Shown here one piece after another: positions 1 through 51,270 of a DNA stretch of 51,270 bases. The translations under genes were made by a program, and so were the position numbers. The notes under the pieces were generated by a model. It had not been told where the DNA came from, made no database searches, and was given only the letters and a program-made list of their open reading frames with translations. Location: NCBI GenBank assembly GCA_021852265.1, contig JAJZNV010000006.1, forward strand, positions 1 through 51,270. The letters run 5' to 3'. Each line of letters opens with the position of its first letter. The stretch's first letter is position 1. The stretch comes from Nanobdellota archaeon. Its GTDB lineage: Archaea; Nanobdellota; Nanobdellia; Parvarchaeales; Parvarchaeaceae.

Positions 1-56
1 ATTAAATAGTTGATTTCCAATGATAAAGATAAATAGTTTGCTTGAGTAACGATCTT

Positions 57-551
57 ATGGCAAGTAGGGCGCTTAAGAGATACCAATTGGAATATGTAGC
101 TAAGGTACTTGTCATAGTAGGGTTGTTGTTTATTCTTCTTTCTTGGATTGTAGGGGTTTATTATTTTGGAGTTACGGGAAAGATTACGCTGTTTATACCT
201 CCTTTTATATTCACTTGTGTTTTAGCAGTGCTGCTTTTTATGATTAGATACAGATACACATTGTTTGAAAAATATCCTTATCTTATGAACCTGCCATCAT
301 TGTTCTATCGTATCAGAGACCGAAAAGGTTCAAAAAATCAGAGCATTGCATTCAGCATGATCTTCACCGTGCATGCATTGATAATCGCCTTTCTAGGCAT
401 CTTGAGCATGGTTTTGACGTTCAGCGTAGGTTCCGGCATTCAAAGCAAAGGAGTTTCGCCATTTTTATATGGGTATCTTGCAATAATTGTGATTCTGATC
501 GTATCCGTGATATTACAGTACCGCAGGATCTATATTAAGTTTTTGAGATAA
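57..551 (+). CDS. Multi-pass membrane protein of unknown function
   Basis: No family is recognised. The 164-residue product shows four hydrophobic segments: two near the N-terminus (about residues 14-36 and 44-62), then a basic loop containing a Tyr/Leu/Pro-rich stretch, then two more (about 105-130 and 138-155), ending in a short basic tail. I chose the ATG at 57; a TTG at 42 is in frame, but the AT-rich box around 24-34 would place the transcript start close to the ATG. It stands alone on this strand, followed by about 260 bases without a convincing gene. A DUF1648-like protein is possible but I could not confirm it. Confidence 0.7.
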   Translation: MASRALKRYQLEYVAKVLVIVGLLFILLSWIVGVYYFGVTGKITLFIPPFIFTCVLAVLLFMIRYRYTLFEKYPYLMNLPSLFYRIRDRKGSKNQSIAFSMIFTVHALIIAFLGILSMVLTFSVGSGIQSKGVSPFLYGYLAIIVILIVSVILQYRRIYIKFLR

Positions 552-810
552 ACTGTATATTAGACAGATAAGTTAAAACAATTCTTTAAATAAGGTAAAG
601 AACTAACTCGAATTTGGATCGAAATCGTTTCTTTATAGAATCTTCATAATTTATCTATTTTTTTCTGTCTTTTTAGCGCACATGGTATAAATGCTTAAAT
701 ACTCGCATATTTCTATACGATTAACATGAGCAAATATATTAAGATACTAACAGGAGTATTTTAGAAAATTTATTATAATGCGATAATTTTTTTATCCTGC
801 CCAGCTAATC

Positions 811-1245
811 CTACCGATTTATACTGGCGATTTTTATCTCGAATTTAAGTGTCTTACCAGATAGTGGAAAGTTAAAGTCAATGATGACATCTTCCCCAAC
901 TACATCAGTTATTAGACCTCTGTGGCCCTGACTGGAAGTGGCAGCCATTCCTATTTTAACCTCATTTTCACCGAACTGTTTCTTTGAAACCTTGATTATC
1001 AACTCTTTTCTAGGCAGTCCATATGCCTTCTCAGGAGAGAGACTTATGCGCTTGGTCTCGCCCGCTTTCATCCCTATAACAGCCTCATCGAAACCACTTA
1101 TTACCTGTCCCGAGCCCACTTCAAATTTTAGAGGTTCTTTTCCTTCATTTGAGTCGAATATAGTGCCATCTTCAAGCGTGCCCTTGTAGAAAACACTGAC
1201 ATTGTCCCCCTTCTTTATAATAAAGTCGTTTGCTTTCTCTACCAT
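811..1245 (-). CDS. FKBP-type peptidyl-prolyl cis-trans isomerase (SlyD-like)
   Basis: Isomerase that catalyses proline cis-trans isomerisation and acts as a folding helper. The N-terminal part carries FKBP signatures (VSVFYKGTLEDGTIFDS, then a glycine-rich turn ending in GFDEAVIGMKAGE), interrupted by an insert-in-flap chaperone region (about residues 70-120), and closes with an FKBP strand. At 144 residues it matches short archaeal FKBPs. There is no signal peptide or membrane segment, so it is cytosolic, unlike the anchored FKBP at 24 kb. I use the ATG at 1245; a TTG at 1263 would add six residues. Confidence 0.93.
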   Translation of the reverse strand: MVEKANDFIIKKGDNVSVFYKGTLEDGTIFDSNEGKEPLKFEVGSGQVISGFDEAVIGMKAGETKRISLSPEKAYGLPRKELIIKVSKKQFGENEVKIGMAATSSQGHRGLITDVVGEDVIIDFNFPLSGKTLKFEIKIASINR

Positions 1246-1496
1246 TAATATCACATATCCCAATAATCAGTATCAGGAATAACACTCTCCTTAAAAGAAA
1301 TTTCAAATTTCTTCTGCAGGCGTCATTATGTAAGAGTATATACTATTATATTAACGTGTTTGGTGGCTCAATCGACTACTTTTTTGCCAACGCAATTATT
1401 TCATAAAGCGATGGAAGATCTTTGCAGCGAAAGAGTAAGCATAGACAAGTGCTCTTTTAATAAACAGGTAAGTTAATGCAGGGCATGTAATTGACG

Positions 1497-2084
1497 TTAG
1501 CTAAGGTACTTTATCAGCTCATCGGTGGTTACAACATCAAAGAGCTTAGCCATATTTAGAAGGGAGCGTTGATGTGCCTCTTTATCCGTACTGGAGGAAG
1601 AATCTGATGCGACTATTGTATAGAACCCGCGGTTCACGGCGTCACGAGCACTGGATTCAACGCCTACTTCAGTTGATATGCCTGCTATGACCAATGTCTC
1701 TATGCCGGCATTTCTGGCCATCAACTCGAAATTCGTACCGATGAACACGCTTGCAGTATTTTTGTTTAGCACAACCTCATTTTCCTTAGGTATTATCGCT
1801 AACTCGAATGCTTCTTTTGGTAGCTGCGAGAGATTGTACTTCATCTTGGAAGAAGCATATTTTCTTGCAGGCGATTCAAACTCATGCGGCAAAGGTGTTA
1901 TCTTTGTGAAAAATATCGGCATATTTTTCTCACGTGCCTTTGCTATCAATCTATTCATATTAGACAGGAATTCGTCCTTATTGTAAATTCTTTCTACAAG
2001 CATCGTCTGCACGTCCCATACTATGAGAGCAGTGTGCTCTGGATTTATTATCTCTTTGATATTTTCGTATGCTTTTCTAGTCAT
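1497..2084 (-). CDS. Isochorismatase-like hydrolase lacking the catalytic cysteine
   Basis: Member of the isochorismatase/cysteine-hydrolase superfamily (Rossmann-like alpha/beta fold). The conserved Asp lies in the strand VWDVQ (residue 24) and the Lys in NKNTASVF (residue 108). At the nucleophile position the sequence reads GISTEVGVESSARDA, so Gly141 stands where cysteine hydrolases have Cys. Loss of Cys is known in true isochorismatases such as PhzD and EntB, which hydrolyse a vinyl ether using the Asp; the substrate here is unknown. The boxA-like AAATTATAAAC at 2104-2114 supports the ATG at 2084 as a leaderless start, although a TTG at 2105 and an ATG at 2099 are in frame. Confidence 0.9.
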   Translation of the reverse strand: MTRKAYENIKEIINPEHTALIVWDVQTMLVERIYNKDEFLSNMNRLIAKAREKNMPIFFTKITPLPHEFESPARKYASSKMKYNLSQLPKEAFELAIIPKENEVVLNKNTASVFIGTNFELMARNAGIETLVIAGISTEVGVESSARDAVNRGFYTIVASDSSSSTDKEAHQRSLLNMAKLFDVVTTDELIKYLS

Positions 2085-2103
2085 TTCATACCATAGCATT
2101 AAC

Positions 2104-2114
2104 AAATTATAAAC
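2104..2114 (-). promoter_or_regulatory. boxA/TATA element of the isochorismatase-like gene
   Basis: Read on the minus strand this is GTTTATAATTT, centred about 27 bases before the ATG at 2084. It is a good archaeal TATA element and implies a leaderless transcript. It was called by sequence and spacing only. Confidence 0.5.
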
Positions 2115-2199
2115 TTTTAGGTGCCAGATACCAAATAGTCAGGTGAATATTCACTGTCTTAGCGGTGCCTAGATTTTGTCCGTCATAATGAAACAATTT

Positions 2200-2808
2200 T
2201 TATGGTAACTGAAAAGGTGATTCGTGCGGCAATCTGTATCTCGCTTTTTTTAGGGCCCCCCAGACTTCCTCTAGGTTGCCGCCATCATATCTTATTACCT
2301 GCGGATGCCTGAAGTTTTTGTTGCCCTCGCTAGCAGGCATTATGACTAGACCCCTGTGTCTGTGCTTAAGCCAGCTTTCTATATAAGGTGGGAAATCGTC
2401 GACGAGCACTTTCCCGTACACGAGTCCCTTATCTTGTGTAAGTATCACATCAACATCGTAGCCCATGTTCTTGTCGATCCATTTTTTCTTTCCGGAATAG
2501 GCAGAAGGATTTCTTTTTGGTACTTTAGAGAGGATCACAATCCTAAAACCGAGTTTTTTGGCTATTTTTAGTATATCCCACCCAAGTCTAAATTTTGGAA
2601 GGTTAACCCACCAGTCCTCTTCTCTTTTTATGAGGTTAATTCTCTCCCTGAGATATTCAGGCATCTCTTCGCCGTTGGAATGGACACGCGTCTTTGGCTC
2701 TTTAGGAGACCTGAGCCTTTCCAGACTGTTGAACATAGCTTTATCATAATCACACAGTGTTCCGTCCAAATCGAATAATGCTATCGCTTCTTCATCAAAT
2801 ACCACCAT
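2200..2808 (-). CDS. HAD-superfamily 5'(3')-deoxyribonucleotidase-like phosphatase
   Basis: Haloacid-dehalogenase-fold phosphatase resembling the NT5C/YorS-type 5' nucleotidases. Motif I is ALFDLDGTLCD, with nucleophile Asp13 and acid/base Asp15; motif II is the Ser in IVILSKVPKR; the motif III lysine lies in the following KKK segment; motif IV is VLVDDFPPYI. The long helical segment after motif I, with a WWVNLP motif, is typical of deoxynucleotidases that recognise a nucleoside monophosphate. It has 202 residues and no signal peptide. Its role is probably nucleotide-pool housekeeping; the exact substrate cannot be read from sequence. Confidence 0.85.
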   Translation of the reverse strand: MVVFDEEAIALFDLDGTLCDYDKAMFNSLERLRSPKEPKTRVHSNGEEMPEYLRERINLIKREEDWWVNLPKFRLGWDILKIAKKLGFRIVILSKVPKRNPSAYSGKKKWIDKNMGYDVDVILTQDKGLVYGKVLVDDFPPYIESWLKHRHRGLVIMPASEGNKNFRHPQVIRYDGGNLEEVWGALKKARYRLPHESPFQLP

Positions 2809-2855
2809 ATGTTAATGATTCGTGCAAATAAATTGTTTTGTACTGGTTAATGAAA

Positions 2856-4019
2856 CTATTGTCCGTTAAGTATGCCTGCAAAACGATTGATTACTGTATC
2901 GTTTACGCTGCCCCAGTCCATGAATCGCCTGCATTCCGTATCCTGGAATGTCGAAAGTTTGCCAAAATCTTTTTTCTGTGAGAGGTATATCTCAGTCCCA
3001 TAATACACGACGGAATTCTTGAATTTTCTCACCTTTCTTATACTATTGTCAATTCTGTTCCTATCGTTTTTCAGTATCCAGGAAATTCTCTGCATATCAT
3101 GGTTATCTGCAAAGGCAAAGTGCTCTGTAGAATAATCTATCTTGTCCTCAGAGTACTGTCGCCTAAGCTTAAAATTCTGCGAGAAGTCGAGGGGCGTCTT
3201 GAATATATTATTTAACGCAGACATCGCAAACTCCTCTGCGTCCGAGTCGCCTATTATATCCCAGTTTTTGCCCTGATTCTTAAAGAGTATAGCACGTAGG
3301 CGCTCTCTCAGTTTCTCTTCGTTTTTTAAAAACCAAAGCGTGTCGAGGTGCTCGGTTTTAATTCCCGTAAGCCATATCTCGGGCATAAACATGAGCCTGT
3401 TGTCAAGTTTAAGGCATTCTGATACAAACTCTGACCAGAACTTTGTAGAGGGGCCTATAGCATGATCCAGTCTGTACCCGTCTATCCCAAATTCTTTTAT
3501 CCAGTAAGAAGCTGCATCAATCAGGTAATTTATCACCTCATCGTTTTCTGTGTTAAGCTTCGGCAGCGTTTTAACATCCAGAAAACACTTATATGTCCCT
3601 GATTTATCAAAAACAAACCATTTTCGATACATGCTACGTTTATCCCTGAAAGCCGAGCGGAAGAAGTTATGCTGATTAGATACATGATTAGCTACGAAAT
3701 CCAATATGACTTTTATTCCAAGTTTATGTGCCTTGTCTACCAGCTGCTTTAAGTCTTTATTGGAACCGAAATGCGGGTCTATCTTATAAAAGTCGAGTAC
3801 AGAGTAGCCGTTGTATTCGGCGGCTTCGGATATAGGCGTAAGCCATATAGCATCGAATCCAAGTTTTTTTATGTATTCAAGTTTATTTTCAACGCCTCTC
3901 AAGTTTCCGCCCATTCTTCTTCTAGAAGTTTTTAAGGCGAGAGCTGCGTCTTTGCGTTTATTGCCCGTCGAAAAGCGATCTACCATTATCTGGTAAACTC
4001 TCATAAGAATAGTATGCAT
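2856..4019 (-). CDS. GH13 alpha-amylase-family glycoside hydrolase
   Basis: Hydrolase or transglycosylase acting on alpha-glucans. All four GH13 regions are present in order: DFVANHVS (region I), GIDGYRLDHAI with the nucleophile Asp (II), MFMPEIWL with the acid/base Glu (III) and FADNHDMQRI with the transition-state Asp (IV). The 387-residue product lacks a signal peptide and a long C-terminal domain, so it is probably a cytosolic maltodextrin-processing enzyme (neopullulanase or cyclomaltodextrinase type). It is transcribed divergently from the sugar ABC ATPase with only 38 bases between start codons, suggesting shared control. An alternative ATG lies at 4004. Confidence 0.92.
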   Translation of the reverse strand: MHTILMRVYQIMVDRFSTGNKRKDAALALKTSRRRMGGNLRGVENKLEYIKKLGFDAIWLTPISEAAEYNGYSVLDFYKIDPHFGSNKDLKQLVDKAHKLGIKVILDFVANHVSNQHNFFRSAFRDKRSMYRKWFVFDKSGTYKCFLDVKTLPKLNTENDEVINYLIDAASYWIKEFGIDGYRLDHAIGPSTKFWSEFVSECLKLDNRLMFMPEIWLTGIKTEHLDTLWFLKNEEKLRERLRAILFKNQGKNWDIIGDSDAEEFAMSALNNIFKTPLDFSQNFKLRRQYSEDKIDYSTEHFAFADNHDMQRISWILKNDRNRIDNSIRKVRKFKNSVVYYGTEIYLSQKKDFGKLSTFQDTECRRFMDWGSVNDTVINRFAGILNGQ

Positions 4020-4032
4020 GGATTATTAATAA

Positions 4033-4044
4033 AAGATATATAAT
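4033..4044. promoter_or_regulatory. Shared AT-rich core promoter between GH13 and the ABC ATPase
   Basis: The 38-base gap between the two divergent start codons contains AAGATATATAAT, which can serve as boxA in both directions at roughly 20-27 bases from either start. One element may therefore feed both the amylase and the transporter ATPase. This is positional inference. Confidence 0.4.
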
Positions 4045-4057
4045 ATGTACAACAAGG

Positions 4058-5143
4058 ATGTATATGGTAAGGGTTACTCTCAGGGATATCTATAAATCAT
4101 TCAAGCACAAAAAACAGGCCGTTAGTGTACTGTCTGGTGTTAACCTGGAAATAAACGAGGGGCAATTCACGGTAATACTCGCTCCATCCGGTGAAGGGAA
4201 AACAACTCTCCTTAGAGTTATAGCCGGACTCGAAAGACCGGATAAAGGCGATGTGCTTATTGATGGTAAGAACGTAAATGATTACCCTCCGAAAGACAGG
4301 AATCTGGCCATGGTTTTCCAAAACTATGCAGTATATCCTTTTCTTACGGTTTATGGAAACATAGCATTTCCACTGAAAGTCATGCATGTAGCAAAGGATG
4401 AGATAGACCGGCGTGTAAAAACTGTTGCAAAGATGCTGCAAGTGGACGGGCTTCTAGACAGGAAACCAACGCAGTTATCCGGGGGCCAGAGGCAGAGAGT
4501 AGCTATCGCGAGAGCGCTTGTAAAAGGAACAAAACTGCTTCTTATGGACGAGCCGCTATCAAATTTGGACGCACAGCTGAGGACTTTGGCAAGGGCTGAA
4601 CTTAAGCAGCTTCAAAAAAAACTTGGTATAACAGTTGTATACGTGACACATGACCAGAGTGAAGCTATGGTATTGGCGGATAGAGTCGCGATACTTCACG
4701 CAGGGAAGATAGAAGAGGTAGATGATCCATTAAGTATCTACAGACAGCCGTTAAATACCTGGGTAGCAGGTTTTATAGGGAATCCACCGATGAATCTTAT
4801 AGAAGGAAAACTGGTAAAAAAGCGGACATTCGCATTTAATAAATCAAAGATAAAGATCCCTACAACCGTCGCAAAAAGAATTCTGGGAAATATGGAGACT
4901 GCTATAGTCGGTATAAGACCAGAGGATATAAAACTCGGCAGTGGCGATATCAAAGGAACGGTCACTCTAGTTGAACCGCTGGGATCACAGACTCTTCTGC
5001 ATGTAGCTGTTGGAGATACACAGATAAAAGTTATCGCATTTCATACACACATGATTGAACTTAATAGAAAGGTGTCACTTGATCTGTCCAGTAATAGCAT
5101 GGTTTTCTTCGATAAAAGGACTGGAAAGACTGTAATGGGATGA
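4058..5143 (+). CDS. Carbohydrate ABC transporter ATP-binding protein (MalK/MsmX type)
   Basis: ATPase that powers sugar import. Walker A is APSGEGKTT (about residues 42-50), followed by the Q-loop VFQNYAVYPFL, signature LSGGQRQRVA, Walker B LLLMDEP, D-loop SNLDAQ and H-loop VTHDQSEAM. After about residue 240 there is a TOBE-type regulatory domain containing GIRPEDI, as in MalK/UgpC. At 361 residues it has the usual length. It converges on the permease/binding-protein operon ending at 5184, which supplies the other subunits. A second ATG at 4064 is an equally plausible start. Confidence 0.95.
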   Translation: MYMVRVTLRDIYKSFKHKKQAVSVLSGVNLEINEGQFTVILAPSGEGKTTLLRVIAGLERPDKGDVLIDGKNVNDYPPKDRNLAMVFQNYAVYPFLTVYGNIAFPLKVMHVAKDEIDRRVKTVAKMLQVDGLLDRKPTQLSGGQRQRVAIARALVKGTKLLLMDEPLSNLDAQLRTLARAELKQLQKKLGITVVYVTHDQSEAMVLADRVAILHAGKIEEVDDPLSIYRQPLNTWVAGFIGNPPMNLIEGKLVKKRTFAFNKSKIKIPTTVAKRILGNMETAIVGIRPEDIKLGSGDIKGTVTLVEPLGSQTLLHVAVGDTQIKVIAFHTHMIELNRKVSLDLSSNSMVFFDKRTGKTVMG

Positions 5144-5183
5144 CATTACCTTAGATAGGTGTGCACTATTTTCAAATAGGTTT

Positions 5184-6053
5184 TTATCTTATACCGCTTA
5201 CTGAATACATCTGTGTAAGATACTTCTGGAAAACAATGTATAATGTCACTATCGGCAGCCCCATAAGAATCGAAAAAGCAGCGAATATATTCAGATTCAC
5301 CGCAGCGGTCTGACTACCGGATGCAGTCGCTGAAACATGGTAAAGTCCAAGCATGAGCGTATACAAACTGCCTTTACTTACAAGAACATTTATAACCGCA
5401 TAATCTGTGTACGCCGCTATAAATGCCAGTAGCGTCAGAAATATTACTATAGGCCGCGCTATCCTGAATAACACAGTCAGGAACGCCATGAACCTGCTTT
5501 GCCCATCAACCATAGCAGCTTCTTCATAATCTTTTGGCACGCTGTCTATGAAGATTTTTGACATGTATGCGCCGAATATAGCCGTACCGCTGGCGTAGAT
5601 GAGTATCAAGCCGAGGTAATTATTCAACAACCCGAGATGTGAATAGCTCAGGTATATCGGTATCACGATAGCAGTGAATGGGAAAAACGTCAGAATATAT
5701 AAGAAAACTATAAGCGCCTTCTTTCCAGGGATATTGAGACGTGACAGAGCTATACCTGCTAAAAATGCAGTTGATAAAGCAACGGCTACAGTGCCTGCTG
5801 CGAGTACGAGGCTGTTAATGAGCCATGTAAAGAACGGGCTTGCCATCACTGCTTCGTAAGCTGAAAGTGTAAAATCGGAAAAATTCGGTATAAGTGAGCT
5901 CAGTGAAAGTGTGGCTATAGAGGGTATCTTGCTGAAAGATAAGAGGACTATATAATAAAGTGGGAATAAAGCAAAGATTAGCACCATTCCAATCACTATG
6001 TAAGATAGAGTCCATTTGATGAAATTCAAAACAGTGTATTTATTCACATCCAT
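5184..6053 (-). CDS. Sugar ABC transporter permease (MalG type)
   Basis: Integral membrane subunit of a carbohydrate importer. It has six hydrophobic segments in 289 residues and the cytoplasmic EAA loop EEAAMVDGQSRFMAF, followed by RIARPI, which contacts the ATPase. The C-terminal ending on a KYLTQMYSVSGIR-like tail is typical of MalG-family permeases. It is the last gene of the binding protein-permease-permease operon, eight bases after its partner, and a GAGGT sequence just upstream of its ATG can serve as a ribosome binding site. Confidence 0.94.
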   Translation of the reverse strand: MDVNKYTVLNFIKWTLSYIVIGMVLIFALFPLYYIVLLSFSKIPSIATLSLSSLIPNFSDFTLSAYEAVMASPFFTWLINSLVLAAGTVAVALSTAFLAGIALSRLNIPGKKALIVFLYILTFFPFTAIVIPIYLSYSHLGLLNNYLGLILIYASGTAIFGAYMSKIFIDSVPKDYEEAAMVDGQSRFMAFLTVLFRIARPIVIFLTLLAFIAAYTDYAVINVLVSKGSLYTLMLGLYHVSATASGSQTAAVNLNIFAAFSILMGLPIVTLYIVFQKYLTQMYSVSGIR

Positions 6054-6061
6054 TATTTACC

Positions 6062-6973
6062 TCAACTTATCATGTCCAATACCTTCGTGTATTTTAACAT
6101 GAAAATTGCCATTATCGCAAGTATCACCACAGAAATTACTGAGAATGCTGCACCGAGGGAATAGTTATAATAAGAAAATGCCTGCGAATACGCGTACACT
6201 GTAAGGGAATAAGTGCTTGTTCCAGGACCACCAGATGTCAACAAATATATCGGATAGAAATTATTCCATGTAAATATAAAACCGCTTATGGATGCAAAGG
6301 CAACTGCACCCTTTATGGAGGGCCAGGTCACGCGCGAAAAACGCTGTAACATATTTGCACCGTCCACCTTTGCCGACTCATGGAATTCATCAGGAACACT
6401 TTGCATTGATGAAAGGAAAAATGCGGTATAATACGGAAATGAAAGCCACAGGTTGGTTATTATAAGCACACTCCATGCAGGGATAACAGAATAAAGCCAA
6501 TTTATTTGTGAGAGTCCAAATAGACTTAGGAACTGATTTATTATACCGAAGTGCGTATTCCACATCCCAGACCATACAAGAAGAGATATAAATGCGGGAA
6601 ACGCCCACGGCAGCAGTATAAGCGTGAATATGGGGAGTTTGAGTTTAAAGCCCTTTTGGTTGAGTATTACTGCCACTAACATCCCCATCAGCACCATCGG
6701 CACTATACTCCCAACAGTCCAGATAAGTGTCTGTAGTATTATTGGATATATCAATCCGCTCTGGAACAGCAGATAATAATTCTGAAAGCCAACGATCGTG
6801 GCGTTGAACAGATGTTGAAGACTAAAGTTAGTGAATGAGATATAAATTCCATAAGCAATGGGGTAAAGGAATATAAATAGAATAAGCCCGATTATTGGTA
6901 AAAGGTACACATAGTTTGTAAGAGCTTTCCCAAAAGTCTTTTCTAATCCAATTTTAAAGGCGTTGGGAAACAT
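6062..6973 (-). CDS. Sugar ABC transporter permease (MalF type)
   Basis: Second membrane subunit of the carbohydrate importer, 303 residues with six predicted helices. Helix 1 is preceded by a basic cytoplasmic N-terminus. The EAA loop reads HESAKVDGANMLQRF followed by TWPSIKGA, as in MalF/UgpA/LacF permeases, and TSGGPGTSTYSL in the penultimate loop is a further family signature. It sits between the binding protein gene (upstream) and the MalG-type gene (downstream) on one strand. Confidence 0.94.
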   Translation of the reverse strand: MFPNAFKIGLEKTFGKALTNYVYLLPIIGLILFIFLYPIAYGIYISFTNFSLQHLFNATIVGFQNYYLLFQSGLIYPIILQTLIWTVGSIVPMVLMGMLVAVILNQKGFKLKLPIFTLILLPWAFPAFISLLVWSGMWNTHFGIINQFLSLFGLSQINWLYSVIPAWSVLIITNLWLSFPYYTAFFLSSMQSVPDEFHESAKVDGANMLQRFSRVTWPSIKGAVAFASISGFIFTWNNFYPIYLLTSGGPGTSTYSLTVYAYSQAFSYYNYSLGAAFSVISVVILAIMAIFMLKYTKVLDMIS

Positions 6974-7026
6974 ATGGAGTATATCTCATTTATTAGGTAT
7001 AAAACCATCCCAGTCTTTGTGACATC

Positions 7027-8424
7027 TTAGCTACAGGCTGGCAAAGTTATTGTGCCATTACTGGCAACGAATGCCTGTACACAACTAGCTACATCTTGTG
7101 CAGTTATAGTCTTATTTGTGTAATACAATCCCAGCTCAGGGTGCATACCAGATACGCCACTGTAATAATAGTTCATCTGTGGTGTACTTGGTTGAGGAAT
7201 AGTGTGTCCTTGTTCTTGTGCAAGAATGCCCTGTTCCACGCCACTAAATTCTGCAGCTGTTAAATTCTCAGCAGCAGCAAATGGGGGAAGAAGTGTGCCT
7301 GCCTGTGCACTAGAAATCAATTGGGATAATACTACGTTATTTGATGGGAGGTCTCCACTCCCATTATACATCCACGCTTGTGCCTGTGAAGAAGCAAGGA
7401 ATTCTGCAAATGTTATAGAAGCATTAATCTGTGCTGCTGAAGCACCGCTGGCCTGCGGGACCGTTACGGCTATCGCATTTGATCCTAGTATTGGAGCGAA
7501 ATATTGTCCAGTCGATGACACCTTCGGAAGTGGCGCCGCGCCTAGATTAGTACCTAAAGCATTGACAAGTGGTACGAGATCCCAAGGTCCATCAAACATT
7601 ATTGCTGCTTTACCGGTCTCAAATAATTGGCCTTCAAGTCCACTTGCAAAGCTGACACCCGAGCCTGAACCAAGATCAGGGTTTATGTGATTTATAAATG
7701 TTTGATTATACCAAAACTCCAGTGCATTCACCATTGCAGAACTATTTAGTGTCGGTGCACCGTATGTCCCATATTTGAACAGTCCTCCACCAAATCCTGC
7801 TAACCAAGCGGCTTCAACGTACCCATAAGTTGCACCCATCCCATAAGCGAATCCCCAGATTCCTTTGGTGTTATTCAAGTTCGTAAGATATGGTAGCAAT
7901 GCGCCGGTATTTGAAAGCACACTAGAATTAGTGATGTAAGCCTTGTTATAGTACATAAGTATAGAATTTTCATTTAGAGGCAAACCAAATACAACTGTGC
8001 CATTCTGTACTGAAACAGAATTCAGAGGTCCGGTTGCAAACTGTGAGAAGTAAGAAGAACCCAAGTAAGGGTTAAGATTCAGTAGTAATCCTGCGGAATA
8101 AAGCAGACCTTCATCGTTATTCGAGTCTACGTAAACATTCGGGGCCGAGGCCGCTACTGCAGCGGTCTCAAAGTTGGATGTTGAGAGACTGACATTAGTT
8201 ATTAAAACATGTATGTTTGGATGCTGTGCCTCAAATGCAGGCAATATCTTTGAAGCAAATGCATTATACTCAGAAGGAGAGAACGCTTCCCAGAAAGTTA
8301 TACTCACGCCCGTTGAAGGAACTGAAGAAGGTTTATAATAGTAATAGGCAGCGACACCGACTATAGCCACCACAACAACTACAAGAACCGCAACCCACAA
8401 ATTCATCGAGACCTTGTTGGTCAT
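7027..8424 (-). CDS. Extracellular solute-binding protein, family 1 (sugar)
   Basis: Substrate-capture subunit of the carbohydrate ABC importer. One hydrophobic helix (about residues 8-30) follows a short basic N-terminus and is followed by a Ser/Pro-rich linker; I see no lipobox cysteine, so it is probably tethered by this helix, as in many archaea. The mature part begins VSITFWEAFSPSEY and has the ITFWxxF and late AIMFDGPWDL elements of maltose/trehalose-type binding proteins. It is rich in Asn, Ser, Ala and Tyr, as expected for an exposed protein. It is first in the operon, with a boxA fit for leaderless expression. Confidence 0.93.
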   Translation of the reverse strand: MTNKVSMNLWVAVLVVVVVAIVGVAAYYYYKPSSVPSTGVSITFWEAFSPSEYNAFASKILPAFEAQHPNIHVLITNVSLSTSNFETAAVAASAPNVYVDSNNDEGLLYSAGLLLNLNPYLGSSYFSQFATGPLNSVSVQNGTVVFGLPLNENSILMYYNKAYITNSSVLSNTGALLPYLTNLNNTKGIWGFAYGMGATYGYVEAAWLAGFGGGLFKYGTYGAPTLNSSAMVNALEFWYNQTFINHINPDLGSGSGVSFASGLEGQLFETGKAAIMFDGPWDLVPLVNALGTNLGAAPLPKVSSTGQYFAPILGSNAIAVTVPQASGASAAQINASITFAEFLASSQAQAWMYNGSGDLPSNNVVLSQLISSAQAGTLLPPFAAAENLTAAEFSGVEQGILAQEQGHTIPQPSTPQMNYYYSGVSGMHPELGLYYTNKTITAQDVASCVQAFVASNGTITLPACS

Positions 8425-8442
8425 GTTAAAATAAGCAAATTA

Positions 8443-8453
8443 TTATATTTAAG
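8443..8453 (-). promoter_or_regulatory. boxA of the sugar-binding protein operon
   Basis: On the minus strand this reads CTTAAATATAA, centred about 25 bases upstream of the ATG at 8424, and predicts a leaderless mRNA for the importer operon. Confidence 0.5.
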
Positions 8454-8564
8454 TCTTTTTTGGGCCACTCTTACTGTTTAGGGTTGTCCTTTAAGTTTGT
8501 AGCATTCACCTTATATATGGTGTTCCAAGATAAATGATTAAAACTGCTAGCGCAATAGATTTAT

Positions 8565-9077
8565 ATGCTTGAGAACTTCAAAGACAAAAAACCAGAGATA
8601 CCCGCAGGTGTGTATATAGCAAAAACGGCAGAAATAATCGGAGACGTCAGCTTAGGTGAAAACTCCAGTGTATGGAATGGTGCAGTGCTTAGAGGAGACA
8701 TGCACTACATAAAACTCGGGAAGAATGTGAACGTCCAAGATAACGCTATTATCCACGGGACTAGTCCAAATTATCCTACTACTGTAGGGGATAATGTGTC
8801 AATAGGACATGCAGCGATAGTACATGGATGTAAAATTGGAAATAACTGTATAATCGGAATGGGCGCAATAGTATTGGAGGGTGTTGAAGTAGGCGATTGG
8901 TGTATAATCGGCGCTGGTTCAGTCATAACAGAAGGTGCAAAGATTCCAGGTGGAAGCCTTGTGGTAGGGGTGCCTGGACAAATCATCAAGAATCTTACAA
9001 CTGAGCAAAAAGAACGGATAACCCGGAATTGGAAGAATTATATAAGTCTAAAAAATGATTATATAGAAACCAGTTAG
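8565..9077 (+). CDS. Gamma-class carbonic anhydrase-like hexapeptide-repeat protein
   Basis: Left-handed beta-helix protein of the gamma carbonic anhydrase/YrdA family. Hexapeptide repeats run from about residue 20 to 145. The three zinc-ligand histidines expected for gamma-CAs are present: one in DNAIIHG and two in IGHAAIVHGC. At 170 residues it matches the short Cam/YrdA form without the acidic loop of classical Cam, so activity is plausible but not certain; many family members are untested. It is divergent from the sugar-binding protein, with an AT-rich CTTATATATGG box at about 8510-8520. Confidence 0.9.
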   Translation: MLENFKDKKPEIPAGVYIAKTAEIIGDVSLGENSSVWNGAVLRGDMHYIKLGKNVNVQDNAIIHGTSPNYPTTVGDNVSIGHAAIVHGCKIGNNCIIGMGAIVLEGVEVGDWCIIGAGSVITEGAKIPGGSLVVGVPGQIIKNLTTEQKERITRNWKNYISLKNDYIETS

Positions 9078-9088
9078 ATATAACTTAT

Positions 9089-9355
9089 TCAGACTAGCAT
9101 CGAAGCGTATTCTTTGTGCACTTCTATGAAGTGCAGTATGTAAGGGCAGTCTGGCTTTACTTTAAGATTATGTTTTTTTGCATATGCGAACGCCTCCAGA
9201 GCTATCTCAGCAGCAACGCCATGACCTCTATCTTTTACGGGAGTAAACGTGTGATAAATTATCATTACATTTCCATCTATTCTATAAAGAAGGTCGGCTT
9301 CGCCATGCTCCGTAGTCTTCCACATTCTTCCAGACTGATTATTTACTATTGCCAT
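9089..9355 (-). CDS. Small GNAT-family N-acetyltransferase (YidJ/NATD1 type)
   Basis: Short 88-residue GCN5-related acetyltransferase-like protein. The acetyl-CoA-binding turn appears as VKDRGHGVAAEIALEAF, corresponding to the R/Q-x-x-G-x-G/A loop, and the C-terminus has the family pattern CPYILHFIEVHKEYASM. Such proteins are the minimal GNAT fold; their substrate is unknown. Its start overlaps the end of the DUF998 gene upstream by 17 bases, suggesting translational coupling. Confidence 0.85.
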   Translation of the reverse strand: MAIVNNQSGRMWKTTEHGEADLLYRIDGNVMIIYHTFTPVKDRGHGVAAEIALEAFAYAKKHNLKVKPDCPYILHFIEVHKEYASMLV

Positions 9356-9959
9356 TTTTGTGTGCCACTCTGCGGTTAAGCCCCGCAGACGACAATAATG
9401 AACCGGAGAACAACACTGCCCATAAGAGAGTCGGATAGACTATCAGTCTCTCCATACCTCCCGGACCCAGTCCAAAATAGATATTTGTCTCGAGTAGGAT
9501 TGTTGCAGCAAGGCTTACTGCTCCAAGTATTATAGAGGGGTAACGTGCTGCAGTCTTCCAGACAGCTCCATAGTATATAGCGGCGACAGATCCGAAAATA
9601 AATACTGCTGCGGAAAATAGTACATGAACTACACCGAAATTTTCATTGAATGCTCCTACTCCTATCGCACTAACTCCAGCAATAAGCACAAGTGCAGTAA
9701 ATATTCTGCTGTGCATGCCTTTGTACAGGAAATAAGAGCCAATGGCTATCATAAGTCCGAGCAGGATTATTGATGAATTAAAAAGCCATGCAGAGCTGCC
9801 GACGCCAAGGTCGCTTATATAATTATTTGATATGCTGTACCCTGCATAAAGCGCTTCGGATACAAACATCGCTATAATAAAATATATCGCACCGAGTCCA
9901 ATGAGAAGCCCCGCGATTTGAAGGTCGGATAAGTCCGATTTCATATAACTTTCTATCAT
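9339..9959 (-). CDS. DUF998-family multi-pass membrane protein
   Basis: 206-residue membrane protein with about six hydrophobic segments. The sequence YSISNNYISDLGVG after the first helix is the signature of the DUF998 family (PF06197), whose function is unknown. It is followed by an overlapping GNAT gene on the same strand, and is divergent from the thioesterase at 10021 across a 61-base AT-rich gap. Confidence 0.85.
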   Translation of the reverse strand: MIESYMKSDLSDLQIAGLLIGLGAIYFIIAMFVSEALYAGYSISNNYISDLGVGSSAWLFNSSIILLGLMIAIGSYFLYKGMHSRIFTALVLIAGVSAIGVGAFNENFGVVHVLFSAAVFIFGSVAAIYYGAVWKTAARYPSIILGAVSLAATILLETNIYFGLGPGGMERLIVYPTLLWAVLFSGSLLSSAGLNRRVAHKNGNSK

Positions 9960-10020
9960 TTCATTATTTAATACTTTAGTTTCTGAGATCGTTTATTAAC
10001 GTGAAGATACATTTATTTGA

Positions 10021-10425
10021 ATGGATAACAAAGCTATACGGCAGGTGATTGAATCAGATCCTTTTCTTAAGTACGTGGGCGTGAAAGTACTCGTGCTCAA
10101 GGAAGGCTATTGTAAGATATCGGTCGATTTCAGAGAGGAACTAACTAGATTCGGAGGCTTGCTAAATGGAGGTGCGATAGCAACACTTGCGGATGCTGCG
10201 GGTGGCTGTTCAGTTCTGACACTAAATGACGGTAGCAATCAGGTGACTGCACAGTTGGATATCTCTTTTCTAAAACCGATAAGGAGCGGGCCGGTAATAG
10301 CAGAGGCAAATGTGATCAAGAAAGGTAAGAGCCTCTCTTTTGCGGATGTCCAGGTATATGATGGAGATGGTGACAAATGCGCAGTCGCAAAGGGAATATG
10401 GTTCTTTGTCGGAGTGAGGACTTAA
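10021..10425 (+). CDS. PaaI-type hotdog thioesterase
   Basis: Hotdog-fold acyl-CoA thioesterase, 134 residues. The family core FGGLLNGGAIATLADAAGG (residues about 42-60) contains the Asn/Gly turn and the Asp/Ala helix that form the active site, followed by TAQLDISFLKPI, the second hallmark strand. It stands 60 bases before the acyl-CoA dehydrogenase on the same strand and probably releases CoA from stalled or aberrant acyl-CoA intermediates of the neighbouring beta-oxidation genes. Confidence 0.9.
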   Translation: MDNKAIRQVIESDPFLKYVGVKVLVLKEGYCKISVDFREELTRFGGLLNGGAIATLADAAGGCSVLTLNDGSNQVTAQLDISFLKPIRSGPVIAEANVIKKGKSLSFADVQVYDGDGDKCAVAKGIWFFVGVRT

Positions 10426-10485
10426 GCGGCTGATTTTTATCTCTTTATCCCATACAGTTAAATAATAAGAACGAGTACATCTCAA

Positions 10486-11703
10486 GTGGAAAAGTCATTT
10501 TCTGAATCAATAGAACTCGTTAAGAACATTTATAAGTTTTCTTCGGAAGAACTGGAAATCCTTGAAAAGGTTGATGCTGCAGCGGGAGAGCTCGTTGCTT
10601 CTGAGTTCGACCATTACCTGAAGAGAGAAGTGAACACAGACGCCCTTGCTATAGCAAAGAAGCATGGTATCTTAGGGCTTCCCATTGATAAAAAATATGG
10701 AGGTTTGGGTGTAAATCCAATGATAAGTGTGCTTGCCGGTGAAAGATTTGGACAAGTAGGACTGGGCTTTTCCACATTTTTTGGCGCTAATGTAATGCTG
10801 GCAGGCATGGCCGTGCAAAACTGGGGCAGTGACGAGCAGAAAGAGCGCTACCTTAGGCGCCTTGCGGCAGGAGATATTATCATGGCATTCGGATTAACTG
10901 AACCCGACATAGGTAGTGATCCAATGTCACTGAAGACCAGCTACGAAAAGAAAGGCAGTAACTATATACTGAATGGTTCTAAATATTACATCTCCAACGG
11001 CGGAATTGCAAATGCAGTGGTTGTATTCGCACGTTCAAAAACAAATCCCGCTGAAATATCCGCATTCATAGTCGACACCGATAAACCAGGTTTTAAGGTG
11101 GAGATGGAACTAAAAGAAAAGATAGGACTTTTCACCTCCGACACCGGGATGTTAGGATTTCATGACCTGGAGATACCTGAGCAAAATATCCTCGGCAGTC
11201 TCGGAAATGGCATGTTAGTTGCATACTCCTCAATATTATACGGTAGGTTAGGGATATCTTCTGCATGTACCGGCGTGATGGAAGACTGCCTTAACTCAAC
11301 TGTAGCACGGGCTAAGGAGCGTATCCAGTTCGGAAAAGAGATAGGCAAACACCAGCTCGTACAAGAACATATAGCAGAGATTGCACTAAACATCGAGCGG
11401 GCGAGATGGCCTACTTATATCACAGCATTAAGAGCAATAGAATACCTTAAGAGCCCAAGTGAAGATCTAGTTAGGGAGCTAGACCAGAGAAGTGCGATCG
11501 CAAAAAGAATTGCATCGCGGGCAGCCTGGGAATCAGCAGATCATGCGGTGCAGGTATTCGGTGGCTTTGGGTATTCGCTTTTGTCCCCTGTAGGAAGACA
11601 TTATTGTGACACTCGTGTCACAAGAATATTTGAGGGAACGGATGAGATAATGAACCTAAAAATAGCCAGTCATATATTGGGTAAAGGGTTCAGGGCGTTC
11701 TAA
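10486..11703 (+). CDS. Acyl-CoA dehydrogenase
   Basis: FAD enzyme for the first oxidation step of acyl-CoA (trans-2-enoyl-CoA formation). The N-terminal helical, middle beta (MAFGLTEPDIGSDP and the YYISNGG strand) and C-terminal helical domains are all present. The C-terminal QVFGGFGYS and RIFEGTDEIM segments hold the FAD contacts and the catalytic base Glu. The start is GTG at 10486; length is 405 residues. It lies in a plus-strand operon with a thioesterase and a CoxG-like protein, convergent with the rest of beta-oxidation. Its expected electron acceptor (ETF) is not in this window. Confidence 0.95.
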   Translation: MEKSFSESIELVKNIYKFSSEELEILEKVDAAAGELVASEFDHYLKREVNTDALAIAKKHGILGLPIDKKYGGLGVNPMISVLAGERFGQVGLGFSTFFGANVMLAGMAVQNWGSDEQKERYLRRLAAGDIIMAFGLTEPDIGSDPMSLKTSYEKKGSNYILNGSKYYISNGGIANAVVVFARSKTNPAEISAFIVDTDKPGFKVEMELKEKIGLFTSDTGMLGFHDLEIPEQNILGSLGNGMLVAYSSILYGRLGISSACTGVMEDCLNSTVARAKERIQFGKEIGKHQLVQEHIAEIALNIERARWPTYITALRAIEYLKSPSEDLVRELDQRSAIAKRIASRAAWESADHAVQVFGGFGYSLLSPVGRHYCDTRVTRIFEGTDEIMNLKIASHILGKGFRAF

Positions 11704-11707
11704 GCAT

Positions 11708-12151
11708 ATGCAGATAAATCTAAACGGGACTTTCGATTTAAACGCAGATCTAACAAAAACTTTCGCTTTTCTTACGGATCCTAAAAAATTGAGTACGTGT
11801 ATACAGGAGCTTAAGGAAACTAAATTTATCGACGATCGCAATTTTGAGACCGTCCTTACAATAAGGATAGGTCCCATCCCAGGTAATTTCAGTGCCAAAT
11901 GTAACATAGACCCGACGCCTCCCGACACAATAAAGCTGACAATCGAGGGCTCTGGCACAGGAAGCTCGATGCATCTTGCTTTATCTTTAAAATTAACCAA
12001 AAAGACAGAAAAAATTACCAGCGTTGCATGGAGCGCAAGTACTGAAATTGGAGGTATTGTAAGTGGATTAGGAGAAACTGTGCTACGTGAGTTAAGCAGT
12101 TCTAAGATAGAAGAGATAATAAGTGCAGTGAGAACGAAAGTGCCACAATGA
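11708..12151 (+). CDS. CoxG-like SRPBCC-domain protein
   Basis: 147-residue protein of the START/Bet v1-like (SRPBCC) fold resembling carbon monoxide dehydrogenase subunit G (CoxG). Evidence is the N-terminal strand NLNGTFDLNADLTKTFAFL, the early DPKKL turn, and the closing GLGETVLRELSSSKIEEII helix. The fold forms a hydrophobic pocket; no CO dehydrogenase genes are nearby, so here it is more likely to bind a lipid or acyl compound linked to the adjacent acyl-CoA dehydrogenase, which ends four bases before it. That role is inference. Confidence 0.8.
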   Translation: MQINLNGTFDLNADLTKTFAFLTDPKKLSTCIQELKETKFIDDRNFETVLTIRIGPIPGNFSAKCNIDPTPPDTIKLTIEGSGTGSSMHLALSLKLTKKTEKITSVAWSASTEIGGIVSGLGETVLRELSSSKIEEIISAVRTKVPQ

Positions 12152-12159
12152 AGATAATG

Positions 12160-13359
12160 TCAGATATAATCTGATTTAACGTTCTCAAGAACTATAGCGA
12201 AACCTTGTCCACCTCCAACACAGAGAGTTGCTACTCCTATTTTTTTGTTTTCATTACTTAGTGTCCTTGCAAGTGTTCCTACGAGTCTCGCTCCGCTCGC
12301 ACCGAGAGGGTGTCCTATTGATATAGCACCGCCGTGGATGTTCACTTTATTAGGGTCCAGTTTAAGCTCTCTCATCGCATACAAAACAACAACTGCAAAA
12401 GCCTCGTTTATCTCCCAATAATCAACGTCTTCGACTCTCAATCCTGCATTTTTTAGGGCTTTTATAGAAGCTGGGACTGGCCCTTTACCCATAACAGATG
12501 GGTCCACTCCTGCCCAGCCCATTGACCTTATCTTTGCCAGCGGAGTCAGCCCATATTTTTTAACCGCATTTCCCGAAGCAAGCATAACCAATGAAGCGCC
12601 GGCGTTTAGCGGAGAAGAATTCCCCACAGTTATTGTGCCGTTCGTCTTAAATGCAGACGGAAGTGCCTTTATCTGTTCTAATGTCGTGTCTTGCCTTATA
12701 CTCTGATCTTTATCTACCACGGTTCTTTTACCCTGAAAATCGACTTCTACCGGCATTATCTCATCATTGAACCATCCAGACTGCTGAGCTTTTGAAGCTA
12801 ACATATGGCTTCTTAATGACAGTTCATCCATCGCATCCTTTGTTATGCTACTCTCCTCTGCTAATTTCTCTGCAGTAAGTCCCATGTTGTACCCTACACC
12901 CATCTGGTATTTTGTATATTCGGGCATTGTGAGAAGTTTGTAATTTGGAATTATAAACGGATTATCGCCTATTGGAAGATGAGTCATATGTTCCATCCCG
13001 CCGGCCAGAACGATCTCGGAATTGCCGCTCATTATTTCCATGGCACCTGTGCTTATGGACATCATTGAGGAAGAACATGCCCTATCGATGCCCATCCCAG
13101 GCACTTCCACAGGTAATCCTGCCAAAAGAACAGGATGCCTTCCACCATACAACCAGTTTTCGCCAGCCTGGAAAGCACAGCCAGTTATTACATCACCTAT
13201 CTCAATCGGATTTATTTTCGTTCTCTGAACCACTTTTTTTATAAGCATAGCGAGGGCTTCATCCATTCTTAATGAATTAAAGACGTCTCTTTCCGGCTCT
13301 TTGGGTCTAGATCTAGAAAAGGCTGTCCTGAGATAATCAACTATGTATGCATTTGCCAT
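12160..13359 (-). CDS. Acetyl-CoA acyltransferase (thiolase)
   Basis: Thiolase that cleaves 3-ketoacyl-CoA to acetyl-CoA and a shortened acyl-CoA. The acyl-accepting Cys is in GIDRACSSSMMS, the active-site His in GGAISIGHPLGASGAR, and the second catalytic Cys in ATLCVGGGQG; the NEAFA motif is intact. I start at the ATG at 13359 (399 residues), one base after the preceding gene's stop; the 22 upstream residues in the longer frame overlap that gene and are not thiolase-like. It is the last gene of the beta-oxidation operon. Confidence 0.95.
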   Translation of the reverse strand: MANAYIVDYLRTAFSRSRPKEPERDVFNSLRMDEALAMLIKKVVQRTKINPIEIGDVITGCAFQAGENWLYGGRHPVLLAGLPVEVPGMGIDRACSSSMMSISTGAMEIMSGNSEIVLAGGMEHMTHLPIGDNPFIIPNYKLLTMPEYTKYQMGVGYNMGLTAEKLAEESSITKDAMDELSLRSHMLASKAQQSGWFNDEIMPVEVDFQGKRTVVDKDQSIRQDTTLEQIKALPSAFKTNGTITVGNSSPLNAGASLVMLASGNAVKKYGLTPLAKIRSMGWAGVDPSVMGKGPVPASIKALKNAGLRVEDVDYWEINEAFAVVVLYAMRELKLDPNKVNIHGGAISIGHPLGASGARLVGTLARTLSNENKKIGVATLCVGGGQGFAIVLENVKSDYI

Positions 13360-13360
13360 A

Positions 13361-15337
13361 TCATTTCCCCTTGAACTCCGGTTTTCTTTTTGAAAGGAAT
13401 GATGAAAGACCCTCCTTAAGATCATCTGTACCGAAGATTATCCCTCCAGCTGTAGACTCAAGATCAAATCCTGCCTCAAGTGGGGTTTCAATTCCTTTGT
13501 TTATCAGGACCTTCGCCAGCATTGCGGATACAGGCGCAGAATTCTCAGAGATCTCCTTGGCGTATTCCAGAGCTGCGGCATCTATATCACTGTCTATTAC
13601 TTTTGAGACTAATCCCTTCTCAAACGCCTCCTTCCCGCTCATCTTCTCTCCGGTAAGTATCAGTCTGGAAGCAATAGACGTCCCGACTAATTTAGAGATG
13701 CGTTGTGAACCTCCCCACAAGGGTATAAGCCCGCGATTTATTTCCGGCAGCCCAAGAAGGGCTCCGCTGGTTGCTAAGCGAATATCACAGGCGAGGGCCA
13801 GCTCAAATCCACCGCCGAGCGCGTAGCCTTCGATTACGGCAATGGTTATCTTTGGAGTCCCAGAAAATTTTTCCATAGTCTCCTGTCCTTTCTTTGAAAA
13901 TTCTATGAATTGCAGTTCATTTTGAAAAAACATTGAAAGATCTGCGCCGGCAGATAAAATTCCACCCGCTCCTCTTATTAGAATAACTCTTGTTTCAGTG
14001 TCAGCTCTAAGAACGGTCATGGCTCGATTTAATTCATCCAAAGTATCTCCATTTATAAGATTTAGCTTTGGCCGGTTTAGCGTTATGCGCATGACTTTTG
14101 GTGCCACCTTCTCGACTAATATAGTTTTAAATTCGGACTTAGTCCCTGCTGTATACTGCCCTGCATCAGTAACAGATAGTCTGCCGTCTACAGCATCACG
14201 CATTTTATTGGCTTTTATGCTAGCGGCGGGCTCAAATACATTTACGTCGAATTTCTTTGCCAGGTTTTCCAGTCTCACCTTCACGTCGGAATTATCAAGT
14301 CCTTTTGCCACAGATATTGGTCCGAATGGCCTGTTTAAGCCAAGCTTTACGGCAGTCTCTATATCATCCGGGCTCGCTACTCCGTTTTCTATCAATTTTA
14401 CAGCCTCATTTATTTCCAGAGCGAATATATCTACTAACTCCAATTTATCGCTCGGCCTTGCCGAATCCAGGATTTTCGGTCTGCCATTCTTCCAATCATA
14501 AAAACCGGCACCGTTCTTTTTGCCGAGGCGGTTATCCTTCACAAGTTCGGCGTATACTTTCGCTTTTGAGTAATCTGGCGACAGCTTATCTGCAAAGTAG
14601 AGCAGCGAGTCATTGACGATGTCTATACCTACAAAATCAAATAACTCATACGGTCCCATCGGCAGTCCCTGTGCCCTTACAAATGCGTCTATCTCCTCTG
14701 GTTTCGCAATTCCTTTATCTACAAAAAGACCGAAGAGAAGGATCTCCGGTGCACTTATCCTATTCACAATGAAACCGGGCGTGTCTTTATTCACTTTTAT
14801 TGGGGTCTTTCCTATTGATTTTATTAATTGCACAACGGAATCAAAAACCTGATCACTAGTCTTCTCCCCCTTTATTACCTCTACAAGCTTAAGTACAACC
14901 GGAGGATTGAAGAAGTGGGTCCCTATAACCCTCTCTGGGTTCTTGGTTTGTGCGGCGATGTCCGTTATTCTTATGTTGGATGTGTTTGAACAGAGTATTG
15001 TATTTTCTCCCGTTAGTTCTCCGAGTTGCTTGAATATTCTTGCTTTCAGGTCAAGTTTTTCTGGTACAGCTTCTATAACAAAACCGACGCCGTCTATTCC
15101 TGCAGACATGTCTGTGTAAGTCTTTATCTTATTAAGGGCATCTTTAGCCTGCTGCGCAGTTATTACATTTTTTGTTGACAATCGCGCCAGACTATCTGAT
15201 ATCTTCTCAACAGCCGCGGTCAGGGCATCCTTGTTTATGTCAATTAGTCCAACCGTGAATCCAGAAAGTGCGAATACTTCGGTTATCTCATGCCCCATTT
15301 CGCCGGCGCCGATTACGGCAATCTTCTTGGTATCCAT
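13361..15337 (-). CDS. 3-Hydroxyacyl-CoA dehydrogenase/enoyl-CoA hydratase fusion
   Basis: Bifunctional beta-oxidation enzyme of 658 residues. The N-terminal Rossmann domain starts with VIGAGEMGHEI (NAD-binding), followed by the dehydrogenase segments GTHFFNPP, TPGFIVNRI and two 3HCDH C-terminal units to about residue 375. From about 405 a crotonase domain follows, with GAGGILSAGADLSMF and ALGGGFELALACD (oxyanion Gly and first Glu) and GLPEINRGLIP (second Glu). This order is typical of archaea and the reverse of bacterial FadB/FadJ. Both halves keep their catalytic residues. It follows the SCP2 gene by nine bases. Confidence 0.95.
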   Translation of the reverse strand: MDTKKIAVIGAGEMGHEITEVFALSGFTVGLIDINKDALTAAVEKISDSLARLSTKNVITAQQAKDALNKIKTYTDMSAGIDGVGFVIEAVPEKLDLKARIFKQLGELTGENTILCSNTSNIRITDIAAQTKNPERVIGTHFFNPPVVLKLVEVIKGEKTSDQVFDSVVQLIKSIGKTPIKVNKDTPGFIVNRISAPEILLFGLFVDKGIAKPEEIDAFVRAQGLPMGPYELFDFVGIDIVNDSLLYFADKLSPDYSKAKVYAELVKDNRLGKKNGAGFYDWKNGRPKILDSARPSDKLELVDIFALEINEAVKLIENGVASPDDIETAVKLGLNRPFGPISVAKGLDNSDVKVRLENLAKKFDVNVFEPAASIKANKMRDAVDGRLSVTDAGQYTAGTKSEFKTILVEKVAPKVMRITLNRPKLNLINGDTLDELNRAMTVLRADTETRVILIRGAGGILSAGADLSMFFQNELQFIEFSKKGQETMEKFSGTPKITIAVIEGYALGGGFELALACDIRLATSGALLGLPEINRGLIPLWGGSQRISKLVGTSIASRLILTGEKMSGKEAFEKGLVSKVIDSDIDAAALEYAKEISENSAPVSAMLAKVLINKGIETPLEAGFDLESTAGGIIFGTDDLKEGLSSFLSKRKPEFKGK

Positions 15338-15346
15338 AAAGTAACC

Positions 15347-15685
15347 CTAGCCAGCTCTTTTCAGCAATGCGACAAGTTTTTGCGCAGAAGAAAGATCTCC
15401 GGAAACCTTTAGTTTGCCGAATAAAAATGCCTTTACGCCATCAAGCTTTCCATTTATTATATCTTCTAAAACCTGATCTGCCCCCGTAAATACATTTTTG
15501 GCATCCGTTATTTCTCCATCGGTCATCGACAGCGTACCATCTTCGCTGAACTGTATACAAAAAGCTGCGGTGTCGGATGGCTTAAACTGAAACTTCGAGC
15601 CGCTCCAGGCTTTTGCATCATTTTTAAGGTCTGGCTTTACATTGAACTTGTCGATCAATGCCTTCATTGCGTCGTGCGATGTCAT
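15347..15685 (-). CDS. SCP2 sterol-carrier-domain protein
   Basis: 112-residue stand-alone SCP-2-like lipid-binding domain. It shows the FKPSDTAAFCIQFSEDGTLS core and the late strand-helix FLFGKLKVSGDLSSAQKLVALL, matching the family's GKLKVxGD signature. SCP2 domains carry acyl-CoAs and other hydrophobic ligands, and in peroxisomal beta-oxidation are fused to the multifunctional enzyme. Here the gene sits directly before the dehydrogenase-hydratase fusion, which fits an acyl-CoA shuttle role. Confidence 0.9.
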   Translation of the reverse strand: MTSHDAMKALIDKFNVKPDLKNDAKAWSGSKFQFKPSDTAAFCIQFSEDGTLSMTDGEITDAKNVFTGADQVLEDIINGKLDGVKAFLFGKLKVSGDLSSAQKLVALLKRAG

Positions 15686-15724
15686 AATTATGATTGTGAT
15701 TTTGTGGTAATAAATGTTACGTTA

Positions 15725-17347
15725 TTAGGGAGATTTTAAATATGTCTGCAGATGCTCGCGTAATACCTTCTTATCTGCCTTTTCTGTACTAGTTTTCGGA
15801 AGTGAATCAACAAAAATAACTTTGTCGGGTATCCACCATTTTTCTATCCTGTGGCTGTCAACGTATTTCTGTAGATGCGCTTTTATCTCTTCCTCAGTTA
15901 TGTCTCCCTTTTTGACTACAAAAGCCACCGGTCGTTCGCCCCATTTATCGCTTGGCATCGCAACTACTGCGACCTCACCGACCCTCTCATTATCACTTAT
16001 TGCGTCCTCAAGGACTAGCGTTGGTATATACTCACCACCACTCTTTACAACATCTTTCTCTCTATCGCTTATATGCAGGTATCCATGTTCATCTATAAAG
16101 CCTAGATCGCCAGTGTGCAGCCATCCGCCACGCCACAGTTCCGCGGTTTTCTCCGCGTCTTTGAAATATTCTTTAGTGACCCAAGGTGCCCTGGCAACTA
16201 TCTCTCCCGCAGTTTTACCATCTCTCGGAACTTCTTTCATATTCTTATCAACAATTTTTATTTCTGCCATAGGAATAGGCAGACCTGCACTCAGCGATAA
16301 TTCAAACTTTTCATCTTCTGACAGGGAAGCCGCTGCGTCGTTCTCTGAGAATATTGAAAGTACCGGACATGTTTCAGATAGTCCATATCCTCCTATTGTT
16401 ATTATCCCCAGCTCCTTGGCCCTGAGGGCCAATCCCTTAGGCAGGGAAGAACCACCAATTATTACTTTCCAGCCTCTTAGATATTCTCTGTATTCGTTGA
16501 TTTTTGGGGAATTAAGTATCATATAGAGTATCGCTGGCACCATTGCAGAGAACGTAACTTTCTCCTTTTTTATAAGTTCCAGTATGGTATCTACCTCATA
16601 CCTGCCAGCCAGAACATACTTGTTTCCACCAAGGAGTCCAGCATATGGCATGCCCCACTGGTGCACATGGAATAAAGGAACGGCAGTCATAAAAACATCC
16701 TTATCGGTTAGGTTTAGCGGAGGAGCCCGCACGGCCGATGAAACCGCAAGAGTATGCAGGACAAGATCGCGATGCGTGAAGAGCACTCCTTTCGGCATTC
16801 CCGTGGTTGCCGATGTATAAAAGATAGTTGCGATCGTATCCTCCTCAAGATCTGGAAATTCATACTCCGCGTCTTTTATGATATCATCATAGTTATAGAA
16901 CGGTGATAGAGTAGTCTCTATCTTACTATGGTCCTCTTTATAAATTATCCAGCCCTTGATAAAATTGAAAAGTTCTTTATTCTGTTCAAGGATAGGTACA
17001 AAGTCCTCCCTTACGATAACATATTTGTCTTCAGCATGGTTCATCGTGTAATATATCAATTCTGGAGTGTAGCGGATATTAACCGTGTGTAGTATCGCCC
17101 CCATCATTGGAACTGCAAAGTAGGCTTCCATATACCTGTTCGTGTCCCAGTCAAGCACGCTCACGATGTCACCCTTCTTTACACCGATTTTTTCGAGCCC
17201 GGCTGCAAAGTTTCTTACGCGTTTAAAGAATTCTTTGAAGGTGTATTTTTCTCTATCTGCGTACAGTATCTCTCTATCTGGAAAATTTAAAGCAGTATTT
17301 ATAAAAAGATTTTTTAGGATAAGTTTAGAAGTATGATAGCCATCCAT
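15725..17347 (-). CDS. Long/medium-chain fatty acid-CoA ligase (AMP-forming)
   Basis: Adenylate-forming enzyme of 540 residues that activates a fatty acid to acyl-CoA. The P-loop-like motif reads FYTSATTGMPKGV (Ala replaces the usual first Gly of SGTTG), followed by GGYGLSETCPV, WLHTGDLGFIDEHGYLHI and the hinge DREKDVVKSGGEYI. The C-terminal catalytic Lys is in PKTSTEKADKKVLRE, where Glu replaces the usual Gly. It is the first gene of the four-gene minus-strand operon with SCP2, dehydrogenase-hydratase and thiolase. Chain-length preference cannot be read from sequence. Confidence 0.93.
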   Translation of the reverse strand: MDGYHTSKLILKNLFINTALNFPDREILYADREKYTFKEFFKRVRNFAAGLEKIGVKKGDIVSVLDWDTNRYMEAYFAVPMMGAILHTVNIRYTPELIYYTMNHAEDKYVIVREDFVPILEQNKELFNFIKGWIIYKEDHSKIETTLSPFYNYDDIIKDAEYEFPDLEEDTIATIFYTSATTGMPKGVLFTHRDLVLHTLAVSSAVRAPPLNLTDKDVFMTAVPLFHVHQWGMPYAGLLGGNKYVLAGRYEVDTILELIKKEKVTFSAMVPAILYMILNSPKINEYREYLRGWKVIIGGSSLPKGLALRAKELGIITIGGYGLSETCPVLSIFSENDAAASLSEDEKFELSLSAGLPIPMAEIKIVDKNMKEVPRDGKTAGEIVARAPWVTKEYFKDAEKTAELWRGGWLHTGDLGFIDEHGYLHISDREKDVVKSGGEYIPTLVLEDAISDNERVGEVAVVAMPSDKWGERPVAFVVKKGDITEEEIKAHLQKYVDSHRIEKWWIPDKVIFVDSLPKTSTEKADKKVLREHLQTYLKSP

Positions 17348-17418
17348 TTAATTTTGTTACGCCCATGTTATATAAGCATTAAAGAAGAATGCAGACTGCA
17401 GTACCAGAATCTGATGCC

Positions 17419-18384
17419 CTACAAGAAATGAACTTTTTCAAAAGAACGTTTTAGTCTCAAAGCGCCATTGTTCCTGTTTACATGCACCGTCACGCCAAAT
17501 GTTCTTTCACCCACTATAAATTCTGGTGAAAACCAATACACGCGATATTCTTTCCCTTCTAAAGTTGCTTGAGCAAACTTGTAAGCATCGCGCATAAACG
17601 GCATATGCTTAACTGCAGTATCGTAACTTCTGTTTATCGCTTCCTGTGTAGTTTTAACTGGTCCGGTAATCCTGTTTGGATTAACATGCAACATGGATGT
17701 TTTGCCACTTAATTTATGGCCCACATGGTATTTCCAATATTTTATTGTGTAAGATTTGCCAGCACGTATTTCTTTTACAATCAGCCAGATCAAAGGATTT
17801 ATGGTTGGAATTACGCCATTTGCATGCAGGGTCTTTACCCGTATATTAACTCTTAATCTCATAATCCCTCGGACTGAAAAGTAACATATATATGCGGCAA
17901 AAATTGTCCAAACGGTATAAGTCCAAACTGCCATCGGCACGCTTCCTTTTTCAAACAAAAGGATAAAGAAAGCACTTATTGACCCTGCAGTAACCACGAG
18001 ATTCACGGCTACGTCCGCATCTGCATGCAGCTGTCGTTCAGATAGCGGGGAAAATGGTGGAATAGAAAAATTTGTAAATCCGTCAAGTGCAAGGTGGGTC
18101 AGCCCGCCTATTTCAAATGCAACAAAAAACAAAAAATAGTCTCCTACCGATATGCATACTGCGAGAAACGCCATTATCAGAGAAAAAACGGTTACTCCTA
18201 TAATAGAGTGCGTTATCCCATGATGCTTAAAGCGTGGAAATATTTTCGTAAGTGGGTAGAGGAGGATATCCGCATCTGGTAAGCCACCTCCAAGTGCAGC
18301 AGCGGCGATATAATTAGTGGCAGATTGACCAAATAGTCCAAATGCGATTGTATATGGAAATAATATATGGGTAAACAAGTCCAT
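17419..18384 (-). CDS. YdjM-like membrane-bound metal-dependent hydrolase family protein
   Basis: 321-residue membrane protein of the LexA-binding/YdjM (DUF457, PF04307) type. The N-terminal DLFTHILFPY, LGGGLPDADILLYP and HHGITHSIIG segments, plus GGLTHLALDGFTNF, supply the conserved His/Asp pattern of this family. About four helices occupy the first 180 residues; the remaining 140 are hydrophilic and probably cytoplasmic. It lies four bases after the MFS gene in the same operon. The enzymatic activity of the family is predicted rather than demonstrated. Confidence 0.85.
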   Translation of the reverse strand: MDLFTHILFPYTIAFGLFGQSATNYIAAAALGGGLPDADILLYPLTKIFPRFKHHGITHSIIGVTVFSLIMAFLAVCISVGDYFLFFVAFEIGGLTHLALDGFTNFSIPPFSPLSERQLHADADVAVNLVVTAGSISAFFILLFEKGSVPMAVWTYTVWTIFAAYICYFSVRGIMRLRVNIRVKTLHANGVIPTINPLIWLIVKEIRAGKSYTIKYWKYHVGHKLSGKTSMLHVNPNRITGPVKTTQEAINRSYDTAVKHMPFMRDAYKFAQATLEGKEYRVYWFSPEFIVGERTFGVTVHVNRNNGALRLKRSFEKVHFL

Positions 18385-18388
18385 AAAC

Positions 18389-19819
18389 TTATTTACCGCC
18401 TTCTATATCGCGTCCTCGTGTGAATGATAGTATTCCTGCGATTGCTAATATCACAAGTGCAACATACAAGGCAACATATATACCGGACATGAATTCTGCA
18501 GAAACTTTTCCTATGAGTGTACTTGTGCCGACAAATATCTCAAATGCAGTGCTTTTTGGGATAGAGTGCGCAGCGACAGAGATAACAAGCACAAAGCTGA
18601 ACATTATACCCAGTGAGCTCATAGTTCTCAGGAGTCCATTTGTGGCCCCATACGCGCCAGGCTGTGCATTTGCCATAACGGCCCGGTTATTCGATGGGAA
18701 AAACATTGCTGAACCGATGCCAGATACAATTGATGCAGCAAGTATAAGTGAAATGTAATATGACAGTGTCGCACTGAGATTCAAATAGAGGAGTATGGCT
18801 ACACACATAAGTGCAATCCCTGCAGTTGCTATATTTCTTGCACCATATCTATCTGCGAGGCCCCCCATAAAAGGGGCTAGCAGTCCGCTAAGTATATACC
18901 CTGGCACCAAAACTAGTGCCGCATCAAGGGGGGATAACCCCCTAATCCCCTGCATATACATTATTATAAGAAAAGCTATAGCGAGGTATCCTAAACTCTG
19001 AAACAGCGCCGCCAATATACTGGAACGAAGAATGCGATTCTTAAACTGGCGAAGGTCAAGCATCGGACTATGCGTTTTTAATTCCCATAATACAAAGGCG
19101 GGGAGTAATGCTGCCCCCATAAGCATCATAACTACATCCGAAATTGATAATGAAGTAGCAATAGAATTTATAGCACTATAAGAGAGCAAAAATACTGCTG
19201 CACCAAATGTGAGCATCCCTGGTATATCCATCCCGCTCTTTATTATTGGGTTATCACGTATATACTTCAATCCGTAGAAGAATGCCACAATACCTATCGG
19301 AACGTTTATGAAAAAGATATAACGCCATCCTAAGAATGTAGTTATTACTCCCCCTATAACTATTCCAAGCATCGCTCCCACATTCCAGCCCATAGCTGTA
19401 AATCCGAATGCATGGCCACGCTCTTTCGGCTCAAAGGTATCCGCGATTATTGCGCCGCTGTTTGCAGTCATCATCGCACCTCCTATCGCTTGGAAAACTC
19501 TGGACCCTATCAAAAACGTATCTGAGAGGGCCAAACCGCATGCAAATGAACTCGCCGTAAATATTATAAAACCGAAATTAAATATCCTTGCTCTTCCGAA
19601 TATGTCGCCGATTCTGCCAAGTTGTGTCGTGCAAACCGTAACGATTAGGAGATATGCTAATATAACCCAGATTATACTAAGAAAATTTGAGTTAAGCTCG
19701 TTTACAATTGTAGGAAAAGCCAGTAATACAACCGTGCTGTCTACGCCAACCATCATAGTGGCGAGCACGAGTATTCCCAACACGACGTTTTTATTCGAGG
19801 GGCTCTTGCGGGCTGTCAT
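18389..19819 (-). CDS. MFS transporter, DHA2 (14-helix drug:H+ antiporter) type
   Basis: 476-residue major facilitator with about 14 hydrophobic helices. The loop 2-3 motif reads GRIGDIFGRARIFNFG, and the antiporter motif C region in helix 5 reads GAMLGIVIGGVITTFLGWR; VDSTVVLLAFPTI in helix 1 is the D1 motif of DHA2 drug exporters. It probably exports a hydrophobic compound in exchange for protons. It is first in a two-gene operon with the YdjM-like protein and is divergent from the HerA-like ATPase. Confidence 0.92.
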   Translation of the reverse strand: MTARKSPSNKNVVLGILVLATMMVGVDSTVVLLAFPTIVNELNSNFLSIIWVILAYLLIVTVCTTQLGRIGDIFGRARIFNFGFIIFTASSFACGLALSDTFLIGSRVFQAIGGAMMTANSGAIIADTFEPKERGHAFGFTAMGWNVGAMLGIVIGGVITTFLGWRYIFFINVPIGIVAFFYGLKYIRDNPIIKSGMDIPGMLTFGAAVFLLSYSAINSIATSLSISDVVMMLMGAALLPAFVLWELKTHSPMLDLRQFKNRILRSSILAALFQSLGYLAIAFLIIMYMQGIRGLSPLDAALVLVPGYILSGLLAPFMGGLADRYGARNIATAGIALMCVAILLYLNLSATLSYYISLILAASIVSGIGSAMFFPSNNRAVMANAQPGAYGATNGLLRTMSSLGIMFSFVLVISVAAHSIPKSTAFEIFVGTSTLIGKVSAEFMSGIYVALYVALVILAIAGILSFTRGRDIEGGK

Positions 19820-19902
19820 ACAGATTTTATCTGTGGAACAAATAAAAACTTAACTATGTATTTTAGAATAGTATTTAATTTAATACCCCTATAAATCGTA
19901 TT

Positions 19903-21450
19903 ATGGATAAGGACAGTATAAACCTCTCTAAAAATGTGAATATCCCTGCACAAAACATGATAACCGGGAGGGGATGTATATTTGGCCAGAGCGGTTCTGG
20001 AAAATCTTATCTCACGGGTGTTATTCTTGAGGAACTGTGCAAGCGAAAGCTTCCGTTCTGTGTGATAGATCCTGAAGGTGAATATTATCCGCTAAGGAGC
20101 ACCTTTCAGGTAATAATCATTGGCGGAAACCATGGTGATTTGGGGGTTGAAGTGGATTTCCACAGTTTATTTAGAATGAGCATACAGAATAATATTCCAG
20201 TCATACTTGATTTATCTGATACGTTACAGAAGGAATACCTTGTTAATAGAGTACTGTCGGAGTTATATTTATTGGAGAACGAGTTAAAATCCCCTTACCT
20301 TGTTGTTGTAGAAGAAGCAGACAAATTTGTACCACAGGTTCGCCACAATCTAGGGATGATAGAGGAATTGGCAGTGAGGGGACGCAAGCGTGGAATAGGA
20401 TTATTATTGGTCTCGCAAAGACCTGCAAATGTGGATAAGAATGTACTATCTCAATGTTCATATGGATTTATAGGTAAACTTACGATAGAGAATGACATCA
20501 AGGCGGTAAACATATTTTTCACAAGGACAATTCTAAGAGGCATTGCTACTCACAATCCAGGTGACTTTTCATCGTTTGGACTCGGTATAACCAGAACTAT
20601 ACACGTTAAACAGATGTTGACTGCCAACGCGGGGGCCACACCTAAATTAAAACGCACTGCTGCCGGCGAAAGGCTATCGAAGGTTATAAGTGAACTGAAA
20701 AAGGCAGTTAGCCCCTCACAACCTCCTGCAATAATACCTAAGAAAGTGATTAGCGTGAAAGCACTCCGTGAAGGAGTCGATGAATCCTATATAATGCAGT
20801 TTGCGATGAAAAATGAAAGAAAACGATTTGGGATATTTGGAGAAAAAATCGAGGATATAGAATCAATAAACAAAAAATTTATAAGCCTGGTTCTGGCCGG
20901 CATCCGGTTCCCACTAAAACACTGGAGGGAGTATAAGGAAGAGTTTCTGCTATTGGATGATAAACTGCAGTTTGCTGTATTAAATGGTAAACTATCCCTG
21001 TTTAAAGGTCCACTCAGCGGAGAGAACCGACTCCTGCCAGAGGACCACGATGTTCTTTTAGTTTTGGCGAAAGACGGTAAAAGGACTCCTGCTGAGATAA
21101 GCAAAGAATTAGGCATGGGGAATAGAGCAGTGCATAATTCGCTTAGCAGGTTAAAGCTTAGAAACCTTATCCATTCGGATAGAAAAGGGGCTTCGCTTAT
21201 CGATTATAAAAAATTTCTTATGTTAGAAAGGCCGGCAACATCCACTTTGGGTGCAGATGCTTCACTAATAATAAATCACCGTGTTGATGAACGCATAGAG
21301 AAAGAGTGGATAAGGACGCTGTTTCCATCAGCGACTATATTTGAGTGCGAGCGAGTACTTCTGCCAATATACGAAGTAAAGCTAAAACACAAAGATAAGG
21401 TGCGTATCTTACTCATAGATGCCGTATACGGCAGATTGTTAAGAGATTAG
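19903..21450 (+). CDS. HerA/DUF87-type P-loop ATPase with C-terminal winged-helix region
   Basis: 515-residue ATPase of the HerA/FtsK superfamily. Walker A is FGQSGSGKSYLTG (about residues 26-38), followed by CVIDPEGEYYPL and Walker B LVVVEEADKFVP, then the RGRKRGIGLLLVSQRP motif with an arginine typical of HerA-like ATPases. After residue 370 a helix-turn-helix region appears (TPAEISKELGMGNRAVHNSLSRLKL). No NurA nuclease is nearby, so it is more likely a stand-alone archaeal DUF87 ATPase of uncertain function than the HerA of the resection complex. It converges on the 193-residue membrane protein, four bases apart. Confidence 0.88.
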   Translation: MDKDSINLSKNVNIPAQNMITGRGCIFGQSGSGKSYLTGVILEELCKRKLPFCVIDPEGEYYPLRSTFQVIIIGGNHGDLGVEVDFHSLFRMSIQNNIPVILDLSDTLQKEYLVNRVLSELYLLENELKSPYLVVVEEADKFVPQVRHNLGMIEELAVRGRKRGIGLLLVSQRPANVDKNVLSQCSYGFIGKLTIENDIKAVNIFFTRTILRGIATHNPGDFSSFGLGITRTIHVKQMLTANAGATPKLKRTAAGERLSKVISELKKAVSPSQPPAIIPKKVISVKALREGVDESYIMQFAMKNERKRFGIFGEKIEDIESINKKFISLVLAGIRFPLKHWREYKEEFLLLDDKLQFAVLNGKLSLFKGPLSGENRLLPEDHDVLLVLAKDGKRTPAEISKELGMGNRAVHNSLSRLKLRNLIHSDRKGASLIDYKKFLMLERPATSTLGADASLIINHRVDERIEKEWIRTLFPSATIFECERVLLPIYEVKLKHKDKVRILLIDAVYGRLLRD

Positions 21451-21454
21451 CCAG

Positions 21455-22036
21455 CTAATATGGCGTAAAAGTTATGTGCACTGATTCCATTTTTTTATAG
21501 AACGCTTCTTCCGCAACCTCTTCTTTTGGCTGATAAATCAGATGCTCAAGGCCGGTCCATATGCTAAACCAGCTAGCTGGCGTAAGAACTATGCCTATTG
21601 CGTCGGTCAGTATAGCATTTAAGTCGAATGTCACGGGCGTGGATAAAGTAAGAGCATCCACGAGACCTAAGATTATGCCAATAAGGATAAGCAGTAATGC
21701 CTGTTGTTTATATGCTAAAATGGCCTTTTTTGCGCTTTTATAATGCCTCCTGAAATGCTCTTTTAAGCGCTGCTTTATTAGTTCCTCATGTGACAAGCTT
21801 CTAGTTACTTTCGGTATCAAAAACCTTAGCTCAACTCCCTCCCCTTTATCCCGAGTCGCACGCTTAGCTTCGGATAAAAAGTCTTCAGATAATGAGCGCT
21901 CACTGTATGGTCTGGGATCAAAATCCGAAAAGATGTCATCATAAGTGTCTAGGATAAGGCTTACCTCCATCTTATTAAGAATGCTTTTTATGCCTACCGC
22001 ATTATCCTCTTCCACTATTAATACTCTCTCTATCAC
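21455..22036 (-). CDS. Conserved hypothetical membrane protein
   Basis: 193 residues from a GTG start. The first 100 are hydrophilic and carry a striking motif, DDIFSDFDPRPYSERSLSEDF, followed by ELRFLIPK and a basic helix. Two hydrophobic segments (about 112-130 and 142-165) and an acidic-aromatic tail follow. I recall the DFDPRPYSER motif as shared by other archaeal and bacterial hypothetical proteins, but know no function. The gene has a boxA candidate near 22096-22103 and a perfect palindrome just upstream of it. Confidence 0.75.
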   Translation of the reverse strand: MIERVLIVEEDNAVGIKSILNKMEVSLILDTYDDIFSDFDPRPYSERSLSEDFLSEAKRATRDKGEGVELRFLIPKVTRSLSHEELIKQRLKEHFRRHYKSAKKAILAYKQQALLLILIGIILGLVDALTLSTPVTFDLNAILTDAIGIVLTPASWFSIWTGLEHLIYQPKEEVAEEAFYKKMESVHITFTPY

Positions 22037-22106
22037 ATTTTAAACATTCACATAATCCATACTAAAAACAGAATCAAAATGGTCGACACACTTACATTTA
22101 AATTTT

Positions 22107-22121
22107 TGGCATTGCATGCCA
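22107..22121. repeat. 15-base palindrome, possible operator or hairpin
   Basis: TGGCATTGCATGCCA has 6-base perfect arms around a 3-base centre. It lies immediately upstream (minus-strand sense) of the AT-rich boxA candidate at 22096-22103 of the 193-residue protein gene, and downstream of the GH15 gene's stop. It could bind a dimeric regulator or form part of the GH15 3' end. Confidence 0.4.
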
Positions 22122-22156
22122 TATACCATAAATCAGACACTGACCAAATTGGTATA
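22122..22156. repeat. Inverted repeat with nested palindrome
   Basis: The arms TATACCA (22122-22128) and TGGTATA (22150-22156) are perfect inverted repeats separated by 21 bases, and the second arm overlaps a separate palindrome ACCAAATTGGT at 22143-22153. It lies directly beside the 22107-22121 palindrome in the 137-base gap after GH15. Function is unknown; a terminator or operator cluster is possible. Confidence 0.35.
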
Positions 22157-22173
22157 CTGCAAGTAAAATTCTG

Positions 22174-23952
22174 CTATTTGTATTGATTCAGAGCCAGTAT
22201 CGCTGACACCAATCCGACGTGAGATAATGCCTGTGGATAATTTCCAAGGTATTTCTTGTCCTTTAAATCTAACTCTTCCGGTAGTAGGTGAAGATCATTG
22301 AAGTATGTCAACAATTTTCCCAAACCTTCTCTTGCCCGTTCTACCTGGCCCATAAGCGCAAGGTCCTCAATATACCAAAATGATATTAACAAGAATCCGT
22401 TATCTGAAAAAGGCTTGCCGTCTTCGACTTCGTATCTCTTGAACAAAAAATCAGTAGGCATTAGGCGTTTCTCTATTTCCTTAAAAGTGTTAACAAATAG
22501 TTCGTCGTGCGGGCTGCAGAAACCCACTAAAGGCAACCTTAACAATGCCGCGTCTACATTATTTGAGCCGAAGGACTGAACATAAAAATGGCGAGTCTTG
22601 TCCAGTCCTTTTTCCTGTACAGTCTTCTTTATCTCATCGGCTATTGCATGAATCTTATTTATTTCTTCGGGAGATTCTATGTTTGAAAGGAGTGTAGCAG
22701 CGTTATTCAGAGCCTCCCATGCAACTATTTTGGAATATACATATTGACGATCCTCGCTTCTCATTTCCCATATAGACCTATCCGGCTCCATCCAACGTTC
22801 CATGAGTTTATGTGCGGTAGTCTTTACCATCTCTAGCATCTCTGTAGTTATAGTCCCACCATGTTTCTGCGCTACGTTTATTGCGTTTATCAAAGAGCCA
22901 TATTGATCTAATTGGAACTGTTCTATCGCTTTATTCCCGAATCTTACCGGTTTTGAGTCCAGATACCCGTTAAGTGGCACTTCCCTCTCAACAACTGCAT
23001 TCGAATTAGAGATAGGGTACATGGACTTTATTACGCCTTTATCTGCCTGTATTTGATTCACGAGACTATAGAAGAACTTCATTGCCTCATCTATATGTCC
23101 AAGGTTAGCAAGAGCATCTATGACATAGGCGGTATCACGTATCCACATAAATCTATAATCCCAATTTTCTCCGCCACCCACAACCTCGGGTAGGGAAGCT
23201 GTAGGCGCCGCAACCATAAAATATTTCGGGTCAAAGAACATCCCCTTAAGAGCTAACACGGACCGGTTTATCCACTCCGAGAACTCTCCGGAGTACCTTG
23301 ATTTAGATATAAGGGTCTTCCAGAAGAGTTCTGTCTCGTCTAGACGGTGCTCGCTATTGAAGCTTTTTATGTGGTGGCTTTCCTTAACAGAATTCGCGGT
23401 TACAAACCATGTTACTTCGCCGGCTGACATCTTAAAAACCCCACTAATACCATTTGTTTTCTTATCGAGTTTTATGTCCGTAGACAGGGCCTGTGTCCTG
23501 TCCCCCATTTTGATTATATACCCATTATCAGCAAATTCCACAGCCTCTAGTTTCTCCTTCTGATTGAACGGAAAGAAATCTATTTTAACATCAATCGCCT
23601 CTTTAAAGCACTCTACGCGCCTATGTATTTCGGGAAGGAGCGCCTGCGGCTGGTCCAACATGGGCAGGAAATCCGATAATCTTAAAGCTAACTTATCGTT
23701 ATAAAAAAATTCTGTCAGAAGTACATTTGTATCTTCCTTGTATCTTTGAGAAGATTTATAATCTGAATCTACCGGAGATATTGCGAAATAACCTCCGCTG
23801 CTCCTGTCAAGTATAGAGAAAAACACCGGATCTGAATCAAAATTTGGAAAACATGCCCAATCTATCTCTCCATCTTTAGAAACCAAGGCCGCGCTTCTAT
23901 TATTGAACAAAACTCCATGATCTTCTATACGTGGAAAATCCGAAAGTGCCAT
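22174..23952 (-). CDS. GH15 glucoamylase/trehalase family hydrolase
   Basis: 592-residue enzyme that removes glucose from alpha-glucan ends or cleaves trehalose. An N-terminal beta-sandwich (to about residue 220) precedes an (alpha/alpha)6 barrel. Barrel motifs include NWDYRFMWIRDTAYV, RFGNKAIEQFQLDQYG, IWEMRSEDRQYVYSKI with the general acid Glu, and LLPEELD then NYPQALSHVGL with the base Glu. There is no signal peptide, so it is cytosolic. Thermoplasma GH15 homologues include trehalases, so the substrate should be treated as open. It complements the sugar importer and GH13 enzyme at 3-8 kb. Confidence 0.93.
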   Translation of the reverse strand: MALSDFPRIEDHGVLFNNRSAALVSKDGEIDWACFPNFDSDPVFFSILDRSSGGYFAISPVDSDYKSSQRYKEDTNVLLTEFFYNDKLALRLSDFLPMLDQPQALLPEIHRRVECFKEAIDVKIDFFPFNQKEKLEAVEFADNGYIIKMGDRTQALSTDIKLDKKTNGISGVFKMSAGEVTWFVTANSVKESHHIKSFNSEHRLDETELFWKTLISKSRYSGEFSEWINRSVLALKGMFFDPKYFMVAAPTASLPEVVGGGENWDYRFMWIRDTAYVIDALANLGHIDEAMKFFYSLVNQIQADKGVIKSMYPISNSNAVVEREVPLNGYLDSKPVRFGNKAIEQFQLDQYGSLINAINVAQKHGGTITTEMLEMVKTTAHKLMERWMEPDRSIWEMRSEDRQYVYSKIVAWEALNNAATLLSNIESPEEINKIHAIADEIKKTVQEKGLDKTRHFYVQSFGSNNVDAALLRLPLVGFCSPHDELFVNTFKEIEKRLMPTDFLFKRYEVEDGKPFSDNGFLLISFWYIEDLALMGQVERAREGLGKLLTYFNDLHLLPEELDLKDKKYLGNYPQALSHVGLVSAILALNQYK

Positions 23953-24019
23953 TTATAACCTAGGTATTTTGAGAATATATTTGTTATAAGAGAAGGCTGT
24001 TATTTATAGAAACAAACAT

Positions 24020-24586
24020 TCAACCCTTAATCCCCACGACCTTTATACTGAATATCAGAGTGTCTCCTGCCAGAGGAGGATTAAAATTAATGGTTGCATT
24101 TGTGCGGTTTAATGAGATTATCCTGCCCTGCTGATATGCATTACCAACAGTTTCTCCTAAGTATACGGTCTGATTTTGAAATACTGAGATCGGCACTGTT
24201 ATTATCAGTGATTTGTTAACATCACCGTACGCCTCTGAAGGTGGCAGGGTAATATTTTTAGTCTCTCCAAGTGACATACCTATCACAGCGTTATTGAAGC
24301 CGGTAATTATATGACTTGAACCAACTACAAAATTAAGCGGATTCTGACCTACATTCGAGCCGAATACGGTACCATTGGTTAGATATCCGGTGTAGTAGAC
24401 GCTAACATTGTCTCCCGGTGACACTGTTCCTATAGATGCAGGGCTTCCTGCATGGGCAGTTAGTGCATAGTAAACAAAAAGAATTGTGACTATTGATATC
24501 AGTGCGACGATCAGGTAAATAAATTTGAAATGCAATTTTGCTTTGTTAACCGGTTCGACAGTGTCCATACTAAGATAATTTAGCAT
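24020..24586 (-). CDS. Membrane-anchored FKBP-type peptidyl-prolyl isomerase
   Basis: 188-residue FKBP with an N-terminal transmembrane helix (about residues 22-44), so the catalytic domain is probably outside the membrane. The FKBP core follows as VSVYYTGYLTNGTVFGS, NPLNFVVGSSHIITGFNNAV and GMSLGETKNITLPP, then a flap insertion and the closing strand. It may help fold exported proteins such as the binding protein and other anchored proteins encoded here. The AT-rich box TATTTAAATC at 24596-24605 would favour Met7 (ATG at 24568) as the leaderless start; I keep the longer form as an alternative. Confidence 0.92.
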   Translation of the reverse strand: MLNYLSMDTVEPVNKAKLHFKFIYLIVALISIVTILFVYYALTAHAGSPASIGTVSPGDNVSVYYTGYLTNGTVFGSNVGQNPLNFVVGSSHIITGFNNAVIGMSLGETKNITLPPSEAYGDVNKSLIITVPISVFQNQTVYLGETVGNAYQQGRIISLNRTNATINFNPPLAGDTLIFSIKVVGIKG

Positions 24587-24672
24587 AGTTCTTTGTATTT
24601 AAATCTAATTCATTGAATTAAATAAAGCAGTGTACTTCTACTGCAGTTTTGAGCTTCTGCCACTATGATAAT

Positions 24673-25530
24673 CTAGAGAGTGGGGATATCCATATAAGCC
24701 TGTAGTGTCCTGCTAGGCTTAATACTCTGCAGAGCATTATCTATCCCGCGTGTGAGTTTATTCGCTCCTGCGGACAAGCGTGCATAGGCACTTTTGCATC
24801 TGTTAGTAAGGTAGGTGTAGCCATTTTCAATTTTTGTCTTGTAGAATTTCCATGATTTATCAAGGCTACTGTACAGATTTGCGCTGGTCTTTTTCATCCA
24901 CGCCTTTACACGTGGTGCATTCTTATACAACCAAAATGCTGTCTTTAAAACTGCATAAGCAGCTAGGGAATATACTCCAAGAACGTACCCAGTAAGCAGC
25001 CCTGGAATAAAAGAGGGTGTATTTACAAGTTTTGCCAGGCTTCCATACATTGTGTGTTTGAACGCGTTTATTCTCCAACCATAATCTGCCTTAGGCAGGG
25101 GGTATACAGGTTTACCGGCGGCTATCGAAGCTGATGAATAATCCATTCCGACTGCATTTGCAGGACCAGTGATTAGATTTGCAAGATTCTCCTTTTTTGA
25201 TGCTTTTTTATCGTACAGTGTTGCTACGCCAGCGCCGAAATCTGTGCTCATCAGTCCAAGCTGGTAAAGCTGTGTCGACACTGGAAAAATAAATTGCAGT
25301 GCGCCCGGTATGTATTTGCCGAGCCATTTACCTGCTCTTGTTGCAAGTGAATCTATACTTTTTGGGTGAAGTGCATCAAACGCACCCAGTCCAAGGCAAG
25401 AAAGACCGAATTTTGAAGCTTTTTTCAGTCCTTTTTTAAATGCAGTACCATCCGAGCTGTTCTGGTATTTGGATGGCGCACCCATTACATGCTTTAGCAA
25501 AAGTGTTTCTATACCCTTCTTAGATGCCAT
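24673..25530 (-). CDS. Basic, partly hydrophobic protein of unknown function
   Basis: Not recognised. The 285-residue product is rich in Lys, Ser, Ala and Tyr and contains several hydrophobic stretches (about residues 80-115 and 175-205), with a basic, aromatic C-terminal third. It could be a peripheral or membrane-spanning structural protein. I use the ATG at 25530; a TTG at 25539 is in frame. It is divergent from the EEP-family gene at 25593 with a shared AT-rich region. Confidence 0.65.
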   Translation of the reverse strand: MASKKGIETLLLKHVMGAPSKYQNSSDGTAFKKGLKKASKFGLSCLGLGAFDALHPKSIDSLATRAGKWLGKYIPGALQFIFPVSTQLYQLGLMSTDFGAGVATLYDKKASKKENLANLITGPANAVGMDYSSASIAAGKPVYPLPKADYGWRINAFKHTMYGSLAKLVNTPSFIPGLLTGYVLGVYSLAAYAVLKTAFWLYKNAPRVKAWMKKTSANLYSSLDKSWKFYKTKIENGYTYLTNRCKSAYARLSAGANKLTRGIDNALQSIKPSRTLQAYMDIPTL

Positions 25531-25564
25531 ACGCTGCAATATTATTAAATATGAATACCAGTCA

Positions 25565-25576
25565 TATATAAATATT
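25565..25576 (+). promoter_or_regulatory. boxA of the EEP-family gene
   Basis: TATATAAATATT lies about 23-27 bases before the GTG at 25593, supporting that GTG as a leaderless start. The element is nearly palindromic and may also serve the divergent gene at 25530. Confidence 0.5.
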
Positions 25577-25592
25577 CAAATGGTGGTATCCT

Positions 25593-26366
25593 GTGAAATT
25601 AATATCTCTGAACATAGAACACGGCGCAAACATTAGAAAGCTGGTAGACTTCATAAAAAAACAATCTGAAACAACTGACATTTTCGTGTTCCAAGAGATG
25701 GATGAGCCAACCAGCAGCGGGCCAACGAAGGCACCCGGGGGTGTCTTGGGAAATAACATAACCCTGCCAGCAGCATACTCTACAATAAGCAATGTGCTCA
25801 GTGATTTTGTTCCTTACCGGTCAAAACCATACGTCTCGCTCGGTAGCTTCCTTGCGATATTTGTAAAACGTGGTTTAGAAATTGACGGGCGCAGGGAAAG
25901 GGTGTTGACTAAAACGGTAGAACTTTTCGGCTTGAATTCGAGATCTAGATTATTATGTATACGGGTGCACAAGGGTGATAAATCCTTTTGGGTGTGTAAT
26001 ACACATGGTGTGCTTATACCGGGTAAATGGAGAGAAGATACAGCAGAGAGGCTGCTTCAATCTAGAATGATTCTGAATACACTCTCAGAGTTTGAAGAGC
26101 CTAAGTTACTCTGTGGAGATTTCAACTTACCACCTCATACAAAGACAATGGAATTACTGGAGAAAAACATGGATAACTTAATAGTTAGATATAAAATAAA
26201 GAATACCCGCAGCAGGCTGTACCTAAAAAATGCCAAGTATGCAAACGGTGCGGAAATAACTGACCATATCCTTATATCTCGGGATGTAAAAGCCACTGGT
26301 TTCAAGGTCCTGGATACCAACGTCTCAGATCATCTACCGCTGGTATTAAATTTTTCTGTTGTTTGA
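25593..26366 (+). CDS. Endonuclease/exonuclease/phosphatase (EEP) family protein
   Basis: 257-residue Mg2+-dependent hydrolase of the DNase I/ExoIII-like superfamily. The N-terminal strand LISLNIEHG carries the Asn/Glu start motif; IFVFQEMDE supplies the metal-binding Glu; NTHGVL is the conserved His strand; LLCGDFNLPP the GDFN motif; EITDHILIS the DH motif; and NVSDHLPLVLNF the final SDH catalytic motif. The substrate (nucleic acid or phosphoester) is unknown. It starts at GTG with a boxA centred about 23 bases upstream. Confidence 0.9.
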   Translation: MKLISLNIEHGANIRKLVDFIKKQSETTDIFVFQEMDEPTSSGPTKAPGGVLGNNITLPAAYSTISNVLSDFVPYRSKPYVSLGSFLAIFVKRGLEIDGRRERVLTKTVELFGLNSRSRLLCIRVHKGDKSFWVCNTHGVLIPGKWREDTAERLLQSRMILNTLSEFEEPKLLCGDFNLPPHTKTMELLEKNMDNLIVRYKIKNTRSRLYLKNAKYANGAEITDHILISRDVKATGFKVLDTNVSDHLPLVLNFSVV

Positions 26367-26395
26367 GCTTTTCTGGCACAGGTTATGGTGTGTAA

Positions 26396-26414
26396 TAATT
26401 TTTAGTAAAAATTA
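26396..26414 (+). terminator. AT-only hairpin after the EEP gene
   Basis: Eight-base perfect arms TAATTTTT and AAAAATTA flank an AGT loop, 30 bases after the stop of the EEP gene. The T-run within the first arm fits archaeal termination on U-tracts. The following ATTTATAC may be the boxA of the next gene. Confidence 0.4.
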
Positions 26415-26467
26415 CAATTTATACTAAGAAAGTTAAGTATTTGTACAAGTTTGTTTCTATAAAATAG

Positions 26468-27202
26468 ATGAAAATTGCAGACTTAGAAAAGATAGTATCG
26501 GAAAGCTCTACGAGCCCTGCCTTATCGGTTGTGCAGTCGGAGCAAAAATTTAACTGGCGTTCTGGCCTTGGCACATATATAAACACAATATCCGACGTCC
26601 AAACAAAGACTAAATATACAAGGCATAATAGTGAGTATAACATTCACGCATTAAATCAAGCGGATCTAATAAACTTAAGCGCTGAATGTCTAACATACGA
26701 AGTATACGGTGAACTAAACCAAGGCCATAACTGCGTTGATATAACACTTGAAACGGGTGACGAGAACAGTATAGACGGAAAACCTGGTAATGGGATAAGT
26801 GACAAGTATACTCTACAGGACAGCGTATATATGGATACACTTGAAGGAAATGTTTCATTAGGAGGCTACGAACTAATTTCTTCAAATAAACTTTGTTCCT
26901 TTTCTAAAGGGGATAAAAATAATGAATCAAAAAGCTTGCTTGCATTATTTATTAACCGAAAGTGGAATGATACGCTGATTGTAAGGTACACTGAAAAAAA
27001 GAGCGAAGGTGGTGTTGTTGAACAAGAGCTCTACTTCTCGGAAGGTGAACGTGACATGTCGCGTTTAGACACCGGGAAAAACACTGGACTTATTGAGATA
27101 TTAAAAAGGATAGATTTTATGCATGAACACAGGTTAAAGCAGATTAGTTCTCACTTTATCGGATATTCCGATGAGTTACTAAATCAAATAGGTCTAAAAT
27201 AG
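26468..27202 (+). CDS. Hypothetical soluble protein
   Basis: Not recognised. The 244-residue product is hydrophilic, without a signal peptide or membrane segment, and rich in Ser, Asn, Asp and Glu. The middle has alternating polar/hydrophobic segments suggestive of beta strands (about residues 85-185), and the C-terminal 40 residues look helical. It is flanked by AT-rich gaps on both sides and seems to be a single-gene transcript. Confidence 0.65.
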   Translation: MKIADLEKIVSESSTSPALSVVQSEQKFNWRSGLGTYINTISDVQTKTKYTRHNSEYNIHALNQADLINLSAECLTYEVYGELNQGHNCVDITLETGDENSIDGKPGNGISDKYTLQDSVYMDTLEGNVSLGGYELISSNKLCSFSKGDKNNESKSLLALFINRKWNDTLIVRYTEKKSEGGVVEQELYFSEGERDMSRLDTGKNTGLIEILKRIDFMHEHRLKQISSHFIGYSDELLNQIGLK

Positions 27203-27294
27203 ACCTGTTGAATTGAAATCAGAAATGCCATTTAGAGCATAGCTTTATTTTAAATTCGACAGCTTAAATATTTACAGTAATTATTATAAATTTG

Positions 27295-29187
27295 ATGGCG
27301 ATGTCCACACTTACGAAAAACAGAAATAAAGTTAGGTCATTTTATGAATGGACATTTGGCGTTATAAGCGTATATCCTTTACCTTCATTTGCATTCATAG
27401 GTCTTCTTTTTGGTGTACTATTCTTTTTCTTCATAAACGGAGAATTCGCGGATATAATCTGGTTCTTGACGCTTATAATAGGAGGTATTCCAATAGTTTT
27501 TCAAACTTTAAAAAAGATGCTGGCGGGCAAATTTGCTTCGGACATAGTTGCGATGCTGGCCATAATAGTATCAATAATACTGCATCAGTCATTTGCTGGA
27601 GCAATAATAGTACTTATGCAATCTAGCGGGGAAGGAATTGAGAGATACGGATTTAGAAGAGCTTCCTCTTCTATAGAGGCTCTTTTGGCAAGGGCACCTA
27701 AGCTAGCTAGAAAAAAGGTAGGTTCACACCTAGAAAATATAGATGCAACGCGAGTAGTTGTAGGAGATATTCTAATTGTGGCCCGTGGCGATCTTATACC
27801 GGTAGATGGTACGATAATATCTGGAGAATCATATGTTGATGAGTCTGCGTTGACAGGTGAGCCTATACCAATTAAAAAAAGAACTGGCGATACCGTGATG
27901 AGCGGGAGCGTGAATGTATCGGACACATTTGAGATAAGGACCGATAGAATAAGTAAAGAAAGTGCTTATGCACGTATTGTCGAACTCGTAAAGGATGCAC
28001 AAAAACACAAACCACCCGTACAGAGACTAGCAGACCAGTATGCTGTCTGGTTTACTCCGCTTACATTGGCTATGGGTGCGTTTGGTTTTTTTGTTACGTT
28101 TAAGGTGTCGACAATACTTGCTGTCTTAGTGGTTGCTACACCTTGTCCATTAATAATAGCGGTGCCGATAGCAGTGTTATCCGCAATAAATAAGGCATCT
28201 AGGGATGGCATAGTTGTCAAGAGTGGCGCAGCAATGGAACAGATAAGCGGTGTCAAAGCAGTCTTCTTTGATAAAACAGGAACAATAACATTCGGTGCTC
28301 CTGTAATGGAGGATATTTTATCCATCGGAGTATATAGCAAGAGAGATCTTCTATACAAGAGCGGCTGCCTTGAACAGCTTTCATCTCATCCTCTAGCAAT
28401 AGAAGTGACTAAACGCGCGAAGGCTGAGTTCAAAAGACTTGAAGTCCCGAAAAAATTCAGAGAGACCCCTTCCTTTGGAGTCGAAGGGTATCTCGGAGGA
28501 AAGCGTATAGTGATTGGTTCGAGAAAACTTTATGAGCGCGAGGCATCTCAGAAGCTAGCTCAAAAATATATCAACCTTGTAGATAAAGCGAATGCGAACG
28601 GGAAACTCTGCTCATTCATAACAATTAATGGCAAATTAGAGGGGATAATAGTATTAACCGATCAGATAAGACCCGGTGTGCAGACCACTGTCCAGAAATT
28701 TAAAGACATAGGCGTAAACGAAGTTATAATGCTTACGGGGGATAACCAGACAAATGCAAGAGTTATAGCGGATCAGGCAGGTATCTCCCATTTTGAAGCA
28801 GGTCTGATGCCAAATGATAAAGTAAAGTTCATAAAAACGGCGACAGAAAAAGAGGGAGCTACCGCAATGGTAGGCGACGGAATAAACGATGCGCCAGCCT
28901 TGGCAACGGCAACGGTTGGTATAGCAATGGGTGCACATGGTACTGGAATAACTGCTGAGGCAGCAGATATGGTCTTATTGGTTGATGACATAACAAAGGT
29001 CGCCGATGTAATTACGATAGGTAAACGCATGCTTCAAATCGCCAAGCAAAGCATCTACATAGGTGTAGGGATGAGTATAGTTCTTATGGTGATTGCGAGC
29101 TTCGGCGTTATACCTCCTCCAATCGGGGCTGTTGTACAGGAAGGCCTAGACATAACAGTTATACTTAATGCGCTAAGAGTCAGGTAG
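27295..29187 (+). CDS. P1B-type heavy-metal translocating ATPase with TPC motif
   Basis: Metal-exporting or importing P-type ATPase of about 630 residues. Catalytic signatures are SGESYVDESALTGEPIPI (actuator TGE), FFDKTGTITFG (phosphorylated Asp), LSSHPLA (the P1B His-Pro motif), MLTGDNQTNA and MVGDGINDAPALA. The transmembrane metal site reads VATPCPLIIA, a TPC rather than the CPC of copper pumps, and the last helices contain QEGLD. There is no N-terminal CXXC metal-binding domain. TPC-type pumps have been linked to metals other than copper, so I do not assign a metal. A boxA at 27263-27272 fits the start near 27295. Confidence 0.92.
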   Translation: MAMSTLTKNRNKVRSFYEWTFGVISVYPLPSFAFIGLLFGVLFFFFINGEFADIIWFLTLIIGGIPIVFQTLKKMLAGKFASDIVAMLAIIVSIILHQSFAGAIIVLMQSSGEGIERYGFRRASSSIEALLARAPKLARKKVGSHLENIDATRVVVGDILIVARGDLIPVDGTIISGESYVDESALTGEPIPIKKRTGDTVMSGSVNVSDTFEIRTDRISKESAYARIVELVKDAQKHKPPVQRLADQYAVWFTPLTLAMGAFGFFVTFKVSTILAVLVVATPCPLIIAVPIAVLSAINKASRDGIVVKSGAAMEQISGVKAVFFDKTGTITFGAPVMEDILSIGVYSKRDLLYKSGCLEQLSSHPLAIEVTKRAKAEFKRLEVPKKFRETPSFGVEGYLGGKRIVIGSRKLYEREASQKLAQKYINLVDKANANGKLCSFITINGKLEGIIVLTDQIRPGVQTTVQKFKDIGVNEVIMLTGDNQTNARVIADQAGISHFEAGLMPNDKVKFIKTATEKEGATAMVGDGINDAPALATATVGIAMGAHGTGITAEAADMVLLVDDITKVADVITIGKRMLQIAKQSIYIGVGMSIVLMVIASFGVIPPPIGAVVQEGLDITVILNALRVR

Positions 29188-29244
29188 TTGACTTTGTAAT
29201 TAGAGAATAAAAAGCAATTAAGAAGCACCCTTGTATATTGTACT

Positions 29245-29499
29245 TTAGTTTTTAGGAGGCAATTGATCGGTGCTTTCAGTTGTATGTGTTTTTAAATGGG
29301 AGTCAAGTTCCTCTTTTGTGTTGAATACTGCACTGCATTTATCACATTTGAAGGACTGACTCTGTAGTTGTGGAGGTGTTGTCGGTTGTGCAGCATGTGT
29401 ACTCATGTGTGAATCTAGTTCTTGCTGTGTTTTAAATTTAGACCCACATACTTTGCACTTAAACGATTTCCAAAACAGATGCATTTTATTTGTATGCAC
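29245..29499 (-). CDS. Small protein with two C2H2 zinc fingers
   Basis: 84-residue protein with two classical fingers. Finger 1 uses Cys15, Cys18, His31, His35 and finger 2 uses Cys52, Cys55, His68, His72, both with C-x2-C-x12-H-x3-H spacing. Both fingers keep the FK-C core and an ELDSH helix, so they look like an internal duplication, joined by a Pro/Gln/Thr linker and followed by a Thr/Ser tail. Such fingers typically bind nucleic acid or protein; the target is unknown. It lies after the metal ATPase (convergent) and beside ThyX. Confidence 0.88.
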   Translation of the reverse strand: MHTNKMHLFWKSFKCKVCGSKFKTQQELDSHMSTHAAQPTTPPQLQSQSFKCDKCSAVFNTKEELDSHLKTHTTESTDQLPPKN

Positions 29500-29537
29500 T
29501 TTAGATATAAAAACTTTAAGTCACGATAGATTCTGGT

Positions 29538-30329
29538 TTACACTTTTATATTTTTTGGTTTCCAACTTCCAGTACCATCAGGAAGCTCTGTTCTCTCAAA
29601 GTCCTGATAAATAAGAGGGTAACGCACTTTCATCTTATTGGCTACCTCGTCGAAAACTTTTCTTATCTCGATTTCGGCGTAAGGAGATGTTCTCATAGTT
29701 ATAACGTGTCTTATAGTTCTATGGTTTGCAGTCCATATAACATTGGTTGCTATTCCATCAGGTAGTATACGCCTAAGGGCGGAAGTAAGAATTTTTTTCA
29801 GACTGAAATCCATGCTATCCCAGTTATATTTTTTCTCGAGTTTTTTGTACCCGTTTTCTATGGTTTCTACTGCCTCAACAAAGTCTTTATCATTTTCCAT
29901 CTCTGGTGGGACCCATAGTTTTATTTCTTTGGGCCGCACGTACCTCAGAGATTCCTGACTTATAGCAGTCCCAACTCTATGCCTTGCAAGTTCATGGGTA
30001 AATACTCTAGAGACATTAAGAAATGCAAAAGTGACCGTCGAATGCTCAAGTATTGAACCATCTCCTTTTAATAGAATATTCTCAAGATACTCTTTAGATG
30101 TGCCCCTTATTTTCGTAACATTAGGGTTCATCCCCACACCATAACTTTCATAACACATCCTTCCAGCAACCTCGATTAGATACTCTCCGTTGCTCGATGC
30201 TGCCGCCTGCGTTGAATCATACCACATTTTTGCAATGTCTCCGCCGTGATCAGAAAGCATTTTCTCCAGATTTTCTTTTACCAGCGAAGTCTCCGCAATG
30301 AGATAAACTTTAGGCACTATCTTTTTCAT
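29538..30329 (-). CDS. thyX: Flavin-dependent thymidylate synthase
   Basis: Makes dTMP from dUMP using FAD, NADPH and methylene-tetrahydrofolate. The ThyX motif appears as HELARHRVGTAISQESLRYV; the spacing from RHR to the second Ser is eight residues rather than the seven of the commonest form. SILEHSTVTFAFLNVSR (dUMP/FAD region) and the C-terminal NHRTIRHVITMRTSPYAEIEIR (shown here only by its key His and Arg residues) are also typical. It has 263 residues. No ThyA is visible, so this is probably the only thymidylate source in the window. Confidence 0.93.
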   Translation of the reverse strand: MKKIVPKVYLIAETSLVKENLEKMLSDHGGDIAKMWYDSTQAAASSNGEYLIEVAGRMCYESYGVGMNPNVTKIRGTSKEYLENILLKGDGSILEHSTVTFAFLNVSRVFTHELARHRVGTAISQESLRYVRPKEIKLWVPPEMENDKDFVEAVETIENGYKKLEKKYNWDSMDFSLKKILTSALRRILPDGIATNVIWTANHRTIRHVITMRTSPYAEIEIRKVFDEVANKMKVRYPLIYQDFERTELPDGTGSWKPKNIKV

Positions 30330-30494
30330 ATTCTCTTATGAGTTAAGAAACGTCAAATTTAAATACTTGCCTATTGCGACACTGTTATCAAAAGTATGCC
30401 TATTATAGTTAGAGTAAGTCCAGCTATCCAAAATGGATAATACACTGTGAGGAAACTTTGAAGCGCTTCAGCATGCGTAACGAGAATTCCTCCG

Positions 30495-30899
30495 CTAACC
30501 CAGATTCTTTGTGGAGAGCAGTTTACTAGGATTAACTGTGTAATCTTCCTGATTAAAATTAAACATGTGCCGGGTGGTCTTTATCGGAAAACGTTTTCCA
30601 CTAAGTGCTGCCAGTATTACATCTTGTCTTTTAACATAGTTGTATTCTGATCTCCAGTAAGATAGTTCAACCTCCTCATAATTCACGACTATGCAAGGGG
30701 CTTTTTTAGCACCGAGCTTTTTTAGGGCATTAAACCGGTGGTGCCCATCTAATATCACATATTTATTTTTCCCCGCGTTTGTAACCACTATCGGTACAAA
30801 CCTTTGGGATAGGAGTGTACTTTTTATTTTTTCAACGGCCTTCGAGTCTATCTCTTCATGTTCAAGCAGATTTTTAATTTCGATTTCTTTTGTTTTCAT
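30495..30899 (-). CDS. ParB/Srx-fold protein, SerK/SbnI-like (possible free-serine kinase)
   Basis: 134-residue protein with the ParB-like motif VILDGHHRFNALKKLG (about residues 48-63), preceded by FVPIVVTN and followed by an aromatic SYWRSEYNY segment and KRFPIKTTRHMF. The DGHHR box together with a late KTTRH motif is what I associate with SerK/SbnI kinases, which phosphorylate free serine with ADP or ATP and thus feed cysteine synthesis, rather than with chromosome-partition ParB. At 134 residues it is shorter than SerK, so the assignment remains tentative. Confidence 0.65.
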   Translation of the reverse strand: MKTKEIEIKNLLEHEEIDSKAVEKIKSTLLSQRFVPIVVTNAGKNKYVILDGHHRFNALKKLGAKKAPCIVVNYEEVELSYWRSEYNYVKRQDVILAALSGKRFPIKTTRHMFNFNQEDYTVNPSKLLSTKNLG

Positions 30900-31023
30900 A
30901 TCTGTGCTTATGTATAGTAGACCCGACTGTATTGGGCAGTTTCTTTACCGTCATATCATATTTTAACAGGGCAATGATTATTTAAACCTGGGCCAGCAAT
31001 ACTGAATTTTCTTTGTAAACGAT

Positions 31024-31374
31024 TTAGATAGTCTTTGCTATATCTGCAACTATAGGTATCTCGATATTAACGCCATTTACTGCTTGATATCCAACATACA
31101 TTCCAAAGAGCCATGCTAACACCCACAAAAGAGACAATAAACCCAATAGTGAGAATGCCCACGTCGCAATAAGAATAACACTTAAAATGTAATAAATTAT
31201 AATAACGCTTATCCAGTATATTATTGACTGAATCGAATGAAATCTAAGATTTCTATATCGAGCACCATACTGTATATAGACAAAAACCGCTGAGAGTATA
31301 GGTATTATGTATGCTACAAGGTACATTATTTTATCTCCAGATGGTAAAGATGAATTTGGAGTGCTGTTTTTCAT
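31024..31374 (-). CDS. DUF4870-like small membrane protein
   Basis: 116-residue membrane protein with three hydrophobic segments. The arrangement of an initial helix (YLVAYIIPILSAV), then RFHSIQS in a short basic loop, and a C-terminal double helix ending in GYQAVNG is typical of the DUF4870/Tic20-like family. Function is unknown. The DUF4382-like exported protein gene ends upstream on the same strand, 24 bases away, so they may be co-transcribed. Confidence 0.8.
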   Translation of the reverse strand: MKNSTPNSSLPSGDKIMYLVAYIIPILSAVFVYIQYGARYRNLRFHSIQSIIYWISVIIIYYILSVILIATWAFSLLGLLSLLWVLAWLFGMYVGYQAVNGVNIEIPIVADIAKTI

Positions 31375-31398
31375 AAAATCATGTTCGTATTGAAGTAC

Positions 31399-32544
31399 TT
31401 AACTTGCAGTTACATTAGCAGTTGCACGGGCACCTTCCTGTCCCTGAATAACTACTCTATATGTAGAACCAGATACTAGATTAACTGAAACATGATTTTC
31501 ACCTAAACTTATCCTGCCATTGAAGTTAAATGTAAAGGATTGCCCTGCCGCTAGTGTATAGCCCTCACCTTCAAAGTTGCTGCCCAAAGCCGGTAAAAAT
31601 AATGTTCCGTTCTGCGCTACAAGGAAGTTGATAGTCTTGAATGATGCCTGCAAGATCCCCTGGTGATCTATTTCACTTTCATATTCACCGGAAGTGTAAG
31701 TATTGTTGTACCCCGAATCATATCCAGAACTATTGGCTGTGCCGAAGCCACCTCTATCCTCCCTAGATATATTCCCAGAAGGCCCAACGGAGATGTTATC
31801 AACGGATATCAGTTGGTTACCAAACAGTGTTATATGCCTTATGATAATGCTCTGATTTGAATTGTCTTTTACAGTGACAGACAGATGTGTTATATTTGAC
31901 ACTGAAGAAAGTGAAGTATTTGAAATACTTATGTTGGCAATATTATTCCTCAAAGCATGCAGTTCTTTGATATCTAATCCGTGTTCGGACCCTATAGTCG
32001 CGCCTCTTAATTTCGAATTACCTACGGATACCGCACGTACAGACGGAACCATAATAAATACTGTAGAATTAGCAGTAAACACAGTTATAACTGTTGGTGA
32101 AAGCTCTGTTATTAGATTAGTAGTTCCATTAACCGAAGTATTTGTCGTGACCTTGGCAGTTATTTGCGCGTTTGGTAACGTCACTGGATAGACGGTATTA
32201 TTTAATTCAATGCTTGCAGAAGTAACGTTAAAGCGGATCATGTTTATTTTTGAGCCATTCGGGACGTATAAGCTCCCAAGTACTACACTTACATTGATAA
32301 GAGAAAGAAGATTTAGAGTTCCACTGCCTGGAGCACTTACCCACGCACTGCTATTGCCCGAAATAGTGTGCACCATCACAGAAGAATACGTTATGTTCAA
32401 GCTCTGCGTTCCATGTGGCACATTAGGAGGGTCTATTAAACTTATAAAAACATTATTCTGAGTTTGAGGGTATGCGAGATAAAAATAGATTACGCCCACC
32501 ACTGCAAGAACAATCAGCACCACTGCAATTAGCGAATATCGCAT
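31399..32544 (-). CDS. Exported DUF4382-like surface protein
   Basis: 381-residue protein with an N-terminal membrane anchor or signal (about residues 5-24), then a large Ser/Thr/Asn-rich extracellular part with many N-glycosylation-like sequons. The first domain (about 35-190) resembles DUF4382, with pattern VMVHTISGNSSAWVSAP, a LLSL segment and IRFNVTSASIEL. A short His/Leu-rich helix and two beta-rich segments follow, with a Gly/Ser/Tyr-rich linker around residue 270. It is probably a cell-surface protein of unknown role. Confidence 0.7.
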   Translation of the reverse strand: MRYSLIAVVLIVLAVVGVIYFYLAYPQTQNNVFISLIDPPNVPHGTQSLNITYSSVMVHTISGNSSAWVSAPGSGTLNLLSLINVSVVLGSLYVPNGSKINMIRFNVTSASIELNNTVYPVTLPNAQITAKVTTNTSVNGTTNLITELSPTVITVFTANSTVFIMVPSVRAVSVGNSKLRGATIGSEHGLDIKELHALRNNIANISISNTSLSSVSNITHLSVTVKDNSNQSIIIRHITLFGNQLISVDNISVGPSGNISREDRGGFGTANSSGYDSGYNNTYTSGEYESEIDHQGILQASFKTINFLVAQNGTLFLPALGSNFEGEGYTLAAGQSFTFNFNGRISLGENHVSVNLVSGSTYRVVIQGQEGARATANVTAS

Positions 32545-32597
32545 TGTAAATCATTGCCTTCAGCGTTTATAAGTCTTTCGACAAGTACGTGAGCTGA

Positions 32598-33164
32598 CTA
32601 TGCAGATAATTTTTGTGTTAGAATTACAAGTGCACTTACTATATCGCGTATATGTTTTTTTGTTTCTTCATCTTTTATTTTGCCATCTTGCCCTAACTTA
32701 TCCTGTATAAACGGTATCATAACTTCCGGCTTTTGCACAGCCTGCAATCCAAGAAAAGTCATTATCTGTCTAAGATGATATTGCGCTCTGGAACCGCCCA
32801 GCATTCCTATGGAGCTGCTTACTATAGCGGCGGTTTTTCCATCAAATGAATTGTCACCATAAGGCCGTGAACCCCATTCTATTGCGTTTTTTATCAGGCT
32901 CGGAACTGAATAATTGTATTCAGGCGTAACTATAATTATTGCATCCGCAGCCTTCACTCTCTCCTTAAAGTTCTTAACACTTTCCGGTTGAGACATGTCA
33001 TCATCTTGATTAAAGTGCGGGAGCTTGCCCAGATCCGATGGTTCAAACGTATCTAGCACTGCGTCATTTGGGATAAACTCCGCAAGGCCTTTCAGGATAT
33101 GCGCGGTGTACGAGTCTTTTCTGAGGCTTCCTCCGAATGCAAATATTTTAACTTTCTTTTCCAC
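32598..33164 (-). CDS. NADPH-dependent FMN reductase family flavoprotein
   Basis: 188-residue flavodoxin-fold reductase. The FMN phosphate loop reads FGGSLRKDSYTAHIL, followed by DTFEPSDLGKLPHFNQD and the second FMN contact IIIVTPEYNYSVPSLIKNAIEW; a GMLGGSRAQ segment completes the pattern of NAD(P)H:FMN/quinone/chromate reductases. It may supply reduced flavin or detoxify quinones and metals. It stands alone, divergent from the small exported protein at 33264. Confidence 0.93.
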   Translation of the reverse strand: MEKKVKIFAFGGSLRKDSYTAHILKGLAEFIPNDAVLDTFEPSDLGKLPHFNQDDDMSQPESVKNFKERVKAADAIIIVTPEYNYSVPSLIKNAIEWGSRPYGDNSFDGKTAAIVSSSIGMLGGSRAQYHLRQIMTFLGLQAVQKPEVMIPFIQDKLGQDGKIKDEETKKHIRDIVSALVILTQKLSA

Positions 33165-33263
33165 CAGAGATAGTCTCCGCCCTCATTTATATTGGTTTCT
33201 CTAAAGAGGTTGTAACGGATAAAAAAATATAAAATTAATAAATGAGGGCTCCCCTCCTTATAC

Positions 33264-33728
33264 ATGAGATTCAGCTATTATGTAATACTATTGATAATCC
33301 TCTTTGTTGGAACCGGCTGGTATATACTGTCTTTCTCGACCTTTTTCCCGACCAATATAACAAATATAACTGGCTTTAGCGGAGTTATTGTCACACAGGG
33401 TTCTGTTTCCTCAAACAGCGGCGTGGTGGACTTGACGCTGCTGAACAGAGAACCTTTCTCTATTGTTCTGAATGGATCGTATGCAAGTGTCACTCTTACC
33501 AGCCCTAGGGACATTACAGATCCGGTTATGAAGCTTAATTGCACCAGCGATGATCTTTCACCGAATTCAAGCACGACCTGTGTTGGAAAAGGGATACCAG
33601 ACGGTTCTGCGATTGTAAATATGACTATAGATTATACACATTATAAGAATACAAACCTAATTATAAATGAGTCATATGGTAAGTTTGATTATGCATTATG
33701 CACAAAGTTCTCCGCGGTTTGCGAATAA
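33264..33728 (+). CDS. Small exported/anchored protein of unknown function
   Basis: 154 residues. A hydrophobic N-terminal helix (about residues 5-24) is followed by an extracellular beta-rich part with several Asn-X-Ser/Thr sequons and three or four cysteines (Cys in KLNCTSDD, STTCVGKG and two near the C-terminus), which could form disulphides outside the cell. No family is recognised. Confidence 0.65.
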   Translation: MRFSYYVILLIILFVGTGWYILSFSTFFPTNITNITGFSGVIVTQGSVSSNSGVVDLTLLNREPFSIVLNGSYASVTLTSPRDITDPVMKLNCTSDDLSPNSSTTCVGKGIPDGSAIVNMTIDYTHYKNTNLIINESYGKFDYALCTKFSAVCE

Positions 33729-33742
33729 ACAATAGAAGAACA

Positions 33743-34057
33743 TTATTTCTCACGTACGTCTTTGTTAAACTTTCTTTTTAATAAGGCAACTGCCTCCTTC
33801 TCCGTCTTTGCCTTTCCACTCGTTATAAGATTCTGAAGTGCATTTTTTATCGCTACCTCAAATTCCTTATTCCCAGGAGGCTTGTGCTCAATGTATTTTA
33901 TCTTTGAACGTGCTATAGTAACATCTGAGCCTTCTGTGCGCAGGAGTATGGAGTTTTTATCTACTGAACTCAATATTCCGCTGGCGTGACCTTTAGAAAG
34001 GAATCTAACGGTGACTTCTGAACCGATATAGGATGAAAGTATTTCGTCCGATAGCAT
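33743..34057 (-). CDS. Putative Lsm/Sm-fold RNA-binding protein with helical tail
   Basis: 104 residues. The first 55 residues resemble an Sm fold: YIGSEVTVRFLSKGHASGILSSVD (Sm1-like, with G-x-V-x-V and the G-x-L-x-x-D turn), then ILLRTEGSDVTIARSKIKYIE as a second strand set. The rest is a basic, helix-forming tail. The match is by pattern only and the Sm2 signature is weak, so another small beta-barrel is possible. It converges on the exported protein at 33264 with 14 bases between. Confidence 0.6.
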   Translation of the reverse strand: MLSDEILSSYIGSEVTVRFLSKGHASGILSSVDKNSILLRTEGSDVTIARSKIKYIEHKPPGNKEFEVAIKNALQNLITSGKAKTEKEAVALLKRKFNKDVREK

Positions 34058-34135
34058 AGTAAGTTCTGTAAAGGGATATATTTAACTCTTTATTCATTAT
34101 TCAAATGCGTATATAATCTACTGTAAATTAATCAA

Positions 34136-34354
34136 ATGGAAAACCTAGAAAAAATTATCCTTGATGTCAAGAAATTAGGTTTTAACTTTCACAAAACTAT
34201 TTACAAAACAAGAGTCGGGTACATCTCCTCAAATATCGCGGCAATCACCTCTGCCGCAGGATTATATATAGGAAGCTATTCACTTGGTATAGCATCATTA
34301 CTGATTACATCGGCAATGTTATATTTTACTCTGGAAAAACCAGAAGATAAGTAA
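34136..34354 (+). CDS. Small membrane protein, hypothetical
   Basis: 72 residues: a hydrophilic N-terminal 30 with basic and aromatic residues, then two closely spaced hydrophobic stretches (about 30-46 and 48-64) that may form a helical hairpin, and an acidic-basic tail. It is divergent from the Lsm-like gene. No family is recognised; reading-frame usage and a clean start support a real gene. Confidence 0.55.
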   Translation: MENLEKIILDVKKLGFNFHKTIYKTRVGYISSNIAAITSAAGLYIGSYSLGIASLLITSAMLYFTLEKPEDK

Positions 34355-34459
34355 AGACTAAACTTATACTTAGCAGTCCGTGTGCTGAAAAGTATATACC
34401 TGGCCCAAAAAGCTCCTCAAGGGATAAAAGTATAAGAACAATTGAGATTATATCAAATT

Positions 34460-34873
34460 ATGGACTGCATTTTTTGTGAAGTCGCCGCTCATTCTGTGGA
34501 CTCCAAGATAGTCTATGAAGATGATAGCATTATGGCTTTCTTGGATATCAATCCGGTCAGCGAAGGACACACACTAATAATCCCAAAAAAGCATTATGAA
34601 AATATTTTTGATATAGAAAACCTCGCACTCGATAAGATTGTCCGAGCAGCCAAGAGACTCGCATCGGCATACAAGGATGCATTCAATGTAAATGCGGTGA
34701 ATTTATTAAATGCGTCTGGGGCCGCAGCACAACAGAGTGTTTCTCACTTCCATCTACATTTGGTTCCAAGGCAGGAGAATGACGGTTTGGACTTCTGGTT
34801 CCATGGAAAAGGAGAATCCAAGGAAGCGTTAGCCAAAACACTAGAAAAAATAAGAAAATTTGTCAAATATTAG
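34460..34873 (+). CDS. HIT-family nucleotide hydrolase
   Basis: Histidine-triad protein of 137 residues. The catalytic HxHxHxx motif is SHFHLHLVPR, and the N-terminal CIFCEVAAHSVDSKIVYED with LDINPVSEGHTLIIPKKH is the usual HIT front half; two N-terminal Cys may bind zinc. HIT hydrolases split nucleoside phosphoramidates and dinucleoside polyphosphates. I start at the ATG at 34460; a TTG at 34442 is in frame. Its stop abuts the ATG of the aminopeptidase, so the two are probably coupled. Confidence 0.93.
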   Translation: MDCIFCEVAAHSVDSKIVYEDDSIMAFLDINPVSEGHTLIIPKKHYENIFDIENLALDKIVRAAKRLASAYKDAFNVNAVNLLNASGAAAQQSVSHFHLHLVPRQENDGLDFWFHGKGESKEALAKTLEKIRKFVKY

Positions 34874-37444
34874 ATGGCACTGTATATGGCAATGAATGAA
34901 GGATTATCGAATAATGTTATCCCGGAGAGTTATAAACTGTTCTTTGAACCGGATTTAAGGACTTTTAAGTCGAAAGGTGAAGAGGAGATAACCGTCTCCC
35001 TGACAGAAAAGACAAAAAAGATACGGATAAACTCTAAAGAGATAGAAATCTTACATGCACGTGCAGAATTCGACAGTAGAGAAATAACTGCTTCTGTAAA
35101 CACCATACCTGAACGCGAGGAAATAGAGTTTTCTTTTGAAGAAGAACTTAAAGACAAAGTAAAATTAAAAATCGAATTTGTGACGCAAAACAATGATAGA
35201 ATGTATGGGTTTTATAGGAGTAAATATCTTATGAACGGGAAAGAAGAATTTATGCTGTCAACGGACTTTGAGCCGACAAATGCCAGGGCAGCGTTTCCGT
35301 GTTTTGATGAACCTGCATTTAAATCAACGTTTAGTCTATCTATAAAAATAGATAAAGCCCTAGAAGCGGTGTCAAATACTCCTGCAAAAAGAGAGTATCT
35401 CGATAATGACAAGAAAGTAATAGAGTTCGAAACGACGCCTAGGATGTCAACTTATCTATTTTATGTTGGTGTTGGAAAATTCGATAGAGAGAGCGAGGAT
35501 CTGGATGGACGTAAAATAAGCGTGCTTACAACTCCAGGAAAGGGCATGCTGGCGAGAACGGCACTTGGTTACACCAAAAAATTCCTTGCGTATTTTGAAG
35601 AATATTTCGGCGTTAGGTATCCCCTTCCAAAACTGGACCTTATAGCTATACCGGACTTTTCAGTAGGTGCTATGGAGAATTGGGGCGCTATAACTTTCAG
35701 GGAGAGTAGGCTTCTGGTGGATAAGAAGAGCTCTTTAAGAGATAAAATGTCAGTAGCGGAAACGGTGGCTCATGAATTGGCACACCAATGGTTTGGTGAT
35801 CTTGTTACAATGACCTGGTGGGATGACCTCTGGCTAAACGAAAGTTTCGCGACACTGATGAGCTATAAAGCGATGGAAAATGTTTTTCCCGAATGGGAGA
35901 AGGACCTCGAATACCTGTTATACGCATTTGACAGCGCGCTCATGGCAGATGGGCTTAACTCTACTCATCCAATAAGCGTAAATGTTAGAAACACGACAGA
36001 GATAGAGGATATTTTTGATGTTATAAGTTACAGGAAAGGGGGCAGCGTGCTCAGAATGCTTGATTATTATGCGGGCGTGGAAAATTTCCGTAAAGGCCTA
36101 AAGACATACCTTATCACACATGCATATGGTAATGCAACAAAAGCCGACTTATGGAAAGCTGTAGGGGAAGCGTCGCATATTTCGGGGACAGAGCTTCCAA
36201 TAGAGTCCATTATGGATAGATGGTTAAACAAACCCGGCTATCCGATTATAAACGTGTATGAAGAAAACAAAGGATTCAGACTGTGCCAAAAGCGCTTTTT
36301 ATTTTCTGGAGAAACTAAAGATGAATGGCCAGTGCCAGTGCACTATGCACTTGGTGACAAAAAGGGGATCCTGCGTGATTCCGATGATAAAATTCTGATG
36401 CTGACCGAAGAGTATAAACTACATGATCTCCCGATTAACTCGAATGGGGGTGGCTGGATAAAACTAAATTATGGACAGCACGGCTTTTACAGAGTAAATT
36501 ACAGTGAAGGGCTGCTGGAAAAGCTTGGGAACCTTATAAAAAGTAAGAAACTCCCGATAGAAGATGCTTGGGGAGTAGAAAATGACATTTTTGCGCTGGT
36601 AAGAGGAGGCATGATAAAAACTGGGCGTTATCTTGATTTTATTATCCGATTTTGTGGAAACTGTCAATATCCTTTAAGCGCAAGCACACTCGAACACTTG
36701 GTGTGGTTATGTGTTATTAATCAGGGTAACCCCTCTTATGAAAAAATAGCGTCTATAACCGGATTAATTGCTGGAAGACTGCTTAAAAAATTAGGGTGGA
36801 AAGAAAAACGCGCGGAAAGCACAACAGATCGCATAATGCGGATAACTGCAATAAACGTGCTCGGATTTTTAGGAGACAAGACAGTAACTAAAAGATTATT
36901 GTCGATTTTCTATGCATATCTCAAGAAGAAAAAGGTTATACGCGCCGATTTGCTGCAAAGCGTTTATTCTACCGCGGCTATAAATGGAGATGTTGGGGTC
37001 TTTGAATCTCTGCTTAACCTATATGAGACTACCAATTCCGCTACGGAAACCATTTTAATATTGTCTGCTCTTGGAAAATTCCGAAACAGGGATCTACTAA
37101 TAAAGGCACTTGAATTCTCAAAATCAGAAAAGATAAGACTTCAAGATTCATGGATCATAGCCAGTGCCGCGACATATAATCCCCTTGCTTCAAAAACGTT
37201 ATGGCCTTGGATTAAAGATAATTGGAAATTACTGTCACAAAAATTTGCGCCGGGAACCAAAATCTTGCGCAAATATGTAGAGAGCTTAGAGATGACAAAA
37301 GACAGAGAAATTTTAGAGGAGATAAGTGTTTTTTTCTCACAGAAGGATAATTTCCGTGATGAACTTAGATATCCTTTGAATCAGACCCTTGAAAAGATTA
37401 ATTTGAATATAAGGTACTTAAGACACGCAGGTACTAGCGTATAA
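34874..37444 (+). CDS. M1-family zinc aminopeptidase (tricorn-factor F2/F3-like)
   Basis: 856-residue metallopeptidase that removes N-terminal residues from peptides. The M1 signatures are GAMENWGAI (substrate N-terminus recognition) and VAHELAHQWFGDLVT, with two zinc His and catalytic Glu and the third ligand Glu in LNESFATL. N-terminal saddle, catalytic, beta-sandwich and long helical C-terminal domains fit tricorn-interacting factors F2/F3 of Thermoplasma. Tricorn itself is not in this window. Several ATGs cluster at the start (34874, 34889 and others). Confidence 0.94.
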   Translation: MALYMAMNEGLSNNVIPESYKLFFEPDLRTFKSKGEEEITVSLTEKTKKIRINSKEIEILHARAEFDSREITASVNTIPEREEIEFSFEEELKDKVKLKIEFVTQNNDRMYGFYRSKYLMNGKEEFMLSTDFEPTNARAAFPCFDEPAFKSTFSLSIKIDKALEAVSNTPAKREYLDNDKKVIEFETTPRMSTYLFYVGVGKFDRESEDLDGRKISVLTTPGKGMLARTALGYTKKFLAYFEEYFGVRYPLPKLDLIAIPDFSVGAMENWGAITFRESRLLVDKKSSLRDKMSVAETVAHELAHQWFGDLVTMTWWDDLWLNESFATLMSYKAMENVFPEWEKDLEYLLYAFDSALMADGLNSTHPISVNVRNTTEIEDIFDVISYRKGGSVLRMLDYYAGVENFRKGLKTYLITHAYGNATKADLWKAVGEASHISGTELPIESIMDRWLNKPGYPIINVYEENKGFRLCQKRFLFSGETKDEWPVPVHYALGDKKGILRDSDDKILMLTEEYKLHDLPINSNGGGWIKLNYGQHGFYRVNYSEGLLEKLGNLIKSKKLPIEDAWGVENDIFALVRGGMIKTGRYLDFIIRFCGNCQYPLSASTLEHLVWLCVINQGNPSYEKIASITGLIAGRLLKKLGWKEKRAESTTDRIMRITAINVLGFLGDKTVTKRLLSIFYAYLKKKKVIRADLLQSVYSTAAINGDVGVFESLLNLYETTNSATETILILSALGKFRNRDLLIKALEFSKSEKIRLQDSWIIASAATYNPLASKTLWPWIKDNWKLLSQKFAPGTKILRKYVESLEMTKDREILEEISVFFSQKDNFRDELRYPLNQTLEKINLNIRYLRHAGTSV

Positions 37445-37463
37445 AAAACACTCAAAGAAAAGC

Positions 37464-38273
37464 TTAGCCTAGCAACGATAAGAATTTATCAAGAATCGAG
37501 GCTGGGACGCTAGTTCCTATCTCATTAAAAGTACATTGCAGGCTCTGGGCTGCACGATTGAAGGCCTGGTCGACGGTCCCAATCTGATTTTTCGACTCCG
37601 AGATACCTAAAACAAAGCATACACTTCCATTAACTTCTGCAATAGAAAGTTCTGCATAAGTAACACTTACGTTCAAGATTTTCTGATTCGAGAATTTCAC
37701 ATATATCCCACTATAGCCACCTACGGACGTGGCAGTTATATTTGCATTCGGAATCGCCGCCAATATACTGTTCGAAGTGGAAAAGTTTCTATCTAAGATT
37801 GTTATCGCCCCTGCTGCAACAAAGCTTAAATTTGAGGGTACAATAAAGTTCTCCGGACTGGTTAGATACTCTGATAAAAGACTTGGTGCACTTGCGGCAA
37901 ATGACAGGACTTCAGAAGCAGGGATAATTATCGCAACTTGGCTCTTGTTCCCAAATTTTGAAGGTTGTGTAGTGTTCTGTGGTGAGATCAAATTTGCGAA
38001 CTGAGAAGTATTAACTGAAACCCAATTGGCAGGATAAGCAAATGTCACTCCGGGGGCGGAGAAAGTTTTACTTTGGGAGGGGCTGTTAAAAGTCGACCCG
38101 AGTGCATTAAAAAACAAACCTAATTCAGCTGGATAAAGTAGATATAGAACTGCAACCAGCACTGCCGCGGCTATCGCAGTTATTCCAAGTGCTTTCAGTA
38201 TATTCTTGGATATTCTTTTTCTCCTATCAACCTGTGTATAATCGAACTGTTGCGGGTTTTGGGAAGTCATCAT
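37464..38273 (-). CDS. Membrane-anchored protein with PsbP-like domain
   Basis: 269 residues. A hydrophobic helix at about 27-46 follows a basic cytosolic N-terminus, giving an exported C-terminal part. TFSAPGVTFAYPANWVSV at about residue 70 is the opening of PsbP/PsbP-like domains (a lipoprotein-like beta sandwich), and later strands alternate hydrophobic residues. It is probably a surface or periplasm-like protein of unknown role. It converges on the aminopeptidase with 19 bases between. Confidence 0.65.
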   Translation of the reverse strand: MMTSQNPQQFDYTQVDRRKRISKNILKALGITAIAAAVLVAVLYLLYPAELGLFFNALGSTFNSPSQSKTFSAPGVTFAYPANWVSVNTSQFANLISPQNTTQPSKFGNKSQVAIIIPASEVLSFAASAPSLLSEYLTSPENFIVPSNLSFVAAGAITILDRNFSTSNSILAAIPNANITATSVGGYSGIYVKFSNQKILNVSVTYAELSIAEVNGSVCFVLGISESKNQIGTVDQAFNRAAQSLQCTFNEIGTSVPASILDKFLSLLG

Positions 38274-38400
38274 ACGATTATGTTCAATTTTTAAGATATA
38301 TACCTAACCGTCCCATACATTGCTCCTGTGCTAATCATGTTTTAGCAGGGTATGCAACGTTAAAATAATAAAATTGGAACAAAAAGTAGGAGTACTAGCG

Positions 38401-38877
38401 TTATCCCCAGCGGTCATATGCGGGGTGTCCTTTCCTAACGGCCACGAAAATGCCCTTTGCAGTGGCAGTAATCTTGCCATTCGCTTCCAATAGTGTTTCT
38501 ACTTCCGCTTTGTTTTCATGGATTTCTATGGCATGCGTTTTCAGGTGAAGTACCGTGTCGAGAGGAGTGGGCTTTAGGAAGGTGACTGTATACTGCGCAG
38601 TAACCGTGGCAGGCAGCTTATCATACCCGCCTTTCTTCATTATATAGTAAGCTGCTGACCAGTTGCTATGACAGTCCAGAATAACGGATAACACGCCTCC
38701 ACTTACGTAACCTTCAAAGACATGGTGATACTTCTTTGGTTTAAAATCCAGCTCTACATTCTCACCATTAACCTTGCTTTTTATCCTAAAGCCTTTCTTG
38801 TTCGCTGGACCGCAGCCAAAACATACACTATGAGGGGCGTATTTTTCCTGCAAACTCAGCTCCAGTTTTTTCTTCAT
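38401..38877 (-). CDS. Hotdog-fold thioesterase (PaaI-like)
   Basis: 158 residues. SVCFGCGPANKKGFRIKS at the N-terminus is followed by the hotdog core YVSGGVLSVILDCHSNWSA and by ATVTAQYTVTFLKPTPL. These CFGCG-type thioesterases are common in bacteria and archaea and act on acyl-CoAs; the substrate is unknown. I start at the ATG at 38877; the longer open frame upstream would overlap the divergent SWIM gene, and TTTAAATC at 38901-38908 gives the right boxA spacing for this start. Confidence 0.88.
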   Translation of the reverse strand: MKKKLELSLQEKYAPHSVCFGCGPANKKGFRIKSKVNGENVELDFKPKKYHHVFEGYVSGGVLSVILDCHSNWSAAYYIMKKGGYDKLPATVTAQYTVTFLKPTPLDTVLHLKTHAIEIHENKAEVETLLEANGKITATAKGIFVAVRKGHPAYDRWG

Positions 38878-38900
38878 AAACTCTATCAGTATAATCAAAG

Positions 38901-38908
38901 ATTTAAAT
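38901..38908 (-). promoter_or_regulatory. boxA of the thioesterase gene
   Basis: GATTTAAA on the plus strand reads TTTAAATC on the minus strand, centred about 27 bases before the ATG at 38877, giving a leaderless start and arguing against the longer N-terminus. Confidence 0.45.
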
Positions 38909-38962
38909 TTTACTATGTGTAATATAAGGATACCCACAAAGAATATAAATAGTGATTTTCTG

Positions 38963-39286
38963 ATGTATAGAATGGAATACAACGGATTGTTAAAGTTAGA
39001 AGATATACTGAAAGGACGCGAGGCACTTATCACCTCTCAAAAAAAGGATGTACGTATATACGGCATAGTTCTTATTGGTGAACGTGTTGAGCTATCTGGT
39101 TACGTAAATAGTGGCTCCAGAGAAGGTTATGCACACCCTGTAAAAGCGGTATACGAGGAACTATCAAGACGACTTTTGTACAGCGACTGCACATGCGAAT
39201 CACGCAGATATAATGGTGATCCATGCAAACATGCAACAAAACTTTGGGATGTTTATATAAGAAACGCCAGAAAAACCAAATTTTAA
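38963..39286 (+). CDS. Small SWIM zinc-finger protein
   Basis: 107 residues. The C-terminal SWIM motif is complete: Cys76-x-Cys78, then Cys88-x-His90 nine residues later. The N-terminal part (about residues 8-70) is alpha/beta and resembles the usual extension before SWIM domains. SWIM fingers bind DNA or proteins. Its stop codon TAA shares one base with the ATG of the arginine decarboxylase (TAATG), so the two are translationally coupled. An in-frame ATG at 38972 also fits the boxA at 38941-38951. Confidence 0.8.
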   Translation: MYRMEYNGLLKLEDILKGREALITSQKKDVRIYGIVLIGERVELSGYVNSGSREGYAHPVKAVYEELSRRLLYSDCTCESRRYNGDPCKHATKLWDVYIRNARKTKF

Positions 39287-39801
39287 TGGAAACTGGGAAT
39301 AGAATACCAAAAAATTATTTTGTAACGTCTGGTAAGGGGGAAAGTGACGTAACTGTACATGCGGGTTCATTTGATATGGCATTGATGGAAGCAGGGATAC
39401 ATAATCTCAACATAATAACATACTCTTCAATAATGCCACCGTCCGCAAAGGAGGTCGAAAAACGAGAACTTCCGTTCGGTGCCGTAGCCGAAACTATCAT
39501 GGGCGTTGAGAGCGGTAAGGAAGGGGAACAAGTCACTGCGGGGCTGATTTTCGGATGGGTTTATAAAGATGGCAAAAAACTAGGCGGCCTTGTTGCAGAG
39601 TGCCATGGGAACATGTCGAAGGGAGAAGCAGAGGTAACACTAAAGGAGAGCCTCAATGGAATGTTCACTTCTAGGTTTGGTAATACTGGCGAGGTGCTCA
39701 AGGATACTAGACTCAAAATTGAGAGCTTTGTACCGAAAAAACGCTTCGGTACTGCACTGGTAGCTATAGTTTTTACGACCTATGAACACCCTTTGGTTTA
39801 A
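39286..39801 (+). CDS. pdaD: Pyruvoyl-dependent arginine decarboxylase
   Basis: Converts L-arginine to agmatine, the precursor of polyamines and of the agmatidine modification of archaeal tRNA-Ile. The proenzyme self-cleaves between Ser47 and Ser48 in TYSSIMPPS, creating the pyruvoyl cofactor; HAGSFDMALMEAGI precedes it, and the beta-rich tail includes AGLIFGWVY and AECHGNMSKGEAE. At 171 residues it has the length of Methanocaldococcus PvlArgDC. The frame upstream of 39286 overlaps the SWIM gene and is not part of the enzyme. Confidence 0.95.
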   Translation: METGNRIPKNYFVTSGKGESDVTVHAGSFDMALMEAGIHNLNIITYSSIMPPSAKEVEKRELPFGAVAETIMGVESGKEGEQVTAGLIFGWVYKDGKKLGGLVAECHGNMSKGEAEVTLKESLNGMFTSRFGNTGEVLKDTRLKIESFVPKKRFGTALVAIVFTTYEHPLV

Positions 39802-39804
39802 GGC

Positions 39805-41706
39805 TCACATTCTTTCTATAGGTATAAGCCCTAACAGTATCATTGCATTGTAAAGAACTATTCTACACGAATCTATAAGCCAAAGCCTAAATGCCACTTT
39901 TTCTTTCTCTGCTTTCAGAACGGGCGTATTAACGTAGAATGAATTGAACTCCAATGCGAAATCAGATATATAATTGGCCATGCCTGCAAGATCCAGAGAC
40001 TTCGCTGAACGTTCCAGCACATCCGGGAACCCTGCTATACCGAGCAGAATCTTTTTCTCCGGTTCAGTTAAATCACCTACTTCAGATGCTTCTTTAGCCA
40101 GGTTCGTCTCAGCAGCCTTTTTTAGTATGCTGCTTATCCTTGCATACGTATATATCAGATACGCTGCACTTTTTTCCTCGAGTTTAAGAGCTTTGTCTAT
40201 ATCAAACACTATTACGTTCTTTGGATCTGCCCTAACCATCTCATAACGCAGTGTCGAAACGGCAAGTTTTTCGGCTATATCATGGCATTCCTTTTCGTCC
40301 AACTTGGCGTTTTTGTTCTTAGTCTGCTCAAACAGTATCCTATGAAGCTGATCCAAAAAATCATCCGCATTTATGTATATCCCTTTCCTTCCACTCATCT
40401 GAAAGACTTCCTTGTCTTCCTGCTCTTCGATGCCTAGTTTTTGCGCTGTATTCTTTGATAGGGCGACGACCTCGTAACCGTAGTGCACATATCTCAGGTC
40501 CTTACCTTTACCAAGTTTCGCTATCGCTTCGGTTACCACATTCTGCTCATAGCTCTGCCGTATATCTATGACGTTTATAGAAGTCTTGACGCCATTGAAA
40601 ATAGGGTGTTTAGATTCCCCCTCCTTGTCTAGCGTAGTGGTCCACAGATCCTGTCCATTTTTTTGTACTTCGAATTTCTTGTACCTAAAGTCGCTGTCTA
40701 ACAGTCCATGTTTCCACATTGCATACGCAATGTCCTTTCCGGCGTATACCACAGTCCCATCAGAACGCACGAGTATCTTATCATCATTATTGTTTGACGA
40801 GTTAAGTCCGAACGTCCAGCAGCCCTTTTTTTTACCATCGGTTTCGAGGCGCACTGCCCCTATCTCTTTTAACTGCCTAAATGCTGTGGCCCAAAACTTA
40901 TACGCAAGAATGTGTGATTCGTAGTTTACAAGGTTATAAAACACGTTTAGCCTATCAAGAGTCTGAAGCTGCGCCTTGAGCACCTCAAGGACCATCTTTC
41001 TTGCATAATGAGCGATATCATTTTCTCCATGTTCTATTGCTTTAAGGACTTCACTCCGTTTCTCCAGCAGTGTAGGATCTTCCTTGTACAGGCTATTTAC
41101 CTTCACATACACTTCATCACCGAGATAATGATCAAACTTTACACCATCCTTTCTCTCCGGGAACCCTAAATATTTCACACCGACGATATTGTCCGCCACC
41201 TGCGCACCCGTATCATCTATGTAATTAGTAACGGTAACATCATAGCCGACGAACCTCAAAAGGCGGGCAAGTGCATCTCCTATAGACGAATTTCTGACGT
41301 GCCCGATGTGCAAAGCTTTGTTTGGGTTTACGCTGGTGTGCTCGATCATTATTCTCTCTCCATTTCCTACCAAGGTTCTGCCATACTCTTTGTCGAGCAT
41401 AGAGCCCAGCTCTTTTGCTATATACTCATAATTATACCAACAATTCACATAGCCGTTTAAGACGCTTGCCTTCTTAATGAAAGGACATTTTTCCAGCTTA
41501 TTTTTTATCTCATTGGCAACCGTTTCTAGGTTTTTACCGCTCTTTTTGCTTTCCCTTAATGCAAGAGTTATTGCGAAATCTCCTTCATAGCCAGGCAGCT
41601 GTTTCTTAAAATTTAATTTTACGTCCTCTACGCTTTGAAGGGACAGCCTCTCCATTATATCTTCAAAAATCCTGCGCATTGGGTTTTTATTGAATCCTAC
41701 TTGCAT
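39805..41706 (-). CDS. argS: Arginyl-tRNA synthetase
   Basis: Class I synthetase that charges tRNA-Arg, 633 residues. The HIGH motif appears in NPNKALHIGHVRNSSIGD; an N-terminal additional domain precedes it, with VNGYVNCW typical of ArgS; the degenerate KMSKS region reads QMSGRKG; and the C-terminal anticodon-binding domain ends with LIDSCRIVLYNAMILLGL. It lies six bases after the arginine deiminase gene on the same strand, so both arginine-using enzymes are probably on one mRNA, converging on the arginine decarboxylase three bases away. Confidence 0.96.
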   Translation of the reverse strand: MQVGFNKNPMRRIFEDIMERLSLQSVEDVKLNFKKQLPGYEGDFAITLALRESKKSGKNLETVANEIKNKLEKCPFIKKASVLNGYVNCWYNYEYIAKELGSMLDKEYGRTLVGNGERIMIEHTSVNPNKALHIGHVRNSSIGDALARLLRFVGYDVTVTNYIDDTGAQVADNIVGVKYLGFPERKDGVKFDHYLGDEVYVKVNSLYKEDPTLLEKRSEVLKAIEHGENDIAHYARKMVLEVLKAQLQTLDRLNVFYNLVNYESHILAYKFWATAFRQLKEIGAVRLETDGKKKGCWTFGLNSSNNNDDKILVRSDGTVVYAGKDIAYAMWKHGLLDSDFRYKKFEVQKNGQDLWTTTLDKEGESKHPIFNGVKTSINVIDIRQSYEQNVVTEAIAKLGKGKDLRYVHYGYEVVALSKNTAQKLGIEEQEDKEVFQMSGRKGIYINADDFLDQLHRILFEQTKNKNAKLDEKECHDIAEKLAVSTLRYEMVRADPKNVIVFDIDKALKLEEKSAAYLIYTYARISSILKKAAETNLAKEASEVGDLTEPEKKILLGIAGFPDVLERSAKSLDLAGMANYISDFALEFNSFYVNTPVLKAEKEKVAFRLWLIDSCRIVLYNAMILLGLIPIERM

Positions 41707-41712
41707 AAATCA

Positions 41713-42849
41713 TCATTCCCTGCGCAGTGCACCTGTCATACAGTGCACGCCTCCGTATCCCGCGAGTAATTCATTCACTTCTATCGAAAGCACTTCTACG
41801 CCTGCCGCTTCGTATCTTTTTGCCGCGACGCCGAGTTTATCATTTGTAGGCATTAATATCTTGTTCTCTTTCAGGGCAAGAAAATTTGTTGAAAACCTTT
41901 CCTTCTCTAAGTCTACCTCAAGCACATCAAAACCATTTGCTTTTAGGAAATCAAAAAACTTTGTACTAGTCGTCTTTCTGTATGATTTACCGCCATTGAC
42001 ATAAACAGTGCATTCAGCAGTCCTTAATATCTTCTTATCTCCAACCACAAGATTCGGACCGAGTATATTAAAGTAAGTATCGAGATGCATCGTTTCCTGG
42101 TTTGCGGGCTGAGTTACAACTGCGATTGTTTCGTAGCCGAGCGCTCCGCTTTCCAATAGTTCACTCACACTCTCTTGAGTGTTCCTATAACCGTGACCCA
42201 GAAATGCGATATTGCCGGCTGGAAGAAAGTCTCCTCCTTCCATCGGATTTTTCATGATATGAACCGGTTTAATCCCGAGCGTTGAAAACCCCATTTCTGT
42301 TAATTCTGTTTCACCCATCCTAGCCGGCATTTTCAGGCTTCCTAGCACCAGCCCCTTGTCAGTTACAAACTGCTGGTCCCGCATATAAAACAGGTTTCCG
42401 AAGGGATGCACGTGCAGGAGAGCACTTCTCGCCCTAAAATCCTTCTCTTCTGTTATGCTTAAGAATTCTGGTCTTAACACTGCCATCATCCAAAGGGTAT
42501 CCAGAGGATAGCCGCTTATGACAGTACGTATATTTTTAGACCACTTTGGGTCTGCGGCATATCGTGATTTTTTGTATAAGGATTCTATTTTGTCTTGGAT
42601 ATAATTTCTAAATCCTGTATTTTCTTTTACAAGATCGCTTAATTCATACACTTTAACTCCCTCCTTTCGCAGAGTGTCTTTTAGTAGTAGGTGTTCTTCT
42701 TGGGCTTTGCTTAATTTTATAACGTCATCATAAAGATTTTCTATGGGAGATATCTGAGCGTATGCAACCTCTGATGAGGGAGTATAGAGAACTGCATGCG
42801 TAAGCCGGGCCCATTCAGCAACCTGCTGGGCTATCACTTTTTCTGCCAT
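41713..42849 (-). CDS. arcA: Arginine deiminase
   Basis: Hydrolyses L-arginine to citrulline and ammonia. The guanidino-modifying enzyme residues are present: PMEGGDFLP (Asp), HLDTYFNILG (His and Asp) and the nucleophile Cys370 in GGVHCMTGALRRE at the C-terminus, which is the arginine deiminase form rather than the agmatine deiminase form. It has 378 residues. It leads an operon with argS. No ornithine carbamoyltransferase or carbamate kinase is in this window, so the ATP-yielding rest of the ADI pathway is not shown here. Confidence 0.92.
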   Translation of the reverse strand: MAEKVIAQQVAEWARLTHAVLYTPSSEVAYAQISPIENLYDDVIKLSKAQEEHLLLKDTLRKEGVKVYELSDLVKENTGFRNYIQDKIESLYKKSRYAADPKWSKNIRTVISGYPLDTLWMMAVLRPEFLSITEEKDFRARSALLHVHPFGNLFYMRDQQFVTDKGLVLGSLKMPARMGETELTEMGFSTLGIKPVHIMKNPMEGGDFLPAGNIAFLGHGYRNTQESVSELLESGALGYETIAVVTQPANQETMHLDTYFNILGPNLVVGDKKILRTAECTVYVNGGKSYRKTTSTKFFDFLKANGFDVLEVDLEKERFSTNFLALKENKILMPTNDKLGVAAKRYEAAGVEVLSIEVNELLAGYGGVHCMTGALRRE

Positions 42850-42972
42850 TATTAAGCTTAGTTATCAACAATTTAATACTTTTCGTCAGTTTAGGCGCCG
42901 ATTTCCTAGCCACGCTGTCGGCTTTAGGTTACTATAAGCATAAATAGTAGTTCGTGGTAATTTCACTGTGAT

Positions 42973-44307
42973 ATGAAAGAATTTGAATCTTTTGGTCTGA
43001 AACCAGAGCTTTTGCTTTCCCTAAAGAAGATGGGTTTTGTTAACTCAACGGATGTACAAGAAGCAGCGATACCGTTAGCATTAACCGGCAAAGATATAGT
43101 TGTAAGGGCAAAGACGGGCACCGGAAAAACGGGTGCCTTCCTTATCCCAATCATAAATAGAGTAAGTAAGGCAGATTACGATGCAGCGTTAATAATAACC
43201 CCGACCCGTGAGCTTGCACTGCAGGTAACAGACGTCGCCAAGCAGATGTGCAAGGATTCTGACCTCCGTATAGTCACTGTGTACGGCGGTGCATCAATGA
43301 ATGTGCAGATAAATGAACTTAGGCGCAGGGTAAACATAATAGTTGGTACTCCCGGTAGGCTGATAGATCTTATGAAGCAACGCGAGCTTAGAACAGAGGG
43401 CATAAAATTTCTTGTGCTTGATGAGGCAGATACTATGTTTGATATGGGTTTTATTGAGGATATAGAATACATAATTTCACAACTCCCGAAAAACAGGCAG
43501 ACGATGCTGTTCTCCGCGACTATGCCTTCGATGATAGTTTCGATAGCAAAAAAACACATGAAAGATGCAACAAGAATCAATGTTGGTAAAGAAGAGGAAA
43601 TAACAGTAAATACAATAACACACTCTTATGCATTCGCCTCCGGCCGCCAGAAATTCTCAGTTTTATTGGCGTACATAAACCAATATCACCCGAAAAAGGC
43701 GATAATATTCTCTGCAACGCAACGTGGCGCAGATATGCTATACAGATTATTAAAGAACAACAATTTCGATGCGACGATAATGCATGGAGGGCTAAGCCAG
43801 GCACGGCGAGAGTATTCATTATCAGACTTTAGGAAAGGAACACAATTCCTTATAGCCACGAATGTGGCTGCACGCGGGCTAGATATAACTGATGTTTCGG
43901 ATGTAATAAATTTCGATGTAAGCGAGGATCCAGCGGTCTATGTACACCGTGTTGGTAGATCTGCACGTATGGGTGCTGAGGGAAGAGCATTTAGTATATT
44001 CCCCTCTAGGGATAGATACCTCATAGAAGAGATAGAGAACGCTGCTAAAGTTAAAATGAACCTGCTTGAACTTGATACCTCTGCATATAAGGAAGCAGAG
44101 AACCTTCCAGAGCCGTCATATGAGAATAGAGGAGGGTTTAGGAGAGGTGGCGGTCAGAAATTTTATGGGCACGGTCCAAGACGATTCGGTGAAGGAGATC
44201 GACGAAACCAACACAATAGATTTGAAAAAGGTGGATTTTCAAGACATCACCCGAAAAAACGATTCGGACAGTCTCAGTCTCGTGGATTTTTTAATTCTAA
44301 CAACTAA
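42973..44307 (+). CDS. DEAD-box RNA helicase
   Basis: ATP-dependent RNA helicase of 444 residues. The motifs run in order: Q-motif FESFGL, I AKTGTGKT, Ia PTRELALQ, Ib TPGRLIDL, II VLDEADTMFD, III SAT, IV KAIIFSAT, V ATNVAARGLDI and VI HRVGRSARMG. The last 70 residues are an Arg/Gly/Phe/His-rich low-complexity tail, as in cold-shock helicases and RG-tailed proteins that bind RNA. The gene is divergent from the arginine deiminase operon with 123 bases between. Confidence 0.95.
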   Translation: MKEFESFGLKPELLLSLKKMGFVNSTDVQEAAIPLALTGKDIVVRAKTGTGKTGAFLIPIINRVSKADYDAALIITPTRELALQVTDVAKQMCKDSDLRIVTVYGGASMNVQINELRRRVNIIVGTPGRLIDLMKQRELRTEGIKFLVLDEADTMFDMGFIEDIEYIISQLPKNRQTMLFSATMPSMIVSIAKKHMKDATRINVGKEEEITVNTITHSYAFASGRQKFSVLLAYINQYHPKKAIIFSATQRGADMLYRLLKNNNFDATIMHGGLSQARREYSLSDFRKGTQFLIATNVAARGLDITDVSDVINFDVSEDPAVYVHRVGRSARMGAEGRAFSIFPSRDRYLIEEIENAAKVKMNLLELDTSAYKEAENLPEPSYENRGGFRRGGGQKFYGHGPRRFGEGDRRNQHNRFEKGGFSRHHPKKRFGQSQSRGFFNSNN

Positions 44308-44354
44308 ATAGATACTATGGCCAACGTAGCATATCAAAAGGGTTCTATCTAACT

Positions 44355-45080
44355 ATGAGAACCAGCTTTTTACTAGTCGCGGTCGTAGTGATTTCTGCAC
44401 TGTTGGCACTGGACCCAATAAAACTGCTGTCGCTTTCTGATGCTAGTATGTTTTTCATGGTGATAGGTGTTACATACGGTGTAGTGTCTGCATTCGCAAT
44501 AAATGACGTTGATAAATCTTTAGACCAGTTGCGTGATTCTTTTGGTAGAGAGGCAAGTGCACTAAAATCAATATACCTGCTGGCCAAGCGAATTTCGGAC
44601 AACGCCGCGTTCAGGAAGATACAGCTCGCTATGCTCGACTACTGCAGAGAAACGATTGACCTCGACCTCAGTGCATATGAGAAAGATTCCAGTGCGCATC
44701 TAAAATTCCATTCGCTTCTTGGGCAGATATCCTCGATAAAAATAAAAAACCGTAGGGACGATGCATTTTTTAGTTCAATAATCGAAGAAGCAAAAATAGC
44801 ATCAAACTCCAGAGATGAGCAGATAATACTTACAAAAGACAGGCTGCCAAAAATACAGTGGGTCTTGGAGGTATTCCTCTCAATGATACTAATCATCATA
44901 CTCACTATTGTAGTGCTTCCTGATGGGGCGGTATCAACTGTTGTAGAGTTTTTAATGCTGTCTGCGATACTTCTTACGCTTGTAGTCATCTATGAACTCG
45001 ATTCAATGAACGATTTTGAGGATGAGATATCCAACGAACCGTACAGAAAATTAATTGCTCTCATCGAAAAAGGGGTTTAA
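44355..45080 (+). CDS. DUF4239-like membrane protein
   Basis: 241 residues with two helices near the N-terminus (about 5-45) and two near the C-terminus (about 170-215), separated by a long helical cytosolic region. The pattern DQLRDSFGREASALKSIYLLA after the second helix resembles the DUF4239 (bestrophin-like) family, as does a final ELDSMNDFEDE segment in place of its conserved LDHPF-like turn. Function is unknown. It converges on the 152-residue membrane protein with 15 bases between. Confidence 0.65.
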   Translation: MRTSFLLVAVVVISALLALDPIKLLSLSDASMFFMVIGVTYGVVSAFAINDVDKSLDQLRDSFGREASALKSIYLLAKRISDNAAFRKIQLAMLDYCRETIDLDLSAYEKDSSAHLKFHSLLGQISSIKIKNRRDDAFFSSIIEEAKIASNSRDEQIILTKDRLPKIQWVLEVFLSMILIIILTIVVLPDGAVSTVVEFLMLSAILLTLVVIYELDSMNDFEDEISNEPYRKLIALIEKGV

Positions 45081-45095
45081 CAAATTTTAGATTAT

Positions 45096-45554
45096 TCAGT
45101 TTAAAAACTCCCATCCTGCATTGACAAGCGTAACAATAAGAAGATTTATCGCCAGTCCCAATACGCTTAATATTATGAATGCAGAGGGAATTATTGCAAA
45201 ATTAAGCACGAGAAACGGAAGTAATCCAAGTCCGATCACCAGCATTGCAAGATTACAAACCATCGTTACCGTGACCAGCAGGACGGCTAGGAATCCACCA
45301 TAAAGTTTGCCATCCCAAATCATAATTGCATCAACTATGTAAAATACGGATATTATAATGGCGAACACTGCAACTACCTGACTAGCTATAGTGAGGCTAT
45401 CATTATTTAGCATACCCCCTGCGAATATGAGAGTTATAGTTGAAAGCACTATCCAGAACACTCCATACCCGAACAGCGCGATGCCGGCAAATTCAAGCCT
45501 TTTATCAATGTGCTTAAAAACGCCCTTCCTCGACATACCTAATAGTATCCTCAT
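45096..45554 (-). CDS. Four-helix membrane protein of unknown function
   Basis: 152 residues. A short basic N-terminus is followed by four long hydrophobic helices (about residues 22-45, 52-75, 82-108 and 112-145) with few charged residues. No family is recognised. It lies downstream of nothing on its own strand except a 64-base gap to the HAD phosphatase, so it is probably a single-gene unit. Confidence 0.65.
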   Translation of the reverse strand: MRILLGMSRKGVFKHIDKRLEFAGIALFGYGVFWIVLSTITLIFAGGMLNNDSLTIASQVVAVFAIIISVFYIVDAIMIWDGKLYGGFLAVLLVTVTMVCNLAMLVIGLGLLPFLVLNFAIIPSAFIILSVLGLAINLLIVTLVNAGWEFLN

Positions 45555-45618
45555 ATCATTAATAACCTTAACTTGTCTTTTGTGGTATCTTGTATTAACG
45601 GGGGTTGGCAGAGAATGA

Positions 45619-46251
45619 TCAGGTATTTACTTTGATTATCTCCAATAATTCTTCAAGGTTGCTTATTGTATAATCTGATCCACAGTCAAGGTCTCCTTCT
45701 CTCCGTATCAGGACACTCTTTATTTTTGCCGCTTTCGCCGCTGTTATATCGTGCCTACTGTCACCAACAGCAAGCCCCTCCTCGACTTTTACGCCCATCA
45801 ACTCAAATGCCTTCAAAAATACGTCGGGTGCAGGTTTACCCGCCTTTACACTGTCAGAACTGACCCATTCATCTATAAGATCCGAAAGGCCTGTCTTTTG
45901 AAGAAATGCCGGTAACAGCTCTCCTCCGAGCCCGGTTGCTATGCTTAGTTTTATACCCAAAGATCTTAATTTTTTTAAGACGGATTTTGTTTCCGGAAAA
46001 GGCGTTATGGTGTGGAGATTCTTGAGGACCGCATCCTTTCGTATTCGTCTTATATCAATTACATCCTGTTCCGTTGGAGACTTTAGGAAAGCTTTTACCA
46101 TGTCTTTAACGGAGATCCCTCCGAACTTCTTGAGTTCCTCTGCCGTTATTTTTACCTTTTTTTCAGCGAATGCAGCTATTTCTCCAGCTATTAGGCTATC
46201 CTGACTGTCAATCAGCGTTCCATCCATATCAAACGCTATTCCTTTTATCAT
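45619..46251 (-). CDS. HAD-family phosphatase (phosphoglycolate phosphatase-like)
   Basis: 210-residue Mg2+-dependent phosphatase with a C1 helical cap. Motif I is AFDMDGTLIDSQ (nucleophile and acid Asp); motif II is KLSIATGLGG, with a Thr in place of the common Ser/Thr; the motif III Lys is in KAGKPAPDVF; and motif IV is VGDSRHDITAA. It belongs to the Gph/PGMB type; the substrate may be phosphoglycolate or a sugar phosphate. It is divergent from the TyrRS gene across 209 bases with no other convincing gene. Confidence 0.9.
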   Translation of the reverse strand: MIKGIAFDMDGTLIDSQDSLIAGEIAAFAEKKVKITAEELKKFGGISVKDMVKAFLKSPTEQDVIDIRRIRKDAVLKNLHTITPFPETKSVLKKLRSLGIKLSIATGLGGELLPAFLQKTGLSDLIDEWVSSDSVKAGKPAPDVFLKAFELMGVKVEEGLAVGDSRHDITAAKAAKIKSVLIRREGDLDCGSDYTISNLEELLEIIKVNT

Positions 46252-46460
46252 AGTCTTTTTTAATACCGTTGCGGTGACTGAAGATTCGCTTTTCCAGCCA
46301 TTTGTATTCCTTATTTTGCTTTACTGTCCAAATTTATTTGCAGCCAGCATATTATTTATTCCAACCCAAGTATTTATTATTTCGCGGTTCGCTTTCATCT
46401 CCTACCCAAAGGATAGGGTTTTCTGCTCACATTTATAAAAACATAACTCCAAGTAATAAG

Positions 46461-47477
46461 ATGCAGGATTTATCAAGATTCGAATTGGTAAAAAGGAACA
46501 CGGCAGAAGTGATAACTGATGAGGAGCTCAAATCTCTCTTATTAATCAAAAAAACGCCAGCTGCATACATCGGCAGGGCGACCACCGGTCCGCTTCATCT
46601 AGGACACCTGATAGCACTTGGAAAAATATTCGATTTCCAGAGGGCAGGAATAGACGTAAAAATACTGCTTGCAGATATACATGCTGCACTTGATGATCTA
46701 AAAGCAAAATGGGAAGACCTTGACAAACGGGCCGAATACACTCAAAAATGTATAGAATTGTCATTTGACTGGCCTTCAAAAATAACATTTATAAGAGGCT
46801 CGGATTTCCAGTTAAAACATGATTATGTCCTGGATATGCTTAAGGCTTCCACAGGTACAACAGTTGAGAGGGCTACGCGAGCCGCTTCTGAGGTAACAAG
46901 GATGAAGAATCCAAAGGTCAGTGAGCTTATTTATCCGCTCATGCAATCCTTGGATGAGCAATACCTCGATGTAGACATCCAACTCGGCGGCTTAGACCAG
47001 AGGCACATACTCGCATTCGCAAGGGAAATCCTCCCGCGTTTGGGATACGCAAAGCGCGTAGAGATCATGACACCATTAGTATCCTCCCTTAATGGACCGG
47101 GAACCAAAATGAGCTCTTCAATCCCCTCAAGTCATATAAAGGTCTACGAATCGCGTGAATCCATAAAGAAGAAAATAGACGCTGCTTATTGCCCTGCAGG
47201 AGTGGTAGAGGACAATACTGTGCTCCAGATAGCCAAATTCCTGATATTTCCTGCAGAGAATAAAATGATAATAGAACGAGAACCAAAGTTCGGCGGAGAC
47301 GTAGAAATCGACTCCCCCGAGCACTTGGAAAGTCTATTCAAGGATAAGAAACTGCACCCAACCGACCTGAAGAATGCTGTGGCAGATTACCTCGGAAGCA
47401 GATTCACAAAAGCCAGAGAATACTTTGAAAAGCATAAGGACATGCTAGAGGCGCTTGGACCTGAATTTTCGGCTTAG
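46461..47477 (+). CDS. tyrS: Tyrosyl-tRNA synthetase (archaeal type)
   Basis: Class I synthetase that charges tRNA-Tyr, 338 residues. The HIGH-like motif is PLHLGHLI, the KMSKS-like motif is KMSSSIPSS, and tyrosine-pocket residues corresponding to archaeal TyrRS are seen (YIGRATTG; PLMQSLDEQYLDVD). The C-terminus ends with KKLHPTDLKNAVADYLGS, typical of this enzyme. I start at the ATG at 46461; an upstream in-frame extension to 46302 has Tyr/Phe-rich sequence unlike TyrRS and is rejected. Confidence 0.95.
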   Translation: MQDLSRFELVKRNTAEVITDEELKSLLLIKKTPAAYIGRATTGPLHLGHLIALGKIFDFQRAGIDVKILLADIHAALDDLKAKWEDLDKRAEYTQKCIELSFDWPSKITFIRGSDFQLKHDYVLDMLKASTGTTVERATRAASEVTRMKNPKVSELIYPLMQSLDEQYLDVDIQLGGLDQRHILAFAREILPRLGYAKRVEIMTPLVSSLNGPGTKMSSSIPSSHIKVYESRESIKKKIDAAYCPAGVVEDNTVLQIAKFLIFPAENKMIIEREPKFGGDVEIDSPEHLESLFKDKKLHPTDLKNAVADYLGSRFTKAREYFEKHKDMLEALGPEFSA

Positions 47478-47535
47478 ATAATAGTAAAAAATGCTTCGAT
47501 TAAGCTATTTATTCTAAAATAATATTAAGACAAAT

Positions 47536-47730
47536 ATGAAAAAGAAACAGCCAAAAGCGGTTAAAAAGAAGAAAACTGCCCCCAATGGCTTCGAAGCAGA
47601 AGAAGACATTGAAGAGAAAGGGGAGATTAAGGATTTAACACACGAAGCAGAAGAAGAGGAAAAAGAAGAGAGTGAATTCGAAGAAGATGAAGATGAATCT
47701 CAGCAAAGTACTGAGGAAGACGAATTCTAG
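47536..47730 (+). CDS. Small charge-segregated low-complexity protein
   Basis: 64 residues: a strongly basic first 14 (Lys-rich) and a strongly acidic rest (runs of Glu and Asp with a Gln/Ser patch), with only three hydrophobic clusters. There is no detectable fold, so it is probably intrinsically disordered. Glu-rich tracts can come from purine-rich DNA without coding function, but the ATG, length and placement between tyrS and the endonuclease III gene make it a plausible gene. Function is unknown. Confidence 0.5.
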   Translation: MKKKQPKAVKKKKTAPNGFEAEEDIEEKGEIKDLTHEAEEEEKEESEFEEDEDESQQSTEEDEF

Positions 47731-47776
47731 AACGCCTCGTAATCTGATTTGATGCGGTTCCGATATAGTTCTGGGT

Positions 47777-48436
47777 ATGAATAAATTTATTTTATTGCAG
47801 CCGGAAAAAGCGAAGGCGGCTATCAAGATCCTGGAGGATACCTATCCAAATCAAAAATATTATCTTGATTTTTCAACGCCCCTGGAGCTGCTTGTGGCAG
47901 CTATTCTGTCAGCACAGACGCGTGATGTTGTCGTTAATTCAATAACACCCGCACTTTTCAATGATTATAAGACTGCAAAGGATTACGCCGGTGCCGGTGA
48001 ATCCGATTTGCTGAAGTATATCTCCAAAGTCACATTCGCAGGTAATAAAGTCAAAAATATAATAAAAGCTTGTTCTATGATAGAGGATGATTATGACGGT
48101 AAGGTACCAAACAGCATCGAATCTTTAGTTAAACTTCCCGGTGTTGGCAGAAAAACTGCCAATACTGTTCTGATAAACGCTTATGGGATAGTCGAAGGAA
48201 TCCCGGTGGATACGTGGGTAATAAAGCTAGCTAGCAGGATAGGTCTAAGCAAGAGCCAAAAACCAGACGAAATAGAGCGGGACCTTATGGGTCTAGTAGC
48301 TAAGCCGTATTGGAAAACGATTGCATACGTACTGAAAGCCCACGGCCACAAAATATGCCATTCTGCGCGCCCTCTCTGTAGCATCTGCGTGCTTAATAAA
48401 CTATGCCCAAAAAATGGTGTCTCAAAATCACTGTAG
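47777..48436 (+). CDS. nth: Endonuclease III (DNA glycosylase/AP lyase)
   Basis: 219-residue repair enzyme that removes oxidised pyrimidines. The helix-hairpin-helix LVKLPGVGRKTANTVL holds the catalytic Lys126; the catalytic Asp145 is in PVDTWVIKLAS; and the C-terminal iron-sulphur cluster ligands are four Cys with C-x6-C-x2-C-x5-C spacing. In the usual VDTHV motif the His is replaced by Trp147, an uncommon change next to the catalytic Asp. All other features are standard. Confidence 0.93.
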   Translation: MNKFILLQPEKAKAAIKILEDTYPNQKYYLDFSTPLELLVAAILSAQTRDVVVNSITPALFNDYKTAKDYAGAGESDLLKYISKVTFAGNKVKNIIKACSMIEDDYDGKVPNSIESLVKLPGVGRKTANTVLINAYGIVEGIPVDTWVIKLASRIGLSKSQKPDEIERDLMGLVAKPYWKTIAYVLKAHGHKICHSARPLCSICVLNKLCPKNGVSKSL

Positions 48437-48499
48437 TTTCTATGTGATTGGCAATCGGTGAACTCTTCAAACCGGAAAAGTGGTGTAGGTAGTATATGC

Positions 48500-48811
48500 T
48501 TATTGCAGGTTTACCAGCAAGTCTTCCCCTTCTACTTTGACTTCAAAGGTCTTGAGAGGTGTTTTTGCAGGGCCCTCAACAACACTTCCTGTTTTAATAT
48601 CGAATTTTGAACCATGCCAAGGACATGTAATGATATTGTCACTAAGCTTACCATTTGAAAGCGGACCGCCGACATGCGTGCATTTCTCATCTGTCGCATA
48701 GAACTTGCCCCCGAAACGAGATATCAAAATTGTCTTTCCAGAGATCTGAAAACTCTTCATTTGCTTATCTTTAATATCCGATACTTTTCCAACCTTTACA
48801 AAATTTGCCAT
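48500..48811 (-). CDS. Rieske-type [2Fe-2S] ferredoxin
   Basis: 103-residue electron carrier. The cluster ligands are Cys44-x-His46 and Cys63-x2-His66 (KCTHVGG and TCPWHGSKFD), the spacing of soluble Rieske ferredoxins such as those of ring-hydroxylating oxygenases. No membrane anchor is present, so it is not the bc1-type Rieske protein. Its partner reductase or oxygenase is not in the window. A TAAATTTAAAG boxA at 48831-48841 fits a leaderless start. Confidence 0.92.
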   Translation of the reverse strand: MANFVKVGKVSDIKDKQMKSFQISGKTILISRFGGKFYATDEKCTHVGGPLSNGKLSDNIITCPWHGSKFDIKTGSVVEGPAKTPLKTFEVKVEGEDLLVNLQ

Positions 48812-48830
48812 GTCATTTGAAATCGGGTGA

Positions 48831-48874
48831 TAAATTTAAAGTTATCCAGAGATTCGCACTTTATTTATATAAAA
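48831..48874. promoter_or_regulatory. Divergent core promoters of Rieske and transglutaminase-like genes
   Basis: Two AT-rich boxes lie back to back: TAAATTTAAAG (48831-48841) at about 27 bases before the Rieske ATG, and TTTATATAAAA (48864-48874) about 23 bases before the ATG at 48891. Both predict leaderless transcripts. Confidence 0.45.
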
Positions 48875-48890
48875 TGTGCGTAATCTGCAT

Positions 48891-49511
48891 ATGACAAGGC
48901 AGGTTTCAGCGTTATATAAAACTCTTGATGAACATAAGCCCGAGGACATCATCAAATCACTATTCGAGTCCTCTTACAATGAGCTTCTAAGTATAAAACC
49001 CAAGTCCAGCCTGCTGAAGGCTCTGAATAAGAGAATAACAGCGTTGATTGAACCAATAAATAAAAATCTTGAACCACCAAAGTTGGTGATGGAGCTGGAA
49101 CGTATTATCTCAGATAAACTGAGGATTGGAGAGGACGTTAATTTTGGCGTCGACTTTGCGCTTGGTGGAGAAGGAGACTGCGTCGTATTTGCGGATATCT
49201 TCTTTTCGGCGCTCTATGTCATGAAACGCTATGATGTGCTCGATAAACTTAGGGTACATTACAATCATAATGGCACCCATGTATGGCTTTCATACAGAGA
49301 CATAAAAGGGACAATTAAAATAAACGATGCATATTTTTCTCCTAAGCGAACAGGAAGGCTTCCGCTTTTATTATCATACAATCTTAATAATCTGGGTGTA
49401 ACGCTTGAGAATATGGGAAAGCTTAGAGCTGCACGTTCGGCTTATAAGACAGCTATAGAACTGGCTCCTTACTCTGAGCTCCCAAGGTTGAACCTGGAGG
49501 ACTCGTATTAG
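48891..49511 (+). CDS. Transglutaminase-like protein with C-terminal TPR helix pair
   Basis: 206 residues. The middle carries a possible papain-like triad in correct order: Cys in GEGDCVVFADIF, His in GTHVWLSYR and Asp in KINDAYF, as in the SirB1/transglutaminase-like superfamily. The last 40 residues form a TPR unit (NLGVTLENMGKLRAARSAYKTAIELAP). It may be a peptidase, transglutaminase or inactive scaffold; the triad is by pattern. I use the ATG at 48891; a GTG at 48876 is in frame. The NUDIX gene follows after two bases. Confidence 0.7.
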   Translation: MTRQVSALYKTLDEHKPEDIIKSLFESSYNELLSIKPKSSLLKALNKRITALIEPINKNLEPPKLVMELERIISDKLRIGEDVNFGVDFALGGEGDCVVFADIFFSALYVMKRYDVLDKLRVHYNHNGTHVWLSYRDIKGTIKINDAYFSPKRTGRLPLLLSYNLNNLGVTLENMGKLRAARSAYKTAIELAPYSELPRLNLEDSY

Positions 49512-49513
49512 CT

Positions 49514-49936
49514 ATGGCAAAAGAATATAAAAATCCTTCCGTTGCTGCAGACGGAATAATAATAAAAGACAAGAAGATTCTGTTAGTAAGGAGGGGACAC
49601 GACCCCTATGCAGGCAGCTGGGCATTACCAGGCGGTTTTGTCAACTACGGAGAAAGAACGGAGGATGCCGTCGTAAGAGAAGTCAGGGAAGAAACCACGC
49701 TTGAAACTGTGGTTGATGATCTGGTCGGCGTTTATTCAGATCCCCACAGAGACCCCAGAGGACATGTCATATCCATAACTTATCTATTAAAGAACCCAAT
49801 TGGAGAACCACACGGCTCCGATGATGCCAAGGAAGCGCGATGGTGGGATATAGACTCGCTGCCGTCACTTGCATTCGACCACGCTAAAATAATAGCAGAG
49901 GGCCTTCGGCTGTATAAGCAAAAAAAATTAGCGTAA
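49514..49936 (+). CDS. NUDIX hydrolase (ADP-ribose pyrophosphatase-like)
   Basis: 140-residue pyrophosphohydrolase. The Nudix box runs from GGFVNYGE through DAVVREVREET; all metal-ligand glutamates are present, but Thr stands where the box usually has its last Gly. The N-terminal AADGIIIKDKKILLVRRG and GSWALPGG are typical of ADP-ribose or nucleotide-sugar hydrolases. It is the second gene of a three-gene plus-strand run with the transglutaminase-like and SodX-like genes, spaced by two and four bases. Confidence 0.93.
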   Translation: MAKEYKNPSVAADGIIIKDKKILLVRRGHDPYAGSWALPGGFVNYGERTEDAVVREVREETTLETVVDDLVGVYSDPHRDPRGHVISITYLLKNPIGEPHGSDDAKEARWWDIDSLPSLAFDHAKIIAEGLRLYKQKKLA

Positions 49937-49940
49937 TGGT

Positions 49941-50258
49941 ATGCTCCTAGCCAGATTTAAGGTGGCTGAGAGAAGCATGGAACCTTCCCTTAGTGCAGGG
50001 GATTTTGTCATAGTCAGCGGCCTGCCATATCTCTTTAAGGAGCCCAAAAAAGGCGATATCATTGTTGCACTCGTAGACGACAGGTACCTAATTAAACGAA
50101 TAAAAAAGACCGTTGGTGGCCGTTATTTTATTATGGGTGACAACAAAAAATACAGTGTTGACAGCAGAAGTTTCGGACCGGTATCACGCAAACAGCTCGT
50201 CGGAAAGGTCATAAAATGTATAAAAAAGGCACAGAAGGTAGTTCGAGAGAGAAGATAA
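49941..50258 (+). CDS. sodX: S26-family peptidase, probable nickel-SOD maturation protease
   Basis: 105-residue serine peptidase. The nucleophile Ser12 lies in ERSMEPSLSAGD and the general-base Lys52 in YLIKRI; the late GDNKKYSVDSRSFGPV box is the conserved end of signal-peptidase-type S26 enzymes. It has no transmembrane segment. The short form without an anchor, and a nickel SOD gene 350 bases away, match the SodX proteases that remove the SodN propeptide to expose the nickel-binding His. It follows the NUDIX gene by four bases. Confidence 0.85.
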   Translation: MLLARFKVAERSMEPSLSAGDFVIVSGLPYLFKEPKKGDIIVALVDDRYLIKRIKKTVGGRYFIMGDNKKYSVDSRSFGPVSRKQLVGKVIKCIKKAQKVVRERR

Positions 50259-50291
50259 TGCTCGGAATACAATTTCGGCCATTAGCCGTTC

Positions 50292-50387
50292 TTAACTATG
50301 GGCTGCTAACCAATTGTTTCTCAAAACGAAGGCTAGCAACACGACCAGATAAGCTATTACCGCTCCCGCGATAATTGTTGTGTCCAT
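50292..50387 (-). CDS. 31-residue single-helix membrane microprotein
   Basis: Below the length cut-off of most gene finders. From the ATG at 50387, the frame encodes Met-Asp-Thr-Thr, then a hydrophobic helix of about 19 residues (IIAGAVIAYLVVLLAFVL), then Arg-Asn-Asn-Trp and a short polar end, stopping at TAA. A GGAGG ribosome site lies six to seven bases upstream of the ATG, unusual in a region of leaderless genes, and a TTTATATT-like boxA at 50427-50438 gives a short leader. The helix resembles the first helix of sodium:solute symporters, so it may be a remnant of one rather than a new microprotein. Confidence 0.5.
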   Translation of the reverse strand: MDTTIIAGAVIAYLVVLLAFVLRNNWLAAHS

Positions 50388-50426
50388 ATTCCTCCTCCAT
50401 CATAGTATTATATAGGACGAACTTGA

Positions 50427-50438
50427 ATATAAATTTTT
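50427..50438 (-). promoter_or_regulatory. boxA candidate of the microprotein gene
   Basis: AATATAAATTTT on the plus strand reads AAAATTTATATT on the minus strand. A start about 25 bases downstream (near 50402-50405) would give a leader of about 15-20 bases containing the GGAGG site. Confidence 0.4.
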
Positions 50439-50607
50439 CTAAAGCGGTTATATCTGTATTGAGGGGCTTTCTACAGGCTTTACGTCGCCATAAATGGAAA
50501 TTCAATAAAATAGCATTTTGATATTAGTAGTGTTCTTTTCTCTATAAAATTCCCATTATGGTTAGTATGAGAGGATAAAATCATTTTTGGTTCTAAAATC
50601 CCACCAA

Positions 50608-51126
50608 TTAAGCTTTTGGCACCACTGTATCATGTTCTGTTGGGTATGGTGCTTTAACGTGCGAAGTCTCTATTCCTTTCGTTTTCCAGAATATTTCCGC
50701 AAATTTATTGACGTTCTCTAAGAGTTCTTCTGCAGATTTAATATCTGTATCCTGTTTGGACTTTGATCCCGCCTTCATTATTTTCCAGACAATATCATGC
50801 AGCTCCGGAAACTTCTGTAAATGATCTGGCTTAAAATAGTCGCCCCAAATTATCCTGATCTCATGTTTGCACAGTTCGGCGTGCTTTTCCTTTACATCCG
50901 TATATCTTGCCATCTTATGGTGATAATCATTTTTATCTTCTGGTTTCATACTTTCTGAAGGGACCTTCAACTGGCTTATAAGCATATCCATACGAATCAC
51001 GGTATGAGCCGACAACTGCGCAAGATGTGGATCGTATATGCCGCAAGGTATATCACAATGAGCATAAACTATCTTTGCAGGAAATATTTTATCCAAAATT
51101 TGGAAAACTGACTTTAAAACTAACAT
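50608..51126 (-). CDS. sodN: Nickel-containing superoxide dismutase
   Basis: Dismutates superoxide to oxygen and peroxide at a nickel centre. After a 22-residue propeptide, the mature N-terminus reads HCDIPCGIYDP, the nickel hook: His23 becomes residue 1, with Cys24 and Cys28 as thiolate ligands and Tyr31 guarding the site. The rest follows known NiSODs, with AELCKHEIRIIWGDYFKP and HDIVWKIMKA helices and an FWKTKG end. It has 172 residues. The boxA ATTTATAAAT at 51147-51156 predicts a leaderless start at 51126. The SodX-like protease gene lies on the other strand 350 bases away. Confidence 0.93.
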   Translation of the reverse strand: MLVLKSVFQILDKIFPAKIVYAHCDIPCGIYDPHLAQLSAHTVIRMDMLISQLKVPSESMKPEDKNDYHHKMARYTDVKEKHAELCKHEIRIIWGDYFKPDHLQKFPELHDIVWKIMKAGSKSKQDTDIKSAEELLENVNKFAEIFWKTKGIETSHVKAPYPTEHDTVVPKA

Positions 51127-51146
51127 AATTTCAATAGAAGCTTTAG

Positions 51147-51156
51147 ATTTATAAAT
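51147..51156 (-). promoter_or_regulatory. boxA of sodN
   Basis: ATTTATAAAT is self-complementary and centred about 26 bases upstream of the sodN ATG, which gives a leaderless transcript. Confidence 0.5.
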
Positions 51157-51171
51157 TTTGCGCTTTTTGCA

Positions 51172-51270
51172 TCAATGTGCAATGCCATCAGGTGCCTTGA
51201 ATTTTGCGGTATTAATCTTGCCATAAACCTGCTTATGAGAACAGACTTTCAGCAGATATATCTCTGAACT
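51172..51270 (-). CDS. Possible C-terminal end of a gene running off the window
   Basis: On the minus strand one frame is open from the window edge to a TGA at 51172-51174, ending in a basic 32-residue stretch (...KQVYGKINTAKFKAPDGIAH). The other two minus frames have early stops. This would be the 3' end of a gene upstream of sodN; too little is visible to name it. Confidence 0.25.
   Translation of the reverse strand, partial: SSEIYLLKVCSHKQVYGKINTAKFKAPDGIAH

Follow-up and report, generated by a model that had tools for sequence, protein, structure and literature searches.

Within the window, the 51,270-nucleotide stretch of DNA analyzed here, a minus-strand open reading frame (ORF) at 50292–50387 runs from an ATG at 50387 through 31 codons to a TAA stop at 50292–50294 and specifies the 31-residue membrane microprotein MDTTIIAGAVIAYLVVLLAFVLRNNWLAAHS. 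On one side lies a gene for a sodX-like S26 signal peptidase (49941–50258, plus strand), which is convergent with the microgene and outside it, and on the other lies sodN, encoding a nickel superoxide dismutase (SOD; 50608–51126, minus strand). The endonuclease III gene, nth, is at 47777–48436 on the plus strand. A small Rieske ferredoxin gene (48500–48811, minus strand) is found near nth, and a gene of this kind recurs near the microgene in four related genomes (G004, G012, G014, and G021).

The start codon, GGAGG, boxA, and stop that a sequence-only reading of this DNA had described could all be located. A Shine-Dalgarno (SD)-like site, GGAGGAGG, occupies 50390–50397 (minus strand), just 5′ of the ATG. 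Upstream of this is a boxA/TATA element, TTTATATT, read from 50433 to 50426 on the minus strand and followed by CAAGTT; from its position, this element would set the transcript start ∼16–20 nt before the ATG. The same reading held that this initiation region is better formed than those of most genes here, and this is right because SD-like sites are rare: with start codons assigned mechanically, only 3 of the 42 start sites inspected in the window have one, and most of the others look leaderless. Many window genes have a TATA-like box ∼20–40 nt upstream of the start codon but lack an SD. ORFs of the length of the microgene are frequent by chance in the window; mononucleotide-shuffled windows are expected to hold 0.025 ATG-initiated ORFs of 25–50 codons with both GGAGG and a hydrophobic helix, by a criterion chosen after the ORF had been seen, and this ORF is the sole such case. 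The combination of TATA and AAGTT as a shared promoter class is not enriched in the window relative to shuffles. The microgene is a clear example of an SD-led gene within a mostly leaderless stretch of genome.

A homologue search of 55 related genomes finds the microgene, intact, in every one of the 28 genomes of one genus and nothing in the remaining 27. The carriers, whose genomes span 400–900 kb, are most likely Candidatus Parvarchaeum, acid-mine DPANN archaea, the genus name being our own assignment. When a profile was run against 280 genomes of the class, matches within the genus have E values of 1e-11 to 1e-18, and everything below them is noise, with a next best match of 6.6e-4. Two further loci in the class showed an RNN motif on reading and were rejected as chance matches. 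All copies are 29–33 codons long, begin with ATG, and end in a stop codon. The sequence-only reading had proposed looking for an excess of synonymous over non-synonymous change, and such an excess is seen: pN/pS is about 0.20 across nine disjoint pairs (Fisher p of about 1e-22). By parsimony, codon positions 1, 2, and 3 account for 81, 43, and 144 changes, respectively (chi-square p = 2e-13). Frame-disrupting changes in relatives, which that reading had named as refuting, are absent: none of the 27 distinct coding sequences contains an in-frame stop, and each of the five other frames is stopped in 14–27 of the 27. In a 12-genome clade, conservation is high over the promoter and coding sequence and drops 3′ of the stop; the aligned AAAAGTATTT of the boxA element is invariant throughout this clade. 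Among the relatives more widely, the promoter box is conserved and a G-rich SD site is present in nearly all. Judged by sequence comparison, the ORF at 50292–50387 is a real protein-coding gene because it is conserved in 27 other genomes, which we regard as decisive.

The microgene is nearly always present as a single copy in each of the 28 genomes. One genome, G027, has two copies, one of which has the same protein sequence and the same surroundings as the G023 copy. This copy is on an 11-kb contig (G027:C30, locus L038) with the same gene layout as G023:C7 (L035) and an identical microprotein, and is probably a binning duplicate of G023, whether shared or contaminant.

The most prominent feature of the microprotein is a predicted transmembrane (TM) helix comprising residues 4–22 (50322–50378, minus strand; Kyte-Doolittle hydropathy of 2.79). 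Hydropathy indicates a single TM helix at about these residues in all family members, and AlphaFold2 returns a single helix from residue 3 to 30 with a mean pLDDT of 94.9, a model that says nothing on partners. The helix is followed at the membrane edge by the motif R23-N24-N25-x-L27-A28 (50304–50321, minus strand), which is invariant in the alignment, as are M1 and Y13; G8 is nearly invariant. Outside the conserved positions, helix residues vary among hydrophobic types. The C-terminal tail carries a charge of +1 to +2 and the N terminus a charge of 0 to −1, so that by the positive-inside rule an N-out/C-in topology is likely. With one TM helix and a conserved frame of <50 codons, the product belongs to the general kind of single-pass membrane microproteins, in agreement with the initial description of the ORF.

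Within this known kind, the microprotein is a new family restricted to the genus. When 23 members were queried, nothing in Pfam exceeded noise. The same was true of NCBIfam, where one member scores the CcoM model at noise level (E = 0.037). The PDB yielded no match by sequence and none by fold, for which a lone helix is uninformative, and no match to the microprotein was found in viral contigs. A structured RNA in place of a protein was rejected on the grounds of no Rfam match, a fold z score of −1.0, and a codon-shaped pattern of constraint. No Rosetta-stone fusion was found; a 330-amino-acid frame in G024 was matched only at E values of 0.06–0.2, which is noise.

Across the genus, the most frequent neighbor of the microgene is nth, in most cases co-directional and some 130 bp upstream, and dcd (dCTP deaminase) is often convergent on the downstream side. 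In one genome of a sister genus (G029), the nth gene is 66% identical but has other neighbors and no microgene beside it. SodX and SodN adjoin the microgene in five genomes (G000, which is the window genome, along with G004, G012, G015, and G024), and in G019 only sodX does so, with sodN on another contig. G022 and the second G027 copy have very different neighbors and retain the microgene. That the neighbors change while the microgene persists suggests that it is an autonomous unit. SOD type varies within the genus: besides the genomes with nickel SOD, several others have a gene for an Fe/Mn-type SOD, named by eye from its sequence, within a few kb of the nth-microgene locus.

This distribution bears on two roles suggested by the layout in the window. 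The microprotein had been proposed as a regulator of the SOD locus, but the nickel SOD is found in only 9 of the 28 genomes that carry the microgene (a tally in which G027 is counted, although its bin may overlap with that of G023) and the two genes adjoin in just the five listed above; the SodX/SodN locus, adjacent in the window, is unlinked to the microgene in most of the genus. The short ORF and strong SD site would also suit a regulatory leader peptide or upstream ORF acting on the gene that follows it, the SOD locus included. However, the next downstream gene is convergent in most genomes, which argues that the microprotein is no leader peptide; where downstream genes are co-directional their identity varies (Rieske ferredoxin, exonuclease III, P-type ATPase, or CysRS), and SodN is undetected in 19 of the 28 genomes. 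We consider such a role very improbable. The other origin suggested earlier, a fossil of a sodium:solute symporter (SSF) N terminus, has next to nothing to recommend it. Any first TM helix looks generally similar, and no tool result favors this origin. SSF genes (PF00474) were found in none of 19 genomes of the genus and none of 12 others of the class, so the intact symporter in relatives that had been named as counting against a microprotein is likewise missing from all 31. None of the 23 members queried matches SSF in Pfam, contrary to the proposed likeness of the helix to symporter N termini, and the copies are intact frames with their own ATG under purifying selection.

On balance, we think that the microprotein probably serves a larger housekeeping membrane protein, either as a tiny structural subunit of it or as its modulator. 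In this model, the microgene would be driven by its own promoter, short leader, and SD site, and its presumed translation product would insert with its N terminus outside and the R-N-N-x-L-A tail at the cytoplasmic face. The helix face bearing small residues and Tyr13 would then pack, together with the RNN tail, against the larger protein. Conservation is tightest at the cytoplasmic edge (RNNxLA) and at a single Tyr within the membrane, which would suit a subunit or modulator held against a larger protein and is in line with other membrane microproteins whose function has been studied. No fusion and no constant operon mate of the microgene was found, and candidate complexes either differ from it in distribution or occur too widely to be informative.

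The main rival is a self-assembling membrane peptide (an oligomeric pore, or an envelope or curvature factor), with no larger partner and possibly connected with life at low pH. The small-residue face of the helix (G8, A/L12, and A19) and the lone conserved Tyr13 would suit self-association, and the gene is confined to one genus of an acid-adapted order (PMC10134863). We nonetheless find this unlikely, since strictest retention of the RNNxLA tail at the cytosolic edge suggests specific docking rather than the lining of a pore, and sister genera of the same acid-tolerant order seem to be without the microgene. Less likely again is a dedicated small subunit of one energy complex: cytochrome bd (CydX-like), a P-type H+ ATPase (KdpF/PMP1-like), complex I, or the A-type ATPase. 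Size and topology fit, a P-type ATPase gene is directly downstream on the same strand in G023, and the respiratory chain of Parvarchaeum is fuller than those of its sister genera (PMC10134863). Against this, and allowing that in incomplete MAGs single absences are weak evidence and some terminal-oxidase absences uncertain, CydA was found in 9 of 19 genomes of the genus, haem-copper oxidase (COX1) was not found in the genus genomes searched, and the P-type ATPase was not found in four carriers, G004 (98% complete), G011, G012, and G024. Complex I NuoH was not found in the carrier G022 (98% complete), and non-carrier sister genera do have it. The A-type ATPase alone comes close to being universal: its subunit I occurs in nearly all carriers, yet it is also present in two sister genomes. 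No dedicated partner emerges among the complexes tested.

Type I toxin-antitoxin pairs include small single-helix membrane toxins such as TisB and Hok, and the microprotein resembles these in size and in having a single hydrophobic helix; DinQ (PMC3567139) and TimP (PMC7667032) are further examples. That the microprotein is a membrane-active toxin of this type is improbable: the gene is universal in the genus, nearly always single copy, mostly at an ancestral locus next to nth, and under purifying selection, with no conserved antisense frame and, as above, no Rfam match and an unremarkable RNA fold.

Established small membrane proteins resemble the proposed subunit or modulator to differing degrees. 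KdpF and sarcolipin-type regulators share its length of about 30 residues, its one TM helix, and action in the membrane on a larger partner. The microprotein differs from them in having no Pfam match, in that several carriers have no detected P-type ATPase, and in lying beside a P-type ATPase only in G023 and the G027 duplicate; a KdpF-like subunit is disfavored for want of a family-model match and because the pump was not found in several carriers. The window itself has a P-type ATPase frame (27292–29187, plus strand) of 631 amino acids, compared with about 806 for the form most often seen in the genus; the window frame is truncated, frameshifted, or of a different subtype. CydX/CcoM-type oxidase subunits are alike in size and in their one helix, but in this genus cytochrome bd is patchy and haem-copper oxidase was not found; a subunit of this type is disfavored in that a terminal oxidase was not found in every carrier. 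Archaeal Sec61beta and SecE are likewise small, single-helix proteins and are universal, but they are longer and have other motifs. Both are separately encoded in these genomes, so the microprotein is not the sole copy of either. The SecE matches (G000:C13:46004–46120 and those of relatives) lie in open frames of about 145–200 codons, longer than in most other genomes of the class, which could reflect an N-terminal extension or merely an open upstream frame. Further parallels are archaeal: in Methanosarcina mazei, the small proteins MtrR (PMC13370731) and sP36 (PMC10714827), which bind and act on membrane complexes, are products of overlooked small ORFs, like the microprotein in its proposed role. 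They have 49 and 61 amino acids, respectively, and any relation to them is one of kind only.

A bolder proposal, which we hold tentatively and think rather doubtful, is that the microprotein is essential and genus defining: it would have originated de novo within the Parvarchaeum lineage and, in the course of the move into acid, turned into a small subunit that some universal membrane machine (e.g., the A-type ATPase or the translocon) cannot do without. Annotation can easily overlook short genes, of which the nanosized DPANN archaea have many. Supported by 28 genomes, without a Pfam or NCBIfam family, and with an invariant motif, the microprotein could readily be sought in acid-mine biofilms by small-protein mass spectrometry, and it offers a way to ask how minimal cells come to fix a new membrane protein.
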